Assembly: GCA_947168885.1 (NCBI GenBank)
Contig: CAMVNQ010000010.1
Span: 1-64,000 of the forward strand
Reading direction: 5' to 3'
Source: an uncultured Clostridia bacterium
Lineage (GTDB): Bacteria > Bacillota > Clostridia > Oscillospirales > Ruminococcaceae
Length of the DNA: 64,000 bases
Shown here: in pieces, positions 1 through 64,000 of the stretch
Layout: the number at the start of each line of letters is the position of its first letter
Numbering within the stretch: position 1 is the stretch's first letter
Made by a program: the position numbers and the translations under genes
The notes under the pieces: model-generated
Databases searched by the model: none
The model's input: the letters and a program-made list of their open reading frames with translations, nothing else
Told to the model about the DNA's origin: nothing

Positions 1-54
1 TGGATTTTTGTGTGGAAATATTGCATTTCGTGAAATGTTCTATTTTGCGAAAAA

Positions 55-522
55 TTACCCTGAAAACAGATTGATGATCTCAATTCCTTTTTCTTTTGCA
101 AATCTTATTGTCTGACCCGTTCCGCTTCGGGGAGTTCTGCAATAGCAAATGCAGCAGTCAGAGAGCTCGACGAGCAACTTATTGCGTTGTTTCATACAGT
201 CGTGGGAATAGTGCTCCGAAATAACCGTAACGCTGTCGGCAACTTGCAGTACATTGTTGTATCTTACAATCTGAGCTTTGTTCCACCCTTTGGTCTGTTC
301 CTTCGGCGGGCAGGGTAAAAGTAAATGCAGCTTTATATCAGGATACTTTGTTTTCAGATCAATGACTGTTTCTGCACATAATAAATCCCAGCCGCAGGCA
401 CCTCCGTTGTAGAAGTCCGTCACGCCTTTTTCCATCATAGTTTCAATAGTATCTTTTAACCTCTGAACCAATTCAGGGGTTGTTTTTATTATCCGGTGTC
501 CGGTAAAACAACAGGCTTTCAT
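55..522 (-). CDS. SLOG-fold protein, DUF1273/YpsA-like
   Basis: The protein has 155 residues. It opens with a CCFTGHR segment and has a GGACGWDLLCAE segment near residue 42, the pattern of the SLOG superfamily (DUF1273/YpsA group), a Rossmann-like fold thought to bind nucleotides or nucleotide-derived ligands. A later segment, CICYCRTPRSGTGQTIRFAKEKGI, supports the second half of the fold. The length fits a single-domain member, so it looks complete. It starts at ATG with a GGAGGT site just upstream and has a plausible promoter in the shared region with the divergent XRE regulator. SLOG proteins are frequent in mobile elements and in conflict systems. The precise function here is unknown, and the family call is by motif recognition only. 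Confidence 0.75.
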   Translation of the reverse strand: MKACCFTGHRIIKTTPELVQRLKDTIETMMEKGVTDFYNGGACGWDLLCAETVIDLKTKYPDIKLHLLLPCPPKEQTKGWNKAQIVRYNNVLQVADSVTVISEHYSHDCMKQRNKLLVELSDCCICYCRTPRSGTGQTIRFAKEKGIEIINLFSG

Positions 523-551
523 AATCTACCTCCAACTTGTACATATAATAC

Positions 552-580
552 ATTCTATCATAAATGCTTATACATTACAA
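552..580 (-). promoter_or_regulatory. Promoter of the SLOG gene
   Basis: On the minus strand, TTGTAA (580-575) and TAGAAT (557-552) are separated by 17 bp. ACTTGTA and TACAAGT half-sites bracket the region (about 536-582) and could be an operator for the divergent XRE repressor. The operator role is inferred. Confidence 0.4.
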
Positions 581-642
581 GTAGGTAGTACAAAATATTT
601 TAATTTAGAGGTAAAATGTTTACAGAAGGGTGGGTATTATTT

Positions 643-954
643 ATGGACGTAAATGACAAATTAAGGAAAATGCTCAACAATCGCGGCTGGACAGAATACA
701 AGATGAGTAAATACAGCGGTCTCTCGGAATCCACAATCGGAAACATATTTAGCCGCAATACTGTTCCGTCAATCGCTACGCTCGAAGCTATTTGCAAAGC
801 CTTTGGCATTACGCTTTCGCAGTTCTTTGCAGATGATGACAGCGAGCTTATTGAGCTCAATGAAGAACTCAAAGAATTATTCAATGACTGGATGACTTTA
901 TCCAAAGAACAAAAAGAAGCCGTCAGCCAACTCCTTAAAACGATGAATAAATAA
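643..954 (+). CDS. XRE-family helix-turn-helix regulator
   Basis: The protein has 103 residues and begins MDVNDKLRKML. An HTH_3/XRE domain fills residues 5-65: YKMSKYSGLSESTIGNIF is the helix-turn-helix and PSIATLEAICKAFGITLSQFF is the typical helix 4-5 segment. The C-terminal 35 residues are acidic and helical and may mediate oligomerization. I chose the ATG at 643 because XRE proteins normally begin about 5-8 residues before the first helix; an upstream in-frame ATG at 616 with a GAGG site would add nine residues. It is divergent from the SLOG gene and probably represses that promoter and its own, as in many mobile elements. Regulation is inferred. Confidence 0.8.
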   Translation: MDVNDKLRKMLNNRGWTEYKMSKYSGLSESTIGNIFSRNTVPSIATLEAICKAFGITLSQFFADDDSELIELNEELKELFNDWMTLSKEQKEAVSQLLKTMNK

Positions 955-992
955 AAAAGACCCGACTATTCATCGGATCGAGAAACATCAAA

Positions 993-1021
993 AGCCTCCG
1001 CTCTGAAACAGAACGGAGGCT
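993..1021 (-). terminator. Terminator after the DUF6809-like gene
   Basis: On the minus strand the arms AGCCTCCG and CGGAGGCT enclose a roughly 12-nt loop and are followed by TTTTGATG, a few bases after the stop codon at 1027. The short T-run makes it a moderate terminator. It lies in the convergent gap with the XRE gene. Confidence 0.5.
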
Positions 1022-1026
1022 GTCGG

Positions 1027-1296
1027 TTAGTCTATACTATTGTAGATGTCAATTGCGAATCTTGCACCGAGCCTAAAGCCTTTTTCAAATTCGTTTAAAA
1101 GCAGTATGCTCTGAAGATCAATCTGCATCTTACGGTATTTTGTTATAAGCTCCTCGGATTCAGGAGATCTACTTGATATTTCTTCCTCAATCTTTAAGAA
1201 CTCTTCCAATATCTCGTCATATTCATCAGACTCAACTGCTTTCTGCTCAAACGGTATGACCCTACCATAATAGAATTCTTCTATGATACTTTTCAT
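1027..1296 (-). CDS. Small acidic helical protein, DUF6809-like
   Basis: The protein has 89 residues, is strongly acidic and is predicted to be all-helical (IEEFYYGRVIP at the start, EFEKGFRLGARFAIDIY at the end). The pattern resembles the DUF6809 family of small proteins seen repeatedly in clostridial mobile elements. That assignment is from memory of the pattern, not a search. A clear AGGAGGAATCC ribosome site precedes the ATG. It lies 63 bp downstream of the truncated integrase on the same strand and may be cotranscribed with the mobilization genes. No enzymatic motif is visible, and a regulatory or structural role is only a guess. Confidence 0.55.
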   Translation of the reverse strand: MKSIIEEFYYGRVIPFEQKAVESDEYDEILEEFLKIEEEISSRSPESEELITKYRKMQIDLQSILLLNEFEKGFRLGARFAIDIYNSID

Positions 1297-1359
1297 AATA
1301 TGGATTCCTCCTGATATATTCGGTTGTAATAATCATAAAAAGTATCACATTATCGGCGA

Positions 1360-1884
1360 TTAGTTGAATTGGTAGGGTGTAGCTATCGGGTTGTCCGTCA
1401 GCATTTCCATACGGATAGCGTAGGTGAAAACGCTTGATATGAAGCTCAGATGATGGATCGCGCTCTTACGGGTCAGCGGTTTACCGTTCTGTCGGTTCTT
1501 CCCGTTGAGCATAAGATCATTGATAAACATCTGAATGTCGCGGGATGTGACCTTGTCAAGCCTTAAATGCCCGATAGCGGGATAAATACGATACGTCAGC
1601 TGTTTCTGCAAAGTGAATGTGGACTTGCGCATATTAGGTCTTGCATATTCCTCGATCCACTGCTCTGCGAATGTCTGAAACTTGATATTTGCAGTTATCT
1701 TCCCCCTGCTGCATTTTTCCTCGAACATTACTACAATCTTATCGAGCTCTTTCTTGATCTGACGTGCGCTCATGTTCTCGGGCGGTTTCCATGTCTTGGT
1801 CTGAAAGACCTGCTTTCCGTTTACGTCGTATCCGCAGGATACCCTTATTCTATAAGAGTTACCCCTCTTGGTAACATTTGCCAT
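1360..1884 (-). pseudogene. Truncated tyrosine site-specific integrase (N-terminal part)
   Basis: The 174 residues cover the arm-type DNA-binding domain (residues 1-60, MANVTKRGNSYRIRVSCGYD, then a TKTWKPP segment) and the SAM-like core-binding domain (about 65-165, FAEQWIEEYARPNMRKSTF, then TYRIYPAIGHLRLDKVTSRDIQ and HLSFISSVFTYAIRM). Full tyrosine integrases are 350-400 residues and carry the R...HxxR...Y catalytic residues in the C-terminal domain. None is present here: the frame stops after DNPIATPYQFN and another gene begins 63 bp later. It should therefore be inactive as a recombinase, unless a short form acts as a directionality or inhibitor protein. The start is supported by AAGGAGG upstream of the ATG. 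Confidence 0.85.
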
Positions 1885-2050
1885 AGCTTGTTTCCTCCTT
1901 TAAACAAGCCGGTAGCCATATCTATAATTATAATTTTACTCTTTAAAGCGCTTTTTGTCAAGTATTATTAAAGGGTTTGTAGAACTTTTTCAGATATGTG
2001 CTACCGGTTAAATCCATTATTTCATTGTTATTTGTATTTTTCTATATCTG

Positions 2051-3430
2051 TTATCTGATTTTGAACTTTTTGATGACATCTACAACAGGATGCAGGAATT
2101 TGTCGAGCTGTTCTTTAAGACTCAGGCTTTCGATAAATTCCATTAACTTGTTGTATTTCTTTTTCCATTCCTCTATTTCGGCTTTCAGGCTGGCTATCGT
2201 GCGGGAAAGCTGACTGTGAGAGGCATTGAGATCATCTATCTTTGCTTTTTGTTCATCGTTCTTTTTCTGTAAATCCTCCTTTTCTTTGGTAAGCTGCGAC
2301 TTTTCTTCTTTCAAGGTCTTTATCTGCGCATTGAGTTCCTTTTCGTGGTTTTCTGCGGCGATCTGTTTTTTTGCGAGCGCGGAAACCTTGTCGTAATCAT
2401 CGGCAGCGACGGTTATCTTCCCGCCGAACATCGTCTTTTTTGTTTCAATGTAGTCGATGTTCTTGATCTGCGTGGCTTTTTCGGCACTCTCGGCAATAAG
2501 TGCCTGCTGCTCCGCAAGCTGTGAAGCGGTTTCGGACAGTTCCTCGGTCTTGGCGGTCAATTCCTCCGTGACCTGTGCGATCTCGGTTTGCTTTGCGCTG
2601 ATCTGGGTGTCCATACTCTGGACATCCCTGCGTTTCTGCTGAAACTCGCCGTCAAGCCGCTCAATAGCCGCTTCTGCACTCTCTATCAGATCTTCGCGCT
2701 GGTGCAATACCCATTCCGCGCTGTGCGCCTTACCTTCAAGAGTTTTCAGCTCCTTCTGCCGCTGCTGTTTCTTGTAATCGAGAACGGAAAGATGCTCGTT
2801 GTGTGTTCCGAGCTGCTCCCACTCAATGCCGCGTGTGAGCATAACCTCGGAAAGTGCCTGTTTCTCGCGCTCTATCCACTTTTTCGTGTTCGTCTCCAGT
2901 TTTCCTTCGCACCGAAAGCCCTGCTGTTCGAGAGCCTTTGACAGCGAGTTCCGTGTGGATAATCCCCGCTTCTGACCGGTAGCGAACGGCACAAAATCGA
3001 TGTGAACGTGTGGCGTAGCTTCATCAAGGTGGATAACGGCGTTGAATACACGGATGTTCGGATTACGCTTGATGAAGCCCTCCGTGAACTCTTTCAGTAT
3101 TTCCGTGGTTAGCTTGGCTTCGTCCGAGCCAACCGGCGTGTCGTCCATATTCCCGACTTGGAAGATGACCTCGTAGAACTCCTTCTCCTGCCGTCCGTGG
3201 CGGATATGATCGCGATAATCGTGTATCTCCCTGTCCTTGCGGGTCTGACGGGCGTTGTACTCTTTCAGAGCATCGTCGAACAGCTCGTGATACACCTGTT
3301 TAATATCGTCCTGTACAATTGCGATATTGTCCTTAACGCGCGTCTTATCGACGTTCTCGGCGATGAACTTCCGGTTGTTGTGGTTCACATCGCCCTTGTC
3401 GATCTGACCGCTTATCGTTCTTTTAATCAA
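2051..3430 (-). CDS. MobV-family relaxase (Pre/Mob)
   Basis: The protein has 459 residues. The N-terminal half is a MobV (Pfam Mob_Pre) relaxase domain. The diagnostic histidine motif HLDEATPHVHIDFVPF lies near residue 133, and an HDYRDHIRHGRQEKEFYE segment near residue 70 fits the family's N-terminal region. Residues 220-440 are a long coiled coil rich in Gln, Glu and Lys, as usual in this family. The enzyme would nick oriT and lead single-stranded transfer using a conjugation machinery supplied in trans. Its start overlaps the upstream excisionase-like gene by 8 bp, so the two are translationally coupled. No type IV secretion genes are visible in the window, so the element looks mobilizable rather than self-transmissible. 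Confidence 0.88.
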   Translation of the reverse strand: MIKRTISGQIDKGDVNHNNRKFIAENVDKTRVKDNIAIVQDDIKQVYHELFDDALKEYNARQTRKDREIHDYRDHIRHGRQEKEFYEVIFQVGNMDDTPVGSDEAKLTTEILKEFTEGFIKRNPNIRVFNAVIHLDEATPHVHIDFVPFATGQKRGLSTRNSLSKALEQQGFRCEGKLETNTKKWIEREKQALSEVMLTRGIEWEQLGTHNEHLSVLDYKKQQRQKELKTLEGKAHSAEWVLHQREDLIESAEAAIERLDGEFQQKRRDVQSMDTQISAKQTEIAQVTEELTAKTEELSETASQLAEQQALIAESAEKATQIKNIDYIETKKTMFGGKITVAADDYDKVSALAKKQIAAENHEKELNAQIKTLKEEKSQLTKEKEDLQKKNDEQKAKIDDLNASHSQLSRTIASLKAEIEEWKKKYNKLMEFIESLSLKEQLDKFLHPVVDVIKKFKIR

Positions 3431-3617
3431 GCTCCGTTCTGCCCTCCCCCATTCTCCTGCCGAATACCGTTTCGTACAAGTCCTCCTCGGCTATGAGGTA
3501 CTTGTTGCCAGCTTTGAAGCACCTGAGCTGTCCGCTCTTACACATTTGTCTTATGCGGTACTCAGTGAGTCCTTCGATAAGCTGTGCTGCCTGCTTAATG
3601 GTTAAAATTCTCTTCAT
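3423..3617 (-). CDS. Excisionase-like small DNA-binding protein
   Basis: The protein has 64 residues with a MerR/excisionase-type winged helix: ILTIKQAAQLIEGLTEYRIRQ, then a GQLRCFKAGNKYLI wing and a short basic tail. This size and pattern match the helix-turn-helix_17/Xis proteins that accompany integrases and relaxases in integrated mobile elements of Firmicutes. It would bind the element ends or regulate mobilization. An 8-bp overlap with the relaxase start indicates an operon. Because the local integrase is truncated, excision would need a recombinase in trans. The family call is firm; the excisionase function is inferred. Confidence 0.75.
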   Translation of the reverse strand: MKRILTIKQAAQLIEGLTEYRIRQMCKSGQLRCFKAGNKYLIAEEDLYETVFGRRMGEGRTELD

Positions 3618-3738
3618 TGTTGCCTCCGTTTCTGTCTCTGTTCCGTGAGCCTATCGGCTCCTTACACCGTTAATATCGTATAGATTACCCGTAACCTGAA
3701 ATAATTACAGGTTGTAATATCAGGCAGGTTCGATGCAC
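3618..3738. other. Gap upstream of the mobilization operon; candidate oriT region
   Basis: This non-coding stretch lies directly upstream of the xis-mob operon. It holds an inverted repeat with arms AACCTG and CAGGTT (about 3699-3719) and a second small one (GAGCC/GGCTC, 3648-3660). MobV oriT sites usually lie just upstream of the mob gene and contain such repeats, so it is the best oriT candidate here. I cannot recognise a nick-site consensus, so this is inference. Confidence 0.3.
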
Positions 3739-3767
3739 TTGACAAATCTGCACAAATAAGCTATAAT
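3739..3767 (+). promoter_or_regulatory. Sigma-A promoter of the zinc-finger gene
   Basis: TTGACA (3739-3744) and TATAAT (3762-3767) are separated by exactly 17 bp, with the gene start at 3834. Confidence 0.8.
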
Positions 3768-3833
3768 ATACTAAACCTCACAATAATATAATTAAGGATT
3801 TGCAGTTTAATACAATGCATTTGGGAGCTACTT

Positions 3834-4829
3834 ATGATTTATTTTGGGTATTATTTCGAGTACAGAAAAGGAAAAGCGCACATTGGTATCTCAAATGACA
3901 CCAAAGTGCGCGAGTTTAAAGATTATAGGATTTCGGACATTGTGCGCCAGATCTACGAGTTTTCCGTAAACCACGCAGCGCTGAAAACCGGAGTTGAGAA
4001 CCTGTGCAATGCGCTGACGAACGGAAAGGGCGAACGTAAGGCTGCTATGGAGCCGCTTGAAGCACTGGCGATGAACGACAACATCTGCCTGCAATACATC
4101 ATTGCTCGGTTATTTGACGATTTCGGGAATGCGGAGATCGACTTCGGGAGTGGTAAACAATCCCTTACGACATTCATCAACGGTCTGACGCTGCCGCTGA
4201 ATATGGAGAAAAAGCGGAAGAAGTGGCAGACCGAGCTGATGAACACATTCAACAATCTGACAGCGCCGTTCGTTTCCATTGAGGGTACGCTCGCCAATCC
4301 GAACAGCACCGCGACTACGGTCATCTGCGGGAATAAACAATACACTGTCTGCGATACGATGGACTTCTTCATCTGCGATCTGCACCGCGGTTGCGAGGAC
4401 CACGACATTAAGATCACTCGCTGCGAGATCTGCGGGAAAATGTTTGCGCCTCCCAGCGGACGGGTCAAGTATTGCTCAAATGAGTGCAGCATTAAGGCTC
4501 GGAACGATAACATCAAAAAGATACGAAGCACGGTCGCTACCGATCCGATCAGGCACGAGGTCGAACGCTCGATCAGCTATATGAAGAATTACGACAAGAA
4601 AGTTAAGGACGCGCTCGGTGCCGACAGCAGGCAGTATATTGAGCTTCATAACGATTTTGCGGAATACAAGGATGATATACGGAACAAGCGTGAACGGCTG
4701 ATACGCGATGTTGAGCGGGATAAAATGGATGTGCCGGACGCGGTTGACGCTATGAGTAAGTTCGACAAAGAGCGGGAGAAGAAGTTTGCGAAGAAAGCGA
4801 CTGTACTGTTGATAGCTGCAAAGGCGTGA
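3834..4829 (+). CDS. Unknown protein with CxxC zinc finger, DUF6076-like
   Basis: The protein has 331 residues. The middle holds a clear zinc-binding motif, CEICGKMF, then CSNEC about 16 residues later (around residues 199-220), like the treble-clef finger of DUF6076-type proteins in Firmicute mobile elements. The N-terminal 190 residues have no motif I recognise. The C-terminal 110 residues are charged and helical (DIRNKRERLIRDVERDKMDV), probably a coiled coil. A consensus promoter lies upstream. It is the first cargo gene after the divergent mobilization operon. A nucleic-acid-binding role is plausible from the finger, but the function is unknown. Confidence 0.55.
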   Translation: MIYFGYYFEYRKGKAHIGISNDTKVREFKDYRISDIVRQIYEFSVNHAALKTGVENLCNALTNGKGERKAAMEPLEALAMNDNICLQYIIARLFDDFGNAEIDFGSGKQSLTTFINGLTLPLNMEKKRKKWQTELMNTFNNLTAPFVSIEGTLANPNSTATTVICGNKQYTVCDTMDFFICDLHRGCEDHDIKITRCEICGKMFAPPSGRVKYCSNECSIKARNDNIKKIRSTVATDPIRHEVERSISYMKNYDKKVKDALGADSRQYIELHNDFAEYKDDIRNKRERLIRDVERDKMDVPDAVDAMSKFDKEREKKFAKKATVLLIAAKA

Positions 4830-4935
4830 CAAATGTGATAGTAGGCTTCAATTCCGTTCGCCGTGCGGATTTGAGCTGTCACGCTATGATGTGACGGCGG
4901 TGTGACAGGTAAAAAAAAGAAAGAGTGAGATCTAT

Positions 4936-5817
4936 TTGAAGAAGAATTTGATTATTGTTGGTAACGGCTTTGATCTCCACCATAATATGAAAACACAATA
5001 TTCTGACTATAGGGATTATTTACTACGCTCTGACAATAAGGATATTGTTGATTGTTTTGAATTATCTTTAGAAGGCGATAATGATATAGCACTAGTTAAT
5101 CTTTTGTGGAGCCGTATGGAAGAAATTATTTCTATCTTACCATATGAACAGGCATACACATATCTTAAGAGGTATGATGATGACGATTGGTCCGATTCAT
5201 ATCATCATGATTTCCAATATGAGATTGAAAGAATGGCAAAATACTGGCCGGCGATAAAAGACAATCTGGCTCCGTGGATTAGATCTTTAGAATATACTGG
5301 TGCGTGCGATAATTTGAAAAGGATAATTAACAACGAAGCAAATTTCATTTCGTTTAATTATACTAATACTCTAGAAATTTTATATGGTATTATTAAAGAT
5401 GACATTTGCTATATACACGGCGACGCATCCAAAGAAAACCATTTAATTTTGGGGCATCGAAATGAAAGCTATTATCCAGAATGGGATGATAATAATACAG
5501 ATGAAGATGTTAGACTGCTAAATGCAGGCACATTTATGGAGCGGTTTAGAAAACAAACATATAAGCCTATTGAAAAAATATGTGCTTCAAATGCTAAATT
5601 TAATCTTTTCTTATCCGAATACAGATATTCAAATATTTATATGATTGGATTGTCTTACAATGATATTGATAGTTTTTATATCAAAGAGATTGGAATGAAA
5701 CAAAAATCAAAGTGGCATTTTGTATATTACAATGACACTGATCGTAAAAAAATATCGGAGTATGCAAAAGATATTGGTGTATCTGATTATTCTTTAATAA
5801 CCCATGATGATATTTGA
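4936..5817 (+). CDS. AbiH-family abortive phage infection protein
   Basis: The protein has 293 residues. The start KKNLIIVGNGFDLHH is the signature of AbiH proteins (Pfam AbiH), a group linked to abortive infection in lactococci and placed near SIR2-like nucleotide-binding folds. Further family features are the FISFNYTNTLE segment near residue 138, IHGDAS near 160 and ILGH near 171. The C-terminal part has the typical YMIGLSYNDIDSFYIKEI segment. I place the start at TTG 4936 because GNGFD normally lies within ten residues of the N-terminus and a purine-rich site precedes it. The gene is markedly AT-rich compared with the 3834 gene, suggesting separate acquisition. Defence function is inferred from the family. 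Confidence 0.85.
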   Translation: MKKNLIIVGNGFDLHHNMKTQYSDYRDYLLRSDNKDIVDCFELSLEGDNDIALVNLLWSRMEEIISILPYEQAYTYLKRYDDDDWSDSYHHDFQYEIERMAKYWPAIKDNLAPWIRSLEYTGACDNLKRIINNEANFISFNYTNTLEILYGIIKDDICYIHGDASKENHLILGHRNESYYPEWDDNNTDEDVRLLNAGTFMERFRKQTYKPIEKICASNAKFNLFLSEYRYSNIYMIGLSYNDIDSFYIKEIGMKQKSKWHFVYYNDTDRKKISEYAKDIGVSDYSLITHDDI

Positions 5818-5834
5818 TTATCAGTTTATGTGAC

Positions 5835-6005
5835 TACTCTATTGTTTCGGCGCGCGGCGTTAGCCGCTTCCTTGCCGCCCCAGATTACAGAGGCGGCTTA
5901 AGGGAGTCCAGAGGGAACGGCTGGCGCAAAGGGACTTTTGATAGGAGCTCGCGAACTGTCAAAAGTACCTTTACGTTACTTTCGCAGAAAGTAACAAAGG
6001 CGAGG
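5835..6005. repeat. GC-rich hairpin-rich intergenic element
   Basis: This non-coding segment downstream of AbiH contains at least two strong hairpins. The arms ACTTTTGA and TCAAAAGT (about 5933-5973) are extended by AAGG/CCTT. Then come GTTACTTTC and GAAAGTAAC around a 3-base loop (about 5974-5994). It also holds GC-rich short inverted repeats. No open frame with a ribosome site is convincing. It resembles the dispersed intergenic hairpin sequences seen elsewhere in this window. Confidence 0.5.
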
Positions 6006-6037
6006 TAGCTCCAAACACAAAAATGATAATCTTTATT

Positions 6038-6102
6038 CACGGAGTTGGTGGACTTGAATGGCTGCCGGCTCCGTGATCTATTATGGCTGTCACGTTTGTC
6101 AC
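6038..6102 (+). repeat. vapBC-flanking repeat, left copy
   Basis: The hairpin arms CACGGAG (6038-6044) and CTCCGTG (6069-6075) are followed by CTGTCACGTTTGTCAC (6087-6102). A related copy lies at 6925-6983, immediately after vapC. The two copies bracket the toxin-antitoxin genes. Confidence 0.55.
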
Positions 6103-6105
6103 TCG

Positions 6106-6170
6106 GTCGATACTTGTATGCGCGCGTCGTGCGCGCTTTGGGTATCGACTTGCGCTGCTTCGTGCAGCGG
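6106..6170. other. Nested hairpin upstream of vapBC
   Basis: GTCGATAC and GTATCGAC arms enclose a second stem of GCGCGC arms, followed by a small GCTGC/GCAGC stem. The first could be a factor-independent pause or the base of a small RNA, but no T-run follows. The function is unknown. Confidence 0.4.
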
Positions 6171-6281
6171 CGGGTATTATCAGAAAATTTCTGTAAATAT
6201 CCGCAAACCTCTTGATTTTTCTGAGATTGTGGTGTATAATATGTATATACAGGTGTATATACTTCGAAAGGAGTGGTTTTT

Positions 6282-6518
6282 ATGGTAACTGCAAAAGTAT
6301 TTCAAAGCGGAAACAGTCAAGCTATCCGCATACCGAACGAATATCGCACAGAACAAACGGAATTTATAATACACAAGCTCGGCGAGGGGTTTTATCTGAT
6401 ACCGACATCCGATCCGTGGAGTTTTCTGCGCGGTAGTCTCGGTGCTGCGGCTTCGGAGCCCGAATTTGAAAGAGATCAGCCTGATCTCAGCGATATTGGC
6501 GAGCGGGAGGAGTTCTGA
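6282..6518 (+). CDS. vapB: VapB-type antitoxin
   Basis: The protein has 78 residues. The N-terminus MVTAKVFQSGNSQAIRIPNEY is the classic AbrB/SpoVT swapped-hairpin DNA-binding domain of VapB antitoxins. The tail is acidic and flexible (EPEFERDQPDLSDIGEREEF), as expected for the toxin-wrapping region. I chose the ATG at 6282 because AAAGGAG lies 8 bp upstream; a GTG at 6273 is in frame but falls inside that site. The stop overlaps the vapC start (ATGA), the standard coupling of such pairs. It would neutralize VapC and, with it, repress its own promoter. Confidence 0.88.
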   Translation: MVTAKVFQSGNSQAIRIPNEYRTEQTEFIIHKLGEGFYLIPTSDPWSFLRGSLGAAASEPEFERDQPDLSDIGEREEF

Positions 6519-6916
6519 TGTATCTTCTCGACACGAACATCTGTATTTATGCTATTAAAGGTAAATACCCTGTAATCGCAGAAAAGCTCCTGTCCATTAA
6601 CCCAGACGAAATAAAGGTGTCCACCGTGACTGTAATGGAGCTCGAATATGGTGCAGCCAAAAGCAAATGGAGCGACCGCTCGCGTGAAGCCATAAAGGCT
6701 TTTCTTGCGTCATTTGAAATCCTACCGTTTTCCGATATGGATGCCGCTGTGTGCGGACAACTTCGCGCTGATCTCGCCGTTCGCGGAACGCCAATCGGAG
6801 CTTATGATATTATGATCGCGGCGCAGGGCATTTCTCGCGGATTGACTGTTGTAACGCATAATACCGGCGAATTTCAGCATGTGGCAGGTATTAAACTGGA
6901 GGATTGGGTCGAATAA
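6518..6916 (+). CDS. vapC: VapC-type PIN-domain toxin
   Basis: The protein has 132 residues. MYLLDTNICIYAI carries the first catalytic Asp of the PIN fold, the TVTVMELEYGA segment the second acidic residue (Glu), and GAYDIMIAAQGI plus VVTHNTGEF the later conserved residues (Asp/His-Asn-Thr-Glu). The length is typical for VapC ribonucleases, which cleave tRNA or rRNA and arrest growth. All key acidic residues appear present, so it is probably active. It is translationally coupled to vapB. Its location on a mobile island suggests roles in element maintenance or phage defence. Confidence 0.9.
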   Translation: MYLLDTNICIYAIKGKYPVIAEKLLSINPDEIKVSTVTVMELEYGAAKSKWSDRSREAIKAFLASFEILPFSDMDAAVCGQLRADLAVRGTPIGAYDIMIAAQGISRGLTVVTHNTGEFQHVAGIKLEDWVE

Positions 6917-6924
6917 CTATTCAA

Positions 6925-6983
6925 CAACGGAGTGGGTTTGTTTTAAGGCAGCCTGCTCCGTTGATTTCTGTCATGTTTGTCAC
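6925..6983 (+). repeat. vapBC-flanking repeat, right copy
   Basis: CAACGGAG (6925-6932) pairs with CTCCGTTG (6956-6963) and is followed by CTGTCATGTTTGTCAC (6968-6983). It is organised like the left copy at 6038-6102. The hairpin also lies directly after the vapC stop and may end transcription weakly. Confidence 0.55.
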
Positions 6984-7117
6984 ACTTTCACGGGGCACTT
7001 TTACATATATATTATGATTTGTTCGCCGTCTATCATCGAACAGTCCGTCATTTTGCTGTGATACGTCGGATTGATTTGTTAAACGTGCACAAAAACAGTT
7101 TACATTTAATATCGATA

Positions 7118-7146
7118 TTGCATTTTCATCCCATTTGTGGTATTAT
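7118..7146 (+). promoter_or_regulatory. Sigma-A promoter for leader RNA and membrane gene
   Basis: TTGCAT (7118-7123) and TATTAT (7141-7146) are separated by 17 bp. The predicted start near 7153 coincides with the first base of the outer helix of the structured leader. Confidence 0.7.
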
Positions 7147-7152
7147 ATAAGT

Positions 7153-7301
7153 GCTACATAAACCTAATATCATAAAGATAAAGTGTGTACCATACCTTTC
7201 GGTAGAGGTACAGGCTTAATATCGTCATGCTTTGTCTTTATGCGATAGGGTTTGTGTAGCAGCAATCGAGCTTGTATTTTTACAGGTGCGCGGCTCGATT
7301 G
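7153..7301 (+). ncRNA. Structured leader RNA, unknown class (candidate riboswitch or small RNA)
   Basis: There are two 12-bp helices and one 9-bp helix. The outer pair is GCTACATAAACC (7153-7164) with GGTTTGTGTAGC (7249-7260), with only one G-U. Inside it, ATAAAGATAAAG (7172-7183) pairs with CTTTGTCTTTAT (7230-7241), again with one G-U. An apical hairpin is built on GTACC/GGTAC around 7187-7211. A separate hairpin, CAATCGAGC (7263-7271) with GCTCGATTG (7293-7301), follows. The ATG of the next gene is at 7346. The start of the RNA matches the promoter. I do not recognise it as any known riboswitch class. The 7062-7345 interval has no credible coding frame. Confidence 0.6.
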
Positions 7302-7345
7302 TAGCTGCGCACTTTTGGTTAATATTTGATTTTGGAGGAAAGAAA

Positions 7346-7666
7346 ATGAGATATGCATTTAGTATAATCGGATTAATTATGGGCGTATTGTTTATAGGTT
7401 TTGGCGTATATTTTATTACCAAGGATAAATATACTCCGGAATTATATAAAGATATTGGATATGGTGTTGTCATTACCGGTGTTCTTGTTTCATGCCATTT
7501 TGGATGCAAGTTAGGAGAGGCTATGGATTTTGACAAACTTTTAAATGCTATAAAATCAAGCAACAAGAATAAAGAATCTACATATAAATTACTTGATACG
7601 CCGCATTCTGACAATATTATCTTATCTAAAAACAGCGACGATGACGATCATCTCCCTGAACTTTAA
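7346..7666 (+). CDS. Small two-helix membrane protein, unknown
   Basis: The protein has 106 residues. Two hydrophobic helices, about residues 3-25 (FSIIGLIMGVLFIGFGVYFIT) and 40-60 (GYGVVITGVLVSCHFGCKLG), are followed by a cytoplasmic Lys/Asn/Asp-rich tail ending DDDDHLPEL. I placed the start at ATG 7346 because TTTGGAGG lies 7 bp upstream; the longer open frame back to 7232 runs through the structured leader. It is 15 bp upstream of the DUF6273 gene, so they are probably one operon. No family recognised. The acidic tail could contact the partner protein, but that is speculation. Confidence 0.65.
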   Translation: MRYAFSIIGLIMGVLFIGFGVYFITKDKYTPELYKDIGYGVVITGVLVSCHFGCKLGEAMDFDKLLNAIKSSNKNKESTYKLLDTPHSDNIILSKNSDDDDHLPEL

Positions 7667-7681
7667 AGGAGATACCCAATC

Positions 7682-9259
7682 ATGGCAGACAGATACACTC
7701 GTATTTATATTGACGATAAAGAAAAATACTGCGTTGGCGCGCCCATAATCATTTCTGCATGTGCTCTTTTGAACGATAACAAGAATAAAAATGTTGTCGC
7801 ACAAATCAAACTAAAAAACATAGGCGAAAAGGTTATAAAAGCCGTCAAGGTGTTGATTGCTCCGTTGGATACGGCGGGGCGTTCTTTGGGTGACCGTATT
7901 ACCTATTCTTATCTTGACCTTAATGTTAAGCGGGACGAATATTTCGGGTCACAAAATGCTATTCCAATGCCCGATAGCAGTACTCGCGCCATTGATGTTA
8001 AGATAACAGAAATAATTCTTTCGGATAATACAGTTATCGACACTTCTCAAAAAGTATATAAGCTGATACCTGAACGCCGTACTCTTTCTTCGTTATTTGA
8101 CAACGAAGAAATGGTTAAGCAATATAAGATCAAAACCACTGATCGAGCAAATTTTGAGCCCATAGAACTTGAAAATCTTTGGTTGTGTGCTTGTGGTGCA
8201 ATAAATGCGTGTGAAGAGGATTATTGCCATATTTGCCGGACCAAATTTTCTGAGCAGATAAACTCTTTGAATTCAGACATTCTAAGTCGAGAAGCACATA
8301 CGAGAATAGAAAAAGAAAATAATAATTGCAATCCTATATTACGACATGCAATAGGCTTAATGGCTTCGCACACTATATCTGATTATGAAGCTGCTTTATC
8401 TGAATTAAAAAAAATAAAAGACTATAAAAACGCTAATGAGCTTATTAAAACTTGTGAACAAAGTATTGGGGAAATAAAGAAGCAAGAGAAAAACGAAGAG
8501 CAAAATAAACTAATTGAAATACAAGTTGCGGGAAAAGCGACAAAGAATCGTAAAATAATTGCCGCTATCGCAACGCCAATCGTCATTGCATGCATTGTTG
8601 CGTGCATCGTGTTTGTTATTGTTTTGACAAAGCATAGTGCTCAAGCAACTGTCGGTGATGTCGTGTGTTTTGGCTCATACGAACAAGACAATAAAATGTC
8701 AAATGTCAAGGAAGATATCGAATGGCTTGTACTTGCAAAAGAAGGCGACAAAGCCCTTGTAATCAGCAAATATGCGCTTGACTGTCAGGAGTACAACACA
8801 TCATATACAAGCGTAACGTGGGAAACATGTTCGCTTCGCAAATGGCTGAATGGAACGTTTTTGAACGCTGCATTCAGTTCCGCTGAACAAAGCAGCATTG
8901 TGAATACAACCGTTACTGTAGATAAGAATCCGTCGTATAGCACATCACCCGGCAACAATACTACTGACAAAGTATTTCTTCTCAGCATTACAGAAGTAAA
9001 CAAATACTTTAAGTCATACGATGCGAGAAAATGCGCTCCAACGGATTATGCCATAGCACAGGGCACAGATACAAGTAGCAGTGATTACACAGATGGCAGA
9101 GCCACCTGCTGGTGGTGGCTGCGGTCACCCGGCGGCGCTTCTAACCTTGCTGCATATGTCATCAGTGACGGCTCCGCCGATTACGAAGGCTTCCGTGTTG
9201 ATCTCAGTGGTGGCGCGGTCCGTCCTGCCATGTGGATAGACATCGGAAATCTAAACTGA
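7682..9259 (+). CDS. Zinc-ribbon, single-pass membrane protein with C-terminal DUF6273 domain
   Basis: The protein has 525 residues. Residues 1-150 form a beta-rich domain with no recognised family. Residues 165-195 hold a zinc ribbon (WLCACGAINACEEDYCHIC). A helical linker follows, then one membrane helix near residues 300-325 (IIAAIATPIVIACIVACIVFVIVL). The exported C-terminus (about 330-525) has the DUF6273 pattern: GDVVCFGSYEQD, IEWLVLA, SLRKWLNGTF, CWWWLRSPGG and GGAVRPAMWI. DUF6273 proteins have a C-type-lectin/FGE-like fold, so a ligand- or surface-binding role outside the cell is plausible. It is cotranscribed with the small membrane protein under the structured leader. The combination of a cytosolic zinc ribbon and an external lectin-like domain suggests signalling across the membrane, which is inference. 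Confidence 0.75.
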   Translation: MADRYTRIYIDDKEKYCVGAPIIISACALLNDNKNKNVVAQIKLKNIGEKVIKAVKVLIAPLDTAGRSLGDRITYSYLDLNVKRDEYFGSQNAIPMPDSSTRAIDVKITEIILSDNTVIDTSQKVYKLIPERRTLSSLFDNEEMVKQYKIKTTDRANFEPIELENLWLCACGAINACEEDYCHICRTKFSEQINSLNSDILSREAHTRIEKENNNCNPILRHAIGLMASHTISDYEAALSELKKIKDYKNANELIKTCEQSIGEIKKQEKNEEQNKLIEIQVAGKATKNRKIIAAIATPIVIACIVACIVFVIVLTKHSAQATVGDVVCFGSYEQDNKMSNVKEDIEWLVLAKEGDKALVISKYALDCQEYNTSYTSVTWETCSLRKWLNGTFLNAAFSSAEQSSIVNTTVTVDKNPSYSTSPGNNTTDKVFLLSITEVNKYFKSYDARKCAPTDYAIAQGTDTSSSDYTDGRATCWWWLRSPGGASNLAAYVISDGSADYEGFRVDLSGGAVRPAMWIDIGNLN

Positions 9260-9313
9260 AAAGTATTATAATTTTCTAAGAATTCACGATAGTTATTGGA
9301 GAATGAAAATAAA

Positions 9314-9868
9314 ATGCAAGATATTGAAATAAAAAGTTCCGAAAAACAACGTCAGATGCATAAGGATTTCTTTGATCGTTGTAAATATGCAATAGAAGCC
9401 GGTTATTATCTTGAAGCAATACTTATGGAATATGCCGCTATAGAGTCTCGACTTGAAGCAATATGTGGGATAGTCGGTTTTCCATGTGGACAATATTGTT
9501 TATGCAGAAAAGACATTGCCATAAGTACAAGAATTAATTGCTTGCGAGTATACAGAAATACTTTTAAATCGGTTTTTAAAAAGACAAAACTATCCCCACA
9601 TTTTTTTACAGAAAAGGGCACGCTTCGTAAGTGGATTGATGAAAGAAATCGAATAGTACATGGCCTTTTCAAGAATGAAGTTAAGTATACACAAAGGATT
9701 CAGAACAGCAAAGATTTAGCTGAGAAAGGCTACGAGTATGCACGGCTTTTGTATAATGAAGCAAATCGTATTCGGAGGTTGACAAAGAATCATCCTGAGA
9801 TATTTGTTTCTGTTATCCCACAGTGTAAAAACAATGATTGCAAAGGCTTCAATAAGGATAACCAATAA
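9314..9868 (+). CDS. HEPN-like helical protein
   Basis: The protein has 184 residues and is all-helical. The segment LRKWIDERNRIVHGLF contains an RNRIVH sequence, matching the Rx4-6H motif of HEPN domains (Arg at its start, His at its end). Upstream, YYLEAILMEYAAIESRLEAI fits the first HEPN helices. HEPN proteins are often ribonucleases in toxin-antitoxin and anti-phage systems, though some are non-catalytic. No partner nucleotidyltransferase (MNT) is visible next to it. I prefer ATG 9314 (GGAG 12 bp upstream) over an in-frame TTG at 9296. It is the last cargo gene before the island end. HEPN identity is moderately sure; activity is unknown. Confidence 0.55.
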   Translation: MQDIEIKSSEKQRQMHKDFFDRCKYAIEAGYYLEAILMEYAAIESRLEAICGIVGFPCGQYCLCRKDIAISTRINCLRVYRNTFKSVFKKTKLSPHFFTEKGTLRKWIDERNRIVHGLFKNEVKYTQRIQNSKDLAEKGYEYARLLYNEANRIRRLTKNHPEIFVSVIPQCKNNDCKGFNKDNQ

Positions 9869-10080
9869 TATAAAGAAAGATATAAACCGCCCGACCCGAC
9901 AACGAGACGAACGGTTGATAATCTATAGATATGTGCTACGGCTTGGACATTATTTGGTCATTATTCTTACAAAAAACTGCATAAAATTGCAGCAAAGCTT
10001 ATTTGTTTAGTGAGCGCAGATCCGCATTATACAGCCATTTGCGGCACATTGCAATTAGCTGCCGAAAGCCCCGGGTGAGC
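9869..10080. other. Non-coding stretch between HEPN-like gene and attachment site
   Basis: I see no convincing gene here. The last bases before the tRNA fragment (about 10040-10080) are GC-rich and unlike the 5' part of a tRNA, so the tRNA similarity begins abruptly at 10081. Confidence 0.5.
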
Positions 10081-10103
10081 TTCGAATCCTGTCACTCCGA
10101 CCA
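10081..10103 (+). mobile_element. tRNA-Pro 3'-end fragment, candidate island attachment site
   Basis: The sequence TTCGAATCC then TGTCACTCCGACCA is the T-loop, T-stem 3' strand, acceptor 3' strand (CACTCCG), discriminator A and CCA of a tRNA-Pro. The matching 5' half (a gene beginning CGGAGTG) is absent upstream. Integrases of many islands use precisely this 3' segment as att core, duplicating it at the far end. The native-looking terminator follows directly. I therefore read it as one end of the island that fills 1-10,080. The intact tRNA-Pro should lie beyond the left edge of the window. An ancient deletion of the tRNA is the alternative. Confidence 0.65.
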
Positions 10104-10120
10104 CGGCATACGCCGTTTCG

Positions 10121-10156
10121 CCGTATGTTACTTCGGTAACATACGGTATTTTTCTT
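10121..10156 (+). terminator. tRNA-type terminator, unit 1
   Basis: CCGTATGTTAC (10121-10131) and GTAACATACGG (10136-10146) pair perfectly around a TTCG tetraloop, followed by TATTTTTCTT. This is a strong intrinsic terminator. Confidence 0.88.
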
Positions 10157-10218
10157 CCTCGCTGTCCAGAGCTCAGATATACTTTCTGTAACGCGATCCC
10201 ACGGCATTCGCCGTTTCG

Positions 10219-10251
10219 CCGTATGTTACTCCGGTAGCATACGGTATTTTT
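10219..10251 (+). terminator. Terminator, unit 2
   Basis: CCGTATGTTAC pairs with GTAGCATACGG around TCCG, followed by TATTTTT. One arm base has changed relative to unit 1, giving a G-U pair. Confidence 0.75.
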
Positions 10252-10315
10252 CTGCCACGCTGTCCAGAGCTCAGATATACTTTCTGTAACGCGATCCCAC
10301 GGCATTCGCCGTTTC

Positions 10316-10350
10316 GCCGCTCGTTACTTTTCAGTAATGGGCGGCTTTTT
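10316..10350 (+). terminator. Terminator, unit 3
   Basis: GCCGCTCGTTAC pairs imperfectly with GTAATGGGCGGC around a short loop, followed by TTTTT. This unit is diverged but retains the fold, suggesting selection on structure. Confidence 0.75.
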
Positions 10351-10396
10351 CTTCCTCGCTTTCCGGAGTTTTGATATACTTATATCTATAAAAGCA

Positions 10397-10448
10397 TATC
10401 CAGCCCATAAACGGCATAATAGCGCCGATCATGGGCTGGATAGCTTTT
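10397..10448 (+). terminator. Long hairpin, possible bidirectional terminator
   Basis: TATCCAGCCCAT (10397-10408) pairs with ATGGGCTGGATA (10431-10442) with a 22-base loop, followed by GCTTTT. It stands between the island end and the convergent secreted-protein gene. I see no gene in 10450-10608. Confidence 0.55.
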
Positions 10449-10608
10449 CGTGGAAATAGGGGAAGGTATATATTCTGAATGTTTCGATTTTGCGGGCATC
10501 AGCGCTCCGGTATCTTTCTCAACGGCATTCTGCTGTTTCTGTGGTCATCGGGAGCCATTTTCATACTCCTTAAAACACTTGAATGACCCTTTGCACTGCA
10601 TTATTCTA

Positions 10609-11289
10609 TCAGACGGTGGTCTGATCGGTGTCTGCTTTCTTAGACTTGCGTGTTCCCTTTGTTTTGGTGCCGCTCTCAGGCTTGCTCTTTTCGGTCTTTT
10701 CGCCCGAAACCTTTATACCGACGAGCTCGTCGCTGTCGTTGTATCTGAGCGTGAGTACATCTCCGACGCTGATGTCAGCAGCAGTAACAGTCTTGCCGCC
10801 CTTTTTGAGCGAAACGCTGTCGGTAAGAGTAATTGTCAGGGTTGTTCCGTTTTCTGTAAACTCGCCCTTCTTGCCTCCTTTATTCTTGCCGCCGCGTTTG
10901 CCCTCGGGCTTTGTCTTTGCGGTATCGGAAGCATTATCGGAAGTTGCATCTGTGGTGCTTGCCGTGCTGTCGGAAGCCTTCACCTTATGCTTCTTTTCAG
11001 ACTTTTCCTTCTTCACAGCAGTTGTACTGTCACCGGAAGCCGCGTTGTCTGTAGTTCCGGCAGGCTTCTCCGGCTTTGCATACTCACCGAGTGCAACGGT
11101 GATCTCGCTTCCGTTCACAGCGGTCACTTTGCCGATCTTGACGTTCTTTGCCTTCGGCTTCTGTGTTTCCGTCTGCGCGGTAACGGTCGTCTGTGCTGCG
11201 TCATCGGCATAAGCGGTGACAGCGGAAACTGATGTTGCAGCCATAATCAAAGCACAAAGACAAGCTGCAGTTTTTAATGATCTTTTCAT
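10609..11289 (-). CDS. Secreted low-complexity Lys/Thr/Ser-rich protein
   Basis: The protein has 226 residues. MKRSLKTAACLCALIMAATSV then SAVTAYA is a signal peptide, probably cleaved after AYA. A short beta-type module follows (KIGKVTAVNGSEITVALGE, residues about 50-70), then a low-complexity stretch (Lys, Ser, Thr, Asp, with GKRGGKNKGGKKGE). A second module (TLTITLTDSVSLKK, DISVGDVLTLRYND, ELVGIKVSG) resembles small OB/barrel repeats. I start at ATG 11289, with AAGGAA upstream; the longer frame begins before the promoter. It lies just downstream of the histidine kinase gene but has its own promoter with repeats like those ahead of the response regulator, suggesting it is a target of that two-component system. 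The function is unknown; envelope-associated by location. Confidence 0.7.
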   Translation of the reverse strand: MKRSLKTAACLCALIMAATSVSAVTAYADDAAQTTVTAQTETQKPKAKNVKIGKVTAVNGSEITVALGEYAKPEKPAGTTDNAASGDSTTAVKKEKSEKKHKVKASDSTASTTDATSDNASDTAKTKPEGKRGGKNKGGKKGEFTENGTTLTITLTDSVSLKKGGKTVTAADISVGDVLTLRYNDSDELVGIKVSGEKTEKSKPESGTKTKGTRKSKKADTDQTTV

Positions 11290-11344
11290 ATTGATCACGT
11301 TCCTTTCGTTTTTTATTTTGTAGGGGTTTTGCTTTGATGTACAC

Positions 11345-11377
11345 ATAATAACACGTTTTCCTTAAAATAATCTTTAA
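11345..11377 (-). promoter_or_regulatory. Promoter and candidate response-regulator box of the secreted-protein gene
   Basis: On the minus strand TATTAT (11350-11345) is preceded by TTAAAG (11377-11372) and TTAAGG (11365-11360), two near-repeats 12 bp apart in the usual position of a PhoB/OmpR-type activator site. They resemble the TTAAGGT repeats upstream of the response regulator. Confidence 0.45.
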
Positions 11378-11390
11378 TGTCGGAATAATT

Positions 11391-12701
11391 TTATTCCCGC
11401 CAGGTAAACATGAATGTCGTCAGGCCGTCCGGTGATGATGCAGCAGTAAGTGTGCCCTTATGCTTCTCGGCTATGGCTTTTGCAATAGACAGTCCGAGTC
11501 CGAATCCGCCTGTCGATGATGTGCGTGATTTGTCTGTGCGGTAAAAGCGGTCAAACAATCGTGACAGCTCCTCCGGTGGTATATACTCACCCATATTTGT
11601 TACGGTAAGAATGTTCCGGTTCTTCCTGCGGTGCAGTTCTACCTTTACTTCCCCGCTGCCGGCGGAATGACGTATCGCGTTGTCGATCAGTATATTTGCA
11701 AGCCGTTCTATCATTTCCTTATCGCCCTTGCAGGAAATGTCGGGTTCTATCTCCGTCACAAGGTTATGCCCGTTTTCAAACGCAAGCGCCTCGGTTGCAA
11801 GACATACGCTCTCTATAACTTCTGAAGCATTGAACTCTGACACAAGAAGCTCTGTTTCCTCTCTGTCGTCCTTTGAAAGATAAAGCATCTGATTTATCAG
11901 TTTCGACATTTTTACGGTTTCGGATTTAATGTACTCAAACCATTTATCCTGCTCCTCGACTGTTTTTTCGGGTTCCGATGTAATAACATCTATGTTTGCC
12001 GAAATGACCGTAAGAGGCGTTTTAAGCTCATGAGAAGCGTTCGCGAAAAACTCCTTCTGGCTGCTCCACGCGCGGGAGATTGGTTTAACTATCCAGCCCG
12101 AGACCATGACACTTATCGGAAAAAGCACTACAAGCGCGACAATACCGACAAAAACGATCACGATGAAAAGCCGTCCCATTGTCTCTATCTGATTAGTGCG
12201 ATCAATGAATATCACCCGTGTCCTTCCGCCCGACTTTTTTATGAAGTATCTGTACGAAACATCGGACAGGCGTATATATCCGTTTTCACTGTTCTGTGAT
12301 GCTATGTTTTCGGCTGCTGTACCGATCTCGTCCTCATTGTCCGGCTTGTTGTATGAGCTGCTGTAAGCGATCTCCTTTACACTCCCGTCCGATGACAGCA
12401 GAACGGATATCCAGTTTCGGGATGACTGGCGCTTTACGGGCTGACGACCCGGACTCACGGGAAACGACGGGTCACGTTTTGACGACTCGGAAGCTTCGGG
12501 AGGCTCCGGCTTTTTATCATCGGCGCGTTTGTCGAAATCCTCACGTATAACGGCGCTCAGCGCGGAATCGACCGCTTTGTCGGTTTCCTCTGTTTCTGAG
12601 CGCTGCATGAATAAGTATATACCGATAACGACTGCCGCTATCAACAGAGTAAGACCTGCCATAATGACCGCTGTTATCCGGACACGAAGTTTTTTTATCA
12701 T
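11391..12701 (-). CDS. Sensor histidine kinase
   Basis: The protein has 436 residues. Membrane helices lie at about 10-31 and 178-202 and bracket an external segment of about 145 residues that begins with a Lys/Pro/Glu-rich stretch. The HisKA domain has the phospho-acceptor in ASHELKTPLTV (His about 224). The ATP-binding domain has the N box (NILIDNAIRHS) and G boxes (TGGFGLGLSIAKAI). I start at ATG 12701, with the site GAGGTGA formed over the response regulator stop codon; a GTG at 12710 is in frame. It would phosphorylate the OmpR-type partner encoded just upstream. The signal is unknown, but the exported domain and secreted target point to envelope conditions. Confidence 0.9.
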   Translation of the reverse strand: MIKKLRVRITAVIMAGLTLLIAAVVIGIYLFMQRSETEETDKAVDSALSAVIREDFDKRADDKKPEPPEASESSKRDPSFPVSPGRQPVKRQSSRNWISVLLSSDGSVKEIAYSSSYNKPDNEDEIGTAAENIASQNSENGYIRLSDVSYRYFIKKSGGRTRVIFIDRTNQIETMGRLFIVIVFVGIVALVVLFPISVMVSGWIVKPISRAWSSQKEFFANASHELKTPLTVISANIDVITSEPEKTVEEQDKWFEYIKSETVKMSKLINQMLYLSKDDREETELLVSEFNASEVIESVCLATEALAFENGHNLVTEIEPDISCKGDKEMIERLANILIDNAIRHSAGSGEVKVELHRRKNRNILTVTNMGEYIPPEELSRLFDRFYRTDKSRTSSTGGFGLGLSIAKAIAEKHKGTLTAASSPDGLTTFMFTWRE

Positions 12702-12706
12702 TACGG

Positions 12707-13384
12707 TCACCTCGTTTCAAGACTGTAGCCCACGCCGCGCAGCGTCTTTATCGACACGTTCGATTTCAGGAATCCGATCTTCTTTCTTAAAAACGAGATG
12801 TAAACCTCGACATTGTTGTATTCCGCATCGGAATCGTAGCCCCATATCTTAACGATAAGGTTTTCCTTTGTAATGACCCGCTCGCGGTTCCGCAGGAGAA
12901 GCTCCATTATTGAGAATTCTTTAAGTCCGAGCTTTACAGAGCCGGATTTGCAGGAAAGAGTGTATGTTGCAAGTTCAAGGGAAAGATCACTGTACGAAAG
13001 AGTACCGTCGCAGACAAGCTCCGATGTGCTGCGTCTGCCAAGTGCGCGTATTCTTGCAAGCAGCTCCTCGGTCGCGAACGGTTTCGTCAGATAATCGTCC
13101 GCGCCGCTGTCGAGACCTTTGACTTTATCCGACACATCATCCTTCGCCGTAAGCAGTATCACAGGCGTTTTTATACCCTCTTTGCGGAGCTCACGAAGAA
13201 CATCTATCCCGTTCATTCCGGGAAGCATTATATCAAGCACTATAACGTCGTATATCCCCGAAAGCGCGTTGTCAAGCCCGTCGATGCCGTTGTATGAAGC
13301 ATCGGCGGTCATTTTGTCCTTTGCAAATATCTGCACAAGCGCGTCCGCAAGCCGTTTCTCGTCCTCAACAATCAGTATTTTCAT
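12707..13384 (-). CDS. OmpR/PhoB-family response regulator
   Basis: The protein has 225 residues. The receiver domain (1-115) has the acidic pocket (VEDE), the phospho-acceptor Asp51 in IVLDIMLPG, Thr in ILLTAKD and Lys in YLTKPF. The winged-helix domain (about 125-222) ends with the standard VYISFLRKKIG and TLRGVGYSLE segments. Its stop overlaps the kinase ribosome site. The transcription start predicted from the upstream -10 lies inside a 157-bp MITE-like insertion, so the mRNA leader consists of that element. Direct TTAAGGT repeats at the promoter suggest autoregulation. Confidence 0.93.
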   Translation of the reverse strand: MKILIVEDEKRLADALVQIFAKDKMTADASYNGIDGLDNALSGIYDVIVLDIMLPGMNGIDVLRELRKEGIKTPVILLTAKDDVSDKVKGLDSGADDYLTKPFATEELLARIRALGRRSTSELVCDGTLSYSDLSLELATYTLSCKSGSVKLGLKEFSIMELLLRNRERVITKENLIVKIWGYDSDAEYNNVEVYISFLRKKIGFLKSNVSIKTLRGVGYSLETR

Positions 13385-13412
13385 AGCCGTACCTCATTTC
13401 CGGTTTTCTTAT

Positions 13413-13569
13413 GGGCACCTCAAAAAACCGCTTTGAAAAGAGAAAATGAGATAATTGTGCCGAGAGCAAGGAGAGGCTCCGAAAGCGTGCTGGCGCACGG
13501 TGAGGAGGCTTGACGCAGCTATCGGTGCAAGTAGCTCTTTTTCTCTCAAATGGGTTTTTAGAGGTTCCC
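13413..13569. mobile_element. MITE-like palindromic insertion, 157 bp
   Basis: The terminal inverted repeats are GGGCACCTCAAAAAACC (left) and GGGTTTTTAGAGGTTCCC (right), matching with two small mismatches. A second inner inverted pair is based on TTTGAAAAGAGAAA and TTTCTCTCAAA. The element is flanked on both sides by TTAT (13409-13412 and 13570-13573), a likely target duplication. There is no open frame. Its length, terminal repeats and duplication fit a miniature inverted-repeat element mobilised by a transposase elsewhere. Confidence 0.65.
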
Positions 13570-13573
13570 TTAT

Positions 13574-13605
13574 ATTATAAAGTACCAACCTTAAATATAC
13601 CTTAA
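13574..13605 (-). promoter_or_regulatory. Promoter with OmpR-type direct repeats for the two-component operon
   Basis: On the minus strand two exact TTAAGGT repeats (13605-13599 and 13594-13588) lie 11 bp apart, one helical turn, and precede TATAAT (13579-13574). This spacing is the hallmark of OmpR/PhoB-type activator binding in place of a -35 box. Autoregulation is inferred. Confidence 0.6.
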
Positions 13606-13740
13606 GTTATCACGAACTTACCATTCAATAATTCGCTTTATTATGCGCATATTTGGCTTGTTGTTCTCGCACTTCTCCGCTGACATAATTAAACACGATA
13701 TTATCCGGAACCGTTTTGAGGCATCTCTATATTCCACAGA

Positions 13741-13786
13741 CAACAAAACACGCAGCGGGACAATTGCCCTGCTGCGTGTTTTGTTG
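13741..13786. other. Perfect 16-bp hairpin
   Basis: CAACAAAACACGCAGC (13741-13756) pairs perfectly with GCTGCGTGTTTTGTTG (13771-13786) around 14 bases with an inner GGG/CCC. It is probably a bidirectional transcription stop. The whole interval 13385-14077 has no convincing gene: it holds the MITE-like element, the promoter above, this hairpin and three tandem hairpin repeats. Confidence 0.6.
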
Positions 13787-13847
13787 AGCTGTTTGCTGTT
13801 TACTAGCATATCATACCGATGCGGTCATTTAAAACCACCGCAACAAT

Positions 13848-14059
13848 TTCGGAAGTTTTCTTTCGTATGCGCCGCATCGTGCGGCGCCCGGAAAACTTCC
13901 TTACGACATCCGTGTCTTTCGGAAGTTTCCTTTCGTATGCGCCGCATCCGTGCAGCGCCCGGAAAACTTACTTACGACATCCGTGTCTTTCGGAAGTTTT
14001 CTTTCATATGCGCCGCATCCGTGCAGCGCCCGGAAAACTTCCTTACGACATCCGTGTCT
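13848..14059. repeat. Three tandem 70-71-bp hairpin repeats
   Basis: The units begin at about 13848, 13918 and 13989. Each has outer arms GGAAGTTTTC and GAAAACTTCC (one arm base varies in the middle unit) and an inner GCGCCGCA/TGCGGCGC stem, then ACGACATCCGTGTC. The first unit keeps a perfect inner stem; the others have one mismatch. They lie downstream of the HD-GYP gene stop (14078) and may act as terminator or mRNA stabiliser. Confidence 0.8.
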
Positions 14060-14077
14060 TACGGGACCGCACTTTTG

Positions 14078-17000
14078 TTATTTCTCCGTCGTGTCCTTTT
14101 CGTCGGCTGTACCGGACTTCTGTTCATCTTCTGCTTTCTTTTCAAAGCTCTTGTGGATATTATTTATATCCTCCATTGAACCGCCGCCAGTATCGTTAGG
14201 AGCGCGGAACTCTCCCTTATCGACGAGCCGCATGAACGCATCTACAACGTCCGATTCGAGCTGCGTACCAGACACCTCATTGATTATCGAAACGACCTTC
14301 TCGAAGTTCATACGCTTGCGGTACGGTCGGTTCGAGTACATAGCGTCGAAAGTATCCGCGACCGCGATTATCTGCGCTACACGCGGTATCTCATCACCCT
14401 TTAAGCCGTTCGGATAGCCTTTTCCGTCGGGACGCTCGTGATGCAAACCTGCTCCCGTTGCAAGTTCCGGCATTATGCTTATGTCCTTGAGTACGTTATA
14501 ACCGATAGTCGTATGCGACTTTATGATTGCGAACTCCTCGTCCGTAAGCTTTCCGGGCTTGTTGAGCACCTCCATGGGTACGCCTATCTTTCCTATGTCG
14601 TGCAGAAGCGCGATATTATGGTATTTCTCGATAGTGTCCTCATCGTAACCGAGCTCTTTTGTGAGCATCGTCGTATAATGCGCCACGCGCTTCGAATGAC
14701 CGTTCGTATAGTTGTCCTTGGCATCTATCGTTTTCGCGAATGCTTCACACATATCGCGGATTATGATCTTATTCTCGCGTTCTTTCTCAAGGAACGCGTT
14801 TGTCTTGTGACGGATATAATTCCTTACTATCTCCTCGACGATGAGTGCAGCCGCAAGTACGCATACCACATAGAACCATATCTGTTCATAAAATGCCCGT
14901 ACCTTTACTATCTTTATGCTCATGGACTGCTGTACATCATGTGTCGAGTTGTTTATCATAGCGAGCCGGAACTCATATTCACCACCCGCGAGGTTCGTGT
15001 ATCTCACCGGCTTCATCTCCGATTTGTTCAGGGATACCGGACTCTCGTCCGCGCCTTCAAGACAGTATTCTATCTGCGGGTCATGCATGGAATATGTGAG
15101 TGCATAGCCGTATATCGTGATAGTATGTGCCGATGAGGGCAATGTAACACACCCATTCCCGTCGGGGTAGTATTTTTCGTCATTCGCTTCGATGTACGGA
15201 ACGCTGAACTTTATGTCGTGCGTCTTATCGAAGTATCTGTCGATATTCACACGGCTTACACCTGTTCTTCCGGAGATATAAAGATCGCCGTTCTCGCTGA
15301 GATAGCTGAAAGAGTTGCCCGTAGGAACGCTCGGAAGCCCGTCCGCCACGCCATAGTAAAGATAGTCGAAGCTTTCCTTTTCAATAAGATCATGCGCGTT
15401 CACGACATAAATACCGTTTGACGAAAGTACCCATACATTGTCCGACCGGTCAAAGAAGATGTCGTAGTTGTTAGTATAAGGGAAACTGCCCGACACCTTG
15501 TATATCCTGTCGTCCTTGATGTATTCGAGAGAGTTCGATGTTATTATCCAGTAAACCCCGCGTTCGGTATCCTTCTTTATGCGAAGGATTATATCGCTTG
15601 TAAGCCCGTCCTCCCTGCCGAGACGGGATATTTTATTGCCGTCGATAACATAAATTCCGTTTCCGTCGGTACCGAGATAATACCTGCCGTCGTCGGTGAC
15701 TTCAGCAGTGAGCATTACCGTGTTGCTCAGTCCGGATTCCGCGCCTATACATTTCTCGATCTTACCGTTGTCGATCACGACAAGACCGCCGTTCGTAGCT
15801 TCAAGTACCTTGCCGTCGGGCGCTATAACAGTGCAGCGTGTCTTGTTGCTCAGAAGTCCGTCATTTTCGGTGTAACTGACAGTTTTTCCGTCCGCGGTGA
15901 CACAAACGAGACCCATATCGTTGCTGTATGTCGAAAACCAGAGATTACCGGACTTATCCTCGGTTATACAGCGGATACGCGTGTTGCCGAAATAGTCGGT
16001 AATGTCGTTCTTGACGCTGTACCCTTCACTGTCCGTTATCTGAAGTCCGGAGTCCGTTCCGATATACAGCATACCGTTATGCAGGCAGGTAGAGTTCACG
16101 ACAGTGTTTTCAAGGTCGGCGAAAGCTGTCACATCGGTGAACTTGTTCTCGACGATCTTCATTATACCCTGTCTCGACGATGCAAACCAAAGATTTCCCT
16201 CATAGTCCTCGTCCATTGAATCTATCTCACTTGTCATAGGGATATTCTCAAGCTGAACGAACTTTCCGTTCTCGTCGGTATAGAATATCATCTTGTTAGT
16301 AACGATCCATATCCTTCCGCTTGCATAGCCAATGCAGTTAACGGCATCAACGAGTTCCGCCTTTTCCGTGGTCACACCAGCGTCATTTCCGTCACTGTTG
16401 GTTATTACTGCACGCTTCTCGTAATAGATCGGTTCGGATTCGAGGCTCAGGAAGTTATCATCGAAGCTTCCGTGGCATACACGGCCAGACTCGGTGCCGA
16501 GATAAACACTTCCTGTTTTCTGCGGATCGGGAAAGATCGTGGTAACATCGTCTATCCCGAGATCACTGCTGTTATAGTAATCAGTAAGGCGCAGATCCTT
16601 TATGCGGAAAAACGCGCCGTTGCGTGCATTTCCGTAAACGCTGCCGTCCTTGTCCGCGGCAAGGTCAAGGATATAGAGATTATCGAGCTGCGGGTCGTTC
16701 AGCTCGTGTAAAGTGAGATCGCTGTCGATATAGCACATACCCTGTGTCGTACCGACGATTATGTTGCCGTTCCCGTCTTCTGTTATAGCGCGTATAGACG
16801 ACGACCTCAGACCGCTGGTATAGTCGAAATTCTTCTCACTTTCCCTGTCTCTGACCACTATACCGTTGTCATTCGTTCCCACCCAGAGACGGCATTTGCT
16901 GTCTTCAAAGACAGTATTGGCGTTGGTGATGCCGCCGGACGAATCCTGACGCTCGAACGACGACCCGTCGTAGCGGATAAGTCCGCTGTAACCGCCTATC

Positions 17001-17266
17001 CAGATGAAACCGTCCGATGCGGCGAGTATAACGTTAGCGTCCGACGTCGGGAGCCCGTTGTCAGCGTTATAGAGCTGCGCTGCGAATCCCGTATCGTTCA
17101 GCTGACCCGTGACTGCGGCACCACCACCGAAGCGATCGCGAGTTTCTGCGGCAGTCTGACCTGCGTTCTCACCACCGCTCTCCGCAAATACCGAAGCCGC
17201 CGCGGTAATTGTCAGCGCAAGTGCCGCCGCGGCGGATAAAACAGTTCTTATGAGCTTTTTAGTCAT
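14078..17266 (-). CDS. Beta-propeller sensor with C-terminal HD-GYP phosphodiesterase domain
   Basis: The protein has 1062 residues. A signal peptide (1-28) precedes 13-14 two-component-regulator propeller repeats (about 55-690; for example ILAASDGFIWIGGYSGLIRY, GNLWFSTYS). A Y_Y_Y-like domain follows (about 700-790), then a membrane helix near 800-820 (IWFYVVCVLAAALIVEEIV). The cytoplasmic HD-GYP domain has HDIGKIGVP, then HHERPDGKGYPNG and AVADTFDAM. HD-GYP enzymes hydrolyse cyclic di-GMP (or cGAMP), and the metal-binding HD and GYP residues are intact, so it is probably active. Bacterial proteins of this layout usually sense carbohydrates outside the cell through a histidine kinase; here the output is nucleotide signalling. 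The last 50 residues are a Lys/Glu-rich tail. It lies one base after the YunG-like gene in a minus-strand run. Confidence 0.88.
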   Translation of the reverse strand: MTKKLIRTVLSAAAALALTITAAASVFAESGGENAGQTAAETRDRFGGGAAVTGQLNDTGFAAQLYNADNGLPTSDANVILAASDGFIWIGGYSGLIRYDGSSFERQDSSGGITNANTVFEDSKCRLWVGTNDNGIVVRDRESEKNFDYTSGLRSSSIRAITEDGNGNIIVGTTQGMCYIDSDLTLHELNDPQLDNLYILDLAADKDGSVYGNARNGAFFRIKDLRLTDYYNSSDLGIDDVTTIFPDPQKTGSVYLGTESGRVCHGSFDDNFLSLESEPIYYEKRAVITNSDGNDAGVTTEKAELVDAVNCIGYASGRIWIVTNKMIFYTDENGKFVQLENIPMTSEIDSMDEDYEGNLWFASSRQGIMKIVENKFTDVTAFADLENTVVNSTCLHNGMLYIGTDSGLQITDSEGYSVKNDITDYFGNTRIRCITEDKSGNLWFSTYSNDMGLVCVTADGKTVSYTENDGLLSNKTRCTVIAPDGKVLEATNGGLVVIDNGKIEKCIGAESGLSNTVMLTAEVTDDGRYYLGTDGNGIYVIDGNKISRLGREDGLTSDIILRIKKDTERGVYWIITSNSLEYIKDDRIYKVSGSFPYTNNYDIFFDRSDNVWVLSSNGIYVVNAHDLIEKESFDYLYYGVADGLPSVPTGNSFSYLSENGDLYISGRTGVSRVNIDRYFDKTHDIKFSVPYIEANDEKYYPDGNGCVTLPSSAHTITIYGYALTYSMHDPQIEYCLEGADESPVSLNKSEMKPVRYTNLAGGEYEFRLAMINNSTHDVQQSMSIKIVKVRAFYEQIWFYVVCVLAAALIVEEIVRNYIRHKTNAFLEKERENKIIIRDMCEAFAKTIDAKDNYTNGHSKRVAHYTTMLTKELGYDEDTIEKYHNIALLHDIGKIGVPMEVLNKPGKLTDEEFAIIKSHTTIGYNVLKDISIMPELATGAGLHHERPDGKGYPNGLKGDEIPRVAQIIAVADTFDAMYSNRPYRKRMNFEKVVSIINEVSGTQLESDVVDAFMRLVDKGEFRAPNDTGGGSMEDINNIHKSFEKKAEDEQKSGTADEKDTTEK

Positions 17267-17267
17267 C

Positions 17268-17714
17268 TCAGTGACCTCTTTTCTCCGAAAGATATTTATT
17301 CAACTGATCACGCAGATATTCATATCGTTCTTTCTTCTCCGGCTTCGCGAAATGCACTTCGCGGAACTGTTCGGGGTTATCGTCATAGCAGAGTTTCTCG
17401 TCTCCGAACTGCTCGCTCGTAAGGTCGAACACGCAGTCGCCTATGACGTTGTAGCAGTGGTAATTTCCGCCGTCACGGAGAATGCCGTACACCTTACCGC
17501 CGAATATATCCTGTGCAAGGAACGCGGTTATCGAACACTGTCCGAGCGTTCTGTTGTCCTCGCTCCACCTGTCGCGCATCCGCGGCGCACAGGTCTGGCT
17601 GCACCATATACCCGAAAGTATATCGTAAAGTTCGCGCGGATCACGTATAGCACCGTAATCTGCGTTTGTTGGCTTTACATCCGCGCTCTCCCAGCCGTAA
17701 AATCTGTATTCCAT
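17268..17714 (-). CDS. YunG-like protein
   Basis: The protein has 148 residues. The pattern WCSQTCAPRMRDRW, then LGQCSITAFLAQDIFGG, GNYHCYNVI and FDLTSEQF matches the YunG family of small bacterial proteins. The Cys in GQCSITAF and the His in NYHCYN are arranged like a papain/transglutaminase-type core, but enzymatic activity has not been shown to my knowledge. It sits between a histidine phosphatase and the HD-GYP gene with gaps of 13 and 1 bp, so it is likely cotranscribed. The function is unknown. Confidence 0.65.
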   Translation of the reverse strand: MEYRFYGWESADVKPTNADYGAIRDPRELYDILSGIWCSQTCAPRMRDRWSEDNRTLGQCSITAFLAQDIFGGKVYGILRDGGNYHCYNVIGDCVFDLTSEQFGDEKLCYDDNPEQFREVHFAKPEKKERYEYLRDQLNKYLSEKRGH

Positions 17715-17727
17715 AAAACGGCTCCTT

Positions 17728-18279
17728 TCAAAGCAGTTTCATAAGCTTGCAGTTCGGTATGCCGGCGCTCCAGAAATCCTTTATCGGCATATTCCGTACC
17801 TGACATACTATACTGCTGTTCATAGCTCCGTGCCCGACGATAAGCACATCTTTTCCGTCATTCACCTGCGGAAGCGCTGTCTCACGCAAAAACTCTCCGG
17901 TTCTTGCGAAAAGCTCCTCAAAGCTCTCCGCACCCCCGGGCGGATCGGTGTATTTCTCGGGTTCCAGAAACAGCGTATTTATCGGGCAGTTCGGTATCTC
18001 AAAACTGTAAGCAAGACCTTCGTACTCCCCGAAGCCCATTTCCATAAGCCTGTCGTCCGTAATAATCGGGACATTCCTGCCCTTAAGCAGTATTTCTGCG
18101 GTCTCCCGTGCCCGTATCAGCGGCGAGCAGAAGCAGATATCGAAATGCACGTCCTTGTATTCGTTACGGGCATTTTCAGCCATTTCTCTGCCTTCGTCAT
18201 TCAGCGGGATATCCGTGTGTCCCTGTAATCTGTGCTGTTCGTTCCAGTCGGTCTTTCCGTGCCTTATAATATACAGCAT
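17728..18279 (-). CDS. Histidine phosphatase (phosphoglycerate mutase-like)
   Basis: The protein has 183 residues. The catalytic RHG motif is at the N-terminus (LYIIRHGKTDWNEQHRLQGH), the second Arg/Glu pair is in SPLIRARETAEILL and MGFGEYEG, and the second catalytic His is in IVGHGAMN. The length and motif order match cofactor-dependent phosphatases of the GpmB/CobC/PhoE group. The substrate cannot be told from sequence; there are no cobalamin genes nearby. It lies 12 bp after queA in the same direction. Confidence 0.85.
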   Translation of the reverse strand: MLYIIRHGKTDWNEQHRLQGHTDIPLNDEGREMAENARNEYKDVHFDICFCSPLIRARETAEILLKGRNVPIITDDRLMEMGFGEYEGLAYSFEIPNCPINTLFLEPEKYTDPPGGAESFEELFARTGEFLRETALPQVNDGKDVLIVGHGAMNSSIVCQVRNMPIKDFWSAGIPNCKLMKLL

Positions 18280-18291
18280 CGCAATGCTCCC

Positions 18292-19314
18292 TTATGATAT
18301 AAACATACTGTCGCCGAAAGAAAAGAAGCGGTATCGTTCCTCTATCGCTGTCCGATATGCGGCAAGTGTCTTTTCACGTCCGAGAAACGCGCTCACAAGC
18401 ATTATGAGCGTACTTTCCGGGAGATGAAAATTCGTTATCAGACCGTCTATCACTTTGAATTCATAGCCGGGGTAAATGAAGATACCGGTGCTCTCCGAAC
18501 ACTCGCGCACTTCGCCGTATTTCTGAGCACAGGCTTCGAGTGTGCGGCAGCTCGTAGTGCCGACTGAGATAACGCGCCCGCCGCGCTTTTTGCATTCCGC
18601 GATCTTCTGCGCCGTTACAGCCGGTATCGAGAAATGCTCGACGTGCATCTTGTGGTCGAGTATGTTTTCTTCCTTGACCGGACGGAATGTTCCGAGCCCG
18701 ACATGAAGAGTCACAAAAGCCGTGTCAACGCCTTTTTCGCGTATCGACTCAAACACCCTGTCGGTAAAGTGCAGCCCCGCTGTCGGTGCTGCCGCCGAGC
18801 CTGTCTCGCGGCAGTATATCGTGTTGTATCTGTCCTTGTTTCTGAGCTTCTCGGTGATGTACGGCGGGAGCGGCATCTGACCGATACGGTCGAGGATGTC
18901 GAAGAAAACGCCGTCGAAATCGAAGCGGACTATTCGGTTACCGTCGGGCAGAACATCAAGCACCTCGCCGGTGAGCTCGTCCGAGAATTTCACCCGCGCA
19001 CCGCGTTTGAGCCTACGACCCGGGCGGACTATCGCCTCCCATGTATCGTTGCCATGCTGCTCCAGAAGCAGGAATTCGCAGACAACTCCGGTCTCTTCCT
19101 TTACGCCGATTATGCGTGCCGGAAACACCTTCGAGTCGTTCATGACGAGAAGGTCACCCTCACGCAGATACTCCGCGAGATCATAGAAATGATCGTGCGT
19201 TATCTCGCCGCTCGCACGGTCTATCTTCATAAGACGTGAGCTGTCGCGGGGCTCAAGCGGTGTCTGCGCTATGAGCTCCTGCGGCAGGTCGTAATAAAAT
19301 TCCGATTTAAGCAT
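18292..19314 (-). CDS. queA: tRNA preQ1(34) S-adenosylmethionine ribosyltransferase-isomerase
   Basis: The protein has 340 residues, the standard length. QueA features are the start FYYDLPQELIAQTPLEPRDSSRL, then LLVMNDSKVFPARI, GSAAAPTAGLHFT, TLHVGLGTFRPV, SVGTTSCRTLE and TNFHLPESTLIMLVSAFLG. It transfers the ribosyl part of AdoMet to preQ1 in the wobble position of tRNA, making epoxyqueuosine. No tgt or other queuosine genes are in the window; tgt often follows queA elsewhere. It is part of the minus-strand run from hslO onward. Confidence 0.97.
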   Translation of the reverse strand: MLKSEFYYDLPQELIAQTPLEPRDSSRLMKIDRASGEITHDHFYDLAEYLREGDLLVMNDSKVFPARIIGVKEETGVVCEFLLLEQHGNDTWEAIVRPGRRLKRGARVKFSDELTGEVLDVLPDGNRIVRFDFDGVFFDILDRIGQMPLPPYITEKLRNKDRYNTIYCRETGSAAAPTAGLHFTDRVFESIREKGVDTAFVTLHVGLGTFRPVKEENILDHKMHVEHFSIPAVTAQKIAECKKRGGRVISVGTTSCRTLEACAQKYGEVRECSESTGIFIYPGYEFKVIDGLITNFHLPESTLIMLVSAFLGREKTLAAYRTAIEERYRFFSFGDSMFIS

Positions 19315-19360
19315 AGCTTATCCCTTTATCCGAAATATCATAGTTTTGTTTTAAGATCAT

Positions 19361-19711
19361 CTATCTGTAATATTCTATCGCGCAGTTCCCGTCGTCATCG
19401 AACATCTCAATCTCGTATGTCAGCGTGCCGTCCTTGTATATCTCATCGTACAGCTCGCCGAGCTTCTCTGTTCGTCCCGTTACTGTAGTCCACCCGTCGT
19501 TGGGAAGCGCTATCTCCGTGTCGGATCCGTCGATGTCGCCGTCGATTAGCCCGATAGCGTAGCTTATACTGTCGTTTGTCCAGCCATATCCGAGACCGCG
19601 AAGATTTGCCCTGCCGTATCTCGCGGAAAGCTCATCCCAGAACGCGCCGATAGTCTCGTACTGCTTATCGCCGACGGTTGAGAACGTCCTGCCGATACCT
19701 CTGAATATCAC
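19361..19711 (-). CDS. Small protein, GyrI-like effector-binding fold (tentative)
   Basis: The protein has 116 residues. It resembles the compact GyrI/AraC effector-binding family by the segments FWDELSARYG, YAIGLIDGD, GWTTVTGRTEKLGELYDEIY and EIEMFDDDG, which lie where those proteins have their helices and terminal strands. The similarity is by eye only. The start overlaps the end of the alpha/beta hydrolase gene by 4 bp, so they are coupled. A small-molecule-binding role is possible. Confidence 0.4.
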   Translation of the reverse strand: MIFRGIGRTFSTVGDKQYETIGAFWDELSARYGRANLRGLGYGWTNDSISYAIGLIDGDIDGSDTEIALPNDGWTTVTGRTEKLGELYDEIYKDGTLTYEIEMFDDDGNCAIEYYR

Positions 19712-20508
19712 TTTTCATCCCTCTCAAAAAACTCAAAAGTGCGCGTTCTGAACTCCGGTTCCTCGTCATAGATCGAGTGATAGCCGTCCTCGAAAATATA
19801 CAGTTCACCGTGAGTTTTTTCCGCCAGCGTCTCGAAATCCTTACGGCACATAAGCTTGTCTTTTCCGCCGCCGAGAACGAGCACGGGGCACTGTATCTTA
19901 TACAGCTTCGACAGCATATCGAAACCTATCACGCCTTTTGAAAGAATGACAAATCTCTTCAGCTCATCGTCTGTTGTGATTTTTGCAAGGTATGTAAAGG
20001 CTTTATTGTTACGCTTTAAAAGTTCGGGGGTATATACCGCTTCGGCAAAGCCGAGACATAACTCGGCCGCACGTCCGGATTCGGCAAACTTTATCCATTC
20101 CCCGATACCTTTCGCGGAAGTGCCGTCAACCTTTCCGCAGGTCGAACCGAGCAGAAGCTTATGTACAAGATTGGGGCGCTCGGCAGCTATAACCTGAGAG
20201 ATCATACCGCCAAGGGATATTCCGAAAAAGTATGCGTCCTTTATACCGAGTGCATCGAGAGCAACCGCCGTATCACGCGCCATATCGTGAACGTTGTACA
20301 CGGGCGGGAGCTCCTTTCGCCGTTCAAAGACATATATCGTGTATTTTTCATGGAAGAGACTGAACGCTTCTGCAATGAAATCCGCCGATTCCATTACGCT
20401 CCTGATGCCAAGCCCGGGTATCACTACCATTATCTTTGAGCCCGTTCCGAATTTACAGTATTCCATTTCAAACGAGACAGTCTTTATCGTTTCTATCTTT
20501 ATTGACAT
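19708..20508 (-). CDS. Alpha/beta hydrolase
   Basis: The protein has 266 residues. The nucleophile elbow is GISLGGM (Ser near residue 105), the oxyanion region IPGLG comes earlier, and the acid and base candidates are Asp in GGGKDKLM and His in DGYHSIYDE. The closest general type is the lipase/esterase or acyl-hydrolase fold; the substrate is unknown. I use ATG 20508, with GGAG 8 bp upstream; an in-frame upstream start at 20544 would overlap hslO. It is coupled to the following small gene. Confidence 0.85.
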   Translation of the reverse strand: MSIKIETIKTVSFEMEYCKFGTGSKIMVVIPGLGIRSVMESADFIAEAFSLFHEKYTIYVFERRKELPPVYNVHDMARDTAVALDALGIKDAYFFGISLGGMISQVIAAERPNLVHKLLLGSTCGKVDGTSAKGIGEWIKFAESGRAAELCLGFAEAVYTPELLKRNNKAFTYLAKITTDDELKRFVILSKGVIGFDMLSKLYKIQCPVLVLGGGKDKLMCRKDFETLAEKTHGELYIFEDGYHSIYDEEPEFRTRTFEFFERDEK

Positions 20509-20524
20509 GAATGCTTCTCCTGTG

Positions 20525-21406
20525 TCAGTGTTCCGCCGCTTCAAGCAGCGCCTTTATCTCTCCGGATGTGAACTTGTACTTCTTGTCACAGAAATGACAG
20601 CACACCTCGGTCTCGTCCTGTTCATCGGCAAGCTTTGCGAGCTCGTCGCGTCCGAGAGAAAGAAGTATCTGCTCGGTGCGTTCGCGGCTGCAGTTGCAGT
20701 AGTATGAACACTCCCACTCATCAAGGACTTCACCGTTCAGACCTTCAAGTCCCATGAGCGCTATCTCTTCGGGAGTCTTTCCCTGCTCCATAAGCTCGGT
20801 GACGGACTGCATAGACTTTATGTTGTTCTCGATGAAATCTATCGCTTTCTCATTTATCGGCGGAACAAGCTGGATTAGATAACCGCCCGCGTGCTTTACC
20901 GACCAGTCGCGGTCAACAAGAACGCCGAGTGCGCAGACTGTGGGTATCTGCTCGCTTATTGCATAGTAGCTTGTTATGTCCTCGGCTATCTCGCCGGAGA
21001 TTATCGGCACCTGTGTCGCATAAGGCTCCTTAAGTCCGAGGTCTTTGATGACACCGAGAAATCCGTCGGTGCCCACATAACCGGATACATCAAGCTTGCC
21101 GTTCGGTTTGAGCGGGAGATCGACGTTCACGTTATCTGCATAGCACTTGACGTTGCCCATATAATCGGCGGCTACAACGATGTTACCCGCGGGACCGTTT
21201 CCGTTCATACGAAGCGTGAGCCGGTCATCCTCGGATTTAAGCATAGCACCCATTATCGAACCTGCTGTTGCGAGCCTGCCGAGAGCGGCGGTCGCGACAG
21301 GTGTTGTCTTGTGCAGTCTGAATATCTCGTTGACAATATCGGTAGAATCTATTGCCGAGCAAAGAACGCTGCCGTCCGCCGATAAAGCTCTTACTATCTT
21401 TGACAA
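20525..21406 (-). CDS. hslO: Redox-regulated chaperone Hsp33
   Basis: The protein has 293 residues. The family start KIVRALSADGSVLCSAIDSTD is followed by ATAALGRLATAGSIMGAMLK. The C-terminal redox switch has the four zinc cysteines in the CSYYCNCSRERTEQILLSLG region and in CCHFCDKKYKF (about residues 235-270). Oxidation releases zinc and activates the holdase. There is one extra Cys next to each pair compared with the minimal CxC/CxxC pattern. The gene lies 71 bp after hisD; a shared transcript with the his genes is possible. Confidence 0.96.
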   Translation of the reverse strand: MSKIVRALSADGSVLCSAIDSTDIVNEIFRLHKTTPVATAALGRLATAGSIMGAMLKSEDDRLTLRMNGNGPAGNIVVAADYMGNVKCYADNVNVDLPLKPNGKLDVSGYVGTDGFLGVIKDLGLKEPYATQVPIISGEIAEDITSYYAISEQIPTVCALGVLVDRDWSVKHAGGYLIQLVPPINEKAIDFIENNIKSMQSVTELMEQGKTPEEIALMGLEGLNGEVLDEWECSYYCNCSRERTEQILLSLGRDELAKLADEQDETEVCCHFCDKKYKFTSGEIKALLEAAEH

Positions 21407-21477
21407 TCTACTGTCTCCTTCTTATCTTTTATCTGTATTTCCCCCGCCATTGACGGGGGAATATTGTGCCGTAACGT

Positions 21478-22776
21478 TCAGTTTTTTCTAAGATCTTCTA
21501 TTCTTACTTTTATCGAGTTTGCGTGTGCCGTAAGTCTTTCGCGCTCCGCAACACGGATAATATCGTCCGCCGCAGAGTTAAGGGCATCCGCTGTATAGTA
21601 GATATAGCTCGATTTCTTTATGAAGCTGTCAACGGACAGCGGCGAGAAGAAGCGTGCAGTGCCGCTTGTCGGAAGAACGTGGTTCGGACCGGCATAGTAG
21701 TCTCCGAGAGGTTCGGGAGCGTACTCTCCGAGGAACAGCGAACCAACGTTCACAATGCGCCCGATGAATTCAAGCGGATTTCTCGCCACTACCTCACAGT
21801 GCTCCGGAGCAAGCGCGTTCGCTATATCACACGCATCGGAGATGCTGTCGGTCACAATTATCTTTCCATAGTTCGTAAGCGAATAGTCGATTATCTCCTT
21901 GCGTTCGAGTGTCTGCATCTGGCGCTCGATCTCTTTCGTTGTCTCTTCCGCTATGCGCCCGCTCGTAGTTATAAGTATCGCGCTCGCGATCTTGTCGTGC
22001 TCTGCCTGAGACATAAGGTCGGCGGCAAGGTACTTCGGGTTAGCTGTATCGTCCGCGACAACGAGTATCTCACTCGGACCCGCGATCATGTCTATATCGA
22101 CCGTTCCGTAGAGCAGCTTCTTAGCGGTAGCAACGAAAATGTTTCCGGGGCCTACAATCTTTGATACTTTCGGTATCTCTTCGGTACCGTAAGCAAGCGC
22201 GGCAACAGCCTGTGCGCCTCCGCACATGAATATGCTGTCAACTCCGCAGAGCGCAGCCGCTACAAGTATATCCTTGTTCGGCGTACCGTCCTTGAGCGGA
22301 GGTGTAACCATTACTATCTCGCCGACACCTGCTATCTTCGCAGGTATCGCGTTCATCAGAACCGAAGACGGGTATGCGGCAGTACCGCCGGGAACATAAA
22401 GCCCGACTTTGTCGAGACCGCGGACGCGCTGACCAAGAATAACGCCCGTTTCATCGGTCATCATATAACCGTTCTGCTTCTGTCTCTCGTGGAACGCGGT
22501 TATCTTTTCGATGCAGTTCAGAAGTGACTCCACAAGCTCTCTGTCCGCTTCTGTGAGAGCGTCCTGAATGACTTCCTGCGGTACTCTGTAATACTTCACA
22601 TCCGGGCAGTCGAACTTTGCTGTGTACTGCTTTACGGCTTTGTCGCCGTTCTCTTTGACATCGGCAATTATCGCGCGTACCGTCTTTTCGACATCTGCGT
22701 TGATCTCGCCGCTTCTCTTTTCTACTTCTTTGAGGAAAGCCTTTTCGCTTCCGTCAGCTTTTATAGTTCCTATCAT
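21478..22776 (-). CDS. hisD: Histidinol dehydrogenase
   Basis: The protein has 432 residues, full length. Hallmark segments are KVGLYVPGGTAAYPSSVLM, GPGNIFVATAKK, IDMIAGPSEILVVADD, LMSQAEHDKIASAIL and NHVLPTSGTARFFSPLSV. It carries out the last two NAD-dependent oxidations of histidine synthesis, using a zinc ion. It is the third gene of hisZ-hisG-hisD, with a gap of 14 bp to hisG, in one operon. The other his genes are not in the window. Confidence 0.97.
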   Translation of the reverse strand: MIGTIKADGSEKAFLKEVEKRSGEINADVEKTVRAIIADVKENGDKAVKQYTAKFDCPDVKYYRVPQEVIQDALTEADRELVESLLNCIEKITAFHERQKQNGYMMTDETGVILGQRVRGLDKVGLYVPGGTAAYPSSVLMNAIPAKIAGVGEIVMVTPPLKDGTPNKDILVAAALCGVDSIFMCGGAQAVAALAYGTEEIPKVSKIVGPGNIFVATAKKLLYGTVDIDMIAGPSEILVVADDTANPKYLAADLMSQAEHDKIASAILITTSGRIAEETTKEIERQMQTLERKEIIDYSLTNYGKIIVTDSISDACDIANALAPEHCEVVARNPLEFIGRIVNVGSLFLGEYAPEPLGDYYAGPNHVLPTSGTARFFSPLSVDSFIKKSSYIYYTADALNSAADDIIRVAERERLTAHANSIKVRIEDLRKN

Positions 22777-22790
22777 TTCAGTTTCCTTTC

Positions 22791-23426
22791 TTAAAGCGCA
22801 GCCTGCATAGCCGCCGCAAGTTCTTCTATACGTTCTTTTTTTAGCTTCATGCTTACCGTGTTTACAATAAGTCTCGCTGAGATCGGCACAACGTCCTCTA
22901 TGACCTCAAGGCCGTTTTCTCTGAGCGTCGTTCCTGTCTCGACTATATCCACTATGCCGTCAGCTATCCTGAGCAGAGGCGCGAGCTCGACCGAGCCCTC
23001 GATCTTCACGATATCAACGTCCATTCTCTTGCTCTCAAAGAAATGTCGTGTAACATTCGGGTATTTCGTCGCTACTGTCTTCACACCGACGCCGCCATAG
23101 AAATCCGTACCCTTCTTCCCGGCGAGCGCGAATTTGCAGCGGCCGAAGCCGAGATCGGCGATCTCGAAATACTTGCCGCCGTGTTCAAGTATCGTGTCCT
23201 TTCCGACAACACCGATGTCACACGCGCCGAGTTCAACGTATGTTATGACATCCGCAGCCTTAGCGAGCACTACCTCTATGTTTCTTCCCGGTATAGTAAG
23301 TATGAGCCGTCTGCCCTTTTCCCTGAGCTCGGTCACGTCATAGCCCATTTTCTCAAACAGACCGACAGTATCCTTTTCGAGCCTGCCCTTTGTAAGTGCT
23401 ATTCTTAATGCAGTATTTTCAGCCAT
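22791..23426 (-). CDS. hisG: ATP phosphoribosyltransferase, short form
   Basis: The protein has 211 residues, the short HisG type that lacks the regulatory domain and needs HisZ. Motifs are ALTKGRLEKDTVGLFEKMG, GACDIGVVGKDTILEH, DLGFGRCKFALA and DGIVDIVETGTTLRENGL (the PRPP-binding region). It performs the first step of histidine synthesis. It sits between hisZ and hisD with gaps of 13 and 14 bp. The short form fits the presence of hisZ next to it. Confidence 0.97.
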   Translation of the reverse strand: MAENTALRIALTKGRLEKDTVGLFEKMGYDVTELREKGRRLILTIPGRNIEVVLAKAADVITYVELGACDIGVVGKDTILEHGGKYFEIADLGFGRCKFALAGKKGTDFYGGVGVKTVATKYPNVTRHFFESKRMDVDIVKIEGSVELAPLLRIADGIVDIVETGTTLRENGLEVIEDVVPISARLIVNTVSMKLKKERIEELAAAMQAAL

Positions 23427-23439
23427 TTCCGTTTCCTCC

Positions 23440-24642
23440 TTATTCTATATTCCCGGAGGTCACTCCGCTTTTGGTAACAATGTCGATGCGTTTGCACTTC
23501 CGCAGCGCAGCCAGTTTCTTTGCTTCTTCCAGATCCGAAAGGTCGGAGTATTCCGCCGTCAGACCCCCGGCAATCAGCTTTCTGCAGTGCTCGATAGCCT
23601 CAACGATACTGTCGTCATCGGAATATATCATAACGTCCGGCGAAGGGAGCAGCATTCCGCCTGAACGCTTCAGGAGCGCTTCGGCGACCGCGTTCTCGTT
23701 GACCGCGAAGCCGGTAGCGGGAGTATCAACGCCGAAGTCCGCAAGAAGCTTGTCATAACGTCCGCCCGTGAGGACAGGCATACCGTAGCCCGAGATATAG
23801 CCGTTGAACACGATACCCGTGTAGTATGCGTCGCTTTTTGCAGCAAAGCCGAGATCGACCGTCACCTTATCACCTATCCCAAGAGCGCACAGGCTCTCGT
23901 ACACCTTTTCAAGCCTTTCAAGTATCGGAAGCGCTTCTTCGGGAAGCACCTTCGCAGCTTCGGCAAATACAGCCTTCCCGCCGAACAGCCTTGTCATACT
24001 GCCGATAGCCGCGGCGTACATATTACCTTCAAACCCCGCAAGCATCTCGTCGAGCGCAGGATAATTCTTGGACACAACGTATTCGCGAAGGTCATCGAGT
24101 TCCTGCTCCTTAAGTCCGAGTTTAGATGAAAGCAGAGCGAAAAATCCGCTGTCGCCTATCTCGAAACGGTAATCATCAACGTCGAAGGACTGCATGACTT
24201 CCGCCGCAATGGATAACGCTTCCATATCAGAGCGCATCACATCTCCGCCTATCATCTCCACGCCGCTCTGATAGAACTCGTCGTCTCTTCCGCTCTCCTT
24301 CGGGTTTGCACGATAGATAGTCTGATTATAGAACAGCTTAAGCGGCAGCGGGGCTGTACGCAGTCTCGTTCCGACAAGTCTTGCTATCGGCATGGTAGAG
24401 TCGGGACGCATGACCATTAGTCTGCCCTTTCCGTCGGTAAGTTTATAGAGCACTTCCTGAGGATAATGTCGTGATTTATTGTTGAACACGTCAAAGAACT
24501 CAAGTCCCGGAGTTATGACCTCGGTATATCCGTGGCTCGTGAATATTTTTCTCAGGCTCTCGCCAATACTTCTGAGCGCCGCACACTCGTCATAGATGAG
24601 ATCACGCGTTCCCTCAGGCGTAAGAAGATCATAGTTTTTCAT
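23440..24642 (-). CDS. hisZ: ATP phosphoribosyltransferase regulatory subunit
   Basis: The protein has 400 residues and is homologous to histidyl-tRNA synthetase. It shows TPEGTRDLIYDE, GYTEVITPGLEFFDVF, VMRPDSTMPIARL, and NQTIYRANPKESGRDDEFYQSGVEMIGG cut by class II motif spacing, and GYISGYGMPVLTGGRYDKL. It lacks the C-terminal anticodon-binding domain of true HisRS. It binds HisG and confers histidine feedback. I place the start at ATG 24642 because GGGGG lies just upstream; the ATG at 24654 has no ribosome site. It is the first gene of the his operon; no T-box or attenuator is evident in the 84-bp gap upstream. Confidence 0.93.
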   Translation of the reverse strand: MKNYDLLTPEGTRDLIYDECAALRSIGESLRKIFTSHGYTEVITPGLEFFDVFNNKSRHYPQEVLYKLTDGKGRLMVMRPDSTMPIARLVGTRLRTAPLPLKLFYNQTIYRANPKESGRDDEFYQSGVEMIGGDVMRSDMEALSIAAEVMQSFDVDDYRFEIGDSGFFALLSSKLGLKEQELDDLREYVVSKNYPALDEMLAGFEGNMYAAAIGSMTRLFGGKAVFAEAAKVLPEEALPILERLEKVYESLCALGIGDKVTVDLGFAAKSDAYYTGIVFNGYISGYGMPVLTGGRYDKLLADFGVDTPATGFAVNENAVAEALLKRSGGMLLPSPDVMIYSDDDSIVEAIEHCRKLIAGGLTAEYSDLSDLEEAKKLAALRKCKRIDIVTKSGVTSGNIE

Positions 24643-24738
24643 AAATACCCCCATTATTCAATGCCGATACGCAATTCCGACCGCGCATACGGCACATATT
24701 TAAATCGTAATACCGGATAACTCTTATTATAAATCCGA

Positions 24739-25347
24739 TCAATGCTTTTCTTTTCCGAAATGGATGAATGACAGTACACCGACCGGAATAAAGTAAACGC
24801 ACCACAGGATAAGCGCGATAGTACCGCCGTTTCCGCTGTTTCCCTCCGGCATATTAATGAACATTCCTGTCATCGGCATAAATACGCATCCCGGGAAGAA
24901 CGCTCCGTGTATAATGAGGAGCGCTTTGAGCCACTTGTCCGTTCTGTTCTTTGCTTTGAAGGAAAGTCCGGTAAAGAATGTAGAAAGTGCCATCATACCG
25001 TATCCGAGCAGGTCGAAATTGAAGATAAGCCCGTTCCTTCCGAAATTTATCAGCGCTGCCGCCTGTTCATTCAGCGGTTCATTCGCTACCGTTGTAATCT
25101 GCGTGAAATATACTATCATCACGAAAATGCAGTAAATCCCGGAAAATACCATACCTATGTCTGCCGCCACTTTACGGTTGTTCTCACACTCGTGATGCAG
25201 TCCCGCCATGGTCATGATAAACCCTATCGGCAGGATAAAACATACAAAATACTGACAATAAGGAATATAAATTACCAGAAACAAAGCAAACAAAAAACAT
25301 GTCACTGTTACAATTGCCGCTCCGATCCTCGGTATCGTCCTGTTCAT
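24739..25347 (-). CDS. Six-helix integral membrane protein, unknown
   Basis: The protein has 202 residues and is strongly hydrophobic, with about six helices (for example IGAAIVTVTCFLFALFLVIYI, YFVCFILPIGFIMTMAGL, LLGYGMMALSTFFTGLSF, TIALILWCVYFIPVGVLSF). The short loop GLHHECENNRKVAADIG after helix 2 is the most distinctive part. I do not recognise the family. It has its own consensus promoter with an operator palindrome directly downstream of the -10, so it is tightly regulated, probably by a GntR- or MarR-type protein encoded elsewhere. It precedes the his operon on the same strand. Confidence 0.6.
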   Translation of the reverse strand: MNRTIPRIGAAIVTVTCFLFALFLVIYIPYCQYFVCFILPIGFIMTMAGLHHECENNRKVAADIGMVFSGIYCIFVMIVYFTQITTVANEPLNEQAAALINFGRNGLIFNFDLLGYGMMALSTFFTGLSFKAKNRTDKWLKALLIIHGAFFPGCVFMPMTGMFINMPEGNSGNGGTIALILWCVYFIPVGVLSFIHFGKEKH

Positions 25348-25378
25348 TTCCTTATCCTTGCCTCTCGCTTTAGTTAAT

Positions 25379-25435
25379 TACTATGCTAACCAATTACCAT
25401 AGTAGTATGATACCATTAATCGACTATAATGTCAA
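25379..25435 (-). promoter_or_regulatory. Promoter and operator of the six-helix membrane gene
   Basis: On the minus strand TTGACA (25435-25430) and TATCAT (25412-25407) are separated by 17 bp. An inverted repeat (25379-25404) with TACTATG and CATAGTA arms overlaps the transcription start, typical for a repressor site. Confidence 0.65.
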
Positions 25436-25501
25436 GTCAAAAAGAAAATTTCGCCGATATGTACAAATTGATCGGCGAAACTCCCGAATGTTTGGTATTT
25501 T

Positions 25502-26251
25502 TTATGCTTCCCTGTTCTTCGCGTTTATGATACGCGCAACGAATGTCAGCTTCTCGCTGTCTTCTGTCGGAGAGTTCTCCGTCGGGTACTCATAGCACGC
25601 GCAAAGCTCGAATCCCGCTTCTTCAAGGAGCTTTTCTATCGTCTCCTCCGCCCATGCCGTCTCGGTGAAATCATCGGAACTGCGGCGGTAAATATCACCG
25701 TCACGCTCAAAAAAATCGAGCTGTATCGCGGTAACACCGTTCCCCTCGTATTCGTTCTCCCAGACGCAGAAAACATCGTCGGTCTCATAAACGTATGTAT
25801 TGTCGGCAAGCACATTCTCGTGCTTATACGGCGTGTTCACATCGAACACGAAAACTCCGCCCGCATTCATAAACAGTGCGACCTTCTCAAAAACTGTCCG
25901 CACTTCGTCGATGCTTTCAAGGTGGTTAAGACTGTCAAGCGCGCAAACTGCCGCATCTATCGTACCGAACATATCAAGCTCCGTCATATCCTGACAGAGG
26001 TACTGTACACCGTCGTGAGGCTTCGCAAACGCAATATCGAGCATTTCCGGCGACGCGTCAGTTCCGATAACGTCGTAACCCTTTTCCGAGAGCAGAACCG
26101 AAAGCGATCCCGTCCCACAGGCGAGATCGAGCAATATTCCCTTATCTCTGCCGAAACGCGAGACAAGCCGGTCAAAATACTCTGCAAGAGCGTTATAGTC
26201 TATATTCGCGGTAAGTTCATCGTAATATCGCGCGAATGTGTCATAGCTCAT
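25502..26251 (-). CDS. Class I SAM-dependent methyltransferase
   Basis: The protein has 249 residues. Motif I is ILLDLACGTGSLSVLLSEKG (about residues 39-58), followed by VIGTDASPEML, CALDSLNHLES and GGVFVFDVNT. It resembles the group that includes BCG1362-type and dTDP-sugar or small-molecule methyltransferases; the substrate cannot be told. It is coupled by a 4-bp overlap to the TrpR-like gene upstream, an arrangement known in clostridia. Confidence 0.85.
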   Translation of the reverse strand: MSYDTFARYYDELTANIDYNALAEYFDRLVSRFGRDKGILLDLACGTGSLSVLLSEKGYDVIGTDASPEMLDIAFAKPHDGVQYLCQDMTELDMFGTIDAAVCALDSLNHLESIDEVRTVFEKVALFMNAGGVFVFDVNTPYKHENVLADNTYVYETDDVFCVWENEYEGNGVTAIQLDFFERDGDIYRRSSDDFTETAWAEETIEKLLEEAGFELCACYEYPTENSPTEDSEKLTFVARIINAKNREA

Positions 26252-26553
26252 CCCATTTTGCCCTGTTTCTTAAGGCGGTCGAATACTACACCATAGCCGT
26301 CCTTACCGGTCTGGAGCGTTCTGTTCACGCGGCTTATGGTTGCGGTGCTCGCGCTTGTTATATCAACGATATCCGCATATACTTTGTCTTCTGTAAGATA
26401 CTTTGCCACAACAAGTCTCTGTGAAATAGATGCAAGCTCCTGAACTGTGCAGAGATCTTCAAAGAAAGCTGCGCACTCCTCGATGTTTTTGAGCTGGAGG
26501 ACTGCTTCATAAAGGAATTCACGGTTTTCGTAGTTAATCTGGCGTTTTTTCAT
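26248..26553 (-). CDS. YerC/YecD-type TrpR-related regulator
   Basis: The protein has 101 residues. The TrpR-like helix-turn-helix is VQELASISQRLVVAKYLTEDK then YADIVDITSASTATISRVNR. This is the YerC/YecD family, which shares the TrpR fold but is not known to bind tryptophan. I take ATG 26553 because AAAGGAAAT precedes it; the ORF extends 11 codons further without a site. The promoter at 26615-26643 is close to consensus. It is the first gene of a two-gene operon with the methyltransferase. Confidence 0.88.
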   Translation of the reverse strand: MKKRQINYENREFLYEAVLQLKNIEECAAFFEDLCTVQELASISQRLVVAKYLTEDKVYADIVDITSASTATISRVNRTLQTGKDGYGVVFDRLKKQGKMG

Positions 26554-26614
26554 GTCTATTTCCTTTCCATTTATCGATCGCGGCACTTTACCGCATAACG
26601 TATTACTACATTAC

Positions 26615-26643
26615 AGTTTATCACGCAAAAGCCGAAAAGTCAA
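26615..26643 (-). promoter_or_regulatory. Promoter of the TrpR-like/methyltransferase operon
   Basis: On the minus strand TTGACT (26643-26638) and TAAACT (26620-26615) are separated by 17 bp. Confidence 0.65.
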
Positions 26644-26740
26644 GCATTTTCGTAATATTTTTACATCTGATCCAATTGCTTCATACGGTAATATTTATCC
26701 CTGAGCCGGAATATTATGTACAAAAACGGAGGGACAAACA

Positions 26741-27214
26741 ATGAAAAACATCAAATGGACAGATCTGCTCATATTCGTTATCATAGCCGAACTTGTCGGC
26801 ACGGTATCGGGAATAGTTTCCGGCGGGAGCTTCGGAGCGTACTACGACACTATAGCCATGCCGCCGTTCTCACCGCCCGGCTGGCTTTTCCCGGTCGTAT
26901 GGACTATACTCTACGCGCTGATGGGCGTTTCGGCGTATCTCATACACAGCTCAGACGCTCCTGCAAAAAAGCAGGCACTTGACATCTACTGGCTCCAGCT
27001 TCTCGCAAACTTTCTGTGGAGCCCCGCATTCTTCGGGATCAGATCCTTCGGGACAGCAGTCGCCGTTGTCATAGTCATGCTCGTTCTTATCGCAATAATG
27101 CTGGCAGTTTTCGGGAAGATACGAAGATCTGCGGTATGGCTCAACATACCGTACCTCGTCTGGACTGTATTCGCCGCGTACCTGACGATAGGCGCTTACG
27201 TTCTCAACGGCTGA
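26741..27214 (+). CDS. TspO/MBR-family membrane protein
   Basis: The protein has 157 residues and five membrane helices. Signature segments are AMPPFSPPGWLFPVVWTILYALMGVSAYL (the conserved PPxWxFPxxWTxLY region), LLANFLWSPAFFGI and LNIPYLVWTVFAAYLTIGAYVLN. TspO proteins bind porphyrins and sterol-like ligands and are linked to stress responses. A GGAGG site precedes the ATG. Its end overlaps the end of plsX on the other strand by 19 bp, so the two transcripts are convergent and share their tails. Confidence 0.95.
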   Translation: MKNIKWTDLLIFVIIAELVGTVSGIVSGGSFGAYYDTIAMPPFSPPGWLFPVVWTILYALMGVSAYLIHSSDAPAKKQALDIYWLQLLANFLWSPAFFGIRSFGTAVAVVIVMLVLIAIMLAVFGKIRRSAVWLNIPYLVWTVFAAYLTIGAYVLNG

Positions 27215-28188
27215 GCTGCCGCGAACTCACCCTTTATCTTCTCGATGAGTCCGTGCTCCGCGAGACGGTAGGCTGTATTGATTATATTGTACACAGTCTC
27301 CGCGTTTGCCGCGCCATGCCCTTTGATTATAGGAAGCTTCGTACCGAGCAGCACCGCGCCGCCCTGCGAATTATAATCGTACTTCTTATAAAGCCTGTCG
27401 AACGCTTCCTGCGGAATATCGCCGGACGTTCTGCGAAGTTCAGAGATGACAGCTTTCGCGCTTCCCTCAAGGGCTTTGAGCAGGATATTGCCCGAGAACC
27501 CGTCGCACGCCAGAACATCTGCCCTGCCTTCGAGCACGTCGCCGGCTTCGATATTGCCGATGAAGTTTATGCCGCTTGCGCGCAGGAGCTCGTTCGCTTT
27601 TCTGACGACACCGCTTCCCTTCTTGTCCTCGGCACCGTTTGAGAGCAGCCCGACCTTCGGTTCGTCAACGCCCGATGCTTTCATGTACGCAATGCCCATT
27701 CGTGCGAAATCGACTATCTTTTCCGCGCGGCAGTCAACGTTAGCGCCGCAGTCAACGATACAGAACGGTGTATCGTCCGTTCTTTTCAGCTCCGCAAGAA
27801 GAATGGGGCTTACCGGAACGACGCGCCCGAGTATCATCATCGCGCAGACGAAGATCGCACCCGTCGCACCGCATGACACGAACCCACCTATATCGGGGTC
27901 GGACTTGCAGAGTGACATTCCGCGGACTATGGAGGAATCCGGCTTTGCCTTATATGCCTCGGCAGGATCTTCACCGTTTATTATGACCTGCGGACAATCC
28001 GCTATCTCAATGCGGTCCTTTCTGTAACCGTTCTTTTCTATGTATTCTTCAAGCACATCTTTGTCTCCGCAGAGATAAAGGAACAGCCCCTCGTTGTCAC
28101 GCACCGCACGGAAAGCTCCGTCGATGAGTTCTGTCTGCGGTCTGTCCGCGCCTTTCAGATCAACAACTATCTTAACTATTTTTACCAC
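27196..28188 (-). CDS. plsX: PlsX-like acyl-ACP:phosphate acyltransferase
   Basis: The protein has 330 residues, the family length. PlsX features are FVSCGATGAIFVCAMMILGR (in place of SAGNTGALM), FCIVDCGANVDCRAE, ANELLRASGINFIGNIEA, DVLACDGFSGNILLKALEG and GGAVLLGTKLPIIKGHGAANAETV. The usual N-terminal DAMGGD is replaced by VDLKGADRP, so it is a diverged member. The start is a GTG at 28188 overlapping the end of the reductase gene by 17 bp; ORFs further upstream are in a shadow frame. It would make acyl phosphates from acyl-ACP for PlsY. Here it is the last gene of the ketosynthase cluster, and acyl donor specificity may differ from the housekeeping enzyme. Confidence 0.85.
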   Translation of the reverse strand: MVKIVKIVVDLKGADRPQTELIDGAFRAVRDNEGLFLYLCGDKDVLEEYIEKNGYRKDRIEIADCPQVIINGEDPAEAYKAKPDSSIVRGMSLCKSDPDIGGFVSCGATGAIFVCAMMILGRVVPVSPILLAELKRTDDTPFCIVDCGANVDCRAEKIVDFARMGIAYMKASGVDEPKVGLLSNGAEDKKGSGVVRKANELLRASGINFIGNIEAGDVLEGRADVLACDGFSGNILLKALEGSAKAVISELRRTSGDIPQEAFDRLYKKYDYNSQGGAVLLGTKLPIIKGHGAANAETVYNIINTAYRLAEHGLIEKIKGEFAAAQPLRT

Positions 28189-28924
28189 CCGCTTCTTTTT
28201 GTTCCTGCCAGAAACGTTCGGCAAGGATCCTGTATGTTTTTTTGGAAAACCACGGCTTCGACAGCTCCGCGGCCGTTTCTTCGTCAATAAAGCCCTGCTG
28301 CATGAACATCCGACCCGCCTTCTCCGCCATTCCGGTGAACGCCGCAAGTCTGTGTGTCGAACCCGCTTCCACGAGAGCTTTAATCTGGGGACAGAATATC
28401 GCGGTGTAGTTTCCGCGTCCATAGATGAGATCATACTGCCCGCGAAGCGGAGCAAATACCTCTTCGCCCTCGGAGAATCCACAGGACGAGATGACAGCGA
28501 AATGCTGCTCCTTATCGGTATCTCTGAAACGATGGGAAAGCCCCTCGTCCGGAGCCGGCATAAATCCCTTATATGTCTCGAACATACCGAGCATACGGTC
28601 GATAAAGGTCTTGAAAGCTCCAGGCATTCCGAAAAAATAAAGCGGATAGCTGTGTATGACAAAATCCGCTTCTTTAAGCTTTTTCATCAGAAGCCCCATA
28701 TCGTCGTCCTTTATAACACATTCGCCCTCCGTGCGTCCCCAACAGGAGAGACAGCCGCGGCAGGGCTTTATGTTCATATCCGGTATGTTGATGTACTCCA
28801 CGGTGCTTTCCCGCTCTTTTACCATTCCGCCGACGAACGCTCTCGTCGCAGTCATGGTGAAGCTTTTTTCACGCTTGGGGCTTCCGTTTATAACAAGTAT
28901 TTTTTTAGATGTATCGTCGGACAT
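28172..28924 (-). CDS. Flavodoxin-like NAD(P)H-dependent FMN reductase
   Basis: The protein has 250 residues. The N-terminus KKILVINGSPKREKSFTMTA is the FMN phosphate loop of the NADPH-dependent FMN reductase fold. CRGCLSCWGRTEGECVIKDDD is a Cys-rich loop common in the clostridial members, and VIHSYPLYFFGMPGAFKTFIDRML is the second flavin contact. The C-terminal 70 residues are an extension seen in some relatives. It lies between fabZ and plsX in the ketosynthase operon. It is not a recognised enoyl-ACP reductase, so its part in the pathway is unclear. Confidence 0.85.
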   Translation of the reverse strand: MSDDTSKKILVINGSPKREKSFTMTATRAFVGGMVKERESTVEYINIPDMNIKPCRGCLSCWGRTEGECVIKDDDMGLLMKKLKEADFVIHSYPLYFFGMPGAFKTFIDRMLGMFETYKGFMPAPDEGLSHRFRDTDKEQHFAVISSCGFSEGEEVFAPLRGQYDLIYGRGNYTAIFCPQIKALVEAGSTHRLAAFTGMAEKAGRMFMQQGFIDEETAAELSKPWFSKKTYRILAERFWQEQKEAGGKNS

Positions 28925-28950
28925 CTGAATCTTTGCCTTTCTGATGCATA

Positions 28951-29394
28951 TTATCGCGAATATACCGCGGAGCTGTCGATTGCCGTGAACACGAGCGAAC
29001 CTTTCGCGTGTACCTTTCCGTCAACACAGACTTTTGCGTCAAAATAGTAGAGTCCGGCTCCCGCTTTCGTCTTTGTTACGGTTATATCGAGAACATCCCC
29101 CGGTATAACAGCCTTCACGAACTTGAAGTTATCGACCTTCAGCAGCACATAAAGCTTGTCGTCGGAAGCGTCCGGCTCGATAACGAGCGAACAGAGCTGT
29201 GCACAGCTCTCGACGATGAGGACTCCCGGCATTATCGGCGCACCGGGGAAATGCCCGACGAAGTGCGGCTCGTTCACGGACACACACTTTATGCCGCGTG
29301 CACTCTCTTCGGGGACAAGCTCGGTCACACGGTCTATCATCTGAAACGGCGGGCGCTGCTTTATGCGCTCGTTGATCTCGTTTATAGTCATCAT
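28951..29394 (-). CDS. fabZ: 3-hydroxyacyl-ACP dehydratase, FabZ type
   Basis: The protein has 147 residues in a hot-dog fold. RPPFQMIDRVTEL is followed by the active-site segment PHFVGHFPGAPIMPGVLIVESCAQL, with His in GHFP and the acidic residue in LIVESCAQ. The start ATG 29394 overlaps the fabG stop (ATGA) and has GGAGG upstream. It dehydrates 3-hydroxyacyl-ACP. In this operon it follows the ketoreductase, as expected for a type II elongation module. Confidence 0.93.
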   Translation of the reverse strand: MMTINEINERIKQRPPFQMIDRVTELVPEESARGIKCVSVNEPHFVGHFPGAPIMPGVLIVESCAQLCSLVIEPDASDDKLYVLLKVDNFKFVKAVIPGDVLDITVTKTKAGAGLYYFDAKVCVDGKVHAKGSLVFTAIDSSAVYSR

Positions 29395-30122
29395 AATGAG
29401 ATACCTCCGTCCATGGTTATTACCTGACCGGTAATGTACGCGCACGCGTCGGACGCAAGCATGGATACTACCGCCGCCACTTCATCGGCAGTACCAAAGC
29501 GGTGCAGCGGGATAGTTTTCAGGTACTCCTCTTTTTTCTCTGCGGAAAGAGCGTCTATCATCTCTGTCTCTATGAAGCCGGGAGCGACCGCGTTGACTCT
29601 TATGCCCTTAGCGCCCATTTCCTTGGCAAGGACACGGGTAAGTGCGTTCACTGCGCCTTTTGTGGCACTGTAAACACTTTGTCCCGCAAGGGCAAGTTCG
29701 CCGCTTACTGAGGACATATTTATGATAACGCCCTTTTTCTTCCTGAACATCTTCAGTCCTGCCTGCTGAGCGCAGTAGAAGTAACCCTTGACGTTAAGAT
29801 CCATGCACTTGTCCAGGTCGTCCATATTGAGCATGAGCAGCAGGTTATCCCTTACTATGCCGGCATTGTTTACGAGAAGGTCGATCTGACCGTACTGCTT
29901 GTCAACATCCTTTATCATCTGCTTGACCTGTGCAAGATCAGACACATCGGCTTTATATGTCATACCGTCGCCGCCGTCGGCTTTTATTGTTTCGAGAACT
30001 TTCTGAGCCTCATCATCGCTTCTGCTGTAATTGATGACAACGGTATATCCGTCCCTGGCAAGACGCAGAGCACAGGCTTTTCCTATACCGCGGGAAGCTC
30101 CGGTTATGAGTGCGACTTTCAT
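29391..30122 (-). CDS. fabG: 3-oxoacyl-ACP reductase, FabG type
   Basis: The protein has 243 residues of the short-chain dehydrogenase family. The cofactor motif is TGASRGIGKACAL, the NNAGI motif is present, the catalytic Ser-Tyr-Lys are in INMSSVSG and VYSATKGAV, and the end is YITGQVITMDGGISL. It reduces 3-ketoacyl-ACP with NADPH. It is coupled to fabZ by 4 bp and lies 12 bp after the fused ketosynthase gene. Confidence 0.95.
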   Translation of the reverse strand: MKVALITGASRGIGKACALRLARDGYTVVINYSRSDDEAQKVLETIKADGGDGMTYKADVSDLAQVKQMIKDVDKQYGQIDLLVNNAGIVRDNLLLMLNMDDLDKCMDLNVKGYFYCAQQAGLKMFRKKKGVIINMSSVSGELALAGQSVYSATKGAVNALTRVLAKEMGAKGIRVNAVAPGFIETEMIDALSAEKKEEYLKTIPLHRFGTADEVAAVVSMLASDACAYITGQVITMDGGISL

Positions 30123-30134
30123 AGTATGGTCTCC

Positions 30135-32525
30135 TTATCTGCTTATGATTACGGCACTGTACGATCCGCCCGTGCCGAACGCGACTGCGAGTATATTGTT
30201 CAGCGCAGCGCTCTTCACTGTGCCTGTATGAACTTCTGCATCGTCAAGATATGTGCAGCCGTACTCCGCAATATCACCGTGCAGCATCAGAGCCGCGTGT
30301 GCAGCGCCGAGAGCCGCTGAAGCCGCTCTTCCCTCGCCAAGCTTCTTCTTCACAGATATAACAGGAAGTTTTGCGAGTTTATCACCGAATACACGGCGAA
30401 GTGCGTCACATTCTATCTTATCCACAACTGTATGTCCGTCAGCAAAACCAACAACAGCGTCAATATCACTTATTGACATTCCCGCATCTGCAAGCGCGTT
30501 GTTTATCGCGGTATCGAGAGCTTCTCCGGAGCCCGTGAGCTTTCCGAACTCAACGCTCCTGCACGCCGTTCCGAACCCTTTTGCGCGTGCATATATCCTT
30601 GCGCCGCGTGCTTCAGCAGTCTCCGCGTCTTCAAGGAGTATCGACGTGCTTCCGTCTGAAAGTGTGATCTTGTCATTGTGTGAATAGGGCTGAACACAGG
30701 TATCGGCAGCAAGACCGAGATCCTTGTAAAGTCCGCGTATTATTTCATTGTTCTCGTCCGTTCCCGTTGCAAGCACCGCTTTGCCGCGTCCGAGACGTAT
30801 AACGTTCATTCCGTAGCCGACCGAGAAAAGTCCCGACTGAGCACCGTTCGTAGCCGTAACGTTATATCCCTTTATGCCGGAGCATATCGACAGATAGCCT
30901 CCCGCCGCATTATATACAGTATTCGGAAACTTGAACGCGCTTCCGTTGGCATTACCCTTTTCCGCGATAAGCATTTCGAAATCGCACACCGGCGAGAGAG
31001 AACCTTCTGAGGTACCGACGATTATACCTATGTCCGTCGCGTTATCGCTGTTCACGGTGTAATTACCATCTTTCAGAGCATACATTCCGGAAACAGCCTG
31101 TAACTGGCTGAAACGGTCGAGCTTGCGGTAGAACGCCATTTTGAGTCCGAGCTCGTCGTACTCGTCCTTTCCGACCGAAGAACAGAGATCGGCAGTCCCG
31201 GGCGCATTTTCGTCGGCACAGCTCTCGATATACTTCTGAGCGCCGTTGCCTGCGGGGGTAACTATACCAAGTCCCGTGATGCATATTTCCGGAAGCTTGT
31301 CCGGCTTCTTCATGCTGCCGGTCTTTTTGCTGAATATGATGCTCGCGTTGTTTCCGCCGAAAGCAAAGGAGTTGCTCATAACGGTGTCGAGCTCTTTTTT
31401 CTTGGGTGAGTTAGGACAGAAATCAATGCTTCCGGCTCTTTCGGCAAGAAGTCCGAGATCGTCGTCCGAGAAGCCGAGTGTGGGCGGTACAGTGTTTTCC
31501 GTAAGCGCCTTGACCGCAAGAACAGCTTCCACCGCTCCCGCAGCACCGAGACAATGTCCCGTCATCGCCTTGGTCGAACTTGCGCTGAGGTGATCGTTCT
31601 TTCCGCCGAATATCGTGCGAAGAGAAAGGAACTCTGCTTCGTCATTCTTTGCCGTGCCGGTTCCGTGCGCGTTTACATAGTCGATATCCGTTTCGCTTAC
31701 GCCCGAGCCTTCTATCGCCCAGCGTATAGCGTTCATCTGACCCTCGCCGTCCGGTCTGGGAGCGGTAATGTGATGCGCGTCACTGCTTATTCCCGAACCG
31801 AGAACTTCACAGTATATCTTTGCTCCGCGCTTTACTGCGTGCTCATAGGACTCAACGATAAGAGCTCCCGCGCCCTCGCCGAGAGTGATACCGCTCAGGT
31901 GGTTGAACGGCGAACAAGGGTTCGCGTCAAGCGCATGAAGCGATGTAAACCCTGCAAACGGAACGGACGAGAACGAGTCTGCGCCGCCTGCTACTACAAC
32001 ATCGGCCTTTCCCGCACGGATAAGGTCAGCAGCGTAGGAAATGCTTATCGTTCCGGCTGCACAGGCATTTGCAACGTTCATAACGGCACCGCCTGCACCG
32101 CAGTAACCGGCAGCCTGTGAAGCTATCGCGGAAATCGGCATCTGCGGTATGAGTTCTGCCGACTTTTCCTTGGTATAGTACTTCTCGACGCTTACAACGC
32201 CGCCGACACAGCTTCCCATTATAACACCCGCGCGTTCACTTCCGCCGAAGCCTTCGATCTTCGCGTCACGCATAGCTTCATCGACAGCTTTTATGCAGAG
32301 CTTCGAGACTCTGTCCATTTTCTCCGTGCAGGCGATGTTGTCCCACTTGTCGCCGCGGACCTCCGCAGCGTAGTCGGAATAGCAGTTCTCCGTATCCACA
32401 GTCTTTGTATGGTCTATGCCGGATTTTGACGCCATAGCGCTTTTCCAGCATTCATCAACATTTTCACCGATAGCCGAGATCATTCCGAGTCCGGTTATCA
32501 CACAGCGCATCTCATCGTTATTCAA
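30135..32525 (-). CDS. Fused double ketosynthase: active KS plus dead, chain-length-factor-like KS
   Basis: The protein has 796 residues and two FabF-like domains in tandem. Domain 1 (about 7-400) has all catalytic residues: Cys155 (NACAAGT), His287 (HGTGT) and His324 (KAMTGHCLGAAG). Domain 2 (about 412-795) aligns end to end but has Ala562 at the Cys position (NGAQSGL), a Phe in FADGH in place of HGTGT, and Glu in place of the second His (KKLGEGRAA). The arrangement mirrors the KS-alpha/KS-beta (chain-length factor) heterodimers of type II polyketide and aryl-polyene systems, but in one chain. The first start is TTG 32525, with AAAGGCGG upstream; ATG 32510 is the alternative. It is downstream of the ACP gene with a hairpin between them. 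Polyene-like output is inference. Confidence 0.9.
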   Translation of the reverse strand: MNNDEMRCVITGLGMISAIGENVDECWKSAMASKSGIDHTKTVDTENCYSDYAAEVRGDKWDNIACTEKMDRVSKLCIKAVDEAMRDAKIEGFGGSERAGVIMGSCVGGVVSVEKYYTKEKSAELIPQMPISAIASQAAGYCGAGGAVMNVANACAAGTISISYAADLIRAGKADVVVAGGADSFSSVPFAGFTSLHALDANPCSPFNHLSGITLGEGAGALIVESYEHAVKRGAKIYCEVLGSGISSDAHHITAPRPDGEGQMNAIRWAIEGSGVSETDIDYVNAHGTGTAKNDEAEFLSLRTIFGGKNDHLSASSTKAMTGHCLGAAGAVEAVLAVKALTENTVPPTLGFSDDDLGLLAERAGSIDFCPNSPKKKELDTVMSNSFAFGGNNASIIFSKKTGSMKKPDKLPEICITGLGIVTPAGNGAQKYIESCADENAPGTADLCSSVGKDEYDELGLKMAFYRKLDRFSQLQAVSGMYALKDGNYTVNSDNATDIGIIVGTSEGSLSPVCDFEMLIAEKGNANGSAFKFPNTVYNAAGGYLSICSGIKGYNVTATNGAQSGLFSVGYGMNVIRLGRGKAVLATGTDENNEIIRGLYKDLGLAADTCVQPYSHNDKITLSDGSTSILLEDAETAEARGARIYARAKGFGTACRSVEFGKLTGSGEALDTAINNALADAGMSISDIDAVVGFADGHTVVDKIECDALRRVFGDKLAKLPVISVKKKLGEGRAASAALGAAHAALMLHGDIAEYGCTYLDDAEVHTGTVKSAALNNILAVAFGTGGSYSAVIISR

Positions 32526-32574
32526 TTCGGTTTCCGCCTTTCTTTACGGCTCGTGACAGAGCCGCAGTCTTTAT

Positions 32575-32625
32575 AACACCAATAAAGCCCTTACTTTTGT
32601 AATGTCGTAAGAGCTTTACGGTCAA
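32575..32625 (-). other. Hairpin between ACP and ketosynthase genes
   Basis: TAAAGCTCTTAC and GTAAGGGCTTTA pair with a loop of about 12 bases on the minus strand, about 25-65 bases after the ACP stop. It is probably a partial terminator or mRNA-end stabiliser that yields more ACP than enzyme message. That role is inferred. Confidence 0.45.
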
Positions 32626-32647
32626 ACTTCGATCGATTTTTATCTGA

Positions 32648-32899
32648 TCAGTTATCCTTATGTTCCGAAATATACGCGGCAATACTATCGATATTGAGGA
32701 AGTGTTCTTTTCCTACACCGGTCATATCAACGCCGTACTCATCGTCAACAAAAGAGATTATCTCAAGCGAATCAACGGAATCGAGACCTATGGAATCCTC
32801 ACCGAAAAGCTCTGTGTCATAATCGAGCACATCGGGTTCAACACCGAGATTGCTGCAAATAAGTTCTTTTACCTTAGCCTTTATTTCAGAATCTGCCAT
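32648..32899 (-). CDS. Acyl carrier protein
   Basis: The protein has 83 residues. The phosphopantetheine Ser is in GLDSVDSLEIISF (about residue 38), the DSL-type motif, preceded by ELFGEDSIG and followed by the acidic helix III region. The overall charge is strongly negative, as usual. It is the first gene of the cluster, with a promoter 46 bp upstream and a GGAG site. Standard FabF-system ACPs have DSLDxVE; the DSVDSLE variant together with its context suggests a carrier dedicated to this cluster. Confidence 0.93.
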   Translation of the reverse strand: MADSEIKAKVKELICSNLGVEPDVLDYDTELFGEDSIGLDSVDSLEIISFVDDEYGVDMTGVGKEHFLNIDSIAAYISEHKDN

Positions 32900-32945
32900 A
32901 TCTACTTCTCCTTTTTTAAATAATACAATGACATTTTACCATATC

Positions 32946-32973
32946 ATTATACAACATTCCCCGTTTTTTTCAA
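32946..32973 (-). promoter_or_regulatory. Promoter of the ACP-ketosynthase operon
   Basis: On the minus strand TTGAAA (32973-32968) and TATAAT (32951-32946) are separated by 16 bp. Confidence 0.75.
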
Positions 32974-33025
32974 ACATACAATATATTATAAGTGCACAAA
33001 ATTAGTACATTTTGCGGTAAATGCA

Positions 33026-33061
33026 CAAAAATCTGCCCGTGCTATTTCGGCACGGGCAGAT
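33026..33061 (-). terminator. Terminator after trpB
   Basis: On the minus strand ATCTGCCCGTGC pairs perfectly with GCACGGGCAGAT around a 7-base loop, followed by TTTTGTG. It separates trpB from the ACP cluster. Confidence 0.85.
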
Positions 33062-33097
33062 CATATATATCGCAAAGCCGCTTTATATAAGCGATTT

Positions 33098-34468
33098 TCA
33101 GTCTATCACGGGAAGCCCTGCGAAACTCTTCTGAAGCTCTTCATCCGTCGGGATATAATCGGTCATCTCGCCGTCGTTGAATTTCTGGTAAGCGACCATA
33201 TCAAAATATCCTGTTCCGGTAAGACCGAAGAGGATCGTCTTTTCTTCGCCTGTCTCCTTGCACTTCAGAGCCTCGTCGATAGCTACACGGATAGCATGGC
33301 TCGACTCGGGCGCGGGAAGAATTCCCTCGATGCGTGCGAACTTCTGTGCCGCCTCAAATACCGCAGTCTGCTCAACCGAAACCGCTTCCATAAGCTTGTC
33401 ATCGTAAAGCTGCGAGAGTGTGCTGCTCATACCGTGATAGCGCAGACCGCCGGCATGGTTAGCGGACGGGATAAAGCCGCTTCCGAGAGTGTACATCTTA
33501 GCGAGCGGGCATACCATTCCGGTATCGCAGAAATCGTAAGCGTACTTGCCGCGTGTGAAGCTCGGGCAGCTTGCGGGCTCGACCGCGATTATTCTGTAAT
33601 CCGCCTCACCGCGGAGCTTCTGTCCCATAAACGGCGAAATGAGACCGCCGAGGTTCGATCCGCCGCCGGCACAACCGATGATGATGTCAGGCTTTACACC
33701 GAGCTTGTCGAACGCAGCCTTGCTCTCAAGACCGATTATCGACTGGTGCAGGAGCACCTGATTGAGAACGGAACCGAGTACATATCTGTAGCCCTCGGTG
33801 TGGGTCGCCACTTCAACAGCTTCCGAGATAGCGCAGCCAAGGCTTCCTGTCGTTCCCGGGTGAGCCGCAAGTATCTTTCTTCCGACCTCTGTGGTCTCGG
33901 ACGGAGAAGGCGTGACAGAAGCACCGTAAGTTCTCATAACTTCACGGCGGAAGGGCTTCTGCTCATACGAAACTTTTACCATAAACACCTTGCAGTCAAG
34001 TCCGAGATATGCGCACGCCATAGAAAGCGCTGTTCCCCACTGACCCGCACCGGTCTCGGTAGTAACGCCCTTCAGACCCTGCTTCTTTGCATAGTAAGCC
34101 TGTGCGATAGCGCTGTTGAGCTTGTGGCTTCCGGAAGTATTGTTGCCCTCGAACTTATAGTATATCTTTGCCGGAGTGTCGAGCACCTTTTCAAGGCAGT
34201 ATGCCCTTACGAGCGGCGAGGGACGGTACATCTTATAGAAATCAAGTATTTCCTGCGGGATGTCTATATACGCAGTATCATTGTCGAGCTCCTGCTTGAC
34301 GAGCTCTTCGCAGAACACGCCGGAGAGCTCCTCGGCGGTCATAGGCTGATGAGTACCGGGGTTGAGCAGGGGCGCGGGCTTGTTCTTCATATCCGCTCTT
34401 ACATTATACCACTGCTTCGGCATCTCGCTTTCTTCAAGATAAGTCTTGTATGGTATGTTCTTTTCCAT
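33098..34468 (-). CDS. trpB: Tryptophan synthase beta chain, TrpB2 type
   Basis: The protein has 456 residues. The PLP lysine is in GSHKLNSAIAQAYYA, the TETGAGQWGTALSMACAYLG and phosphate-binding CAGGGSNLGGLISPF segments are present, and the end has FGLTGTGYFDM. The extended N-terminus (IPYKTYLEESEMPKQWYNV) and length mark the TrpB2 subgroup rather than TrpB1. TrpB2 enzymes convert indole and serine to tryptophan, often without an alpha subunit nearby. No other trp genes are in the window. It has an excellent own promoter and terminator, so it is a single-gene unit and could salvage indole. Confidence 0.93.
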   Translation of the reverse strand: MEKNIPYKTYLEESEMPKQWYNVRADMKNKPAPLLNPGTHQPMTAEELSGVFCEELVKQELDNDTAYIDIPQEILDFYKMYRPSPLVRAYCLEKVLDTPAKIYYKFEGNNTSGSHKLNSAIAQAYYAKKQGLKGVTTETGAGQWGTALSMACAYLGLDCKVFMVKVSYEQKPFRREVMRTYGASVTPSPSETTEVGRKILAAHPGTTGSLGCAISEAVEVATHTEGYRYVLGSVLNQVLLHQSIIGLESKAAFDKLGVKPDIIIGCAGGGSNLGGLISPFMGQKLRGEADYRIIAVEPASCPSFTRGKYAYDFCDTGMVCPLAKMYTLGSGFIPSANHAGGLRYHGMSSTLSQLYDDKLMEAVSVEQTAVFEAAQKFARIEGILPAPESSHAIRVAIDEALKCKETGEEKTILFGLTGTGYFDMVAYQKFNDGEMTDYIPTDEELQKSFAGLPVID

Positions 34469-34551
34469 GTTTGGTTCCTTTCTGAAATTGCTTCGGACAA
34501 GCGGAACATAATTCCGACTGCTTTAAAGCCTTAATGATTTAATACTTTTAA

Positions 34552-34580
34552 ATTATATCACGCTGACTGCGTTTTGTCAA
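34552..34580 (-). promoter_or_regulatory. Promoter of trpB
   Basis: On the minus strand TTGACA (34580-34575) and TATAAT (34557-34552) are exact consensus boxes with 17-bp spacing. I see no trp-leader peptide or T-box in the short leader. Confidence 0.85.
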
Positions 34581-34594
34581 TATCCTGTCTATGA

Positions 34595-34966
34595 AATAAA
34601 AAACATGTTACAGAGTTTACAGATAAACCGGTAATTATTTTCTTCTGGATAAGGGCTAACAGCGATGTTGACCGCTACCTCGGCTGGCTCAACAGCTTTT
34701 ACAAGAAGTACGGCAGTGATGTTAACTTCCTCATGGTCAACTGTGAGCACAAAAGCCTCCGCAATTATGTGAAGGACTTTGCCGAGAATCAGAAGCTTGA
34801 TACACCGATCTATTACGACTGGGATATCACAGCACTCGGAAGACAGGGTACTATCAATACCCCTTACCTTATGTCGATAAACAGAAAGGGCGAGCTTGCC
34901 AAGTACTACAGCGGCGCGCTCAACCTCGAAGCTATCCAAAAAACAATAGACCTCGCACTTGAGTAA
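34595..34966 (+). pseudogene. Decayed thioredoxin-like (TlpA-type) remnant
   Basis: The frame is open from a stop codon at 34592 but has no credible start codon or ribosome site before an internal ATG at 34733. The translation KPVIIFFWIRANSDVDRYLGW, NFLMVNCEHKSLRNYVKDF, then INTPYLMSINRKGELAKYYSG follows the TlpA/redoxin fold (strand, helix, the cis-Pro TPYLMSI region). However, the FWASWCGPC redox site is missing. It is thus a 5'-truncated and active-site-deleted remnant. A good terminator still follows it. Confidence 0.6.
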
Positions 34967-34973
34967 GCACACA

Positions 34974-35015
34974 CTCCCCTGCCCGCGGTATTATTCCGCC
35001 GGCAGGGGAGTTTTT
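34974..35015 (+). terminator. Terminator after the thioredoxin remnant
   Basis: CTCCCCTGCC pairs with GGCAGGGGAG with a loop of about 17 bases, followed by TTTTT. Confidence 0.85.
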
Positions 35016-35102
35016 CATCGGCATTCCGTGAAAGAATTTCCGCCTTTCAACTGTTATATTGTTGAAAAGTTACAGAAAAGATTCAAGCAGAATAAAAACA
35101 GG

Positions 35103-35131
35103 TTGACACACAGTCTGAAGAATGTTATAAT
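35103..35131 (+). promoter_or_regulatory. Promoter of the 35262 gene, followed by a structured leader
   Basis: TTGACA (35103-35108) and TATAAT (35126-35131) are separated by 17 bp. The leader of about 125 nt contains AAAAGACG...CGTCTTTT and ACGTAC...GTACGT pairs, which may fold into a regulatory element. Confidence 0.75.
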
Positions 35132-35261
35132 ATTTGACGGACAAAAGACGTACGATACCGGCATACATATCGAAGGTACGTGATATATACTATAACATAA
35201 TAATCGTCTTTTGCCTGTAATGTGTAAAGTGAAGAGCAACAGAATATTCAAGGAGTACGTT

Positions 35262-35564
35262 ATGAAAACAACAATGATATTCACTGAATCCGGTGATACG
35301 TTCCTTTCCGTTACGTACAAACCGGGAGAAGTGACACAGAAAAACATCAAGCTCAGCAGCACCCTCTACTTTGCGGAGCTTATCGGCTCGGACAAGAGCG
35401 GGTATTCCGTAAGATTCAAGCTGCCGTTTTTCGGGCAATTCAGCAGAGGCGGCTTTATATCAAAGCGCAGCGCACTTGTGTATGAGCAGGATATTCTCGA
35501 CCGGCATTTCGATGATTTTATTGCCGGCGAACCCGCCGAGCTGTACGAATCGGGCATAGCCTGA
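35262..35564 (+). CDS. Unknown 100-residue protein
   Basis: The protein begins MKTTMIFTESGDTFLSVTYK, preceded by AAGGAG 6 bp upstream. It has alternating beta-type segments (TLYFAELIGSD, YSVRFKLPFFGQF) and a basic middle (SRGGFISKRSALVYEQDIL). No signal peptide or membrane helix is visible, and I recognise no family. The strong promoter and long leader suggest regulated expression. A hairpin without T-run follows at 35605-35646. Confidence 0.6.
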   Translation: MKTTMIFTESGDTFLSVTYKPGEVTQKNIKLSSTLYFAELIGSDKSGYSVRFKLPFFGQFSRGGFISKRSALVYEQDILDRHFDDFIAGEPAELYESGIA

Positions 35565-35604
35565 ATCATTTCATTAAACCCGCTTCGACCAACGAAGGAA
35601 AACT

Positions 35605-35646
35605 GAACCGCCCCGATTTTGCGTAATGCACAAATCGGGGCGGTTC
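35605..35646. terminator. Strong hairpin after the 35262 gene
   Basis: GAACCGCCCCGATTT pairs with AAATCGGGGCGGTTC (15 bp) with a 12-base loop. No T-run follows on the plus strand, and there is a short CAGTTTT on the minus side, so it may be a weak or factor-aided stop. The 35647-35787 stretch holds no gene. Confidence 0.5.
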
Positions 35647-35787
35647 CGGCGAAACAGACTTTTGTTTCTGACAGCAGGGTTTTCGGAATATATGCAAGCA
35701 AGAGCATGATGCTCTTATAAGTAGCGATGCAAAGATTGCGTACGTCTATTTGTGCGGTATTGCCTATATCATTTTTTCAAAAAACAC

Positions 35788-35842
35788 TTGAAAATATAAA
35801 TGATTTGTGCTATAATATGGACAAAGGTTAGCACGTGCTAAC
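35788..35842 (+). promoter_or_regulatory. Promoter and palindromic operator of the aldo/keto reductase
   Basis: TTGAAA (35788-35793) and TATAAT (35811-35816) have a 17-bp spacer. Directly after the start point lies the perfect 16-bp palindrome GTTAGCACGTGCTAAC (35827-35842). Such a position implies a repressor; MarR/SlyA-type sites (TTAGC...GCTAA) are the closest known pattern. AAAGGAG follows at 35847. Confidence 0.75.
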
Positions 35843-35861
35843 GCTTAAAGGAGACAACAAA

Positions 35862-36788
35862 ATGGACATTTTACAACCAAAAGCGATAATAGGTACGAAC
35901 TCGTGGGGCAGCGCGGCTTACGGTAAGCTTCTGCGCGGGAGCAGCGTTGACGAAAGCACGACCAGAGCCGCTATGCAGCTTGCAAAGGAGAAAGATCTGC
36001 TGATATTCGATCTCGCGCAGGATTACGGACTCGGCAAGGCGCAGAAAATGATCGGCAGATTCGGCACGGATGATGTTTATATTTCCGCAAAATTCACGCC
36101 GTCCGGCAAATATGTTCCCGGACAGGTAAGAAAGTCACTGGAACGCGACCTCGCCGACTTCGGAAGAAACTATGTCGATATTTACTGGCTGCACCTTCCG
36201 ACCGATATCGAGAAAAATCTGGCGGAAATCATAATGCTGTACCGCGAAGGAAAGATACATCACATCGGCATTTCCAATTTCAATCTGTCTGAGTGCAGAA
36301 AAGCGAAAGCGATTCTTGACAAAGCCGGAATACCGCTTTACGGCGTTCAGAACCATTACAGCCTTATTGCCCGCGACTGGGAAAAGAACGGCGTTGTGAG
36401 CTGGTGCAAAGAAAACAATGTGCTGTTCTGGGCGTGGGCGGTACTCGAAGAAGGTATGCTCACTGACCCGCGCATAAAGACGAAAGGCTCGATAATGAAG
36501 CTGATATTCAGCAAGAAAAAGAAGAAGCTGCGCCCGCTGCACGCGGCAATGAACAGAGTCGGTAAACGCCACGGTATCACGATACCGCAGGTAGCTATGG
36601 CGTTCTGCGTTAACAAAGGTATAGTACCGATATGCGGCTGCCGCAAGCCGAGCCATGTCGAGGATCTGTATGAAGCGGTCAACGTAAAACTTTCGCCGCG
36701 CGAGATAATGTTTCTTGAAACGATAGCCGACAAGGTGAACGTGAAAATACTCGGTGCCGATATGTTCAGATTCGCGGTAAAGAAATAA
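35862..36788 (+). CDS. Aldo/keto reductase
   Basis: The protein has 308 residues. The catalytic tetrad region fits: Asp and Tyr in FDLAQDYGLGKAQKMIG, Lys in YISAKFTP and His in YWLHLP. Then HHIGISNFNLSECRKAK, YGVQNHYSLIARDWE and the late VPICGCRKPSHVEDL NADP-binding segment follow. The family reduces aldehydes and ketones with NADPH. I start at ATG 35862 (AAAGGAG 8 bp upstream); the ATG at 35835 lies inside the operator. It is the first gene of a probable three-gene operon with two small membrane proteins and is under the palindromic operator. Confidence 0.9.
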   Translation: MDILQPKAIIGTNSWGSAAYGKLLRGSSVDESTTRAAMQLAKEKDLLIFDLAQDYGLGKAQKMIGRFGTDDVYISAKFTPSGKYVPGQVRKSLERDLADFGRNYVDIYWLHLPTDIEKNLAEIIMLYREGKIHHIGISNFNLSECRKAKAILDKAGIPLYGVQNHYSLIARDWEKNGVVSWCKENNVLFWAWAVLEEGMLTDPRIKTKGSIMKLIFSKKKKKLRPLHAAMNRVGKRHGITIPQVAMAFCVNKGIVPICGCRKPSHVEDLYEAVNVKLSPREIMFLETIADKVNVKILGADMFRFAVKK

Positions 36789-36797
36789 GGAGTACGG

Positions 36798-37298
36798 ATG
36801 TTACTTACGATCATTTTTTCTTTGATGATGATGCTCGGGCTGTTCCTGATGCTGTGGGGCGGGGTCGGTTTTATTCAGGATAAGCGGTTCTTTTCCTCCG
36901 CGCCCAAAGAGGTGCAGAATGTCGTTCCCGATAAAATGCCCGAACGATTCAAAGGTCAGCACACTGTGGGCTGGGTGATGATAGTTCTCTCGCTCCTTCT
37001 TATGATCGGTGCGCTCGTTCTTGGCGCATGGGACGGAATAGCAAACAACTACGATTTCTGGCAGTTTTTCCTGCGATTTGTGATAATGCTGGTCGGATTG
37101 AAAGCCTATGACATCGGATTTTTCGACTGGGTTCTGCTGTGCAATGCAGGATTCGGTTTCTTCCCGCATTATTATCCCGAAACCAAGCCTGTACTCGGGC
37201 ATTACCTGTTCGGTTACAACTGGAAAACTCATCTTTCGCATATAGTTTTTGGAATACCGATATGTGCGCTGTTGGCTTGGCTTTGCACTTTGATCTGA
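36798..37298 (+). CDS. Membrane protein, paralog A of a tandem pair
   Basis: The protein has 166 residues and about four helices (residues 2-24, 57-78, 88-105, 146-165). The region DFWQFFLRFVIMLVGLKAYDI, then PHYYPETKPVLGH and FGYNWK is shared with the next gene, showing a tandem duplication. I recognise no family. The ribosome site AAGGAG follows closely on the reductase stop, so it is cotranscribed. Confidence 0.6.
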   Translation: MLLTIIFSLMMMLGLFLMLWGGVGFIQDKRFFSSAPKEVQNVVPDKMPERFKGQHTVGWVMIVLSLLLMIGALVLGAWDGIANNYDFWQFFLRFVIMLVGLKAYDIGFFDWVLLCNAGFGFFPHYYPETKPVLGHYLFGYNWKTHLSHIVFGIPICALLAWLCTLI

Positions 37299-37316
37299 TA
37301 ATCAGGAGACCGAAAA

Positions 37317-37820
37317 ATGATATTAACGCTTATATTATCGCTCGCGGGATGTGCGCTCCTGTTCTTCGGGATATGGGGAGTGACCGTCACGATGCCGACA
37401 GCGATGCTTGCAAAGAACTTTCCGGAAGATGTGCAGGAACGGCTGAGACCGCGTCTCGAAAGCCTGCCGATGTCACCGAAACGCGTTCTCGGCTGGGTCA
37501 TACTGATACTCTTTTTGCTTGCGTATATCGGGCTGTTCGTTATCGGCGGAATCGACGGGCTGCAAAACGGTTTTGATTACTGGCAGTTTCTCCTGCGTTT
37601 CTTCATCATCGGCGCTGTCATCAAAGCGTTCGACATAATCTGTCTCGACTATATCCTGCTAACCAGAACGCATTTCTTTCAGCATTACTTTCCGGAAACG
37701 AAAGGCTGTGCGGGCTGGCAGGATTTCGGTTACAACCGTAAACAGCAGATAGGACAATGTGTTTTTATCGTTATCGGAAGCGCCGCCGCAGCAGGGATAT
37801 TGACACTTATATCAATGTAA
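37317..37820 (+). CDS. Membrane protein, paralog B of a tandem pair
   Basis: The protein has 167 residues. It matches the preceding gene in helix layout and in DYWQFLLRFFIIGAVIKAFDI, then QHYFPETKGCAGW and FGYNRKQQIGQ. The conserved HYxPETK and FGYNxK loops may form a shared ligand or partner site. The gap is 18 bp with AGGAGACC. The function is unknown. Confidence 0.6.
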   Translation: MILTLILSLAGCALLFFGIWGVTVTMPTAMLAKNFPEDVQERLRPRLESLPMSPKRVLGWVILILFLLAYIGLFVIGGIDGLQNGFDYWQFLLRFFIIGAVIKAFDIICLDYILLTRTHFFQHYFPETKGCAGWQDFGYNRKQQIGQCVFIVIGSAAAAGILTLISM

Positions 37821-38044
37821 GGACGGATAAAAGGGAACAAATCCGTTTATTTTCGGAGACAGGACCGTTTGCCCATTATCAGTCACGCCGCTCGCCGGAT
37901 AAAAAGAAAGGGTGCGCGTAAATAAACGGCGGCTTCATAAACACAGACTACCCGCATGACAAGTAAAACCGCACCGCAGGATTTCGTGTCAGGTGATGCT
38001 ACTTACCGTTTCAGTTCTGCGTGCGGACATTATGATTCTTCCAA
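37821..38044. other. Intergenic stretch without a gene
   Basis: I see no convincing open frame or RNA in this GC-mixed stretch between the paralog pair and the SdpR promoter region; a terminator follows at 38045. Confidence 0.5.
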
Positions 38045-38080
38045 TAAAGATCCATCGGTTCATCCGGTGGATCTTTACTT
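38045..38080 (+). terminator. Terminator upstream of sdpR
   Basis: TAAAGATCCA pairs with TGGATCTTTA, with the loop region also pairing (CCGG...), and is followed by CTTATTG. It is a moderate terminator. Confidence 0.6.
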
Positions 38081-38110
38081 ATTGTCCACAAGCAGCCAGA
38101 TCCGGAATTC

Positions 38111-38189
38111 TATTTAAAAATATTTTTAAATACCTATTGACAAGCGGCAGAAAATGTGGTATTATCTATTTAAAGAAAATTTTAAATAG
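38111..38189 (+). promoter_or_regulatory. sdpRI promoter with two palindromic operators
   Basis: TTGACA (38137-38142) and TATTAT (38160-38165) with a 17-bp spacer are flanked by two AT-rich palindromes, 38111-38132 and 38166-38189, each with ATTTAAA and TTTAAAT arms. The paired sites around the promoter are as expected for autorepression by an ArsR-type SdpR. Confidence 0.75.
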
Positions 38190-38223
38190 TTTTATGGAAA
38201 ACCACCGGAAGGAGAAATGTTAA

Positions 38224-38526
38224 ATGAAAATATCGGAAACATTCAAGATACTTTCCGATGACCAGAGAAGAGAGATAATAACCATGCTGCGCGGCGGACG
38301 AATGAACGCGGGCGAGATCTCCGACAGGCTCGGTATAACCCCCGCAGCGCTCTCGTATCACCTGAAGCTGCTCAAAAAAGCGGATATGGTCGTCGAGTAC
38401 AAAGAGAAGAATTTCATCTACTACGAACTCAACACGAGCGTTTTTGACGAAATAATGCTATGGCTCGGGCAGTTCGGTGCCAGTACATCCAGAATGAAAG
38501 CGGGTGAGGCGGGAAATGAAGAATAA
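38224..38526 (+). CDS. sdpR: SdpR-family autorepressor (ArsR type)
   Basis: The protein has 100 residues. The winged helix ILSDDQRREIITMLRGG, ISDRLGITPAALSYHLKLLKKA then ADMVVEYKEKNFIYYEL has no metal-binding cysteines, so it is a metal-independent ArsR member. GGAG precedes the ATG. It overlaps the sdpI-like gene by 11 bp. In the known Bacillus system SdpI sequesters SdpR at the membrane when toxin is bound; the same logic is likely here. Confidence 0.88.
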   Translation: MKISETFKILSDDQRREIITMLRGGRMNAGEISDRLGITPAALSYHLKLLKKADMVVEYKEKNFIYYELNTSVFDEIMLWLGQFGASTSRMKAGEAGNEE

Positions 38527-39217
38527 AGGACTTATAATAACTCCGGCTCTTGCTCTGATAATCGCAGCCGCGGCAATACAGATACTCCCCGACCTGATAC
38601 CGGCACATTTCGGTATGAGCGGCGACGCCGACCGCTTCGGCTCAAAGTACGAAGTACTCTTTTTCGCGGCGATCGTTGTTATTACATCGGTCATCGGCAT
38701 ATTGCTCCGCAGAAAGTTTGATAAAGACGCGAATAACGCGCGGGATGAAAAAACTGCTTCCCACGGAGCGGGCAACGCGAAGATCTGCGGTATAGTATGC
38801 ACTGCGATGAACGCGGTCATGATCGGGCTCGAATGTATATTCATAGCTTTGGGATACAACGGGGTGCAGCATATAACGGGAACTGACGGAGAGTTGTATT
38901 GCTCGGCAACAGTCATACTTATCGGGATACTGTTTGCGGTACTCGGCAATATAATGCCCAAAATGAAGATGAACGGGCTCATGGGTCTCCGGACATCCTG
39001 GAGCATGAAAAACGATGAGGTCTGGTCGCGCTGTCAGAGAATGGGCGGAACGGTCACGTTCTTCGGCGGCATAGCGATAATACTTTCGGGGATAATACTC
39101 CGAGGCTATCCTGCGCTGGTCGCTATGGTCATAATATTCACGGTAATCTTTGCCGTGATGATAAAAGGCTCGCATCAGATATACACAGACTGGGAAAAGG
39201 AGCAGAATAATGGGTAA
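38516..39217 (+). CDS. sdpI: SdpI-family membrane immunity/signalling protein
   Basis: The protein has 233 residues and six membrane helices. The N-terminal DUF1648-type segment is LPDLIPAHFGMSGDADRFGSK, and the SdpI segment is MKMNGLMGLRTSWSMKNDEVWSRCQRMGG. This is the extended form that has both parts. It would protect against a secreted SdpC-like toxin and release the promoter by recruiting SdpR. I use ATG 38516. No sdpC toxin gene is in the window, so it may be a defence against neighbours' toxins. Confidence 0.88.
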   Translation: MKNKGLIITPALALIIAAAAIQILPDLIPAHFGMSGDADRFGSKYEVLFFAAIVVITSVIGILLRRKFDKDANNARDEKTASHGAGNAKICGIVCTAMNAVMIGLECIFIALGYNGVQHITGTDGELYCSATVILIGILFAVLGNIMPKMKMNGLMGLRTSWSMKNDEVWSRCQRMGGTVTFFGGIAIILSGIILRGYPALVAMVIIFTVIFAVMIKGSHQIYTDWEKEQNNG

Positions 39218-40007
39218 CGTACATTTTACAGACGAAGCAATAACGGGACTTATCATACAATGCGTGCTCATGATAATAATTCCGGTGATACTGTTTATAG
39301 TGTGGAAGATAAAAACGCACGAAAAGGTGCTGCCGGTTATAATCGGCGCGGCAACATGGTTCCTGTTCGCGATAATTCTGAAACTTGCGCCTGCGTATTT
39401 CCTTTTGCAGGCGGACAATCCCATAGCAAAAACGATCAGCGGAAATATATGGTACACAATGATACTCGCCGGTGTGCTTGCGGGCGTTTTTGAGGAGACC
39501 GGACGCTTCATCGCATTCAAAACCGTGCTCAGGAAATACGAACACCGCCGCAGTTCAATATCCTACGGTATAGGTCACGGCGGCTTTGAGAGCGCTTATA
39601 TCGGAGTGCAGATGATAGCGTTCCCGATAATGGGAATTATGATAAACAGCGGAATGGGAGATCAGATCACGGCGGGTATGGATGAAGCCGCGAAAGCAGC
39701 GCTTTTCGCACAGCTCGGTCAGTACGCGAACCTCACGATACCCGAATGTCTGCTCGGCGTGTTTGAACGCATACCCTCAATCGTGACGCATATCGCGTTT
39801 TCCGTGCTCGTATTCGCGGCAGCAAGAGAGAAAAAGTACTTTTTCCTGTATCCGGTTGCGATACTGATACACGCATTCGTTGACTTCTCGACAGTTTTCT
39901 ATCAGGCGGGCATGATCCCTATGTGGGGAGCGGAACTTATAATAACCGGTTTTGCAGCGGCAACGGCGTATTTCGCATGGAAGATTTACAGAAAGCTTAA
40001 ACAATGA
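39210..40007 (+). CDS. YhfC-family intramembrane metalloprotease-like protein
   Basis: The protein has 265 residues and about seven to eight helices. EETGRFIAFKTVL (about residues 96-108) and SISYGIGHGGFESAY (about 115-130) give the conserved Glu-Glu and His of the YhfC group, related to CPBP/Abi-type glutamic membrane proteases. It overlaps the sdpI gene by 8 bp. CPBP-like proteins often occur with bacteriocin immunity genes, so this protease may assist toxin immunity. That role is inferred. Confidence 0.8.
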   Translation: MGNVHFTDEAITGLIIQCVLMIIIPVILFIVWKIKTHEKVLPVIIGAATWFLFAIILKLAPAYFLLQADNPIAKTISGNIWYTMILAGVLAGVFEETGRFIAFKTVLRKYEHRRSSISYGIGHGGFESAYIGVQMIAFPIMGIMINSGMGDQITAGMDEAAKAALFAQLGQYANLTIPECLLGVFERIPSIVTHIAFSVLVFAAAREKKYFFLYPVAILIHAFVDFSTVFYQAGMIPMWGAELIITGFAAATAYFAWKIYRKLKQ

Positions 40008-40014
40008 CACAATA

Positions 40015-40057
40015 AAACTCTTCCCTATGACATTCTTGTTATAGGGAAGAGTTTTTC
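40015..40057 (+). terminator. Terminator of the sdpRI-yhfC operon
   Basis: AAACTCTTCCCTAT pairs with ATAGGGAAGAGTTT around a 12-base loop, ending in TTTTTC. Confidence 0.9.
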
Positions 40058-40061
40058 TTCC

Positions 40062-40090
40062 TTGACTTTTTCTTAAAATAATACTATAAT
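40062..40090 (+). promoter_or_regulatory. Promoter of the carboxypeptidase gene
   Basis: TTGACT (40062-40067) and TATAAT (40085-40090) are separated by 17 bp. Confidence 0.8.
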
Positions 40091-40123
40091 GATTGTACAG
40101 TTTACATACAGGAGGCCTTTATC

Positions 40124-41608
40124 ATGCGAAGAAACACTTTCATACGGATAACCGCAATGCTTCTTGCGCTGTTTATTTTCAGCGTTACATGCTTTGCCAA
40201 CAGCACTCCGGCCGGAGAAAACGGTCTTGTGACCACGAAACATACCGCAGTAATAGACGGCAAAAAGATAAGTTACAATGCCACCGCCGGAAAGATGCTC
40301 ATAGATGACGATCTCGGTCAGTACGAAATATACTTCAACGCATACACAAAGCGCGGCGTAAGCGACAAATCCAAGCGCCCCATAACTTTCGTATTCAACG
40401 GAGGACCCGGAAGCGCTTCCCTCTGGCTGCACGTCGGATGTCTCGGACCGGAGCGTCTGGATCTTGACAAAAACGGAATGGTAAAGAAAATTCCGACCAC
40501 AACAAAGGCAAACCCGTACTCAATACTCGATATTACCGACCTTGTGTTCATAGACCCTGTGGGCACAGGTTATTCCCGCACCGTCGGCGATACAGACCCG
40601 AACATATTCTATTCTTACAGCGGCGACATCATATCCGTGAGTGACTTTATCAGCCGCTATATAAGCAAATACGGCCGCTGGTCTTCGCCGAAGTATATTA
40701 TCGGTGAGTCCTACGGAACGGTGCGTGCTGTCGGCACAAGCCAGTATCTGCTGAGCCAATATCATATTGCGCTCAACGGAATGATACTGATCTCTACGGC
40801 AAACGATTTTAGTGCTATTGTGCAAAGACCCGGCAACGATAATTATTATGTAAATTATATCGCAAGCTTCGCAGCGACCGCCCGGTACCACAAGAAACTC
40901 AGCAAGACATATCAGAACATGAAACTTGAAACGTTCCTCGACAAAGTCAAGGAATTCGCTTCCGGCGAATATCTGTCTGCACTCTACAAAGGCAATTATC
41001 TCGGTTCTGCCGAAAAGAAGAGCATAGCCAAAAAGCTCTCTTCGTTCATAGGATTGCCGGAGGAAACGATACTGAACAATAACCTTCGCATAGATCTCGA
41101 AACATTCTGCAAAGGACTTCTTGCAGACGACAAGCTTATGGTCGGAAGAATGGACAGCAGATATACGGGAGCTGTCACAAGCGGTTCGATTCTCAACGGA
41201 GAGAGCGACCCATCAAGCCTCGGCACAAGCGAAGCGTTTACCTCTGCATATCTCGATTATGCATCAAACAAGCTCGGATACAATACAGATGAAAAATATG
41301 AAGTCCTGTCACTTGATATCAATTACGTATGGAATTTCCAGCTTGATAATGACATTCTCTCACAGCAGGACGATATAGCTGACATCATGTCCAAGAACCC
41401 TGCTATGAAAGTTTGGGTGACCTGCGGCTATTACGATCTTGCCACACCGTACAGCGCTGCGGAATGGGTTTACAGCCACGTTGATCTCGGGGATGCAATA
41501 AAGAACAACCTCTCATTCACTTATTATAAATCCGGGCACATGTTTTACGCCAATGAAAGCTCTCTGAAACAGTTCCGCAAAGATGCGGCAGCATGGTTCA
41601 GGAGCTGA
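40124..41608 (+). CDS. Secreted S10-family serine carboxypeptidase
   Basis: The protein has 494 residues. A signal peptide (MRRNTFIRITAMLLALFIFS, cut near CFA) is followed by the S10 fold: FVFNGGPGSASLWLHVG (oxyanion region), YIIGESYGTVRAVG with the nucleophile Ser, Asp in VTCGYYDLATP and His in KSGHMFYAN. The triad is complete. It would trim C-terminal residues from peptides outside the cell. GGAGG precedes the ATG, and it has its own promoter and terminator. S10 enzymes are common in eukaryotes and present in a subset of gut bacteria. Confidence 0.93.
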   Translation: MRRNTFIRITAMLLALFIFSVTCFANSTPAGENGLVTTKHTAVIDGKKISYNATAGKMLIDDDLGQYEIYFNAYTKRGVSDKSKRPITFVFNGGPGSASLWLHVGCLGPERLDLDKNGMVKKIPTTTKANPYSILDITDLVFIDPVGTGYSRTVGDTDPNIFYSYSGDIISVSDFISRYISKYGRWSSPKYIIGESYGTVRAVGTSQYLLSQYHIALNGMILISTANDFSAIVQRPGNDNYYVNYIASFAATARYHKKLSKTYQNMKLETFLDKVKEFASGEYLSALYKGNYLGSAEKKSIAKKLSSFIGLPEETILNNNLRIDLETFCKGLLADDKLMVGRMDSRYTGAVTSGSILNGESDPSSLGTSEAFTSAYLDYASNKLGYNTDEKYEVLSLDINYVWNFQLDNDILSQQDDIADIMSKNPAMKVWVTCGYYDLATPYSAAEWVYSHVDLGDAIKNNLSFTYYKSGHMFYANESSLKQFRKDAAAWFRS

Positions 41609-41622
41609 CAGATCTATACATC

Positions 41623-41659
41623 AAAAGTCCCGCACATATCAGAGTGTGCGGGGCTTTTA
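41623..41659 (+). terminator. Terminator of the carboxypeptidase gene
   Basis: AAAAGTCCCGCACA pairs with TGTGCGGGGCTTTT (one G-U) around an 8-base loop, the stem running into the T-run. Confidence 0.85.
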
Positions 41660-41705
41660 TGCTTTCTGCGTCAAATACCACAGACATTTCTCCGGACAGC
41701 GAGGA

Positions 41706-41742
41706 AGAAAAAATCCGTATAGCATTTAAATGCTATACGGAT
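41706..41742 (-). terminator. Distal terminator of the tRNA-Tyr transcript
   Basis: ATCCGTATAGCATTT is self-complementary with AAATGCTATACGGAT, followed on the minus strand by TTTTTTC. It is a second unit of the post-tRNA repeat. Confidence 0.85.
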
Positions 41743-41810
41743 CTACCGCCGCGTATTCGCGGCTGTGATTGCGTTACAAAAAGTATATCTGCACTCTGGA
41801 CTGCGAGACA

Positions 41811-41844
41811 GAAAAATACCGTATGTTACAGAAGTAACATACGG
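41811..41844 (-). terminator. Proximal terminator of tRNA-Tyr
   Basis: On the minus strand CCGTATGTTAC? pairs as the arms GTAACATACGG (41834-41844) and CCGTATGTTAC (41819-41829), followed by TATTTTTC. Confidence 0.88.
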
Positions 41845-41861
41845 CGAAACGGCGAATGCCG

Positions 41862-41947
41862 TGGTGGAAGCGGGTGGATTCGGACCACCGAAGCAAAGAT
41901 GCAACAGATTTACAGTCTGCCCCCTTTGGCCACTCGGGAACGCTTCC
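41862..41947 (-). tRNA. tRNA-Tyr (GTA)
   Basis: The gene is 86 bases including an encoded CCA (41864-41862). The acceptor stem GGAAGCG/CGCTTCC is perfect, the D-arm is TTCCCGAGTGGCCAAAGGGGG, trimmed here to family form, the anticodon GTA is at 41913-41911 with the stem CAGACTGTAAATCTG, a long class II variable arm is present, and the T-arm GGTGGTCCGAATCCACC has a C in place of the first T of the usual TTC loop. It lies 112 bases downstream of tRNA-Thr on the same strand and probably shares its transcript. Confidence 0.95.
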
Positions 41948-42033
41948 TCATTATAAGTTTCCGTTGCCGGAAACGAGCCTGCCCTCGGCAGAACATTTTA
42001 TATCAAATGCGATAACCGCATATTGACATAATC

Positions 42034-42059
42034 ATTGTGCCGGTAGAAACCGGCACAAT
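42034..42059. other. Hairpin between tRNA-Thr and tRNA-Tyr
   Basis: ATTGTGCCGG pairs with CCGGCACAAT around a 6-base loop directly after the tRNA-Thr CCA. There is no T-run, so it is more likely a processing signal than a terminator. Confidence 0.5.
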
Positions 42060-42135
42060 TGGAGCTGGTGGACGGATTCGAACCCCCGACCTGCTGATTA
42101 CAAATCAGCTGCTCTACCAGCTGAGCTACACCAGC
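42060..42135 (-). tRNA. tRNA-Thr (TGT)
   Basis: The gene is 76 bases including an encoded CCA. The acceptor stem GCTGGTG/CACCAGC is perfect, the D-arm is TAGCTCAGCTGGTAGAGC, the anticodon stem-loop CTGATTTGTAATCAG has TGT at 42102-42100, and the T-arm GGGGGTTCGAATCC is standard. It is upstream of tRNA-Tyr. Confidence 0.97.
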
Positions 42136-42270
42136 GAAACACGACTTCTCGTGAACTGCTTGATTATTATATCACAGTGAACGTGCTTTGTCAAGTGTTT
42201 TTTTGAAAAAATTTTTTAAAAAAATAAAATAATTTCAGCGCATCATGCTCAGACCGCATAAGGAAAGGCT
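42136..42270. other. Intergenic stretch upstream of tRNA-Thr
   Basis: AT-rich. On the minus strand it contains TTGACAAAGCACG and a later TATAAT-like box (CACTGTGATATAATAAT), giving a plausible promoter for the tRNA pair with about 17-bp spacing. Confidence 0.55.
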
Positions 42271-42993
42271 TCAGAGCCAGTAATCCACCGTGTCGGCTTC
42301 TATGACTATGTGCAGCTTGCACTTCTCGTTTCCGAATGATGCGTCGAACTTCTGGAGACTTCCCGACGAGACCGTATGCTTCTTCAGTGTCGGAAGGCTG
42401 TCGGCGGGATCGGATTCACCCTCTGACGAAACGCGGAACGTGCGTACACCGGAGAAGAAAATATCACAGATCCCGCCTTTCTTCTCGCCGAGAACGAGAC
42501 GCGCGTCACCGACAGCATTGCTGTAACTGTGGGAATAGTCATAGAGCGGGGCTCCGCTGAAATCATATTCCTTGAAAAGCGCATCGAGATTCTGCCGTCT
42601 GTCCGTGTTATCCACAGCAGAAAGGAACTCGTCAAGCTCCTGTTCCGTACAGGAAAACGGGCTCAGAAAGCATTTTGCGCTCTTTATCCTGTCCTCGCGG
42701 GAAGCGGACATGAAAAAGCTGTCTTTTCTGGCTGCCATAACAGCTATGCGCCACTGGCCGCGGAACCCGCGGGAATCCTTTACTCTTCGCCAGTCCTGCC
42801 AGTCCTTCCCTGCTCCCTTAAGCATCTTCTCCTGCATTCTGCACATTTCGTCGTAAATATCATTCGAGACACCGGCAAGCACAGGGCTCGCTGTGATCTC
42901 GGCGTACTGTGGGTCGGGGAAAGTTCCGAACTTTGCCGCAAGAATTGCTCTGTGCAGCGCGGAAAGCTCTTTGAAATCATCTATCTTTATCAT
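42271..42993 (-). CDS. Unknown 240-residue cytosolic protein
   Basis: The protein begins MIKIDDFKELSALHRAILAAK, with AAGGAG 8 bp upstream (the frame runs back to 43071 without a better start). It is soluble, with mixed alpha/beta segments (GFRGQWRIAVMAARKDSFFM, DARLVLGEKKGGICDIFFSG, CKLHIVIEADTVDYWL) and no metal or catalytic motif that I recognise. The strand-rich C-terminus might be a jelly-roll-like domain. It stands alone between the tRNA pair and pgi. The function is unknown. Confidence 0.6.
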   Translation of the reverse strand: MIKIDDFKELSALHRAILAAKFGTFPDPQYAEITASPVLAGVSNDIYDEMCRMQEKMLKGAGKDWQDWRRVKDSRGFRGQWRIAVMAARKDSFFMSASREDRIKSAKCFLSPFSCTEQELDEFLSAVDNTDRRQNLDALFKEYDFSGAPLYDYSHSYSNAVGDARLVLGEKKGGICDIFFSGVRTFRVSSEGESDPADSLPTLKKHTVSSGSLQKFDASFGNEKCKLHIVIEADTVDYWL

Positions 42994-43160
42994 ATAACTG
43001 CTCCTTATTCTATGTGGTGGGGACGGGAACGCTCTATTATTAATCTTATCCTTACCTAATATAAAGGTCAAGCCGTTTTACACAAATTTGACACAGTGCA
43101 CAAAATTTGTTTCAAAATTTATATGTTTTCGACAAAGATATTGACATAATTCAAAACCCC

Positions 43161-43189
43161 TTGCAAAAAAATCAAAATTAAGGTATAAT
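43161..43189 (+). promoter_or_regulatory. Promoter of pgi
   Basis: TTGCAA (43161-43166) and TATAAT (43184-43189) are separated by 17 bp. Confidence 0.8.
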
Positions 43190-43257
43190 AGTTGTTACAT
43201 AGAATGTATCCATGAAGATAACTATATTGTACGGAACAAAAAAGGAGAAACAAAGAA

Positions 43258-44595
43258 ATGGCACTGAAAGTAAACGACAAATATCTTGCTTCGTTCGTTG
43301 CAGAGCATGAGTACAAGGCTATCCAGCCCGCTGTTACCGCTGCACACGAGACGCTCAAGGCAAAGAACGGTCCCGGAAACGACTTCCTCGGCTGGGTATC
43401 TCTCCCGACCGACTATGACAAGGAAGAGTTCGCAAGAATCAAGGCTGCTGCAGAAAGAATAAAGAAGAACAGCGAAGTTTTCATCGTGATCGGCATAGGC
43501 GGCTCTTACCTCGGCGCAAGAGCGGCTATCGAAGCACTCCGCTCAAGTCTTTACAATTCCCTTAAAAAGGATACCCCGGAGATCTACTTCATCGGCAATA
43601 CAATAAGCCCTACATACCTGAACGAAGTCATCTCCCTCGTAGAAGGCAGAGATTTCTCGGTAAATGTAATATCCAAGTCCGGCACGACCACCGAGCCGGC
43701 ACTCGCATTCAGAGTATTCAGAGACCTGCTTGAAAAGAAGTATGGTGAGGAAGGTGCAAAAGAGCGTATCTTCGCCACAACAGACGCTAAAAAAGGAACA
43801 TTAAAGGAACTCTCCGACAAGAAGGGTTACGAAACATTCGTTATAGCAGATGATGTCGGCGGACGCTTCTCTGTGCTCACAGCCGTAGGTCTTCTTCCGA
43901 TAGCCGTTGCGGGCTGCGACATAGATGCCCTCATGAACGGCGCCAAGGCTGCTATGGACAGCTTCAATGACCCCGATATAACAAAGAACGACTGCTATAA
44001 ATATGCAGCACTCAGAAATATACTCTACCGCAAGGGACGCGAAGTTGAAATGCTCGTCGCTTATGAACCTTCTTTCGCTATGATGAACGAGTGGTTCAAA
44101 CAGCTCTTCGGTGAGAGCGAGGGTAAGGACGGCAAGGGTCTCTTCCCCGCAAGCGCTGTATTCTCCACTGACCTTCATTCTCTCGGTCAGTTCATCCAGG
44201 ACGGATCGAATATTCTTTTCGAGACTGTCGTTCAGTTCGGCAAGGCTCAGAAGGATTTCTTCATCGAGAAGGACGCTTCAAACGGAGACGGACTCAACTT
44301 CCTCGCTGACCAGAATATGTCAATAGTAAACCGCAAGGCTTTTGAAGGCACGGTTCTCGCACATACAGAGGGCGGTACACCTAACATCGTCCTCGAAGTT
44401 CCCGAACTCAACGAGACAGAGCTCGGCTATATGATCTACTTCTTCGAGAAAGCCTGTGCGATCTCTGGATATATGCTCGGCGTCAACCCGTTCGATCAGC
44501 CCGGTGTCGAGAGCTATAAGAAGAACATGTTCGCTCTCCTCGGAAAGCCCGGCTATGAGGACAGAAAGTCTGAGCTCGAAGCAAGGTTAAATTGA
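43258..44595 (+). CDS. pgi: Glucose-6-phosphate isomerase
   Basis: The protein has 445 residues, the short form usual for Firmicutes. Motifs are [18 protein letters not shown] (sugar phosphate loop), [33 protein letters not shown] and the C-terminal [16 protein letters not shown] with its catalytic Lys. It interconverts glucose- and fructose-6-phosphate in glycolysis. GGAG precedes the ATG. Codon use is strongly biased, as in a highly expressed gene. A GAGCC/GGCTC palindrome follows the stop and the P-loop gene begins 68 bp on. Confidence 0.98.
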
Positions 44596-44663
44596 GCCTT
44601 AAGGCTCGTTAACGGGCGGAAAGCCCAATAAATACAACAAACACAAAACGGAGGACAATCATT

Positions 44664-45065
44664 ATGGTGAAATTAATCGCAGGTAAAAAAGGAGCAGGAA
44701 AAACAAAGCTTCTCATCGAAGCGATCCATGCTGCCGAGAAGGAGAGCAAGGGCAATGTCGTTGCTATCCAGTACGGCTCTTCCCTCAACGTTGACATTTA
44801 CCACAAGATCCGTCTGATCAATATCGAAGACTATAAGATCAAGGATTATGACGATATGTACGGCTTCATCGCCGGTATGCTCGCTTCCAACTATGATATT
44901 ACACACATCTTCGTCGACGGTACACTCAGAATAGTAGGCCGTGACCTCGATCTCGTTGGAAAGATGCTCGAAAGAATCGCTCTTATCACCGAAAATGTAA
45001 CAGTTACATTCACTATTTCCGCTGAATCTGCAGATTTACCCGAAACTGTGAAAAAATATCTTTAA
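44664..45065 (+). CDS. Small P-loop ATP/GTP-binding protein, unknown
   Basis: The protein has 133 residues. The Walker A motif AGKKGAGKTKLL is at residues 6-17 and a likely Walker B at THIFVDGTLRIVG (about residues 79-91). The fold is that of a minimal P-loop NTPase; TISAESADLPETVKKYL closes the last strand and helix. The good codon bias and the site ACGGAGG suggest high expression. It is between pgi and rpmF, an association I cannot explain. It might be a nucleotide-dependent regulator. Confidence 0.7.
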   Translation: MVKLIAGKKGAGKTKLLIEAIHAAEKESKGNVVAIQYGSSLNVDIYHKIRLINIEDYKIKDYDDMYGFIAGMLASNYDITHIFVDGTLRIVGRDLDLVGKMLERIALITENVTVTFTISAESADLPETVKKYL

Positions 45066-45071
45066 TTGCTA

Positions 45072-45100
45072 TTGACAAATGAAGATATTTATGATATAAT
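45072..45100 (+). promoter_or_regulatory. Promoter of rpmF
   Basis: TTGACA (45072-45077) and TATAAT (45095-45100), both consensus, are separated by 17 bp. Confidence 0.85.
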
Positions 45101-45178
45101 AATCATCGTGCCGATTTTGATGTACCTTTTTGGTGCATTAAGTCATAAATATCGTTTGAATTAAGGGAGGTGCGAATA

Positions 45179-45364
45179 ATGGCAGTTCCGAAGAGAAAAG
45201 TTTCGAAGGCAAGACGTGATAAGAGACGTTCACAGGTATGGAAGTTATCTGCACCTGCTTTTTCACGCTGTGAAAACTGCGGCGAGCTCAAGCTTGCACA
45301 CAGAGTTTGCGGCAGCTGCGGTTATTACAAGGGTAAGGAAGTTATCGCTCAGAGCGCTGAATAA
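45179..45364 (+). CDS. rpmF: 50S ribosomal protein L32
   Basis: The protein has 61 residues. [20 protein letters not shown] is the standard L32 start; the zinc-binding Cys pairs are CENCG and CGSCG. The ATG 45179 follows GGGAGGTG. The presence of all four Cys means the zinc-containing form. Many bacteria have it next to plsX-fab genes; here it is separate from the plsX at 27-28 kb. Confidence 0.98.
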
Positions 45365-45390
45365 TTTCTTACAATGTCTTAGAGCAAATC

Positions 45391-45427
45391 AAACAGCGGT
45401 TCCGCATCTCGGTACCGCTGTTTTGCT
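45391..45427 (+). terminator. Terminator of rpmF
   Basis: AAACAGCGGT pairs with ACCGCTGTTT around a 13-base loop, ending in TTTTGCTTT. Confidence 0.88.
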
Positions 45428-45537
45428 TTATATACCATATACCGCAGTTTATCACATATTCTTTCCGCATTTACACAACTGTTCAGATCCGTTCAATATA
45501 TGCGGATCCCGCATTTTTCTAAGAAAGGGGTGCATTC

Positions 45538-46836
45538 ATGGCAGTAGTCATCACTTCGGTGACACCGAAGTCGCCGGCCGCTAAAGCAGGCGTAAAAGCC
45601 GGTGAGACCCTCGCCGCTATTAACGGCCACGAAATAAACGATGCTCTCGATTACGGTTTTTACTGCTATGAGCGCACCCTCACCCTCGACCTCGTCACAA
45701 GGACCGTAAAAGTACGGAAAAAGGACGACTACGATGATATCGGGCTGAACTTCGAGACCTATCTAATGGACAAGAAGCACTCGTGCCATAACAAATGCAT
45801 ATTCTGCTTTATCGACCAGCTTCCGCCGAATATGCGCGAAACACTCTACTTCAAGGACGACGACAGCAGGCTGAGTTTCCTTCAGGGCAGCTATATAACG
45901 CTTACAAACATGACCGAAAGCGACATAGAGCGCATAATAAAGATGAAGCTCAACGTCAACGTCTCGGTACATACCACCGACCCCGAACTGCGGAAAAAAA
46001 TGCTCTGTAACCGCTTCGCGGGCGATGTTCTGCGATACATTAAACAAATGGCGGACGGCGGGATAACCATGAACTGCCAGATCGTTCTCTGCCGCGGATA
46101 TAACGACGGCGAAAAGCTCAGTCAGACACTCTCAGACCTCACAGCCCTTTACCCTGCCGTACAAAGCATAGCAGTAGTCCCGTTCGGCGCGACAAGATAC
46201 CGCGAAGGTCTGCCGCAGATAGCGCTTCACGACGCGAAGTCCGCCGGTGATGCCGTCGATATTATCGAGAGTTTCGCCGAAAAGATGCTCGCCGAGCACG
46301 GTGAACGTGTTGCCTACCCCGCCGACGAGCTTTTCATCACCGCCGGGCGCGAGCTCCCGCCGAGCGAATACTATGGGAGCTTCGACCAGTACGAGAACGG
46401 TGTCGGTATGTGGTCGTATCTGCGCGACGGCTTCATCGAAGAGCTGAACGAACGCGAGGCCGATGATCTGCCTCGAAAGCTTACGATAGCGACCGGCGTA
46501 CTTGCCGCGCCGCTCATAGAACAGCTTTCGGAACGGCTCTGCACAAAATTCACGGGCTGCGGAATAAAGGTAAACGCAATAAAAAACCGATTTTTCGGTG
46601 AGACGGTCACGGTAGCGGGACTCACAACGGGAAACGACCTCATCGACCAGCTTTCCTCTGCCGGCGACCTCGGAAGCCGCGTCCTTATACCGAAAGCTAT
46701 GCTGAAAGCGGACGAGGACATCTTCCTCGACGATGTTACGCTCGAACAGGTCGGTCAGGCACTCGGCGTTCCGGTTATACCCGTAGGCGAGGAGCCGTAT
46801 GAACTTATAGACGCAATACTTGACGCGGAAATGTGA
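45538..46836 (+). CDS. PDZ/radical-SAM/DUF512 protein
   Basis: The protein has 432 residues. Residues 5-60 form a PDZ-like domain (SPAAKAGVKAGETLAAINGH). Then the radical-SAM-type Cys cluster CHNKCIFCFIDQLP follows (about residues 82-95, CxxxCxxC), then the DUF512 region (GVGMWSYLRDGFIEEL, TGVLAAPLIEQLSERL). The family is universal in clostridia and often adjoins the GTPase gene der; its reaction is not known to me. AAGGGG precedes the ATG. Here der is not next to it. Iron-sulphur chemistry is predicted from the Cys motif. Confidence 0.88.
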   Translation: MAVVITSVTPKSPAAKAGVKAGETLAAINGHEINDALDYGFYCYERTLTLDLVTRTVKVRKKDDYDDIGLNFETYLMDKKHSCHNKCIFCFIDQLPPNMRETLYFKDDDSRLSFLQGSYITLTNMTESDIERIIKMKLNVNVSVHTTDPELRKKMLCNRFAGDVLRYIKQMADGGITMNCQIVLCRGYNDGEKLSQTLSDLTALYPAVQSIAVVPFGATRYREGLPQIALHDAKSAGDAVDIIESFAEKMLAEHGERVAYPADELFITAGRELPPSEYYGSFDQYENGVGMWSYLRDGFIEELNEREADDLPRKLTIATGVLAAPLIEQLSERLCTKFTGCGIKVNAIKNRFFGETVTVAGLTTGNDLIDQLSSAGDLGSRVLIPKAMLKADEDIFLDDVTLEQVGQALGVPVIPVGEEPYELIDAILDAEM

Positions 46837-47022
46837 TTTCCGCGTCATTTTTGTACAGGAAAATGTAATAAGTGAGATTTGTACAATACGACGAAATGTC
46901 TGCCCCGAAGCAGATAAACGTCAGAAGAAAACAGTCATATCTTGTATATGGTCAAGCCGTATATGTCAAACAGGAACTTTATTTTTTGTTGAAATTTTAC
47001 AAATATCAACACACCGTTTGCG

Positions 47023-47051
47023 TTGACTTTACGGTACGAAAGCGGTATAAT
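47023..47051 (+). promoter_or_regulatory. Promoter of the 3D-domain protein gene
   Basis: TTGACT (47023-47028) and TATAAT (47046-47051) are separated by 17 bp. It confirms the start at 47115 instead of the longer frame from 46872. Confidence 0.8.
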
Positions 47052-47114
47052 CAGCTTAATTCGTCAATACTGTTTAACGGAAGGATCAGTTTGGTATTTC
47101 AGGAGAAAACGAAT

Positions 47115-48362
47115 ATGAAAGTATCGTTCCGATCAGCTAAAAGCGGCGCAGGAACAGCGTCCACCATAATATCGACTGCCGCAGTATTGACTGCTTCGGC
47201 TGCGCTTTGCGCTGCAAAACTTGCCGCCCCGAAGACCGAAGCCGTGATCTTCGACGGCGAGTACATTGAAACATATAATACCCGTGCCGGCGATCTCAAT
47301 GAATTTATTCTTGAGCAGGATCGGCGGCTGCACCCGTTCGACCGCATAACCTATGCGGGAATGACCGAAAGCGGAGGTTACGAACTTGTTGTGGAGCGTG
47401 CTCCGGACATTACTATCGTCGCCGACGGCATAGAAAAGGAAGTAAAGGCGCTCCGCGGAGAAACAGTCTCCGATCTTCTTGCCCGGGAATGCATAACTTA
47501 CGACTACTGCGACCATGTATCTCCCGAACCCGACGCATCTATCACGGGTAACTGCACGGTCACGGTAGAACGTTCCTTCCCCGTGACGATAAATGCGGAC
47601 GGAGTAACAAAAACTACTGCGGCGGCGGGAATCACCGTCGGGGAACTTCTGATCCGGGAGGGTCTGAAGCTCGGCGGATATGACGAGATGAACTGCTCGA
47701 CCGACGATATGATATACGAGGGCATGACGATAGACATTACACGCGTGCAGTATAAGGAACACGAGAAAAAACAGCCCATACCCTTCGATACGGAGTACAT
47801 CACTTCACCGAACATAAAGATCGGCGAAAGCGAGACAGTCACCGAGGGAAAAGACGGCACGGCTATAATAACAATAACAGAGAAATATGTGAACGGCGAG
47901 CTTGTTTCCAGCGAAGCCACCGACACCGGCGTTATCGAACCGATAAACGCGGTCATAGCGGAAGGCGCGGCTATCGGTACCCCGTACAGCAAGCGCGAGG
48001 GCAACTTCACACTCAAAAACGGTATCCCTACCGAATACGAGTACGTTCTCAAAGGCAAAGTCACCGCGTACTATGCTCCCGAGGGCGTAGTCGGCACATA
48101 CAGCGGCCGTCCGCTCGTTATCGGCTCGGTTGGTGTTGACCCGGACGTTATCCCGTTCGGCTCAGAGCTTTACATCGTTTCAGAGGATGGCACACACGTT
48201 TACGGCTATGCCGTGGCTTCCGACACTGGTGATATAAAGGGCTCCGGCGTTCTCTGCGACGCGTATATGGGTACGACCTATGAGGACTGCCTTTGGTGGC
48301 AGGCGCAGTACTGCAACGTATATGTGCTCTCCGTAGGAGATAACAGCGTTTATTGGATGTGA
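47115..48362 (+). CDS. YabE/RpfB-like cell-wall protein with DUF348, G5 and 3D domains
   Basis: The protein has 415 residues. A membrane anchor or signal (about 10-35, TASTIISTAAVLTASAALCAA) comes first. It is followed by two DUF348 ubiquitin-like repeats (VIFDGEYIETYNTRAGDLNEF; VTINADGVTKTTAAAGITVGEL) and a G5 domain (about 220-300, IPFDTEYITSPNIKIGE...). The C-terminal 3D domain has VGVDPDVIPFGSELYI and YAVASDTGDIKG, with the Asp residues of the lytic transglycosylase-like active site. Such proteins remodel peptidoglycan during growth or resuscitation. AGGAGA precedes the ATG. Confidence 0.93.
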   Translation: MKVSFRSAKSGAGTASTIISTAAVLTASAALCAAKLAAPKTEAVIFDGEYIETYNTRAGDLNEFILEQDRRLHPFDRITYAGMTESGGYELVVERAPDITIVADGIEKEVKALRGETVSDLLARECITYDYCDHVSPEPDASITGNCTVTVERSFPVTINADGVTKTTAAAGITVGELLIREGLKLGGYDEMNCSTDDMIYEGMTIDITRVQYKEHEKKQPIPFDTEYITSPNIKIGESETVTEGKDGTAIITITEKYVNGELVSSEATDTGVIEPINAVIAEGAAIGTPYSKREGNFTLKNGIPTEYEYVLKGKVTAYYAPEGVVGTYSGRPLVIGSVGVDPDVIPFGSELYIVSEDGTHVYGYAVASDTGDIKGSGVLCDAYMGTTYEDCLWWQAQYCNVYVLSVGDNSVYWM

Positions 48363-48391
48363 CCCGTTCCTTCAACAGGCGCGTCTGCGGA

Positions 48392-48660
48392 CGCGCGGTC
48401 TTCGCAGACAGCGCTGGGCTTACGCAGCCCAGACCTGCGGCAGGCATTCGCCTGCACCAAAAGCTGCCGCGTTATAAAAAGACAGTTTCATCAATAAAAC
48501 AAAAATACAGCAGACCCGAACGACGAGTCTGCTGTTTCTTTATGCTTTTAAGTATATTCCCCGCTTAACAGCGCAGCTATCAAAAGCTTTAGGGAAGAGA
48601 GGGTGGGAGTTTGAGGGAGGGAGAGGATGACCCTTTCTCGAAAGGGTCTCCTCTTCCTTC
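48392..48660 (+). repeat. Composite intergenic hairpin repeat, copy A
   Basis: A GC-rich 67-bp core (48392-48458, several short stems such as GTCTTCGCAGAC and GCAGGCATTCGCCTGC) is followed about 50 bp later by a hairpin with CAGCAGAC and GTCTGCTG arms (48508-48534, then TTTCTTTATG). An AGCTTTAGGGA stretch and a GACCCTTT/AAAGGGTC hairpin (48629-48648) come next. Copy B, inverted, is at 59640-59930. It lies between the convergent 3D gene and pta and can stop transcription from both sides. Confidence 0.75.
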
Positions 48661-48682
48661 CTCATGCGCCGCAAGGCGCTGA

Positions 48683-49699
48683 TCAAGCCATGCCGGCTGT
48701 GATGATAGCCATTTTATAGACTTCCTCTGCGTTGCAGCCGCGGGAAAGGTCGTTGATAGGCGCGTTGAGACCCTGTAAGATAGGACCGTAAGCTTCATAG
48801 CCGCCGAGACGCTGCGCTATCTTATAGCCGATGTTGCCTGCTTCGATAAGCGGGAAGATGAACGTGTTCGCCTGACCTGCTACCTTGGAATCGGGGCACT
48901 TGGTCTTTGCAACTTCCTCGGAAACAGCAGCATCGAACTGGAACTCGCCGTCGATTGTGAGCTCGGGATCGATCTTGCGTGCTTCGATGACCGCGTCGTG
49001 AGAGAGCTGAACTGTGCCGCCCTTACCGGAGCCGTATGTAGAGAAGCTGAGCACCGCTACCTTCGGGTCAATACCGAAGTATGCTGCTGTTCTCGCGGTC
49101 TCGACCGCTACTTCTGCGAGCTGCTGAGCCGCTGTGAGAGTAACGTTGCCGTCCTTATCGACCTTGTCGGAGTAGCTCAGGTTGATAGCGCAGTCGCCCA
49201 TAGCTATCTTTTCCTCAGCGCCGTCCTTCTCTCTGAAAAGAATGAACGAAGAGCTTACAAGGTTAGAACCCTTCTTCGTCTTTACTATCTGAAGCGCGGG
49301 ACGTACCGTATCGGCTGTCGAGTATGTAGCGCCGCCCAGAAGAGCGTCCGCCTTGCCCATTTTAACGAGCATCGTACCGAAGTAGTTGGACTTCTTGAGA
49401 AGATTGCGGCATTCTTCCTCGGTCATCTTGCCCTTGCGGAGCTCGACCATTGCCGCTACCATAGCCTCGAAATCAGCATATCCGAGAGGATCGATGATCT
49501 CTGCCTTATCAATGGCAAAACCGCCGTCCGCAGCAGCTTTCTTCACCTCGTCGGGGTTTCCGCAGAGGATAACGCCCATAAGCTCTTCCTTGAGAAGTCT
49601 GTCAGCAGCGGAGAGGATACGCGGGTCTGTGCCCTCTGTGAATACGATAGTCTTTTTGCTTGCCTTTAAGTTCGCAAGCAGCTTGTCAAACATTGCCAT
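48683..49699 (-). CDS. pta: Phosphate acetyltransferase
   Basis: The protein has 338 residues, the short Pta. KTIVFTEGTDPRILSAADRLL opens the domain, DALLGGATYSTADTVRPAL is the conserved middle, and VSSSFILF, SYGSGKGGTVQLSHDAV and DGEFQFDAAVSEEVA, then ANTFIFPLIEAGNIGYKI follow. It converts acetyl-CoA to acetyl phosphate for acetate and ATP formation, central in fermenting anaerobes. The ackA gene is not adjacent. The promoter (49738-49765) and GGAGG site are clear. Confidence 0.96.
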   Translation of the reverse strand: MAMFDKLLANLKASKKTIVFTEGTDPRILSAADRLLKEELMGVILCGNPDEVKKAAADGGFAIDKAEIIDPLGYADFEAMVAAMVELRKGKMTEEECRNLLKKSNYFGTMLVKMGKADALLGGATYSTADTVRPALQIVKTKKGSNLVSSSFILFREKDGAEEKIAMGDCAINLSYSDKVDKDGNVTLTAAQQLAEVAVETARTAAYFGIDPKVAVLSFSTYGSGKGGTVQLSHDAVIEARKIDPELTIDGEFQFDAAVSEEVAKTKCPDSKVAGQANTFIFPLIEAGNIGYKIAQRLGGYEAYGPILQGLNAPINDLSRGCNAEEVYKMAIITAGMA

Positions 49700-49737
49700 A
49701 AGTATGTGACCTCCGTAATATAAAAAATCTACAATTC

Positions 49738-49765
49738 ATTATACCACTTTTTCACAAAATTGCAA
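49738..49765 (-). promoter_or_regulatory. Promoter of pta
   Basis: On the minus strand TTGCAA (49765-49760) and TATAAT (49743-49738) are separated by 16 bp. The rest of 49766-49968 is AT-rich with no gene that I can support. Confidence 0.75.
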
Positions 49766-49968
49766 GTCTTTTTTGTATGTATCGCACACATTTTGCGTGA
49801 ATGCTAATCTCCCGGAAAGAGCGCAAAACGTGAGATCATTCGTGACAAAAGCACAGTTTCGGTATAAAATGTCGTTTTTACAATGTAAAAATGATGATTT
49901 TTTCGTCACATCTGACGGTAAAAACGAATAAATCAGATGCACTTTTATATGAAGAATGAAAAAAACAC

Positions 49969-49997
49969 TTGATTTACGAATAATTATATGATATAAT
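49969..49997 (+). promoter_or_regulatory. Promoter of the partner-switching operon
   Basis: TTGATT (49969-49974) and TATAAT (49992-49997) are separated by 17 bp; the AAGGAGG site lies at about 50025-50032. Confidence 0.75.
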
Positions 49998-50040
49998 AGA
50001 AAATGATAATTTATGCCTTTTTTCAAGGAGGTGCGGAAAT

Positions 50041-51249
50041 ATGGAAGCCGATCGCATAATAGGCGACTTCCTCAAACAGGAGATCGGCGGTGTCATTGTT
50101 ACCGACGAATCTCACAATATACTTTACTCCGATAACAAGACAGAGCTTTCCGAGCACACGATGAAACGATTTCTGCACCGCCTTCCCTCTCTCGAGATAA
50201 ACGAGCGGAAAACGTGGGAACTGACCGATTCGGATAACGACAAGTATTACCGGCTGCTTTCCGTATCCAAGGAATATGACGGAAAGACCTATATCTGCCA
50301 TTTTGTCAGCGATGTCAGCGAGCTCGCAAACCTCTCAAAGAACATATCCGAATACTCAAAACGCATATCTGACTTCTCGGATTTCCAGGGTAAGATTCTC
50401 AAGGTCATATCCAAGCCCTATGACAGCTTTCTCCCCGCCCTCGCGGAGCTCTGCAACAGCAGCGAAGCAATAATCCGCATGGAGCACAAGGCAGAGAACA
50501 AGATAGTGTGTACGATATATGACGGCGAAGTCAGACGCGAGAACCATTCTCTCGGCGACGGAGACACCTACGCTTTCTCCATGAAGCGCTTCGACAAAGT
50601 TGACGGATACCGGTGCATCATATCCGACACCGCCGCGGACAGAAGGTACGCCGTGCTTCTGAAGGAAGATGAGCAGTTCAGCGAAGATTACTTCAAGGAC
50701 ATCGCGGTATATAACACAATAAGGCTCTACGTCGAGAACGGAATGCTTCGTGAGAAGATAATCTATGAAAGCGAGCATGACCGTCTCACCGGATTCTACA
50801 ATATGAACAAGTTTTCGGAATTGTCCGCGAACGACTTCGGTCACCCCGAAACGATCGCGGTATATATAGCCGGAGTGAGCGACCTCGAATATATGAACGA
50901 TCACTACGGAAACGAAGCAGGCGATGCTATCATTAAAAAAGCATCGGAAAGCATACGCCCCGAGCTCGGAGACGATGTTCTCGGCTTCAGGACAAGCGGC
51001 GACAAATTCACGATCATAGCAAGAAACAAAACGGAAAGCGAAGCGAGAAAGTTCATACAGGTCTGGAAAGACAGGCTTGCGCTTCTGAACAGCACCGACG
51101 GTCGGTTCCGGTGCACTATCTCATGCGGAATGGCTTTCGCAGACGGAGACTATATAACCGACAGGCTGCTTGAACAGGCAGACGTAGGAATGTATCGGGA
51201 AAAGAGGAGACTTAAAGAAGAGCTTATCAAGAAGGCCGCGATAACATAA
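50041..51249 (+). CDS. Degenerate GGDEF-domain protein
   Basis: The protein has 402 residues. The N-terminal part (1-100) is PAS-like (IIGDFLKQEIGGVIVTDESHNILYSD). Then comes a helical linker and a GAF-like region (about 125-235). The C-terminal GGDEF domain begins HDRLTGFYNMNKF, but its signature loop is FRTSGDKFTII: SGDKF replaces GG(D/E)EF. Diguanylate cyclase activity is therefore unlikely, and it may bind ligand or protein instead. It is the first gene of the operon with the RsbW-like, STAS and two SpoIIE-type proteins (gap 22 bp), so it may be regulated by, or read out, the partner switch. The cytoplasmic location is inferred from the lack of membrane helices. Confidence 0.8.
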   Translation: MEADRIIGDFLKQEIGGVIVTDESHNILYSDNKTELSEHTMKRFLHRLPSLEINERKTWELTDSDNDKYYRLLSVSKEYDGKTYICHFVSDVSELANLSKNISEYSKRISDFSDFQGKILKVISKPYDSFLPALAELCNSSEAIIRMEHKAENKIVCTIYDGEVRRENHSLGDGDTYAFSMKRFDKVDGYRCIISDTAADRRYAVLLKEDEQFSEDYFKDIAVYNTIRLYVENGMLREKIIYESEHDRLTGFYNMNKFSELSANDFGHPETIAVYIAGVSDLEYMNDHYGNEAGDAIIKKASESIRPELGDDVLGFRTSGDKFTIIARNKTESEARKFIQVWKDRLALLNSTDGRFRCTISCGMAFADGDYITDRLLEQADVGMYREKRRLKEELIKKAAIT

Positions 51250-51271
51250 CGCGGTATCAGGAGGACAGTTT

Positions 51272-51703
51272 ATGAGGGAACTTAAAATAGAGGCGACCAT
51301 CGAGAACCTCTCAAAAGTTTTTACTTTCCTGCAGGAGTCTCTCGAACATTGTGACGCCCCCCCGAAAGTAAAGCGACAGATAAAGCTGTGCGTCGAAGAG
51401 ATATACATGAATATCACACACTATGCTTACAACCCCGAAACGGGTATAGCAAAGATAGGAGTCGAACTTAAAGACGACGGCAAGGATCAGGAACGGATAG
51501 TTATCTCGTTCGCAGACAAAGGAAAGCCTTATGATCCTTTAGCCAAGCAGGATCCGGACATCAACTTAAGTCTCGACGACAGACCGATAGGCGGTCTCGG
51601 GATATATCTTGTCAAAACCACAATGGACAATGTCGCTTATGAGCACAAGGACGGTCAGAATGTTCTTACCATTGAAAAAGATTTTGAGAAAAATGCCAAA
51701 TAA
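51272..51703 (+). CDS. RsbW/SpoIIAB-like anti-sigma-type serine kinase
   Basis: The protein has 143 residues of the HATPase_c_2 type. The N box is LCVEEIYMNITHYAY, followed by ISFADKGKPYDPLAK (G1-type) and GGLGIYLVKTTMDNVAYEHKDG (G2). In partner switching such kinases phosphorylate the STAS protein and bind an output protein, often a sigma factor. No sigma factor gene is in the operon. AGGAGG precedes the ATG. Confidence 0.9.
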   Translation: MRELKIEATIENLSKVFTFLQESLEHCDAPPKVKRQIKLCVEEIYMNITHYAYNPETGIAKIGVELKDDGKDQERIVISFADKGKPYDPLAKQDPDINLSLDDRPIGGLGIYLVKTTMDNVAYEHKDGQNVLTIEKDFEKNAK

Positions 51704-51752
51704 GAGCATAACCAGCAAAACAAGTAAATGAGTAACACAGGAGAACAATAAT

Positions 51753-52049
51753 ATGAATTTTGAAAAGACAAATAACGGAACAACACTTACAGTAGAACTT
51801 GTAGGCGAGGTAGATTCCATGAACACCCCAGAACTCGAAGAAAAGCTTCTCAAGGAGATCGACGGCGTAAAAGAGCTCATATTCGACCTCAAGGGTCTTG
51901 AATACATATCATCCGCAGGTCTCAGAGTTCTGCTCACCATGCAGAAAACTATGAAGGCACAGGGTTCTATGATCATAAGGAACACGAATGAAGAAGTTAT
52001 GGAAATCTTCAAGGTGACCGGCTTCGTAAGACTGCTCAATCTGGTATGA
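51753..52049 (+). CDS. STAS-domain anti-anti-sigma-type protein
   Basis: The protein has 98 residues. The phosphorylatable serine lies in GLEYISSAGLRVLLTM (about residues 52-60), the SpoIIAA/RsbV pattern. It cycles between a phosphorylated state (by the kinase upstream) and an unphosphorylated state (by the SpoIIE-type phosphatases downstream). The next gene overlaps its stop by 4 bp. It has AGGAG upstream. Confidence 0.92.
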   Translation: MNFEKTNNGTTLTVELVGEVDSMNTPELEEKLLKEIDGVKELIFDLKGLEYISSAGLRVLLTMQKTMKAQGSMIIRNTNEEVMEIFKVTGFVRLLNLV

Positions 52050-53716
52050 AAGTAAAGTTCAGCGCAAGGATACTTGTATTCGGTGCGATTGCTCTTACCG
52101 TTCTGATACTCTTTATCTCGTTCATACTGTACAGTCACAGCTCCGGGCAGCTAATAGAACAAAATACGGAGATGTATCTTACAGAAAATGCAAAAGCGAT
52201 CTCTTCAACATTCTATACTGTGCTGAACGACCAGCTCGTCATGCTTGAATCGCAGGTGCGCTACTTCAACGAGATAGATATTACCGACTATAACAAGATG
52301 AAAGATACCATTATGTCCACAAAGGGTATCGGAACGTTCAAGAACATAGGTGTAGCGAACTCTACCGGAGCAACAACAAACTATAACGGCAGATCATCAG
52401 GCAATATATTGCTCACTGACTACTTCAAGGAAGCCATGACCGGCGTAGAAGCGATCTCCGCTATAACATACACCGATGAGGACGGTGACGAGGTACTTGC
52501 ACTTGCCGTACCGATAAAGCAGAACGGCAGGGTAGTCGGCGTTGTTTACGGTACTTTCACCAAAGATATACTAAACTCGCTTATCGATAAGGTTAGTTTT
52601 GCAGAGATGGGCTCGAATTTCCTTGTCGATAATGACGGAACAATACTTGCCAGATCTGCAAATGACCGATATATACCGGAAGGCGTTTTTAACTTCAATG
52701 AGCTCGCTCAGGTCGATTTCACCACCAAAGACGACAAAGTGCTGCATTTCAAGGTGGATAACACCGATATGCTCGCTGTAAAAACTTCGATAGGCCTTCA
52801 TGACTGGAGCTTTGTGAACGTCCTTCCCGAATCCGTTATATCAGAGATTTCGACAAATCTCTCTCTATCTGTAATCAAAGTCATTATATCCGTTATCATA
52901 GCTTTCCTGCTTCTCGTCGGATCGATACTCATTCTTTTCCGGCAGATAAAGGGCGTGACCGCGGAAAAAGAACGTATTTCAGCGGAGCTCAGTGTCGCAA
53001 CGAAGATACAGGCGGATATGATGCCGTACGATTTCCCGGAGAGAGACGATCTGGCGCTTTACGCGACCATGACGCCCGCCAAGGAAATAGGCGGAGACTT
53101 CTACGACTTCATGTTCATCGACGATGACCGACTTGTCATGATAATGGCGGACGTAGCGGGAAAAGGAGTGCCTGCCGCACTCTTCATGGTAAGCGCAAAG
53201 GCTATAATACGAAATGTAACGAGAAACGGCGGTACTCCGTCGGAAATACTCGAAAAATCCAACAATATAATTTGTGAGAACAACAAACATAATCTCTTCG
53301 TGACCGTGTGGCTCGGTATACTCACTATCTCGACGGGCGAGCTCATATACTCGAATGCAGGACACGAATACCCCGCAGTAAGACACGGAGATTCGGGCTT
53401 CAGGCTTGTTGAGGAAGAAAACTGTCCCCCGATCGGTGCTGTAGAAGATCTCGAATTTGACGACCACACCATAATTCTCGAACCGGATGACGCTCTGTTC
53501 CTTTACACGGACGGCGTTCCGGAAGCCAAAAGCGCAGACGGCGAGCGCTTCGGCATCGAGAGAATGCTCGATACTCTAAACGAATACAGCAGTATCGGTC
53601 TCGAAAAGACTCTCACGGATATGAAAGCAAGGATCGACAAATTCAACGGAAACAAAGACCCGTTTGATGATGTTACAATGATGGGATTGAAATACTTCGG
53701 GAAAAATAATAAATAA
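52046..53716 (+). CDS. Membrane SpoIIE-type PP2C phosphatase with Cache-like sensor
   Basis: The protein has 556 residues. Helix 1 (about 8-30) and helix 2 (about 272-298, KVIISVIIAFLLLVGSILILF) bracket an external Cache-like sensor domain (RSSGNILLTDYFKEAMTG, DEDGDEVLALAVPIKQNGRVVGVVYG). The SpoIIE/PP2C domain (about 315-553) has IQADMMPYDFPERDDLALYA, GGDFYDFMFID, MADVAGKGVPAALFM, SNAGHEYPAV and FLYTDGVPEAK; the metal-binding Asp residues are all present. It would dephosphorylate the STAS protein in response to an outside ligand. Confidence 0.92.
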   Translation: MKVKFSARILVFGAIALTVLILFISFILYSHSSGQLIEQNTEMYLTENAKAISSTFYTVLNDQLVMLESQVRYFNEIDITDYNKMKDTIMSTKGIGTFKNIGVANSTGATTNYNGRSSGNILLTDYFKEAMTGVEAISAITYTDEDGDEVLALAVPIKQNGRVVGVVYGTFTKDILNSLIDKVSFAEMGSNFLVDNDGTILARSANDRYIPEGVFNFNELAQVDFTTKDDKVLHFKVDNTDMLAVKTSIGLHDWSFVNVLPESVISEISTNLSLSVIKVIISVIIAFLLLVGSILILFRQIKGVTAEKERISAELSVATKIQADMMPYDFPERDDLALYATMTPAKEIGGDFYDFMFIDDDRLVMIMADVAGKGVPAALFMVSAKAIIRNVTRNGGTPSEILEKSNNIICENNKHNLFVTVWLGILTISTGELIYSNAGHEYPAVRHGDSGFRLVEEENCPPIGAVEDLEFDDHTIILEPDDALFLYTDGVPEAKSADGERFGIERMLDTLNEYSSIGLEKTLTDMKARIDKFNGNKDPFDDVTMMGLKYFGKNNK

Positions 53717-53737
53717 ACATTTGTACGAGGCTTGATA

Positions 53738-55567
53738 ATGGAGAAAAAGAAAGAAAAACTGCTTAATAAGTTTGCACTCATCTTTTTCAATTTTACTGTT
53801 GTAACGCTTGTCATAAGCGGACTTATGACATACGTCAGCCAAATGGAGACATATAAATCGATCTGCAGAGATAACTGCCGCGCTATCGGCTCTTACCTGA
53901 ACGGGCTCATGTCCGCAGAGAGCGATATGTTTATCATGTATAAGGAATTCTATATGGATCACTATCGCGAGATGGAGATCGATTATAATTTCAATGAATG
54001 CTGGTCGGCACAGGCCGATTTCGTTACGCTTTTCTCGCAGAGATACCCAGGACAGACTTTCGGCATAGATATTCAGCTTAAAGATCTTGACGAAGATGTC
54101 CAGAAGGCATATTTCAAGTACAAACAGGAATACTGGGTGCTTACGTTTGAAAAGGCAAGAGATGCTTTCGGACTCTCATATGTCTATTTCCTTGTAATGG
54201 GTGACCCGCGCGCACGAATCGAAGACCTTGCACCCGGTCAGGATCCGCAGTACAACGTGCTTTATCTGATAGACGGCGAACGCACCGAAGTAAAGGAGAC
54301 CGATTCTAACGGAAATACCCTCGCCACCGGAAAACTATGGCTCGGAGATACATACGGCAACAACCGTGACGACCACCTCACGGAATGGAAAACGTGGGAA
54401 ACCGGTGAATGTCTTGACGAGTTTTACGAATGGAATAACTCATGGGGACATCAGTACACATACTATACCCCGCTGATTATAAACGGCACTAAGGTCGGTC
54501 TTATCTGCACCGATACCGAAGTCGAAACAATAAACAATACTATATTAAGAAATTCATTCATACAGATGGCCGGTATAGCGGGAATACTTATAATATGTAT
54601 GCTGCTTATGCTCTGGTTCATAAACCGCTTCTATATCTCGAAGATAAAGTTCATCGAGACGAATATGCGTGAATACACGGAAACAAAGGATAAATCGGTC
54701 GCTGACAGGATAGAATCCACTCCGCTCTCGAACGACGAGATCGGCGATCTTGCCGCGCAGACAGTCGTTATGATGCGCGAGGTCGATCGCTATATTGACG
54801 ATATGACAAGCCTTACTACCGAGAAAGAGCGCTTCAGCACAGAGCTCGGTATCGCGACGAAGATTCAGATGGATATGATGCCGACGGACTTCCCGAAGCG
54901 AAACGACATAGATATGTATGCTCTTATGTCGCCGGCAAAAGAAGTCGGCGGTGACTTCTACGATTTCTTCTTCATCGACTCGAACCACCTCGGTCTTGTT
55001 ATGGCTGATGTTTCCGGCAAGGGTGTGCCCGCAGCATTATTCATGGTCATTGCTAAAACGCTCATCTCCAACCGTGCGATAATGGGAGGCTCGCCAGCGA
55101 GAGTCCTTGAGGACATAAACTTCCGTCTCTGCGAAAACAACGCTTACGGAATGTTCATAACCGCATGGTTCGGCATACTCACTCTTTCGACAGGTCAGAT
55201 CATCTGCGCGAATGCGGGTCACGAATATCCAGCGATACGCCACAAGGACGGAAAGTATGAGCTCCTCGTATCCGACCACTGCCCGCCGCTCGCGGCTATG
55301 GAGGACATCGAGTATGAGGACGAGATAATAAACCTCGAACCCGGCGACAGCCTGTTCCTCTACACCGACGGTATCCCCGAAGCGAAGAACCAGCTCGGAA
55401 AGCATCTCGGAACAACGAAGATGCTTGAGATACTCAACGCGGCTCCGGGTCTCGCACCTTATGACCTGCTCAACGGTCTTAAAGAGCTTATCGACGATTT
55501 TGCCCGCGGAACGGATACTTTCGACGACATCACTATGATGTGCATAAACTATCTCGGCAGAAAATGA
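53738..55567 (+). CDS. Second membrane SpoIIE-type PP2C phosphatase, with a different sensor
   Basis: The protein has 609 residues. Helix 1 (about 12-33), an external domain of about 240 residues (MYKEFYMDHYREMEIDYNFNECW, RYPGQTFGIDIQLKDL, TYYTPLIINGTKVGLICTDTE), helix 2 (about 270-292), and a HAMP-like linker precede the PP2C domain (GGDFYDFFFID, MADVSGKGVPAALFM, LFLYTDGIPEAK). The external domain does not resemble that of the previous gene, so two signals converge on one STAS protein. I use ATG 53738, with GAGG 7 bp upstream. A terminator follows the stop. Confidence 0.92.
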   Translation: MEKKKEKLLNKFALIFFNFTVVTLVISGLMTYVSQMETYKSICRDNCRAIGSYLNGLMSAESDMFIMYKEFYMDHYREMEIDYNFNECWSAQADFVTLFSQRYPGQTFGIDIQLKDLDEDVQKAYFKYKQEYWVLTFEKARDAFGLSYVYFLVMGDPRARIEDLAPGQDPQYNVLYLIDGERTEVKETDSNGNTLATGKLWLGDTYGNNRDDHLTEWKTWETGECLDEFYEWNNSWGHQYTYYTPLIINGTKVGLICTDTEVETINNTILRNSFIQMAGIAGILIICMLLMLWFINRFYISKIKFIETNMREYTETKDKSVADRIESTPLSNDEIGDLAAQTVVMMREVDRYIDDMTSLTTEKERFSTELGIATKIQMDMMPTDFPKRNDIDMYALMSPAKEVGGDFYDFFFIDSNHLGLVMADVSGKGVPAALFMVIAKTLISNRAIMGGSPARVLEDINFRLCENNAYGMFITAWFGILTLSTGQIICANAGHEYPAIRHKDGKYELLVSDHCPPLAAMEDIEYEDEIINLEPGDSLFLYTDGIPEAKNQLGKHLGTTKMLEILNAAPGLAPYDLLNGLKELIDDFARGTDTFDDITMMCINYLGRK

Positions 55568-55573
55568 TACAAA

Positions 55574-55599
55574 CGGGGAGCATCAGCTCTCCGCTTTTT
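55574..55599 (+). terminator. Terminator of the partner-switching operon
   Basis: CGGGGAGC pairs with GCTCTCCG (one G-U) around ATCA, followed by CTTTTTG. Confidence 0.85.
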
Positions 55600-55618
55600 G
55601 TTTTCTCGCAAAAAAGGC

Positions 55619-55647
55619 TTGACAAATCAGATTTTATCTGCTATAAT
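55619..55647 (+). promoter_or_regulatory. Promoter of the T-box operon
   Basis: TTGACA (55619-55624) and TATAAT (55642-55647), both consensus, have a 17-bp spacer. Confidence 0.9.
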
Positions 55648-55654
55648 AGCGGTG

Positions 55655-55898
55655 TATTTTGTAAAGGCTGTGACGGAAACAGTAAGTCTTACGCGAAAGA
55701 TACAGCGAGCCGCGGACGGTGCAAGCGCGGCACAAGTAGCGTCTGACCGAATATCATTCCCGAGCCGCGGCGCCTAAATCCGGACGAGAGTAAGTGCCGA
55801 CGCAGCTCCTGCGTTATGGGAGAGTGGGTGATGGCCCATACGAAACAGGTGGTACAGCAGACGCACGGTCTGTCCTATTTCGGGACAGACCGTTTTTA
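55655..55898 (+). promoter_or_regulatory. T-box leader, isoleucine specifier
   Basis: Stem I elements are present: GACGGAAACAGTAAG, GCGAGCC...GGTGCAAGCG...GGC, and a specifier loop GAATATCATTCC that reads ATC (55753-55755), an isoleucine codon. The T-box sequence AACAGGTGGTACAGCAG (55844-55860) can pair as antiterminator. The competing terminator ACGGTCTGTCC (55865-55875) with GGGACAGACCGT and TTTTT ends at 55897. Uncharged tRNA-Ile would favour readthrough into the membrane-protein gene and ileS. Confidence 0.9.
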
Positions 55899-55938
55899 TT
55901 GATATAATAAACCCACCGCGAAAGATAAAAAATAGCAG

Positions 55939-56373
55939 ATGAAAAAGATATACTGGTTCGAGCCGTGGTTCTTTCTGTTCTTCGGAGCCTTTCATCTCCA
56001 CCGGATATGGGGACTCATCGACAGAAATTCCTACGCCGCTTTCTGGATAGATACAATGGAAAACAAAGGTCCTGTGTACTTCATACTTATGGGAGTGCTG
56101 TCGGGATTGTGCCTGCTCGGTATAATAACATTTTTCAGGAACCTCCACCGCAATTATCTGTGGCGTTGGATATATATCTGCGGCGGCTCCTACCTTCTGT
56201 TCGATCTCTTTGCAATAGCGACGGATCTCGGCTTCTGGCATGACATCATCATAGCCATGTTCGACGTGAACGCATGGTACTGGGTTCTCGTCTGGGGTGG
56301 ATTTATAATAATGGGCTTACTGGTGTTCATACTTGGTATATCACTGATGATAAAAAGAAAACAAAACAGTTAA
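55939..56373 (+). CDS. Four-helix membrane protein under T-box control, unknown
   Basis: The protein has 144 residues and starts MKKIYWFEPWFFLFFGAFHLH. Helices are at about 5-22, 45-65, 77-97 and 112-137 (WYWVLVWGGFIIMGLLVFILG). Many aromatic residues are present in the first half. No family recognised. It lies between the T-box terminator and ileS (gap 35 bp with CGGAGGA), so it is expressed when isoleucyl-tRNA is short. Transport of isoleucine or a precursor is conceivable, but nothing in the sequence shows it. The ribosome site before this ATG is weak (GCAGATG context), so translation may be low. Confidence 0.6.
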   Translation: MKKIYWFEPWFFLFFGAFHLHRIWGLIDRNSYAAFWIDTMENKGPVYFILMGVLSGLCLLGIITFFRNLHRNYLWRWIYICGGSYLLFDLFAIATDLGFWHDIIIAMFDVNAWYWVLVWGGFIIMGLLVFILGISLMIKRKQNS

Positions 56374-56408
56374 TTATTTAGATTTCAATATAAAACGGAG
56401 GAAAAGCA

Positions 56409-59400
56409 ATGTATAAGAAAGTTGAAAGCGATCTGAATTTCGTCCAGCGCGAAAAACAGACCAAGCAGTTCTGGAAGGATCACAAGATCTTTGAGAAGAG
56501 CATAGATATGCGCTCGAAGGCTAATTCCTATGTGTTCTATGACGGCCCCCCGACCGCGAACGGAAAGCCCCATATCGGTCACGTCCTCACAAGAACGATA
56601 AAGGATATGATCCCGCGCTACCGTACAATGAAAGGCTATATGGTACCGAGAAAGGCGGGCTGGGATACCCACGGACTGCCTGTTGAGCTCGAAGTCGAGA
56701 AGCTCCTCGGCATAGACGGCAAGGATCAGATCGAAAAGTACGGTCTCGAACCGTTCATCAACAAGTGCAAGGAATCCGTATGGAAGTACAAGGGTATGTG
56801 GGAGGACTTCTCCGAGACCGTCGGCTTCTGGGCGGATATGGACAACCCGTACGTTACCTACCACAATGACTTTATCGAATCCGAATGGTGGGCTCTCAAG
56901 GAAATATACAACAAGAACCTGCTCTATAAGGGCTTCAAGATAGTTCCTTACTGCCCGCGCTGCGGAACTCCGCTTTCGTCTCACGAAGTAGCACAGGGTT
57001 ATAAGACTGTCAAGGAGCGTTCGGCTATCGTCCGCTTCAAAATAGTCGGAAGAGACAACGAATACTTCCTCGCGTGGACGACTACACCGTGGACTTTACC
57101 GTCCAACGTTGCACTCTGCGTGAATCCCGATGACAAATACTGCAAGGTAAAGGCAGCCGACGGCTATATCTACACTATGGCGGAAGCTCTTCTCGACACC
57201 GTTCTCGGCAAGCTCGCAGAAGAGGGCAAGCCCGCTTACGAAGTGCTCGAAAGCTATGTCGGAAAAGACCTCGAAGGTATCGCCTATGAGCCGCTTATGC
57301 AGTGCTCAGCTGATGCCGCGGCAAAAACCGGCAAAAAGGGTCACTACATCGTATGCGACAACTATGTTACCATGTCCGACGGTACCGGTATCGTTCACAT
57401 TGCTCCCGCGTTCGGTGAAGACGACTCACGCGTCGGAAAGAATTACGATCTTCCGTTTGTTCAGCTTGTTGACGCAAAGGGCTGCATGACCGAAGATACC
57501 CCCTACGCCGGACTTTTCGTAAAGGACGCTGACCCGAAGGTACTCGTTGACCTCGACAAGGACGGCAAGCTCTTCGACGCGCCGAAGTTCGAGCACGAAT
57601 ACCCGCACTGCTGGAGATGCAGTTCGCCGCTCATCTACTATGCACGCGAGACATGGTTCATCAAAATGACCGAAGTCCGCGACAAACTTATCGCAAACAA
57701 CGACAAGGTAAACTGGATACCCGAAAGCATAGGAAAGGGACGCTTCGGTGACTGGCTCAAGAACATCCAGGACTGGGGAATCTCCAGAAACCGCTACTGG
57801 GGAACTCCGCTCAATATCTGGGAATGTGAGTGCGGCTGCCGTCACAGCATAGGCTCTATCGCCGAGCTGAAGGAAATGTCGGATAACTGCCCCGACGATA
57901 TAGAGCTCCACAGACCTTATATAGACGACGTAACTATCAAGTGCCCCGAGTGCGGCAAACAGATGAAGCGCGTTCCGGAAGTTATCGACTGCTGGTTCGA
58001 CTCCGGTTCTATGCCTTTCGCACAGCACCACTATCCTTTCGAGAACAAGGAGCTCTTTGAACAGCAGTTCCCTGCCGACTTCATCTCAGAGGCTGTCGAT
58101 CAGACCCGAGGCTGGTTCTATTCGCTTCTCGCTATCTCGACGCTCCTGTTCGACCGCGAGCCGTTCAAGAACGTTATCGTTCTTGGTCTTGTTCAAGATG
58201 AGAACGGACAGAAAATGTCCAAGTCCAAAGGCAACGCAGTCGATCCGTTCGAGGCTCTTGAAAAACTCGGTGCCGACGCGATACGCTGGTACTTCTATAC
58301 AAACTCACAGCCGTGGCTCCCGAATAAGTTCCACGACAAGGTAGTTATCGAAGGTCAGCGTAAATTTATGGGCACACTCTGGAACACTTATGCGTTCTAT
58401 ATCATGTATGCCGACATAATCGGTTTCGACCCGACAAAATATACTCTCGACGTAAGCAAGCTCCCCGTAATGGACAAGTGGCTGCTGTCAAGAATGAACA
58501 CGATGATAAAGAATACCGACGAGAACCTTGAAAACTATCGCATACCGGAGGCTGCAAAGGCTATGCAGGACTTCGTTGATGAGCTATCGAACTGGTATGT
58601 AAGAAGAAGCCGCGAGCGCTTCTGGTCACCGGAGCTCACCGAGGATACTGTGAACGCGTATATGACGCTTTACACTGCTCTCGTTAATGTATGCAAATGC
58701 GCGGCACCTATGGTTCCGTTCATCACTGAGGAAATATACCAGAACATGGTCCTCAGCGTTGACAAGAACGCTCCCGAGAGCATACACCTCTGCGAATATC
58801 CGAAGTACGACGAGGCACTCATAGACAGCGAGCTCGAAAAGAAGATGGGCGAAGTGCTCGACATAGTTGTTCTCGGCCGTTCGGCAAGAAACGCTTCCAA
58901 TCGCAAGAACCGCCAGCCGCTCAGCACTATGTATGTCAAGGCGGACACAAAGCTTGACGTGTTCTTCACGGATATAATCAAGGACGAGCTCAACGTTAAG
59001 AGCGTTGTATTCACAGACGATATGGCAGGCTTCGCTTCATACAATTTCAAGCCCCAGCTCAAGACCCTCGGTCCGAAGTACGGCAAGAATTTAGGCGAAA
59101 TAAAGAACGCACTTGCAGAGATCTCTGCAGGCAACAGCGGTCAGGCTATGGCTGATCTCAACAACAGCGGCGTAATGAAGCTCAATATCTCCATTGGTGA
59201 AATAGAACTCACAAAGGACGATCTGCTTATCGAAGCACAGCAGAAAGAGGATTACTGCACCGTATTCGACGGTGGCGTAACAGTCGCTCTCGATACTGCG
59301 CTCACCCCCGAGCTTATTGAGGAAGGCTTCGTCCGCGAGATCGTAAGCAAGATCCAGAATATGCGCAAGGACAGCGGTTTCGAGGTCATGGATCACATCA

Positions 59401-59567
59401 ACGTCAAGGTAAGTGGAAACGACAAACTTATCGACGTTATCAACCGCAATGCTGCTTCTATCAGCAGTGACGTCCTCGCCGAAAGCATCACCGTCGGCGA
59501 CACAGCTAACAGCAAGCTCTGGGACATCAACGGCGAACAGATCAATATCGGTGTAGAAAAACTATAA
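56409..59567 (+). CDS. ileS: Isoleucyl-tRNA synthetase
   Basis: The protein has 1052 residues, the eukaryote-like IleS2 size with the longer C-terminus. The HIGH motif is in GPPTANGKPHIGHVLTRTIKD, KMSKS in GQKMSKSKGNAVDPFEAL, the editing (CP1) domain lies at about 200-390 with the LAWTTTPWTLPSN and DGTGIVHIAPAFGEDD segments, and the zinc-type Cys pairs CECGC and CPECG lie near 475-520. GGAGG precedes the ATG. The IleS2 type is often less sensitive to mupirocin; whether that applies here is inference. It is under the T-box. Confidence 0.97.
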   Translation: MYKKVESDLNFVQREKQTKQFWKDHKIFEKSIDMRSKANSYVFYDGPPTANGKPHIGHVLTRTIKDMIPRYRTMKGYMVPRKAGWDTHGLPVELEVEKLLGIDGKDQIEKYGLEPFINKCKESVWKYKGMWEDFSETVGFWADMDNPYVTYHNDFIESEWWALKEIYNKNLLYKGFKIVPYCPRCGTPLSSHEVAQGYKTVKERSAIVRFKIVGRDNEYFLAWTTTPWTLPSNVALCVNPDDKYCKVKAADGYIYTMAEALLDTVLGKLAEEGKPAYEVLESYVGKDLEGIAYEPLMQCSADAAAKTGKKGHYIVCDNYVTMSDGTGIVHIAPAFGEDDSRVGKNYDLPFVQLVDAKGCMTEDTPYAGLFVKDADPKVLVDLDKDGKLFDAPKFEHEYPHCWRCSSPLIYYARETWFIKMTEVRDKLIANNDKVNWIPESIGKGRFGDWLKNIQDWGISRNRYWGTPLNIWECECGCRHSIGSIAELKEMSDNCPDDIELHRPYIDDVTIKCPECGKQMKRVPEVIDCWFDSGSMPFAQHHYPFENKELFEQQFPADFISEAVDQTRGWFYSLLAISTLLFDREPFKNVIVLGLVQDENGQKMSKSKGNAVDPFEALEKLGADAIRWYFYTNSQPWLPNKFHDKVVIEGQRKFMGTLWNTYAFYIMYADIIGFDPTKYTLDVSKLPVMDKWLLSRMNTMIKNTDENLENYRIPEAAKAMQDFVDELSNWYVRRSRERFWSPELTEDTVNAYMTLYTALVNVCKCAAPMVPFITEEIYQNMVLSVDKNAPESIHLCEYPKYDEALIDSELEKKMGEVLDIVVLGRSARNASNRKNRQPLSTMYVKADTKLDVFFTDIIKDELNVKSVVFTDDMAGFASYNFKPQLKTLGPKYGKNLGEIKNALAEISAGNSGQAMADLNNSGVMKLNISIGEIELTKDDLLIEAQQKEDYCTVFDGGVTVALDTALTPELIEEGFVREIVSKIQNMRKDSGFEVMDHINVKVSGNDKLIDVINRNAASISSDVLAESITVGDTANSKLWDINGEQINIGVEKL

Positions 59568-59574
59568 ACGCCAT

Positions 59575-59665
59575 GCATAGGTGGGGTTGCACCCCACACC
59601 CGCTTCAGGGGGCTACCGCGCCCCCTGAAACCCCCGCGCCAAGGCTCCGCCTTGGATCCGTGGGT
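59575..59665. repeat. GC-rich triple hairpin after ileS
   Basis: Three hairpins follow each other: GTGGGG/CCCCAC, TTCAGGGGGC/GCCCCCTGAA, and CCAAGGC/GCCTTGG. They are attached to copy B of the composite repeat and have no counterpart in copy A. They probably act as the ileS transcript end. Confidence 0.6.
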
Positions 59666-59930
59666 GCGTTTTGTTAAGAGACTGGGGAACCCCTTTCGTG
59701 GAACGAAAGGGCGTTCCCCAAGACCCCTCCCTAAAGAACTTTATTAGCTTCGCTGTCATATTAACATAATTCAGCGACTAAAAAGAAACAGCAGACTCGT
59801 TACATGAGTCTGCTGTATTTTTATGCTTTTAAGAAACTGACAAATAAAACCGCGTAAGCTTCCGGTGCAGGCGGATGCCTGCCGCGGGTCCGGGCGGCGT
59901 TAGCCCGGCGCCGTCTGCGAAGACCGCGCG
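59640..59930 (-). repeat. Composite intergenic hairpin repeat, copy B
   Basis: Relative to copy A this one is inverted: a hairpin based on AACCCCTTTCGTGG (59686-59715), TCCCTAAAG, a CAGCAGACTC hairpin (59788-59822) and the 67-bp GC core (59864-59930). The core matches copy A in about 85-90% of positions by eye. It lies between the convergent ileS and oadB. Confidence 0.75.
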
Positions 59931-59939
59931 TAAGCGCTA

Positions 59940-61130
59940 TTAGCCGAAGATTGCCATAAGAGCGCCGGCGGCGACTGCCGAGCCGATAACACCTGCGACG
60001 TTCGGTCCCATAGCGTGCATGAGAAGGAAGTTGGAGGGATCAGCTTCCTGACCGACCTTCTGTGAAACACGGGCTGCCATAGGAACAGCGGAAACGCCGG
60101 CAGAGCCTATGAGCGGGTTGATATTACCGCCGGAAAGCTTGTTCATGAGCTTTGCAAGCAGGATACCGCAGGCTGTACCTACGCAGAATGCGAGAAGTCC
60201 GAGAACGATTATCATTATCGTGCGTATGCTTAAGAAGTTAGCGGCTGTCGCGGTTGCGCCGACCGTTGTACCAAGCATGATTACGATTATGTTCATAAGC
60301 TCACCGGAAGCGGTCTTGACAAGTCTGTCAACAACACCGCTCTCCTTGAACAGGTTACCGAGCATAAGCATACCTACGAGCGGTGCTGCAGACGGTACAA
60401 TGAACGCAACGATGACTGTTACCGCGATAGGGAATATGATCTTTTCTGTCTTTGAAACTGTGCGGAGCATACCCATTTTGATGCTGCGTTCTTTCTTGGT
60501 CGTGAGAGCCTTCATTATAGGCGGCTGAATAACAGGGACAAGCGCCATATACGAGTAAGCCGCGACCGCAATAGAACCGAGAAGCTCCGGCGCCAGCCTT
60601 GATGTGAGCCAGATAGCAGTAGGACCGTCGGCACCGCCTATGATACCGATAGAAGCAGCGTCTGCAAGCGAGAAATCAACGATACCGATAGCGGAAAGTG
60701 TGCACGCACCGAGGAACGTAAAGAAGATACCGCCCTGCGCAGCCGCACCGAGGAAGAAACTCTTCGGGTTGGCAATAAGGGGACCGAAGTCGGTCATACA
60801 GCCGATACCGAGGAAGATCAGCGGCGGGAAGACACCGCACTTAACACCGAGGTACAGGACATCGAGGATACCGCCGTCGTGAAGGACTTCGGCATACGGA
60901 ATATTGGTCGTCATAAAGAACTCGGGGTGGTAAAGTCCTGCACCCGGGAGGTTAGTAAGTGCCATACCAAACGCTATCGGAAGCATAAGCATGGGCTCGT
61001 ACTGCTTAACGATAGCAAGATACATGAGGAAGAACGAGATCAGGAGCATAACACCCTGCTGCCATGTGAGGTTGCAGAATGCAGACTGGCTCCAGAGCGT
61101 TTTTATTGTTTCTATAAACGTATCAAACAT
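59940..61130 (-). CDS. oadB: Sodium-pumping decarboxylase, beta subunit
   Basis: The protein has 396 residues and about ten membrane helices. Family markers are GGILDVLYLGVKCGVFPPLIFLG, PKSFFLGAAAQGGIF, DAASIGIIGGADGPTAIWL (the Na+ and carboxybiotin site with Asp), and NPLIGSAGVSAVPMAARVSQK then HAMGPNVAGVIGSAVAAG. It couples decarboxylation of carboxybiotin to sodium export. The substrate (oxaloacetate, methylmalonyl-CoA or glutaconyl-CoA) cannot be told because the carboxytransferase is not in the window. The gamma-type gene precedes it by 17 bp. Confidence 0.93.
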   Translation of the reverse strand: MFDTFIETIKTLWSQSAFCNLTWQQGVMLLISFFLMYLAIVKQYEPMLMLPIAFGMALTNLPGAGLYHPEFFMTTNIPYAEVLHDGGILDVLYLGVKCGVFPPLIFLGIGCMTDFGPLIANPKSFFLGAAAQGGIFFTFLGACTLSAIGIVDFSLADAASIGIIGGADGPTAIWLTSRLAPELLGSIAVAAYSYMALVPVIQPPIMKALTTKKERSIKMGMLRTVSKTEKIIFPIAVTVIVAFIVPSAAPLVGMLMLGNLFKESGVVDRLVKTASGELMNIIVIMLGTTVGATATAANFLSIRTIMIIVLGLLAFCVGTACGILLAKLMNKLSGGNINPLIGSAGVSAVPMAARVSQKVGQEADPSNFLLMHAMGPNVAGVIGSAVAAGALMAIFG

Positions 61131-61147
61131 AGCCTGTCACTCCCCTC

Positions 61148-61615
61148 TCAATTCATGAACCCGCGCATATTTTCCGCGATACCTGCTGCGCTCCAGCCCG
61201 AACGTGCGGACTTCGGACGCTGTACACGCGTTATGCGGTACTGCTTACCCTCTGCGGCACCGTAAGCGGCAATTGCTGCGGCGATAACTGCGATGATCTC
61301 ATCATCATCCTCGTCCTCGAGCTCCTCTTCGGCTGCCGTATCGGGAACTTCCGTGACTGCGGGAGCGGCGGGTTGACCGGTTCCGTTATCGAGTTTGAAC
61401 GACTTAAGTGAATCGTTGCGCTCTATAAGCTTTTTTCTTTCGCGTTTTTCGCCGGCGCTGTTTATCGCCTTGAATATCTTGCCGAAGCCCCAAAGGAAGA
61501 AAACGAGGACTGCGAGGATAAGGAATACCACCACAAGACCTGTTACGACCGTTGAGCCCACAAGACCCCAGTCAAGATCCATCGCCATGAGCGCGGAAAT
61601 GCTTTTATCGAACAT
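61148..61615 (-). CDS. oadG: OadG-family (gamma) subunit of the sodium-pumping decarboxylase
   Basis: The protein has 155 residues. One membrane helix (about 18-46, GSTVVTGLVVVFLILAVLVFFLWGF) is followed by a charged stretch, an Ala/Pro/Glu-rich linker (like those joining biotin domains) and DDEIIAVIAAAIAAYG, then the conserved C-terminus RVQRPKSARSGWSAAGIAENM. The gamma subunit anchors the alpha and biotin parts to beta. No biotin-carrier or alpha gene follows here. Confidence 0.85.
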   Translation of the reverse strand: MFDKSISALMAMDLDWGLVGSTVVTGLVVVFLILAVLVFFLWGFGKIFKAINSAGEKRERKKLIERNDSLKSFKLDNGTGQPAAPAVTEVPDTAAEEELEDEDDDEIIAVIAAAIAAYGAAEGKQYRITRVQRPKSARSGWSAAGIAENMRGFMN

Positions 61616-61656
61616 ATAAAGACCTCTTTTCGGTACTGTAATTCAAAATCTATTCT

Positions 61657-61685
61657 ATTATACTACAAATCGTCAAAAATTTCAA
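61657..61685 (-). promoter_or_regulatory. Promoter of oadGB
   Basis: On the minus strand TTGAAA (61685-61680) and TATAAT (61662-61657) are separated by 17 bp. Confidence 0.8.
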
Positions 61686-61742
61686 GTCATTTTTGCAATT
61701 TTAGGAGCATGAATAAAAAATTTATAAAATTTGCCTTCATAC

Positions 61743-61771
61743 TTGAAAAATACTACGATTTATGATATTAT
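61743..61771 (+). promoter_or_regulatory. Promoter of the efflux operon
   Basis: TTGAAA (61743-61748) and TATTAT (61766-61771) are separated by 17 bp. It confirms the gene start at 61848 rather than the open frame from 61731. Confidence 0.75.
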
Positions 61772-61847
61772 ATATTGTATATTGTGTTACCGCTTCCCGA
61801 CATTATTGCGGGAAAGCGCAGAAGTTCCCGAACGGAGGCATACCCGG

Positions 61848-62828
61848 ATGAAAAACCACTCATACCTGAAAGCGGCAGCCGCCGTAACAGCAGCCGTAAC
61901 GATATTATCGGGCTGCTACTTCTTCCCCGATGAAGAGAAGCTTATCGACCCGCCGGTAATAGCACCCGACGCGGTGGCATATTCCACATACACCGCTCGT
62001 GAAAAAACGATAGAAAGTATCTGTGCCGCTGCGGGATATGTACGTTCGGAGACGGAGAAAGAATGCTATTTTACCGCTTATACCGGCCAGATAAAGAACA
62101 TTTACGTGCGCGCAGGCGACGATATAAAAGAGGGCGATCTTGTCGCGGAAATGAACGTCGGTGAGCTCGACTATCTCCTCGAAATACAGGAACTTAAAGT
62201 GCAGGCTGCAAAGCTTCGCTATGCTTCGTCCGGCTCACAGGCAGACAAGCTTGATCTTGAGATAGAACAGAGCACACTCGATATGTACCGCGCAAGATAC
62301 GACGGCGCGAGGATATACGCTCCCGCATCGGGCAAGGTATCCTACGTTTTCAGAGCCGACCCGGGCACGGAAATGGATCCCTACCGCGTTATCGCAAGAA
62401 TAGCAGACCCGTCTTCCCTCTTCGTTTCGGCGGACTACACAGGCGACAAGGACGCTTTCACTGTCGGAGACGAAGTGACTATCATAGTTGACGGCATCGA
62501 ATATGATGGTGTCATAACATACACTCCGCGAAAGGCTATAGAGGACGGCGCAGAGAACAAGCAGATACTTCAGGCAGAGTTCACGGACGAGAAGCCGGCT
62601 TTCGGGTACCTCGGAAAGATAGCGGATATACGCAAGGTCACCGCAAGGTCGGAAAACGCGGTAGTTATACCGAAAACCCTTATAAAGAATAACGGCGACA
62701 GAAAATATGTCCAGATATACGAAAACGGAGAAAAAACCGAACGTGATATAGAAACGGGAATAATCAACGCGACGGAAGCCGAGATAATAAGCGGCCTTTC
62801 CGCCGGTGAAGCAGTGATCGTAAGATAA
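61848..62828 (+). CDS. Lipoprotein membrane-fusion (HlyD-like) adaptor subunit
   Basis: The protein has 326 residues. A lipoprotein signal ends in ILSGC (lipid-linked Cys near residue 22). The core has the biotinyl-lipoyl-like hairpin halves (GQIKNIYVRAGDDIKEGDLVAEM and ARIYAPASGKVSYVF, with LEIQELKVQAAKLRYA as the helical hairpin) and a barrel domain (DEVTIIVDGIEYDGVITYT...). It ends TEAEIISGLSAGEAVIV, as in MacA/RND-type adaptors. GGAGG precedes the ATG. The permease gene follows 19 bp on. A tripartite-like MacB system of Gram-positives is likely; the substrate is unknown. Confidence 0.88.
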   Translation: MKNHSYLKAAAAVTAAVTILSGCYFFPDEEKLIDPPVIAPDAVAYSTYTAREKTIESICAAAGYVRSETEKECYFTAYTGQIKNIYVRAGDDIKEGDLVAEMNVGELDYLLEIQELKVQAAKLRYASSGSQADKLDLEIEQSTLDMYRARYDGARIYAPASGKVSYVFRADPGTEMDPYRVIARIADPSSLFVSADYTGDKDAFTVGDEVTIIVDGIEYDGVITYTPRKAIEDGAENKQILQAEFTDEKPAFGYLGKIADIRKVTARSENAVVIPKTLIKNNGDRKYVQIYENGEKTERDIETGIINATEAEIISGLSAGEAVIVR

Positions 62829-62847
62829 CAGTTGCAGGAGACCACAG

Positions 62848-64000
62848 GTGTTTACATTACTTTTCAGAAAAATGCGCAAGACCAAGTGGATGGTGCTGTG
62901 CCTTTTCATAGGATTTCTAATGGCTGCGGGAATGATAAGTACCGTACCTATATATATGGATGCCTCACTCCAGCGCACGCTGATTAAGGATATGGAGGCG
63001 TATCAGAGCGAATCCGGCGAGTTCCCGGGAATATACGCGGTAGAACGTGAGTTTCCGGAAAGTGCGACAATAAGCGAGCGCGTGACCGCTATAAACGACC
63101 TTACCGCGGCTGTAAAGGAGAGGGTCAATTACCTTCCGATACCGACCGGTGCGTATAAAACCGTTGCGGCCGACAATATGCAGTTCATAGCGTCCGGCGG
63201 CGTAAAAGGGACGGTAAATACCCGAATGAAGCTCGCGTCGATGACGGGGCTCGACGGACATATCAATATCACGGCAGGAAGAATGTACGGAAGCGGCGGT
63301 ATGTCTGCCGACGGATGCCTTGAAGCTATAGCAAACGAAACGGCGCTCAAGAACCTCGGTATTACACTCGACGGTGAGTATAAGCTTACCGGCGGCGACA
63401 CCGGTGCAGGCAGGCTTACAGTTCGCATTGTAGGTATCTACGAGCAGTCCGACCCGAACGACATTTACTGGTCGGAAAAGGTATCGAGCTACGGAAGTAC
63501 GCTTTTCGTTGAGCCGGAACTCTTCAGCGGAAAGCTCGTGAACGACGGTTACGTCAGGCCGAATTATATCGCGGTTCGCTATGCCCTCGATTATCAGGCT
63601 ATGGATATGAACGACCTCGCATTCGCTGTAAACGCGATAGAAGAGGACAAGGACTTTTACCCGACGCTGAACTGCAAGTTCACAATGGGTGTTCTGAATA
63701 TATGGAAAAACTACGCTAAAGAAGCCGAAAAGCTCACGCAGATACTATGGGTGCTCCAGATACCTACAATGGTGATGCTCGCTTTCTATCTGTTCATGGT
63801 CTCTAAACTGAACGTCGAACAGGAGAAGAACGAGATAGCCGTGCTAAAAAGCCGCGGTGCCGGTTCAATGCAGATATTCGGCATTTACGCTCTCGAAGCA
63901 GGAATACTCGGTGTCGCCGCACTTATCCTCGCACCGTTCATCGGGCTTGGAATGTGCCGCTTTCTCGGTGTTTCTGACGGATTCCTCGAATTTGTCAACC
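62848..64000 (+). CDS. ABC transporter permease, FtsX/MacB type (partial, cut by window end)
   Basis: The frame from GTG 62848 (AGGAG 7 bp upstream) is open to the window end, 384 codons. It begins FTLLFRKMRKTKWMVLCLFI, with a first helix, an external domain (GRMYGSGGMSADGCLEAIAN), and then the FtsX domain: LWVLQIPTMVMLAFYLFM, VEQEKNEIAVLKSRGAGSMQI and FGIYALEAGILGVAALILAP. The ERKNEIAVLKSRGAS-type loop is the signature of FtsX-like permeases. It works with the lipoprotein adaptor and an ATPase presumably encoded next. The C-terminus is not visible. Confidence 0.88.
   Translation, partial: MFTLLFRKMRKTKWMVLCLFIGFLMAAGMISTVPIYMDASLQRTLIKDMEAYQSESGEFPGIYAVEREFPESATISERVTAINDLTAAVKERVNYLPIPTGAYKTVAADNMQFIASGGVKGTVNTRMKLASMTGLDGHINITAGRMYGSGGMSADGCLEAIANETALKNLGITLDGEYKLTGGDTGAGRLTVRIVGIYEQSDPNDIYWSEKVSSYGSTLFVEPELFSGKLVNDGYVRPNYIAVRYALDYQAMDMNDLAFAVNAIEEDKDFYPTLNCKFTMGVLNIWKNYAKEAEKLTQILWVLQIPTMVMLAFYLFMVSKLNVEQEKNEIAVLKSRGAGSMQIFGIYALEAGILGVAALILAPFIGLGMCRFLGVSDGFLEFVN

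Follow-up and report, generated by a model that had tools for sequence, protein, structure and literature searches.

A recurrent clostridial gene cassette with a fused ketosynthase and chain-length factor: a candidate second type II system for a special, lipid-bound acyl chain

Does a cluster that carries an intact and an inactivated ketosynthase in a single protein belong to ordinary fatty acid synthesis, or does it build another kind of chain and, if so, for what destination? The question is raised by the following features of the window, the whole 64,000-nucleotide stretch of DNA from an uncultured Clostridia bacterium that was analysed.

32946-32973, minus strand: promoter-like site 5' of the ACP gene, TTGAAA-16-TATAAT (consensus scan only, 11/12)
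32648-32899, minus strand: acyl carrier protein (ACP), 83 aa (Pfam PP-binding, 1.7e-7)
32526-32647, minus strand: hairpin region between ACP and KS-CLF (RNA fold)
30135-32525, minus strand: fused ketosynthase and chain-length factor (KS-CLF), 796 aa, TTG start (Pfam/NCBIfam, residues, structure model)
29391-30122, minus strand: FabG-type ketoreductase (KR), 243 aa (NF009466 over cut-off)
28951-29391, minus strand: FabZ-type 3-hydroxyacyl-ACP dehydratase (DH) (NF000582 over cut-off)
28172-28924, minus strand: flavodoxin-fold flavoprotein, 250 aa (PF03358 and PF02525)
27196-28185, minus strand: second, diverged PlsX (acyl-ACP:phosphate transacylase family), 329 aa (PF02504, 8e-71)

All six genes named by the initial annotation are present on the minus strand at these coordinates. 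Its description of them as one operon is less certain because of the promoter-like site before the ACP gene and the strong hairpin between ACP and KS-CLF. The consensus scan found 12 promoter-like sites in the region against 6.1 expected from shuffles. The fold of 32526-32660 has an energy of -40.2 kcal/mol (z -4.48), and a hairpin with a AAGGGCTTT-like 3' arm is present also in related loci L012-L015 and L017; the element is possibly an attenuator or processing site. At the other end of the cluster, a 488-aa open reading frame (27196-28662) simply lengthens the PlsX frame on its upstream side; PlsX itself most likely begins with the GTG at 28185, so that it overlaps the flavoprotein gene at that gene's end. 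The DH start was placed at a position occupied by Met in 70 of 72 relatives.

The KS-CLF protein, in which Pfam finds ketosynthase/thiolase-type domains only, consists of an active ketosynthase (residues ~1-405) followed by an inactive one (~406-796). Its first half has intact catalytic residues (C155, H287, K319 and H324), invariant in the 50 rows aligned. In the second half Ala562 replaces the active-site Cys, Phe694 (in FADGH) the first His and Glu731 the second, just the three losses claimed beforehand, and a Lys is retained at the catalytic Lys position (726). The AF2 model forms one pseudo-dimer (pLDDT 90.5, pTM 0.93), and its best whole-chain match among solved structures is the fused KS-CLF of PfaC (PDB 6riw; Foldseek, TM 0.78). 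The best PDB sequence match for both halves is 9s5h, which is not among the best 50 matches listed in either structure search. The dead active site, the model and the PfaC match bear out the proposal of a chain-length factor fused in cis, with a probable chain-length role for the dead half.

Is this then simply the housekeeping fatty acid synthase (FAS)? The AU test rejects a grouping of the KS half with FabF (p 0.019), excluding the KS half as the housekeeping FabF, to whose E. coli representative it is 38% identical. No other KS was found on the contig by a PF00109 search, and elsewhere in the genome lies a separate operon for FabH/FabK/FabG/FabF/BCCP/FabZ/AccC/AccD (named by NCBIfam), so that a genome lacking another FAS can be dismissed. 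The genome also has another PlsX, to which that of the window is 33% identical. Since the separate operon, the second PlsX and the rejected FabF grouping agree, the cluster is not the housekeeping FAS, and the second, non-housekeeping type II system proposed at the outset stands. Of the outcomes that the initial annotation named as refuting, a KS within FabF and the lack of a second FAS operon both failed to occur.

The closer affinities of the two halves are less sharply drawn. With the short ApeC excluded, fourteen CLF halves share one side of a branch supported at 100/100; with ApeC kept the support is 83/62 (ApeO, ApeC and ApeR are gene letters for members of the E. coli CFT073 aryl-polyene cluster). 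Their length or divergence prevents the placement of ApeC and of a short Streptomyces CLF; the first tree was built without the latter and the second without either. Several deep branches of the KS tree are poorly settled: the data permit a clade of the fused KS halves (p 0.245) without demonstrating it, and they permit a grouping of the KS with ApeO as well (p 0.08). Among 16 references for each profile, KS and CLF both score best against a single fused synthase, from P. megaterium pBM500 (KS, 551, with E. coli FabF at 480; CLF, 275 vs 257). This synthase, labelled 'CylI-like' in the present analysis, is a KS-CLF fusion by alignment and is 34% identical to that of the window over 819 aligned columns; its neighbours, which include a GcvT-like gene, fit a cyl-type operon.

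The cassette is not peculiar to the window. We confirmed 123 clostridial loci, of which 80 were kept and examined, and most of these contain ACP (75), KR (77), DH (74) and flavoprotein (70) genes, a recurrence that places the gene set far beyond chance. Additional genes encode PlsC-like acyltransferases (59), a malonyl transferase (MAT, 23), the carboxylase pair AccD-AccA (21) and PPTase (21). One representative served to name each neighbour family, six by way of Pfam and the others by eye, and copies of usable length numbered 69/72 for flavoproteins, 72/75 for DH, 80/80 for KR, 68/75 for ACP, 58/59 for PlsC-like proteins and 20/21 for PPTases. The residues expected of working enzymes are retained. 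Ser41 of the ACP, the phosphopantetheine residue in a DSx motif, occurs in 68/68 usable copies; in the KR, the SDR residues are N110, found in 79/80, and S138, Y151 and K155, in 80/80; and His65/Glu79 of the DH (as numbered in the ORF; 47/61 when counted from the placed start) are present in 72/72. The KR scores 239.9 bits against NF009466 FabG (cut-off 222) and 280.9 bits, below the cut-off of 297.75, against TIGR01830; the DH scores 134.6 bits against NF000582 (cut-off 113). Within the genus 9 of 71 genomes carry the cassette, and within the class 4 of 291, the window's own genome included in each count, a patchy distribution as for a specialised trait. Among the titles and abstract openings listed by the literature searches, none was found to describe the gene set.

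Our preferred reading, to which we assign a probability of roughly 0.55, is that of a second, dedicated type II system in which a special acyl chain, polyenoyl and perhaps partly reduced, is built on a private ACP for use in glycerolipids. The KS half would condense malonyl-ACP with the growing chain, while the dead half, as chain-length factor, would supply the opposite wall of its pocket in cis, and in each cycle KR and FabZ-type DH would leave a 2-enoyl group. Because the operon has no classical enoyl reductase, most double bonds would be kept, yielding a polyenoyl-ACP from which the flavoprotein probably removes, or in which it adjusts, some double bonds; no other step of the scheme is as weak. 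Acyl-ACP would then be turned into acyl phosphate by PlsX in the window's clade, and be taken directly by a PlsC-like enzyme in most relatives. What sequence offers to this reading is the content of the cluster, one active site intact and one dead, a conserved cassette, a separate housekeeping FAS and the failure of PlsC and PlsX to occur together at any locus examined; the chain-length role, the polyene product, the part played by the flavoprotein and the lipid destination are what we infer from it.

The degree of reduction is where that reading is most open to challenge. Pfam and NCBIfam identify no recognisable enoyl reductase in the cluster, as the initial annotation had stated, but its flavoprotein, listed there without being weighed, could be the cluster's own; with a four-Cys flavoprotein present in 44 of 45 full-flank loci, the absence is at most tentative. 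FabK, which lies outside the cluster in the separate FAS operon, could also act in trans to give saturated chains. The motif CX2CX2CX7C (C55, C58, C61, C69) is found in 69/69 locus copies of usable length and in 116/120 database homologues. It matches the compact motif CX2CX2CX5-7C given for iron-sulfur flavoproteins (Isf) in PMC3164229, likewise set in a flavodoxin fold; binding of FMN and a [4Fe-4S] cluster, the other mark of Isf, is putative here. The best PDB sequence relative of the flavoprotein is 7d38 (E 7e-10), named in PMC7862272 on a gut-clostridial flavone ene-reductase (FLR) that passes hydride from FMNH- to a beta carbon. The likeness to FLR is this same FMN-domain match, and the C-terminal substrate-binding tail and ene-reductase activity of FLR are putative here.

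The near-constant presence of the flavoprotein, its invariant Cys and the 7d38 match would suit a complete second FAS, with the flavoprotein as a non-classical enoyl (ene) reductase and a saturated or mono-unsaturated special chain in place of a polyene. We consider this unlikely, if the best survivor among the alternatives: the 7d38 match covers only the FMN-binding part (residues 8-111 of 250), and the model (pLDDT 91.4), of azo/quinone reductase fold, is matched in structure comparison by generic azo/quinone reductases, with no 7d38, FLR or Isf structure among the best 50 matches listed. We know, moreover, of no flavodoxin-fold enoyl-ACP reductase.

With regard to destination, the neighbours of the proposed polyenoyl system make lipid the likely one. 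The window's PlsX is over the cut-off for PF02504 and just under it for TIGR00182 (237.8 against 243.4 bits). Its N-terminus has diverged, as had been noted, but to call the D-A-x-G-G-D motif replaced is too strong, since D, G and D are retained. Among the 45 full-flank loci, 39 have a PlsC-like acyltransferase, four a PlsX (that of the window, added by hand, included), two neither and none both. PlsX is confined to closer kin of the window (8 of 80 loci, and L. eligens), and PlsC is the usual partner. This pattern of one or the other but never both argues for a lipid destination, as first suggested from PlsX, at the level of gene neighbourhood. The PlsC-like genes of the window's own genome that come nearest to the cluster type lie on contig 9 and score at most 83.6 bits, between the minimum (64.3) and median (118.5) of that family; we neither claim nor exclude that such a gene may serve the cluster.

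A granadaene- or aryl-polyene-like pigment system, its product capped and exported and kept out of glycerolipids, would share its synthase type with cyl-like operons, and aryl-polyene clusters also combine ACP, KS, CLF, KR and DH with a lysophospholipid acyltransferase and no classical enoyl reductase. ABC-transporter ATPase genes lie near 6 of 81 loci (up to 4 kb upstream or 8 kb downstream), directly before the flavoprotein gene in L050 and L051, and export may occur at those six. Yet six loci do not make the family core, and no GcvT (CylF), ABC, glycosyltransferase, MMPL/LolA or AMP-ligase domain was found by Pfam in the nine proteins of 25502-34468, all of which have Pfam assignments, or in the 112-aa TrpR-related neighbour, so we judge this account quite improbable. 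FabN-like dehydratases act also as isomerases, and anaerobic synthesis of ordinary cis-unsaturated fatty acids, its FabZ-type DH doubling in this way, would suit an ACP/KS/KR/DH set with PlsX or PlsC but is very improbable, given a cassette in only 9/71 genus genomes, a CLF that such a route is not known to need, a DH that scores as FabZ with His/Glu, a private ACP, and the MAT, ACC or PPTase genes of some relatives.

The polyenoyl glycerolipid reading may tentatively be taken further, into more doubtful ground: commensal gut Clostridia, Lachnospira eligens and Ruminococcus bromii included, might have conjugated-polyenoyl membrane glycerolipids, made by the fused KS-CLF on a private ACP, with the Cys-motif flavoprotein setting the number of double bonds and PlsC or a private PlsX loading glycerol phosphate. 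If true, strict anaerobes would possess a class of polyene membrane lipids that is redox-tunable. More broadly, the cassette points to a lipid or pigment class of gut and rumen Clostridia, some of them cultured, among these the carrier L. eligens ATCC 27750, that was not found in the literature searched; to a compact four-protein system with its chain-length factor in cis and a stand-alone ACP; and to a possible new kind of enoyl reductase in the flavoprotein.

Among known systems, housekeeping FabF differs in having no CLF, and the window's genome has its own FabF besides the cluster KS. The ishigamide KS/CLF (PDB 6kxd), separate chains from Streptomyces, ties with FabF structures as a structural match. 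PfaC, part of the type I megasynthases of polyunsaturated fatty acid synthases, likewise unites KS and CLF in one chain (19% identity), but that chain also contains dehydratase domains, absent by Pfam from the 796-aa protein. The aryl-polyene cluster of E. coli CFT073 (L106), a Gram-negative system of the type to which the gene set was initially likened, shares KS, CLF, KR, DH, ACPs and the lack of a classical enoyl reductase, and carries a lysophospholipid acyltransferase. Its KS (ApeO) and CLF (ApeC, 240 aa) are separate where the window has a single fused chain, and it has an extra KS (ApeR), an acyl-CoA synthetase, LolA, an MMPL exporter and a glycosyltransferase of its own; a second KS, acyl-CoA synthetase and LolA/MMPL export genes were not found at our locus (nine proteins of 25502-34468, Pfam). 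The celluxanthene (cex) clusters of cellulolytic Clostridia, presented in PMC12144888 as type I iterative PKS, are ruled out as close kin; the Ruminococcus flavefaciens strain tested there has neither cex nor celluxanthenes.

Closer than the aryl polyenes, and the nearest described systems, are the Gram-positive polyene makers, namely cyl and the fun and pks clusters of Lactobacillus reuteri. Their accounts of gene content give a long ketosynthase (FunB 798 aa, PksB 688 aa), ACP, KR, MAT, carboxylase and PPTase, without an enoyl reductase (PMC6985545, PMC6498181). The granadaene cyl operon resembles the window in its long fused ketosynthase, ACP, KR and DH. CylE, CylF and an ABC exporter are its own, CylF and the CylA transporter being given for all cyl operons (PMC6985545); capping (CylF-type) and exporter genes lie outside the window-type core. 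Peculiar to fun is an oxononanoate-synthase-like gene and to pks an MFS transporter, and the gene tables for cyl, fun and pks list neither PlsX nor PlsC (PMC6985545, PMC6498181). Set beside the window by its description, FunL, a 194-aa NAD(P)H dehydrogenase of the fun cluster, could be a counterpart of the flavoprotein.

The source genome (3.78 Mb, completeness 97.9%) carries the window on its contig 10, where the cassette is preceded by a TrpB-like gene and followed, on the opposite strand, by TspO. The genes from KS-CLF through PlsX are tightly spaced or overlapping.

Features of the cassette in gene order (window positions)
32648-32899, minus strand: ACP, first gene
32526-32647, minus strand: strong hairpin in the ACP/KS-CLF gap (-40.2 kcal/mol, z -4.48)
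30135-32525, minus strand: double ketosynthase KS-CLF, 796 aa, second gene
29391-30122, minus strand: FabG-type ketoreductase (KR), third gene
28951-29391, minus strand: FabZ-type dehydratase (DH), fourth gene
28172-28924, minus strand: flavodoxin-fold flavoprotein, fifth gene
27196-28185, minus strand: diverged PlsX, sixth gene

The scheme that we favour, from elongation to glycerolipid, is as a whole probably correct. KS-CLF would extend a chain by malonyl units on a private ACP, KR and DH would leave one double bond in each cycle and, without a classical enoyl reductase, polyenoyl-ACP would result; the flavoprotein perhaps trims this product, and PlsX or PlsC would hand the chain to glycerolipid.

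The cassette is distinct from the housekeeping fatty acid synthase (FAS), as the initial annotation had implied. A genome search located the housekeeping fab genes in a row on contig 4 (FabH, FabK, FabG, FabF, BCCP, FabZ, AccC and AccD), each scoring above the cut-off of the same-named NCBIfam model. A second PlsX lies on contig 3, with a family score of 336 bits against 239 for the cluster PlsX, the two being 33% identical. Phylogeny likewise separated the cassette KS from housekeeping FabF, since a constrained clade of the family KS with two FabF sequences was rejected (AU p 0.019). Constraining the family KS with two other fused KS halves (p 0.245) or with the aryl-polyene KS, ApeO (p 0.08), was not rejected, these groups having been picked after inspection of the first tree. 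In the tree of KS and CLF halves calculated without the aryl-polyene CLF, ApeC, a 100/100 branch split off the 14 CLF halves; ApeC is highly divergent and, when retained, lay outside the CLF halves (support 83/62). In a profile comparison with 16 references both halves were nearest to one fused synthase, from P. megaterium plasmid pBM500, whose neighbours encode MAT, KR, ACP, DH, PPTase and a GcvT-like protein, much of the gene set described for the granadaene (cyl) operons in the text available (PMC6985545).

Three further ketosynthase pairings may be recorded. In the PDB, the two halves are matched best in sequence by chains B and C of 9s5h, a KS and a Cys-less KS-like chain. On a Streptomyces plasmid (L102, 11938-14304) a fused KS-CLF occurs in a different setting, beside separate KS, DH, MAT and FAD enzymes. 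A second small system, apart from the cassette, is found at L006 (11963-15504; G000 contig 1, ~448.0-451.5 kb); it comprises an ACP, a GNAT acetyltransferase, a 366-aa KS and a 336-aa KS-like protein in which the active Cys is missing, with below-cut-off NCBIfam matches to cispentacin AmcF and AmcG.

GTDB species genomes contain 123 loci with a relative, and in the best 80 of these tblastn recovered ACP at 75, KR at 77, DH at 74, the flavoprotein at 70 and PlsX at 8. Among copies of usable length the key residues are invariant: the ACP Ser (68/68), the Ser, Tyr and Lys of KR (80/80) and the His/Glu of DH (72/72). Neighbour clustering placed a PlsC-like acyltransferase directly upstream of ACP at 59 of the 80 loci and also identified malonyl transferase (23), AccD-AccA (21), PPTase (PF01648; 21), a patatin-like family (16) and acyl-ACP thioesterase (3), each family bearing the Pfam name of one representative and each count being a lower bound because many records are short. 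PlsC and PlsX did not co-occur in the loci examined: the 45 full-flank loci, window included, contain PlsC in 39 cases, PlsX in four (the window's own counted by hand), neither in two (L019 and L072) and both in none, although these loci are related and do not represent 45 independent events. The flavoprotein is present in 44 of the 45. An ABC ATPase family occurs on the same strand in 6/81 loci, at most 4 kb away on the upstream side or 8 kb on the downstream side, and is not part of the core cassette; the two ABC-transporter ATPase genes immediately before the flavoprotein gene in L050 (5406-6979) and L051 (6150-7719) make export possible in a sub-branch.

The cassette occurs in 9/71 genomes of the window's genus and in 4/291 class-drawn genomes, its own genome counted in each, the other three of the four sharing one genus; this patchy distribution is consistent with a specialised trait. 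Cultured carriers include Ruminococcus bromii YE282 (L061) and Lachnospira eligens ATCC 27750 (L100), the latter with its cluster on a 627-kb plasmid and including MAT, a carboxylase beta subunit, a flavodoxin-family protein and PlsX. Metagenome-assembled genomes titled Anaeroplasma and Bacteroides (L019, L086) hold copies close to those of clostridia, which may reflect binning error or transfer.

The flavoprotein contains a CX2CX2CX7C motif in 69/69 locus copies of usable length and in 116/120 of the homologues listed, a spacing that at sequence level fits the compact CX2CX2CX5-7C motif of iron-sulfur flavoproteins (PMC3164229). Among solved structures, 7d38 matches it best in sequence (E 7e-10, over residues 8-111); this code is contained in a paper on flavone ene-reductase, where hydride passes from FMNH- to a beta carbon (PMC7862272). 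Structure comparison of the model (pLDDT 91.4) returned, among the matches listed, generic azo- and quinone reductases. Enoyl reductase, polyene tailoring enzyme and redox partner are all candidate roles.

A hairpin with a AAGGGCTTT-like 3' arm occupies the same ACP/KS-CLF position in five of 12 relatives inspected (L012, L013, L014, L015 and L017), with whole-gap z values, against simple base shuffles, from -0.9 (L013) to -4.3 (L012). Different hairpins occur in L011, L021 and L040, and no significant one in L018, L019, L024 and L066. The window hairpin is possibly an attenuator or processing site lifting ACP above the enzymes; since ACP also has a promoter-like site of its own, it may be produced in excess.

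No description of this gene set was found among the papers that the literature searches listed, as judged by titles and abstract openings. Related clusters are known. Those of Lactobacillus reuteri encode long synthases (FunB, 798 aa; PksB, 688 aa) and are described, in the text available, without enoyl reductase, the pks cluster being required for pigment formation (absorption at 405-409 nm; PMC6498181); the granadaene operons, also Gram-positive, similarly have a long synthase and are described in the portions available without enoyl reductase (PMC6985545). For Ruminococcus flavefaciens DSM 25089, which had been presumed to form a pigment like the celluxanthenes, the account available reports neither a celluxanthene (cex)-like cluster nor celluxanthenes (PMC12144888); its colour might come from a cassette of the present kind. 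Compared with the aryl-polyene cluster, the window locus lacks a second KS, acyl-CoA synthetase and MMPL/LolA, as well as the lysophospholipid-type acyltransferase which that cluster shares with most cassette relatives. The core of the window cassette is shared with the fun, pks and granadaene clusters. The cassette further has its flavoprotein with the Cys motif and a gene for the probable hand-off to lipid, and the window proteins scanned included neither a CylF-type protein nor a transporter. Neither the aryl-polyene locus of E. coli nor the gene tables for cyl and pks, as far as the available parts of these sources extend, list a comparable flavoprotein, and the 194-aa NAD(P)H dehydrogenase FunL of the fun cluster may or may not be its kin. 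Given this core shared with Gram-positive polyene clusters and the differing accessory genes, the cassette is therefore a variant of an already known type of system.
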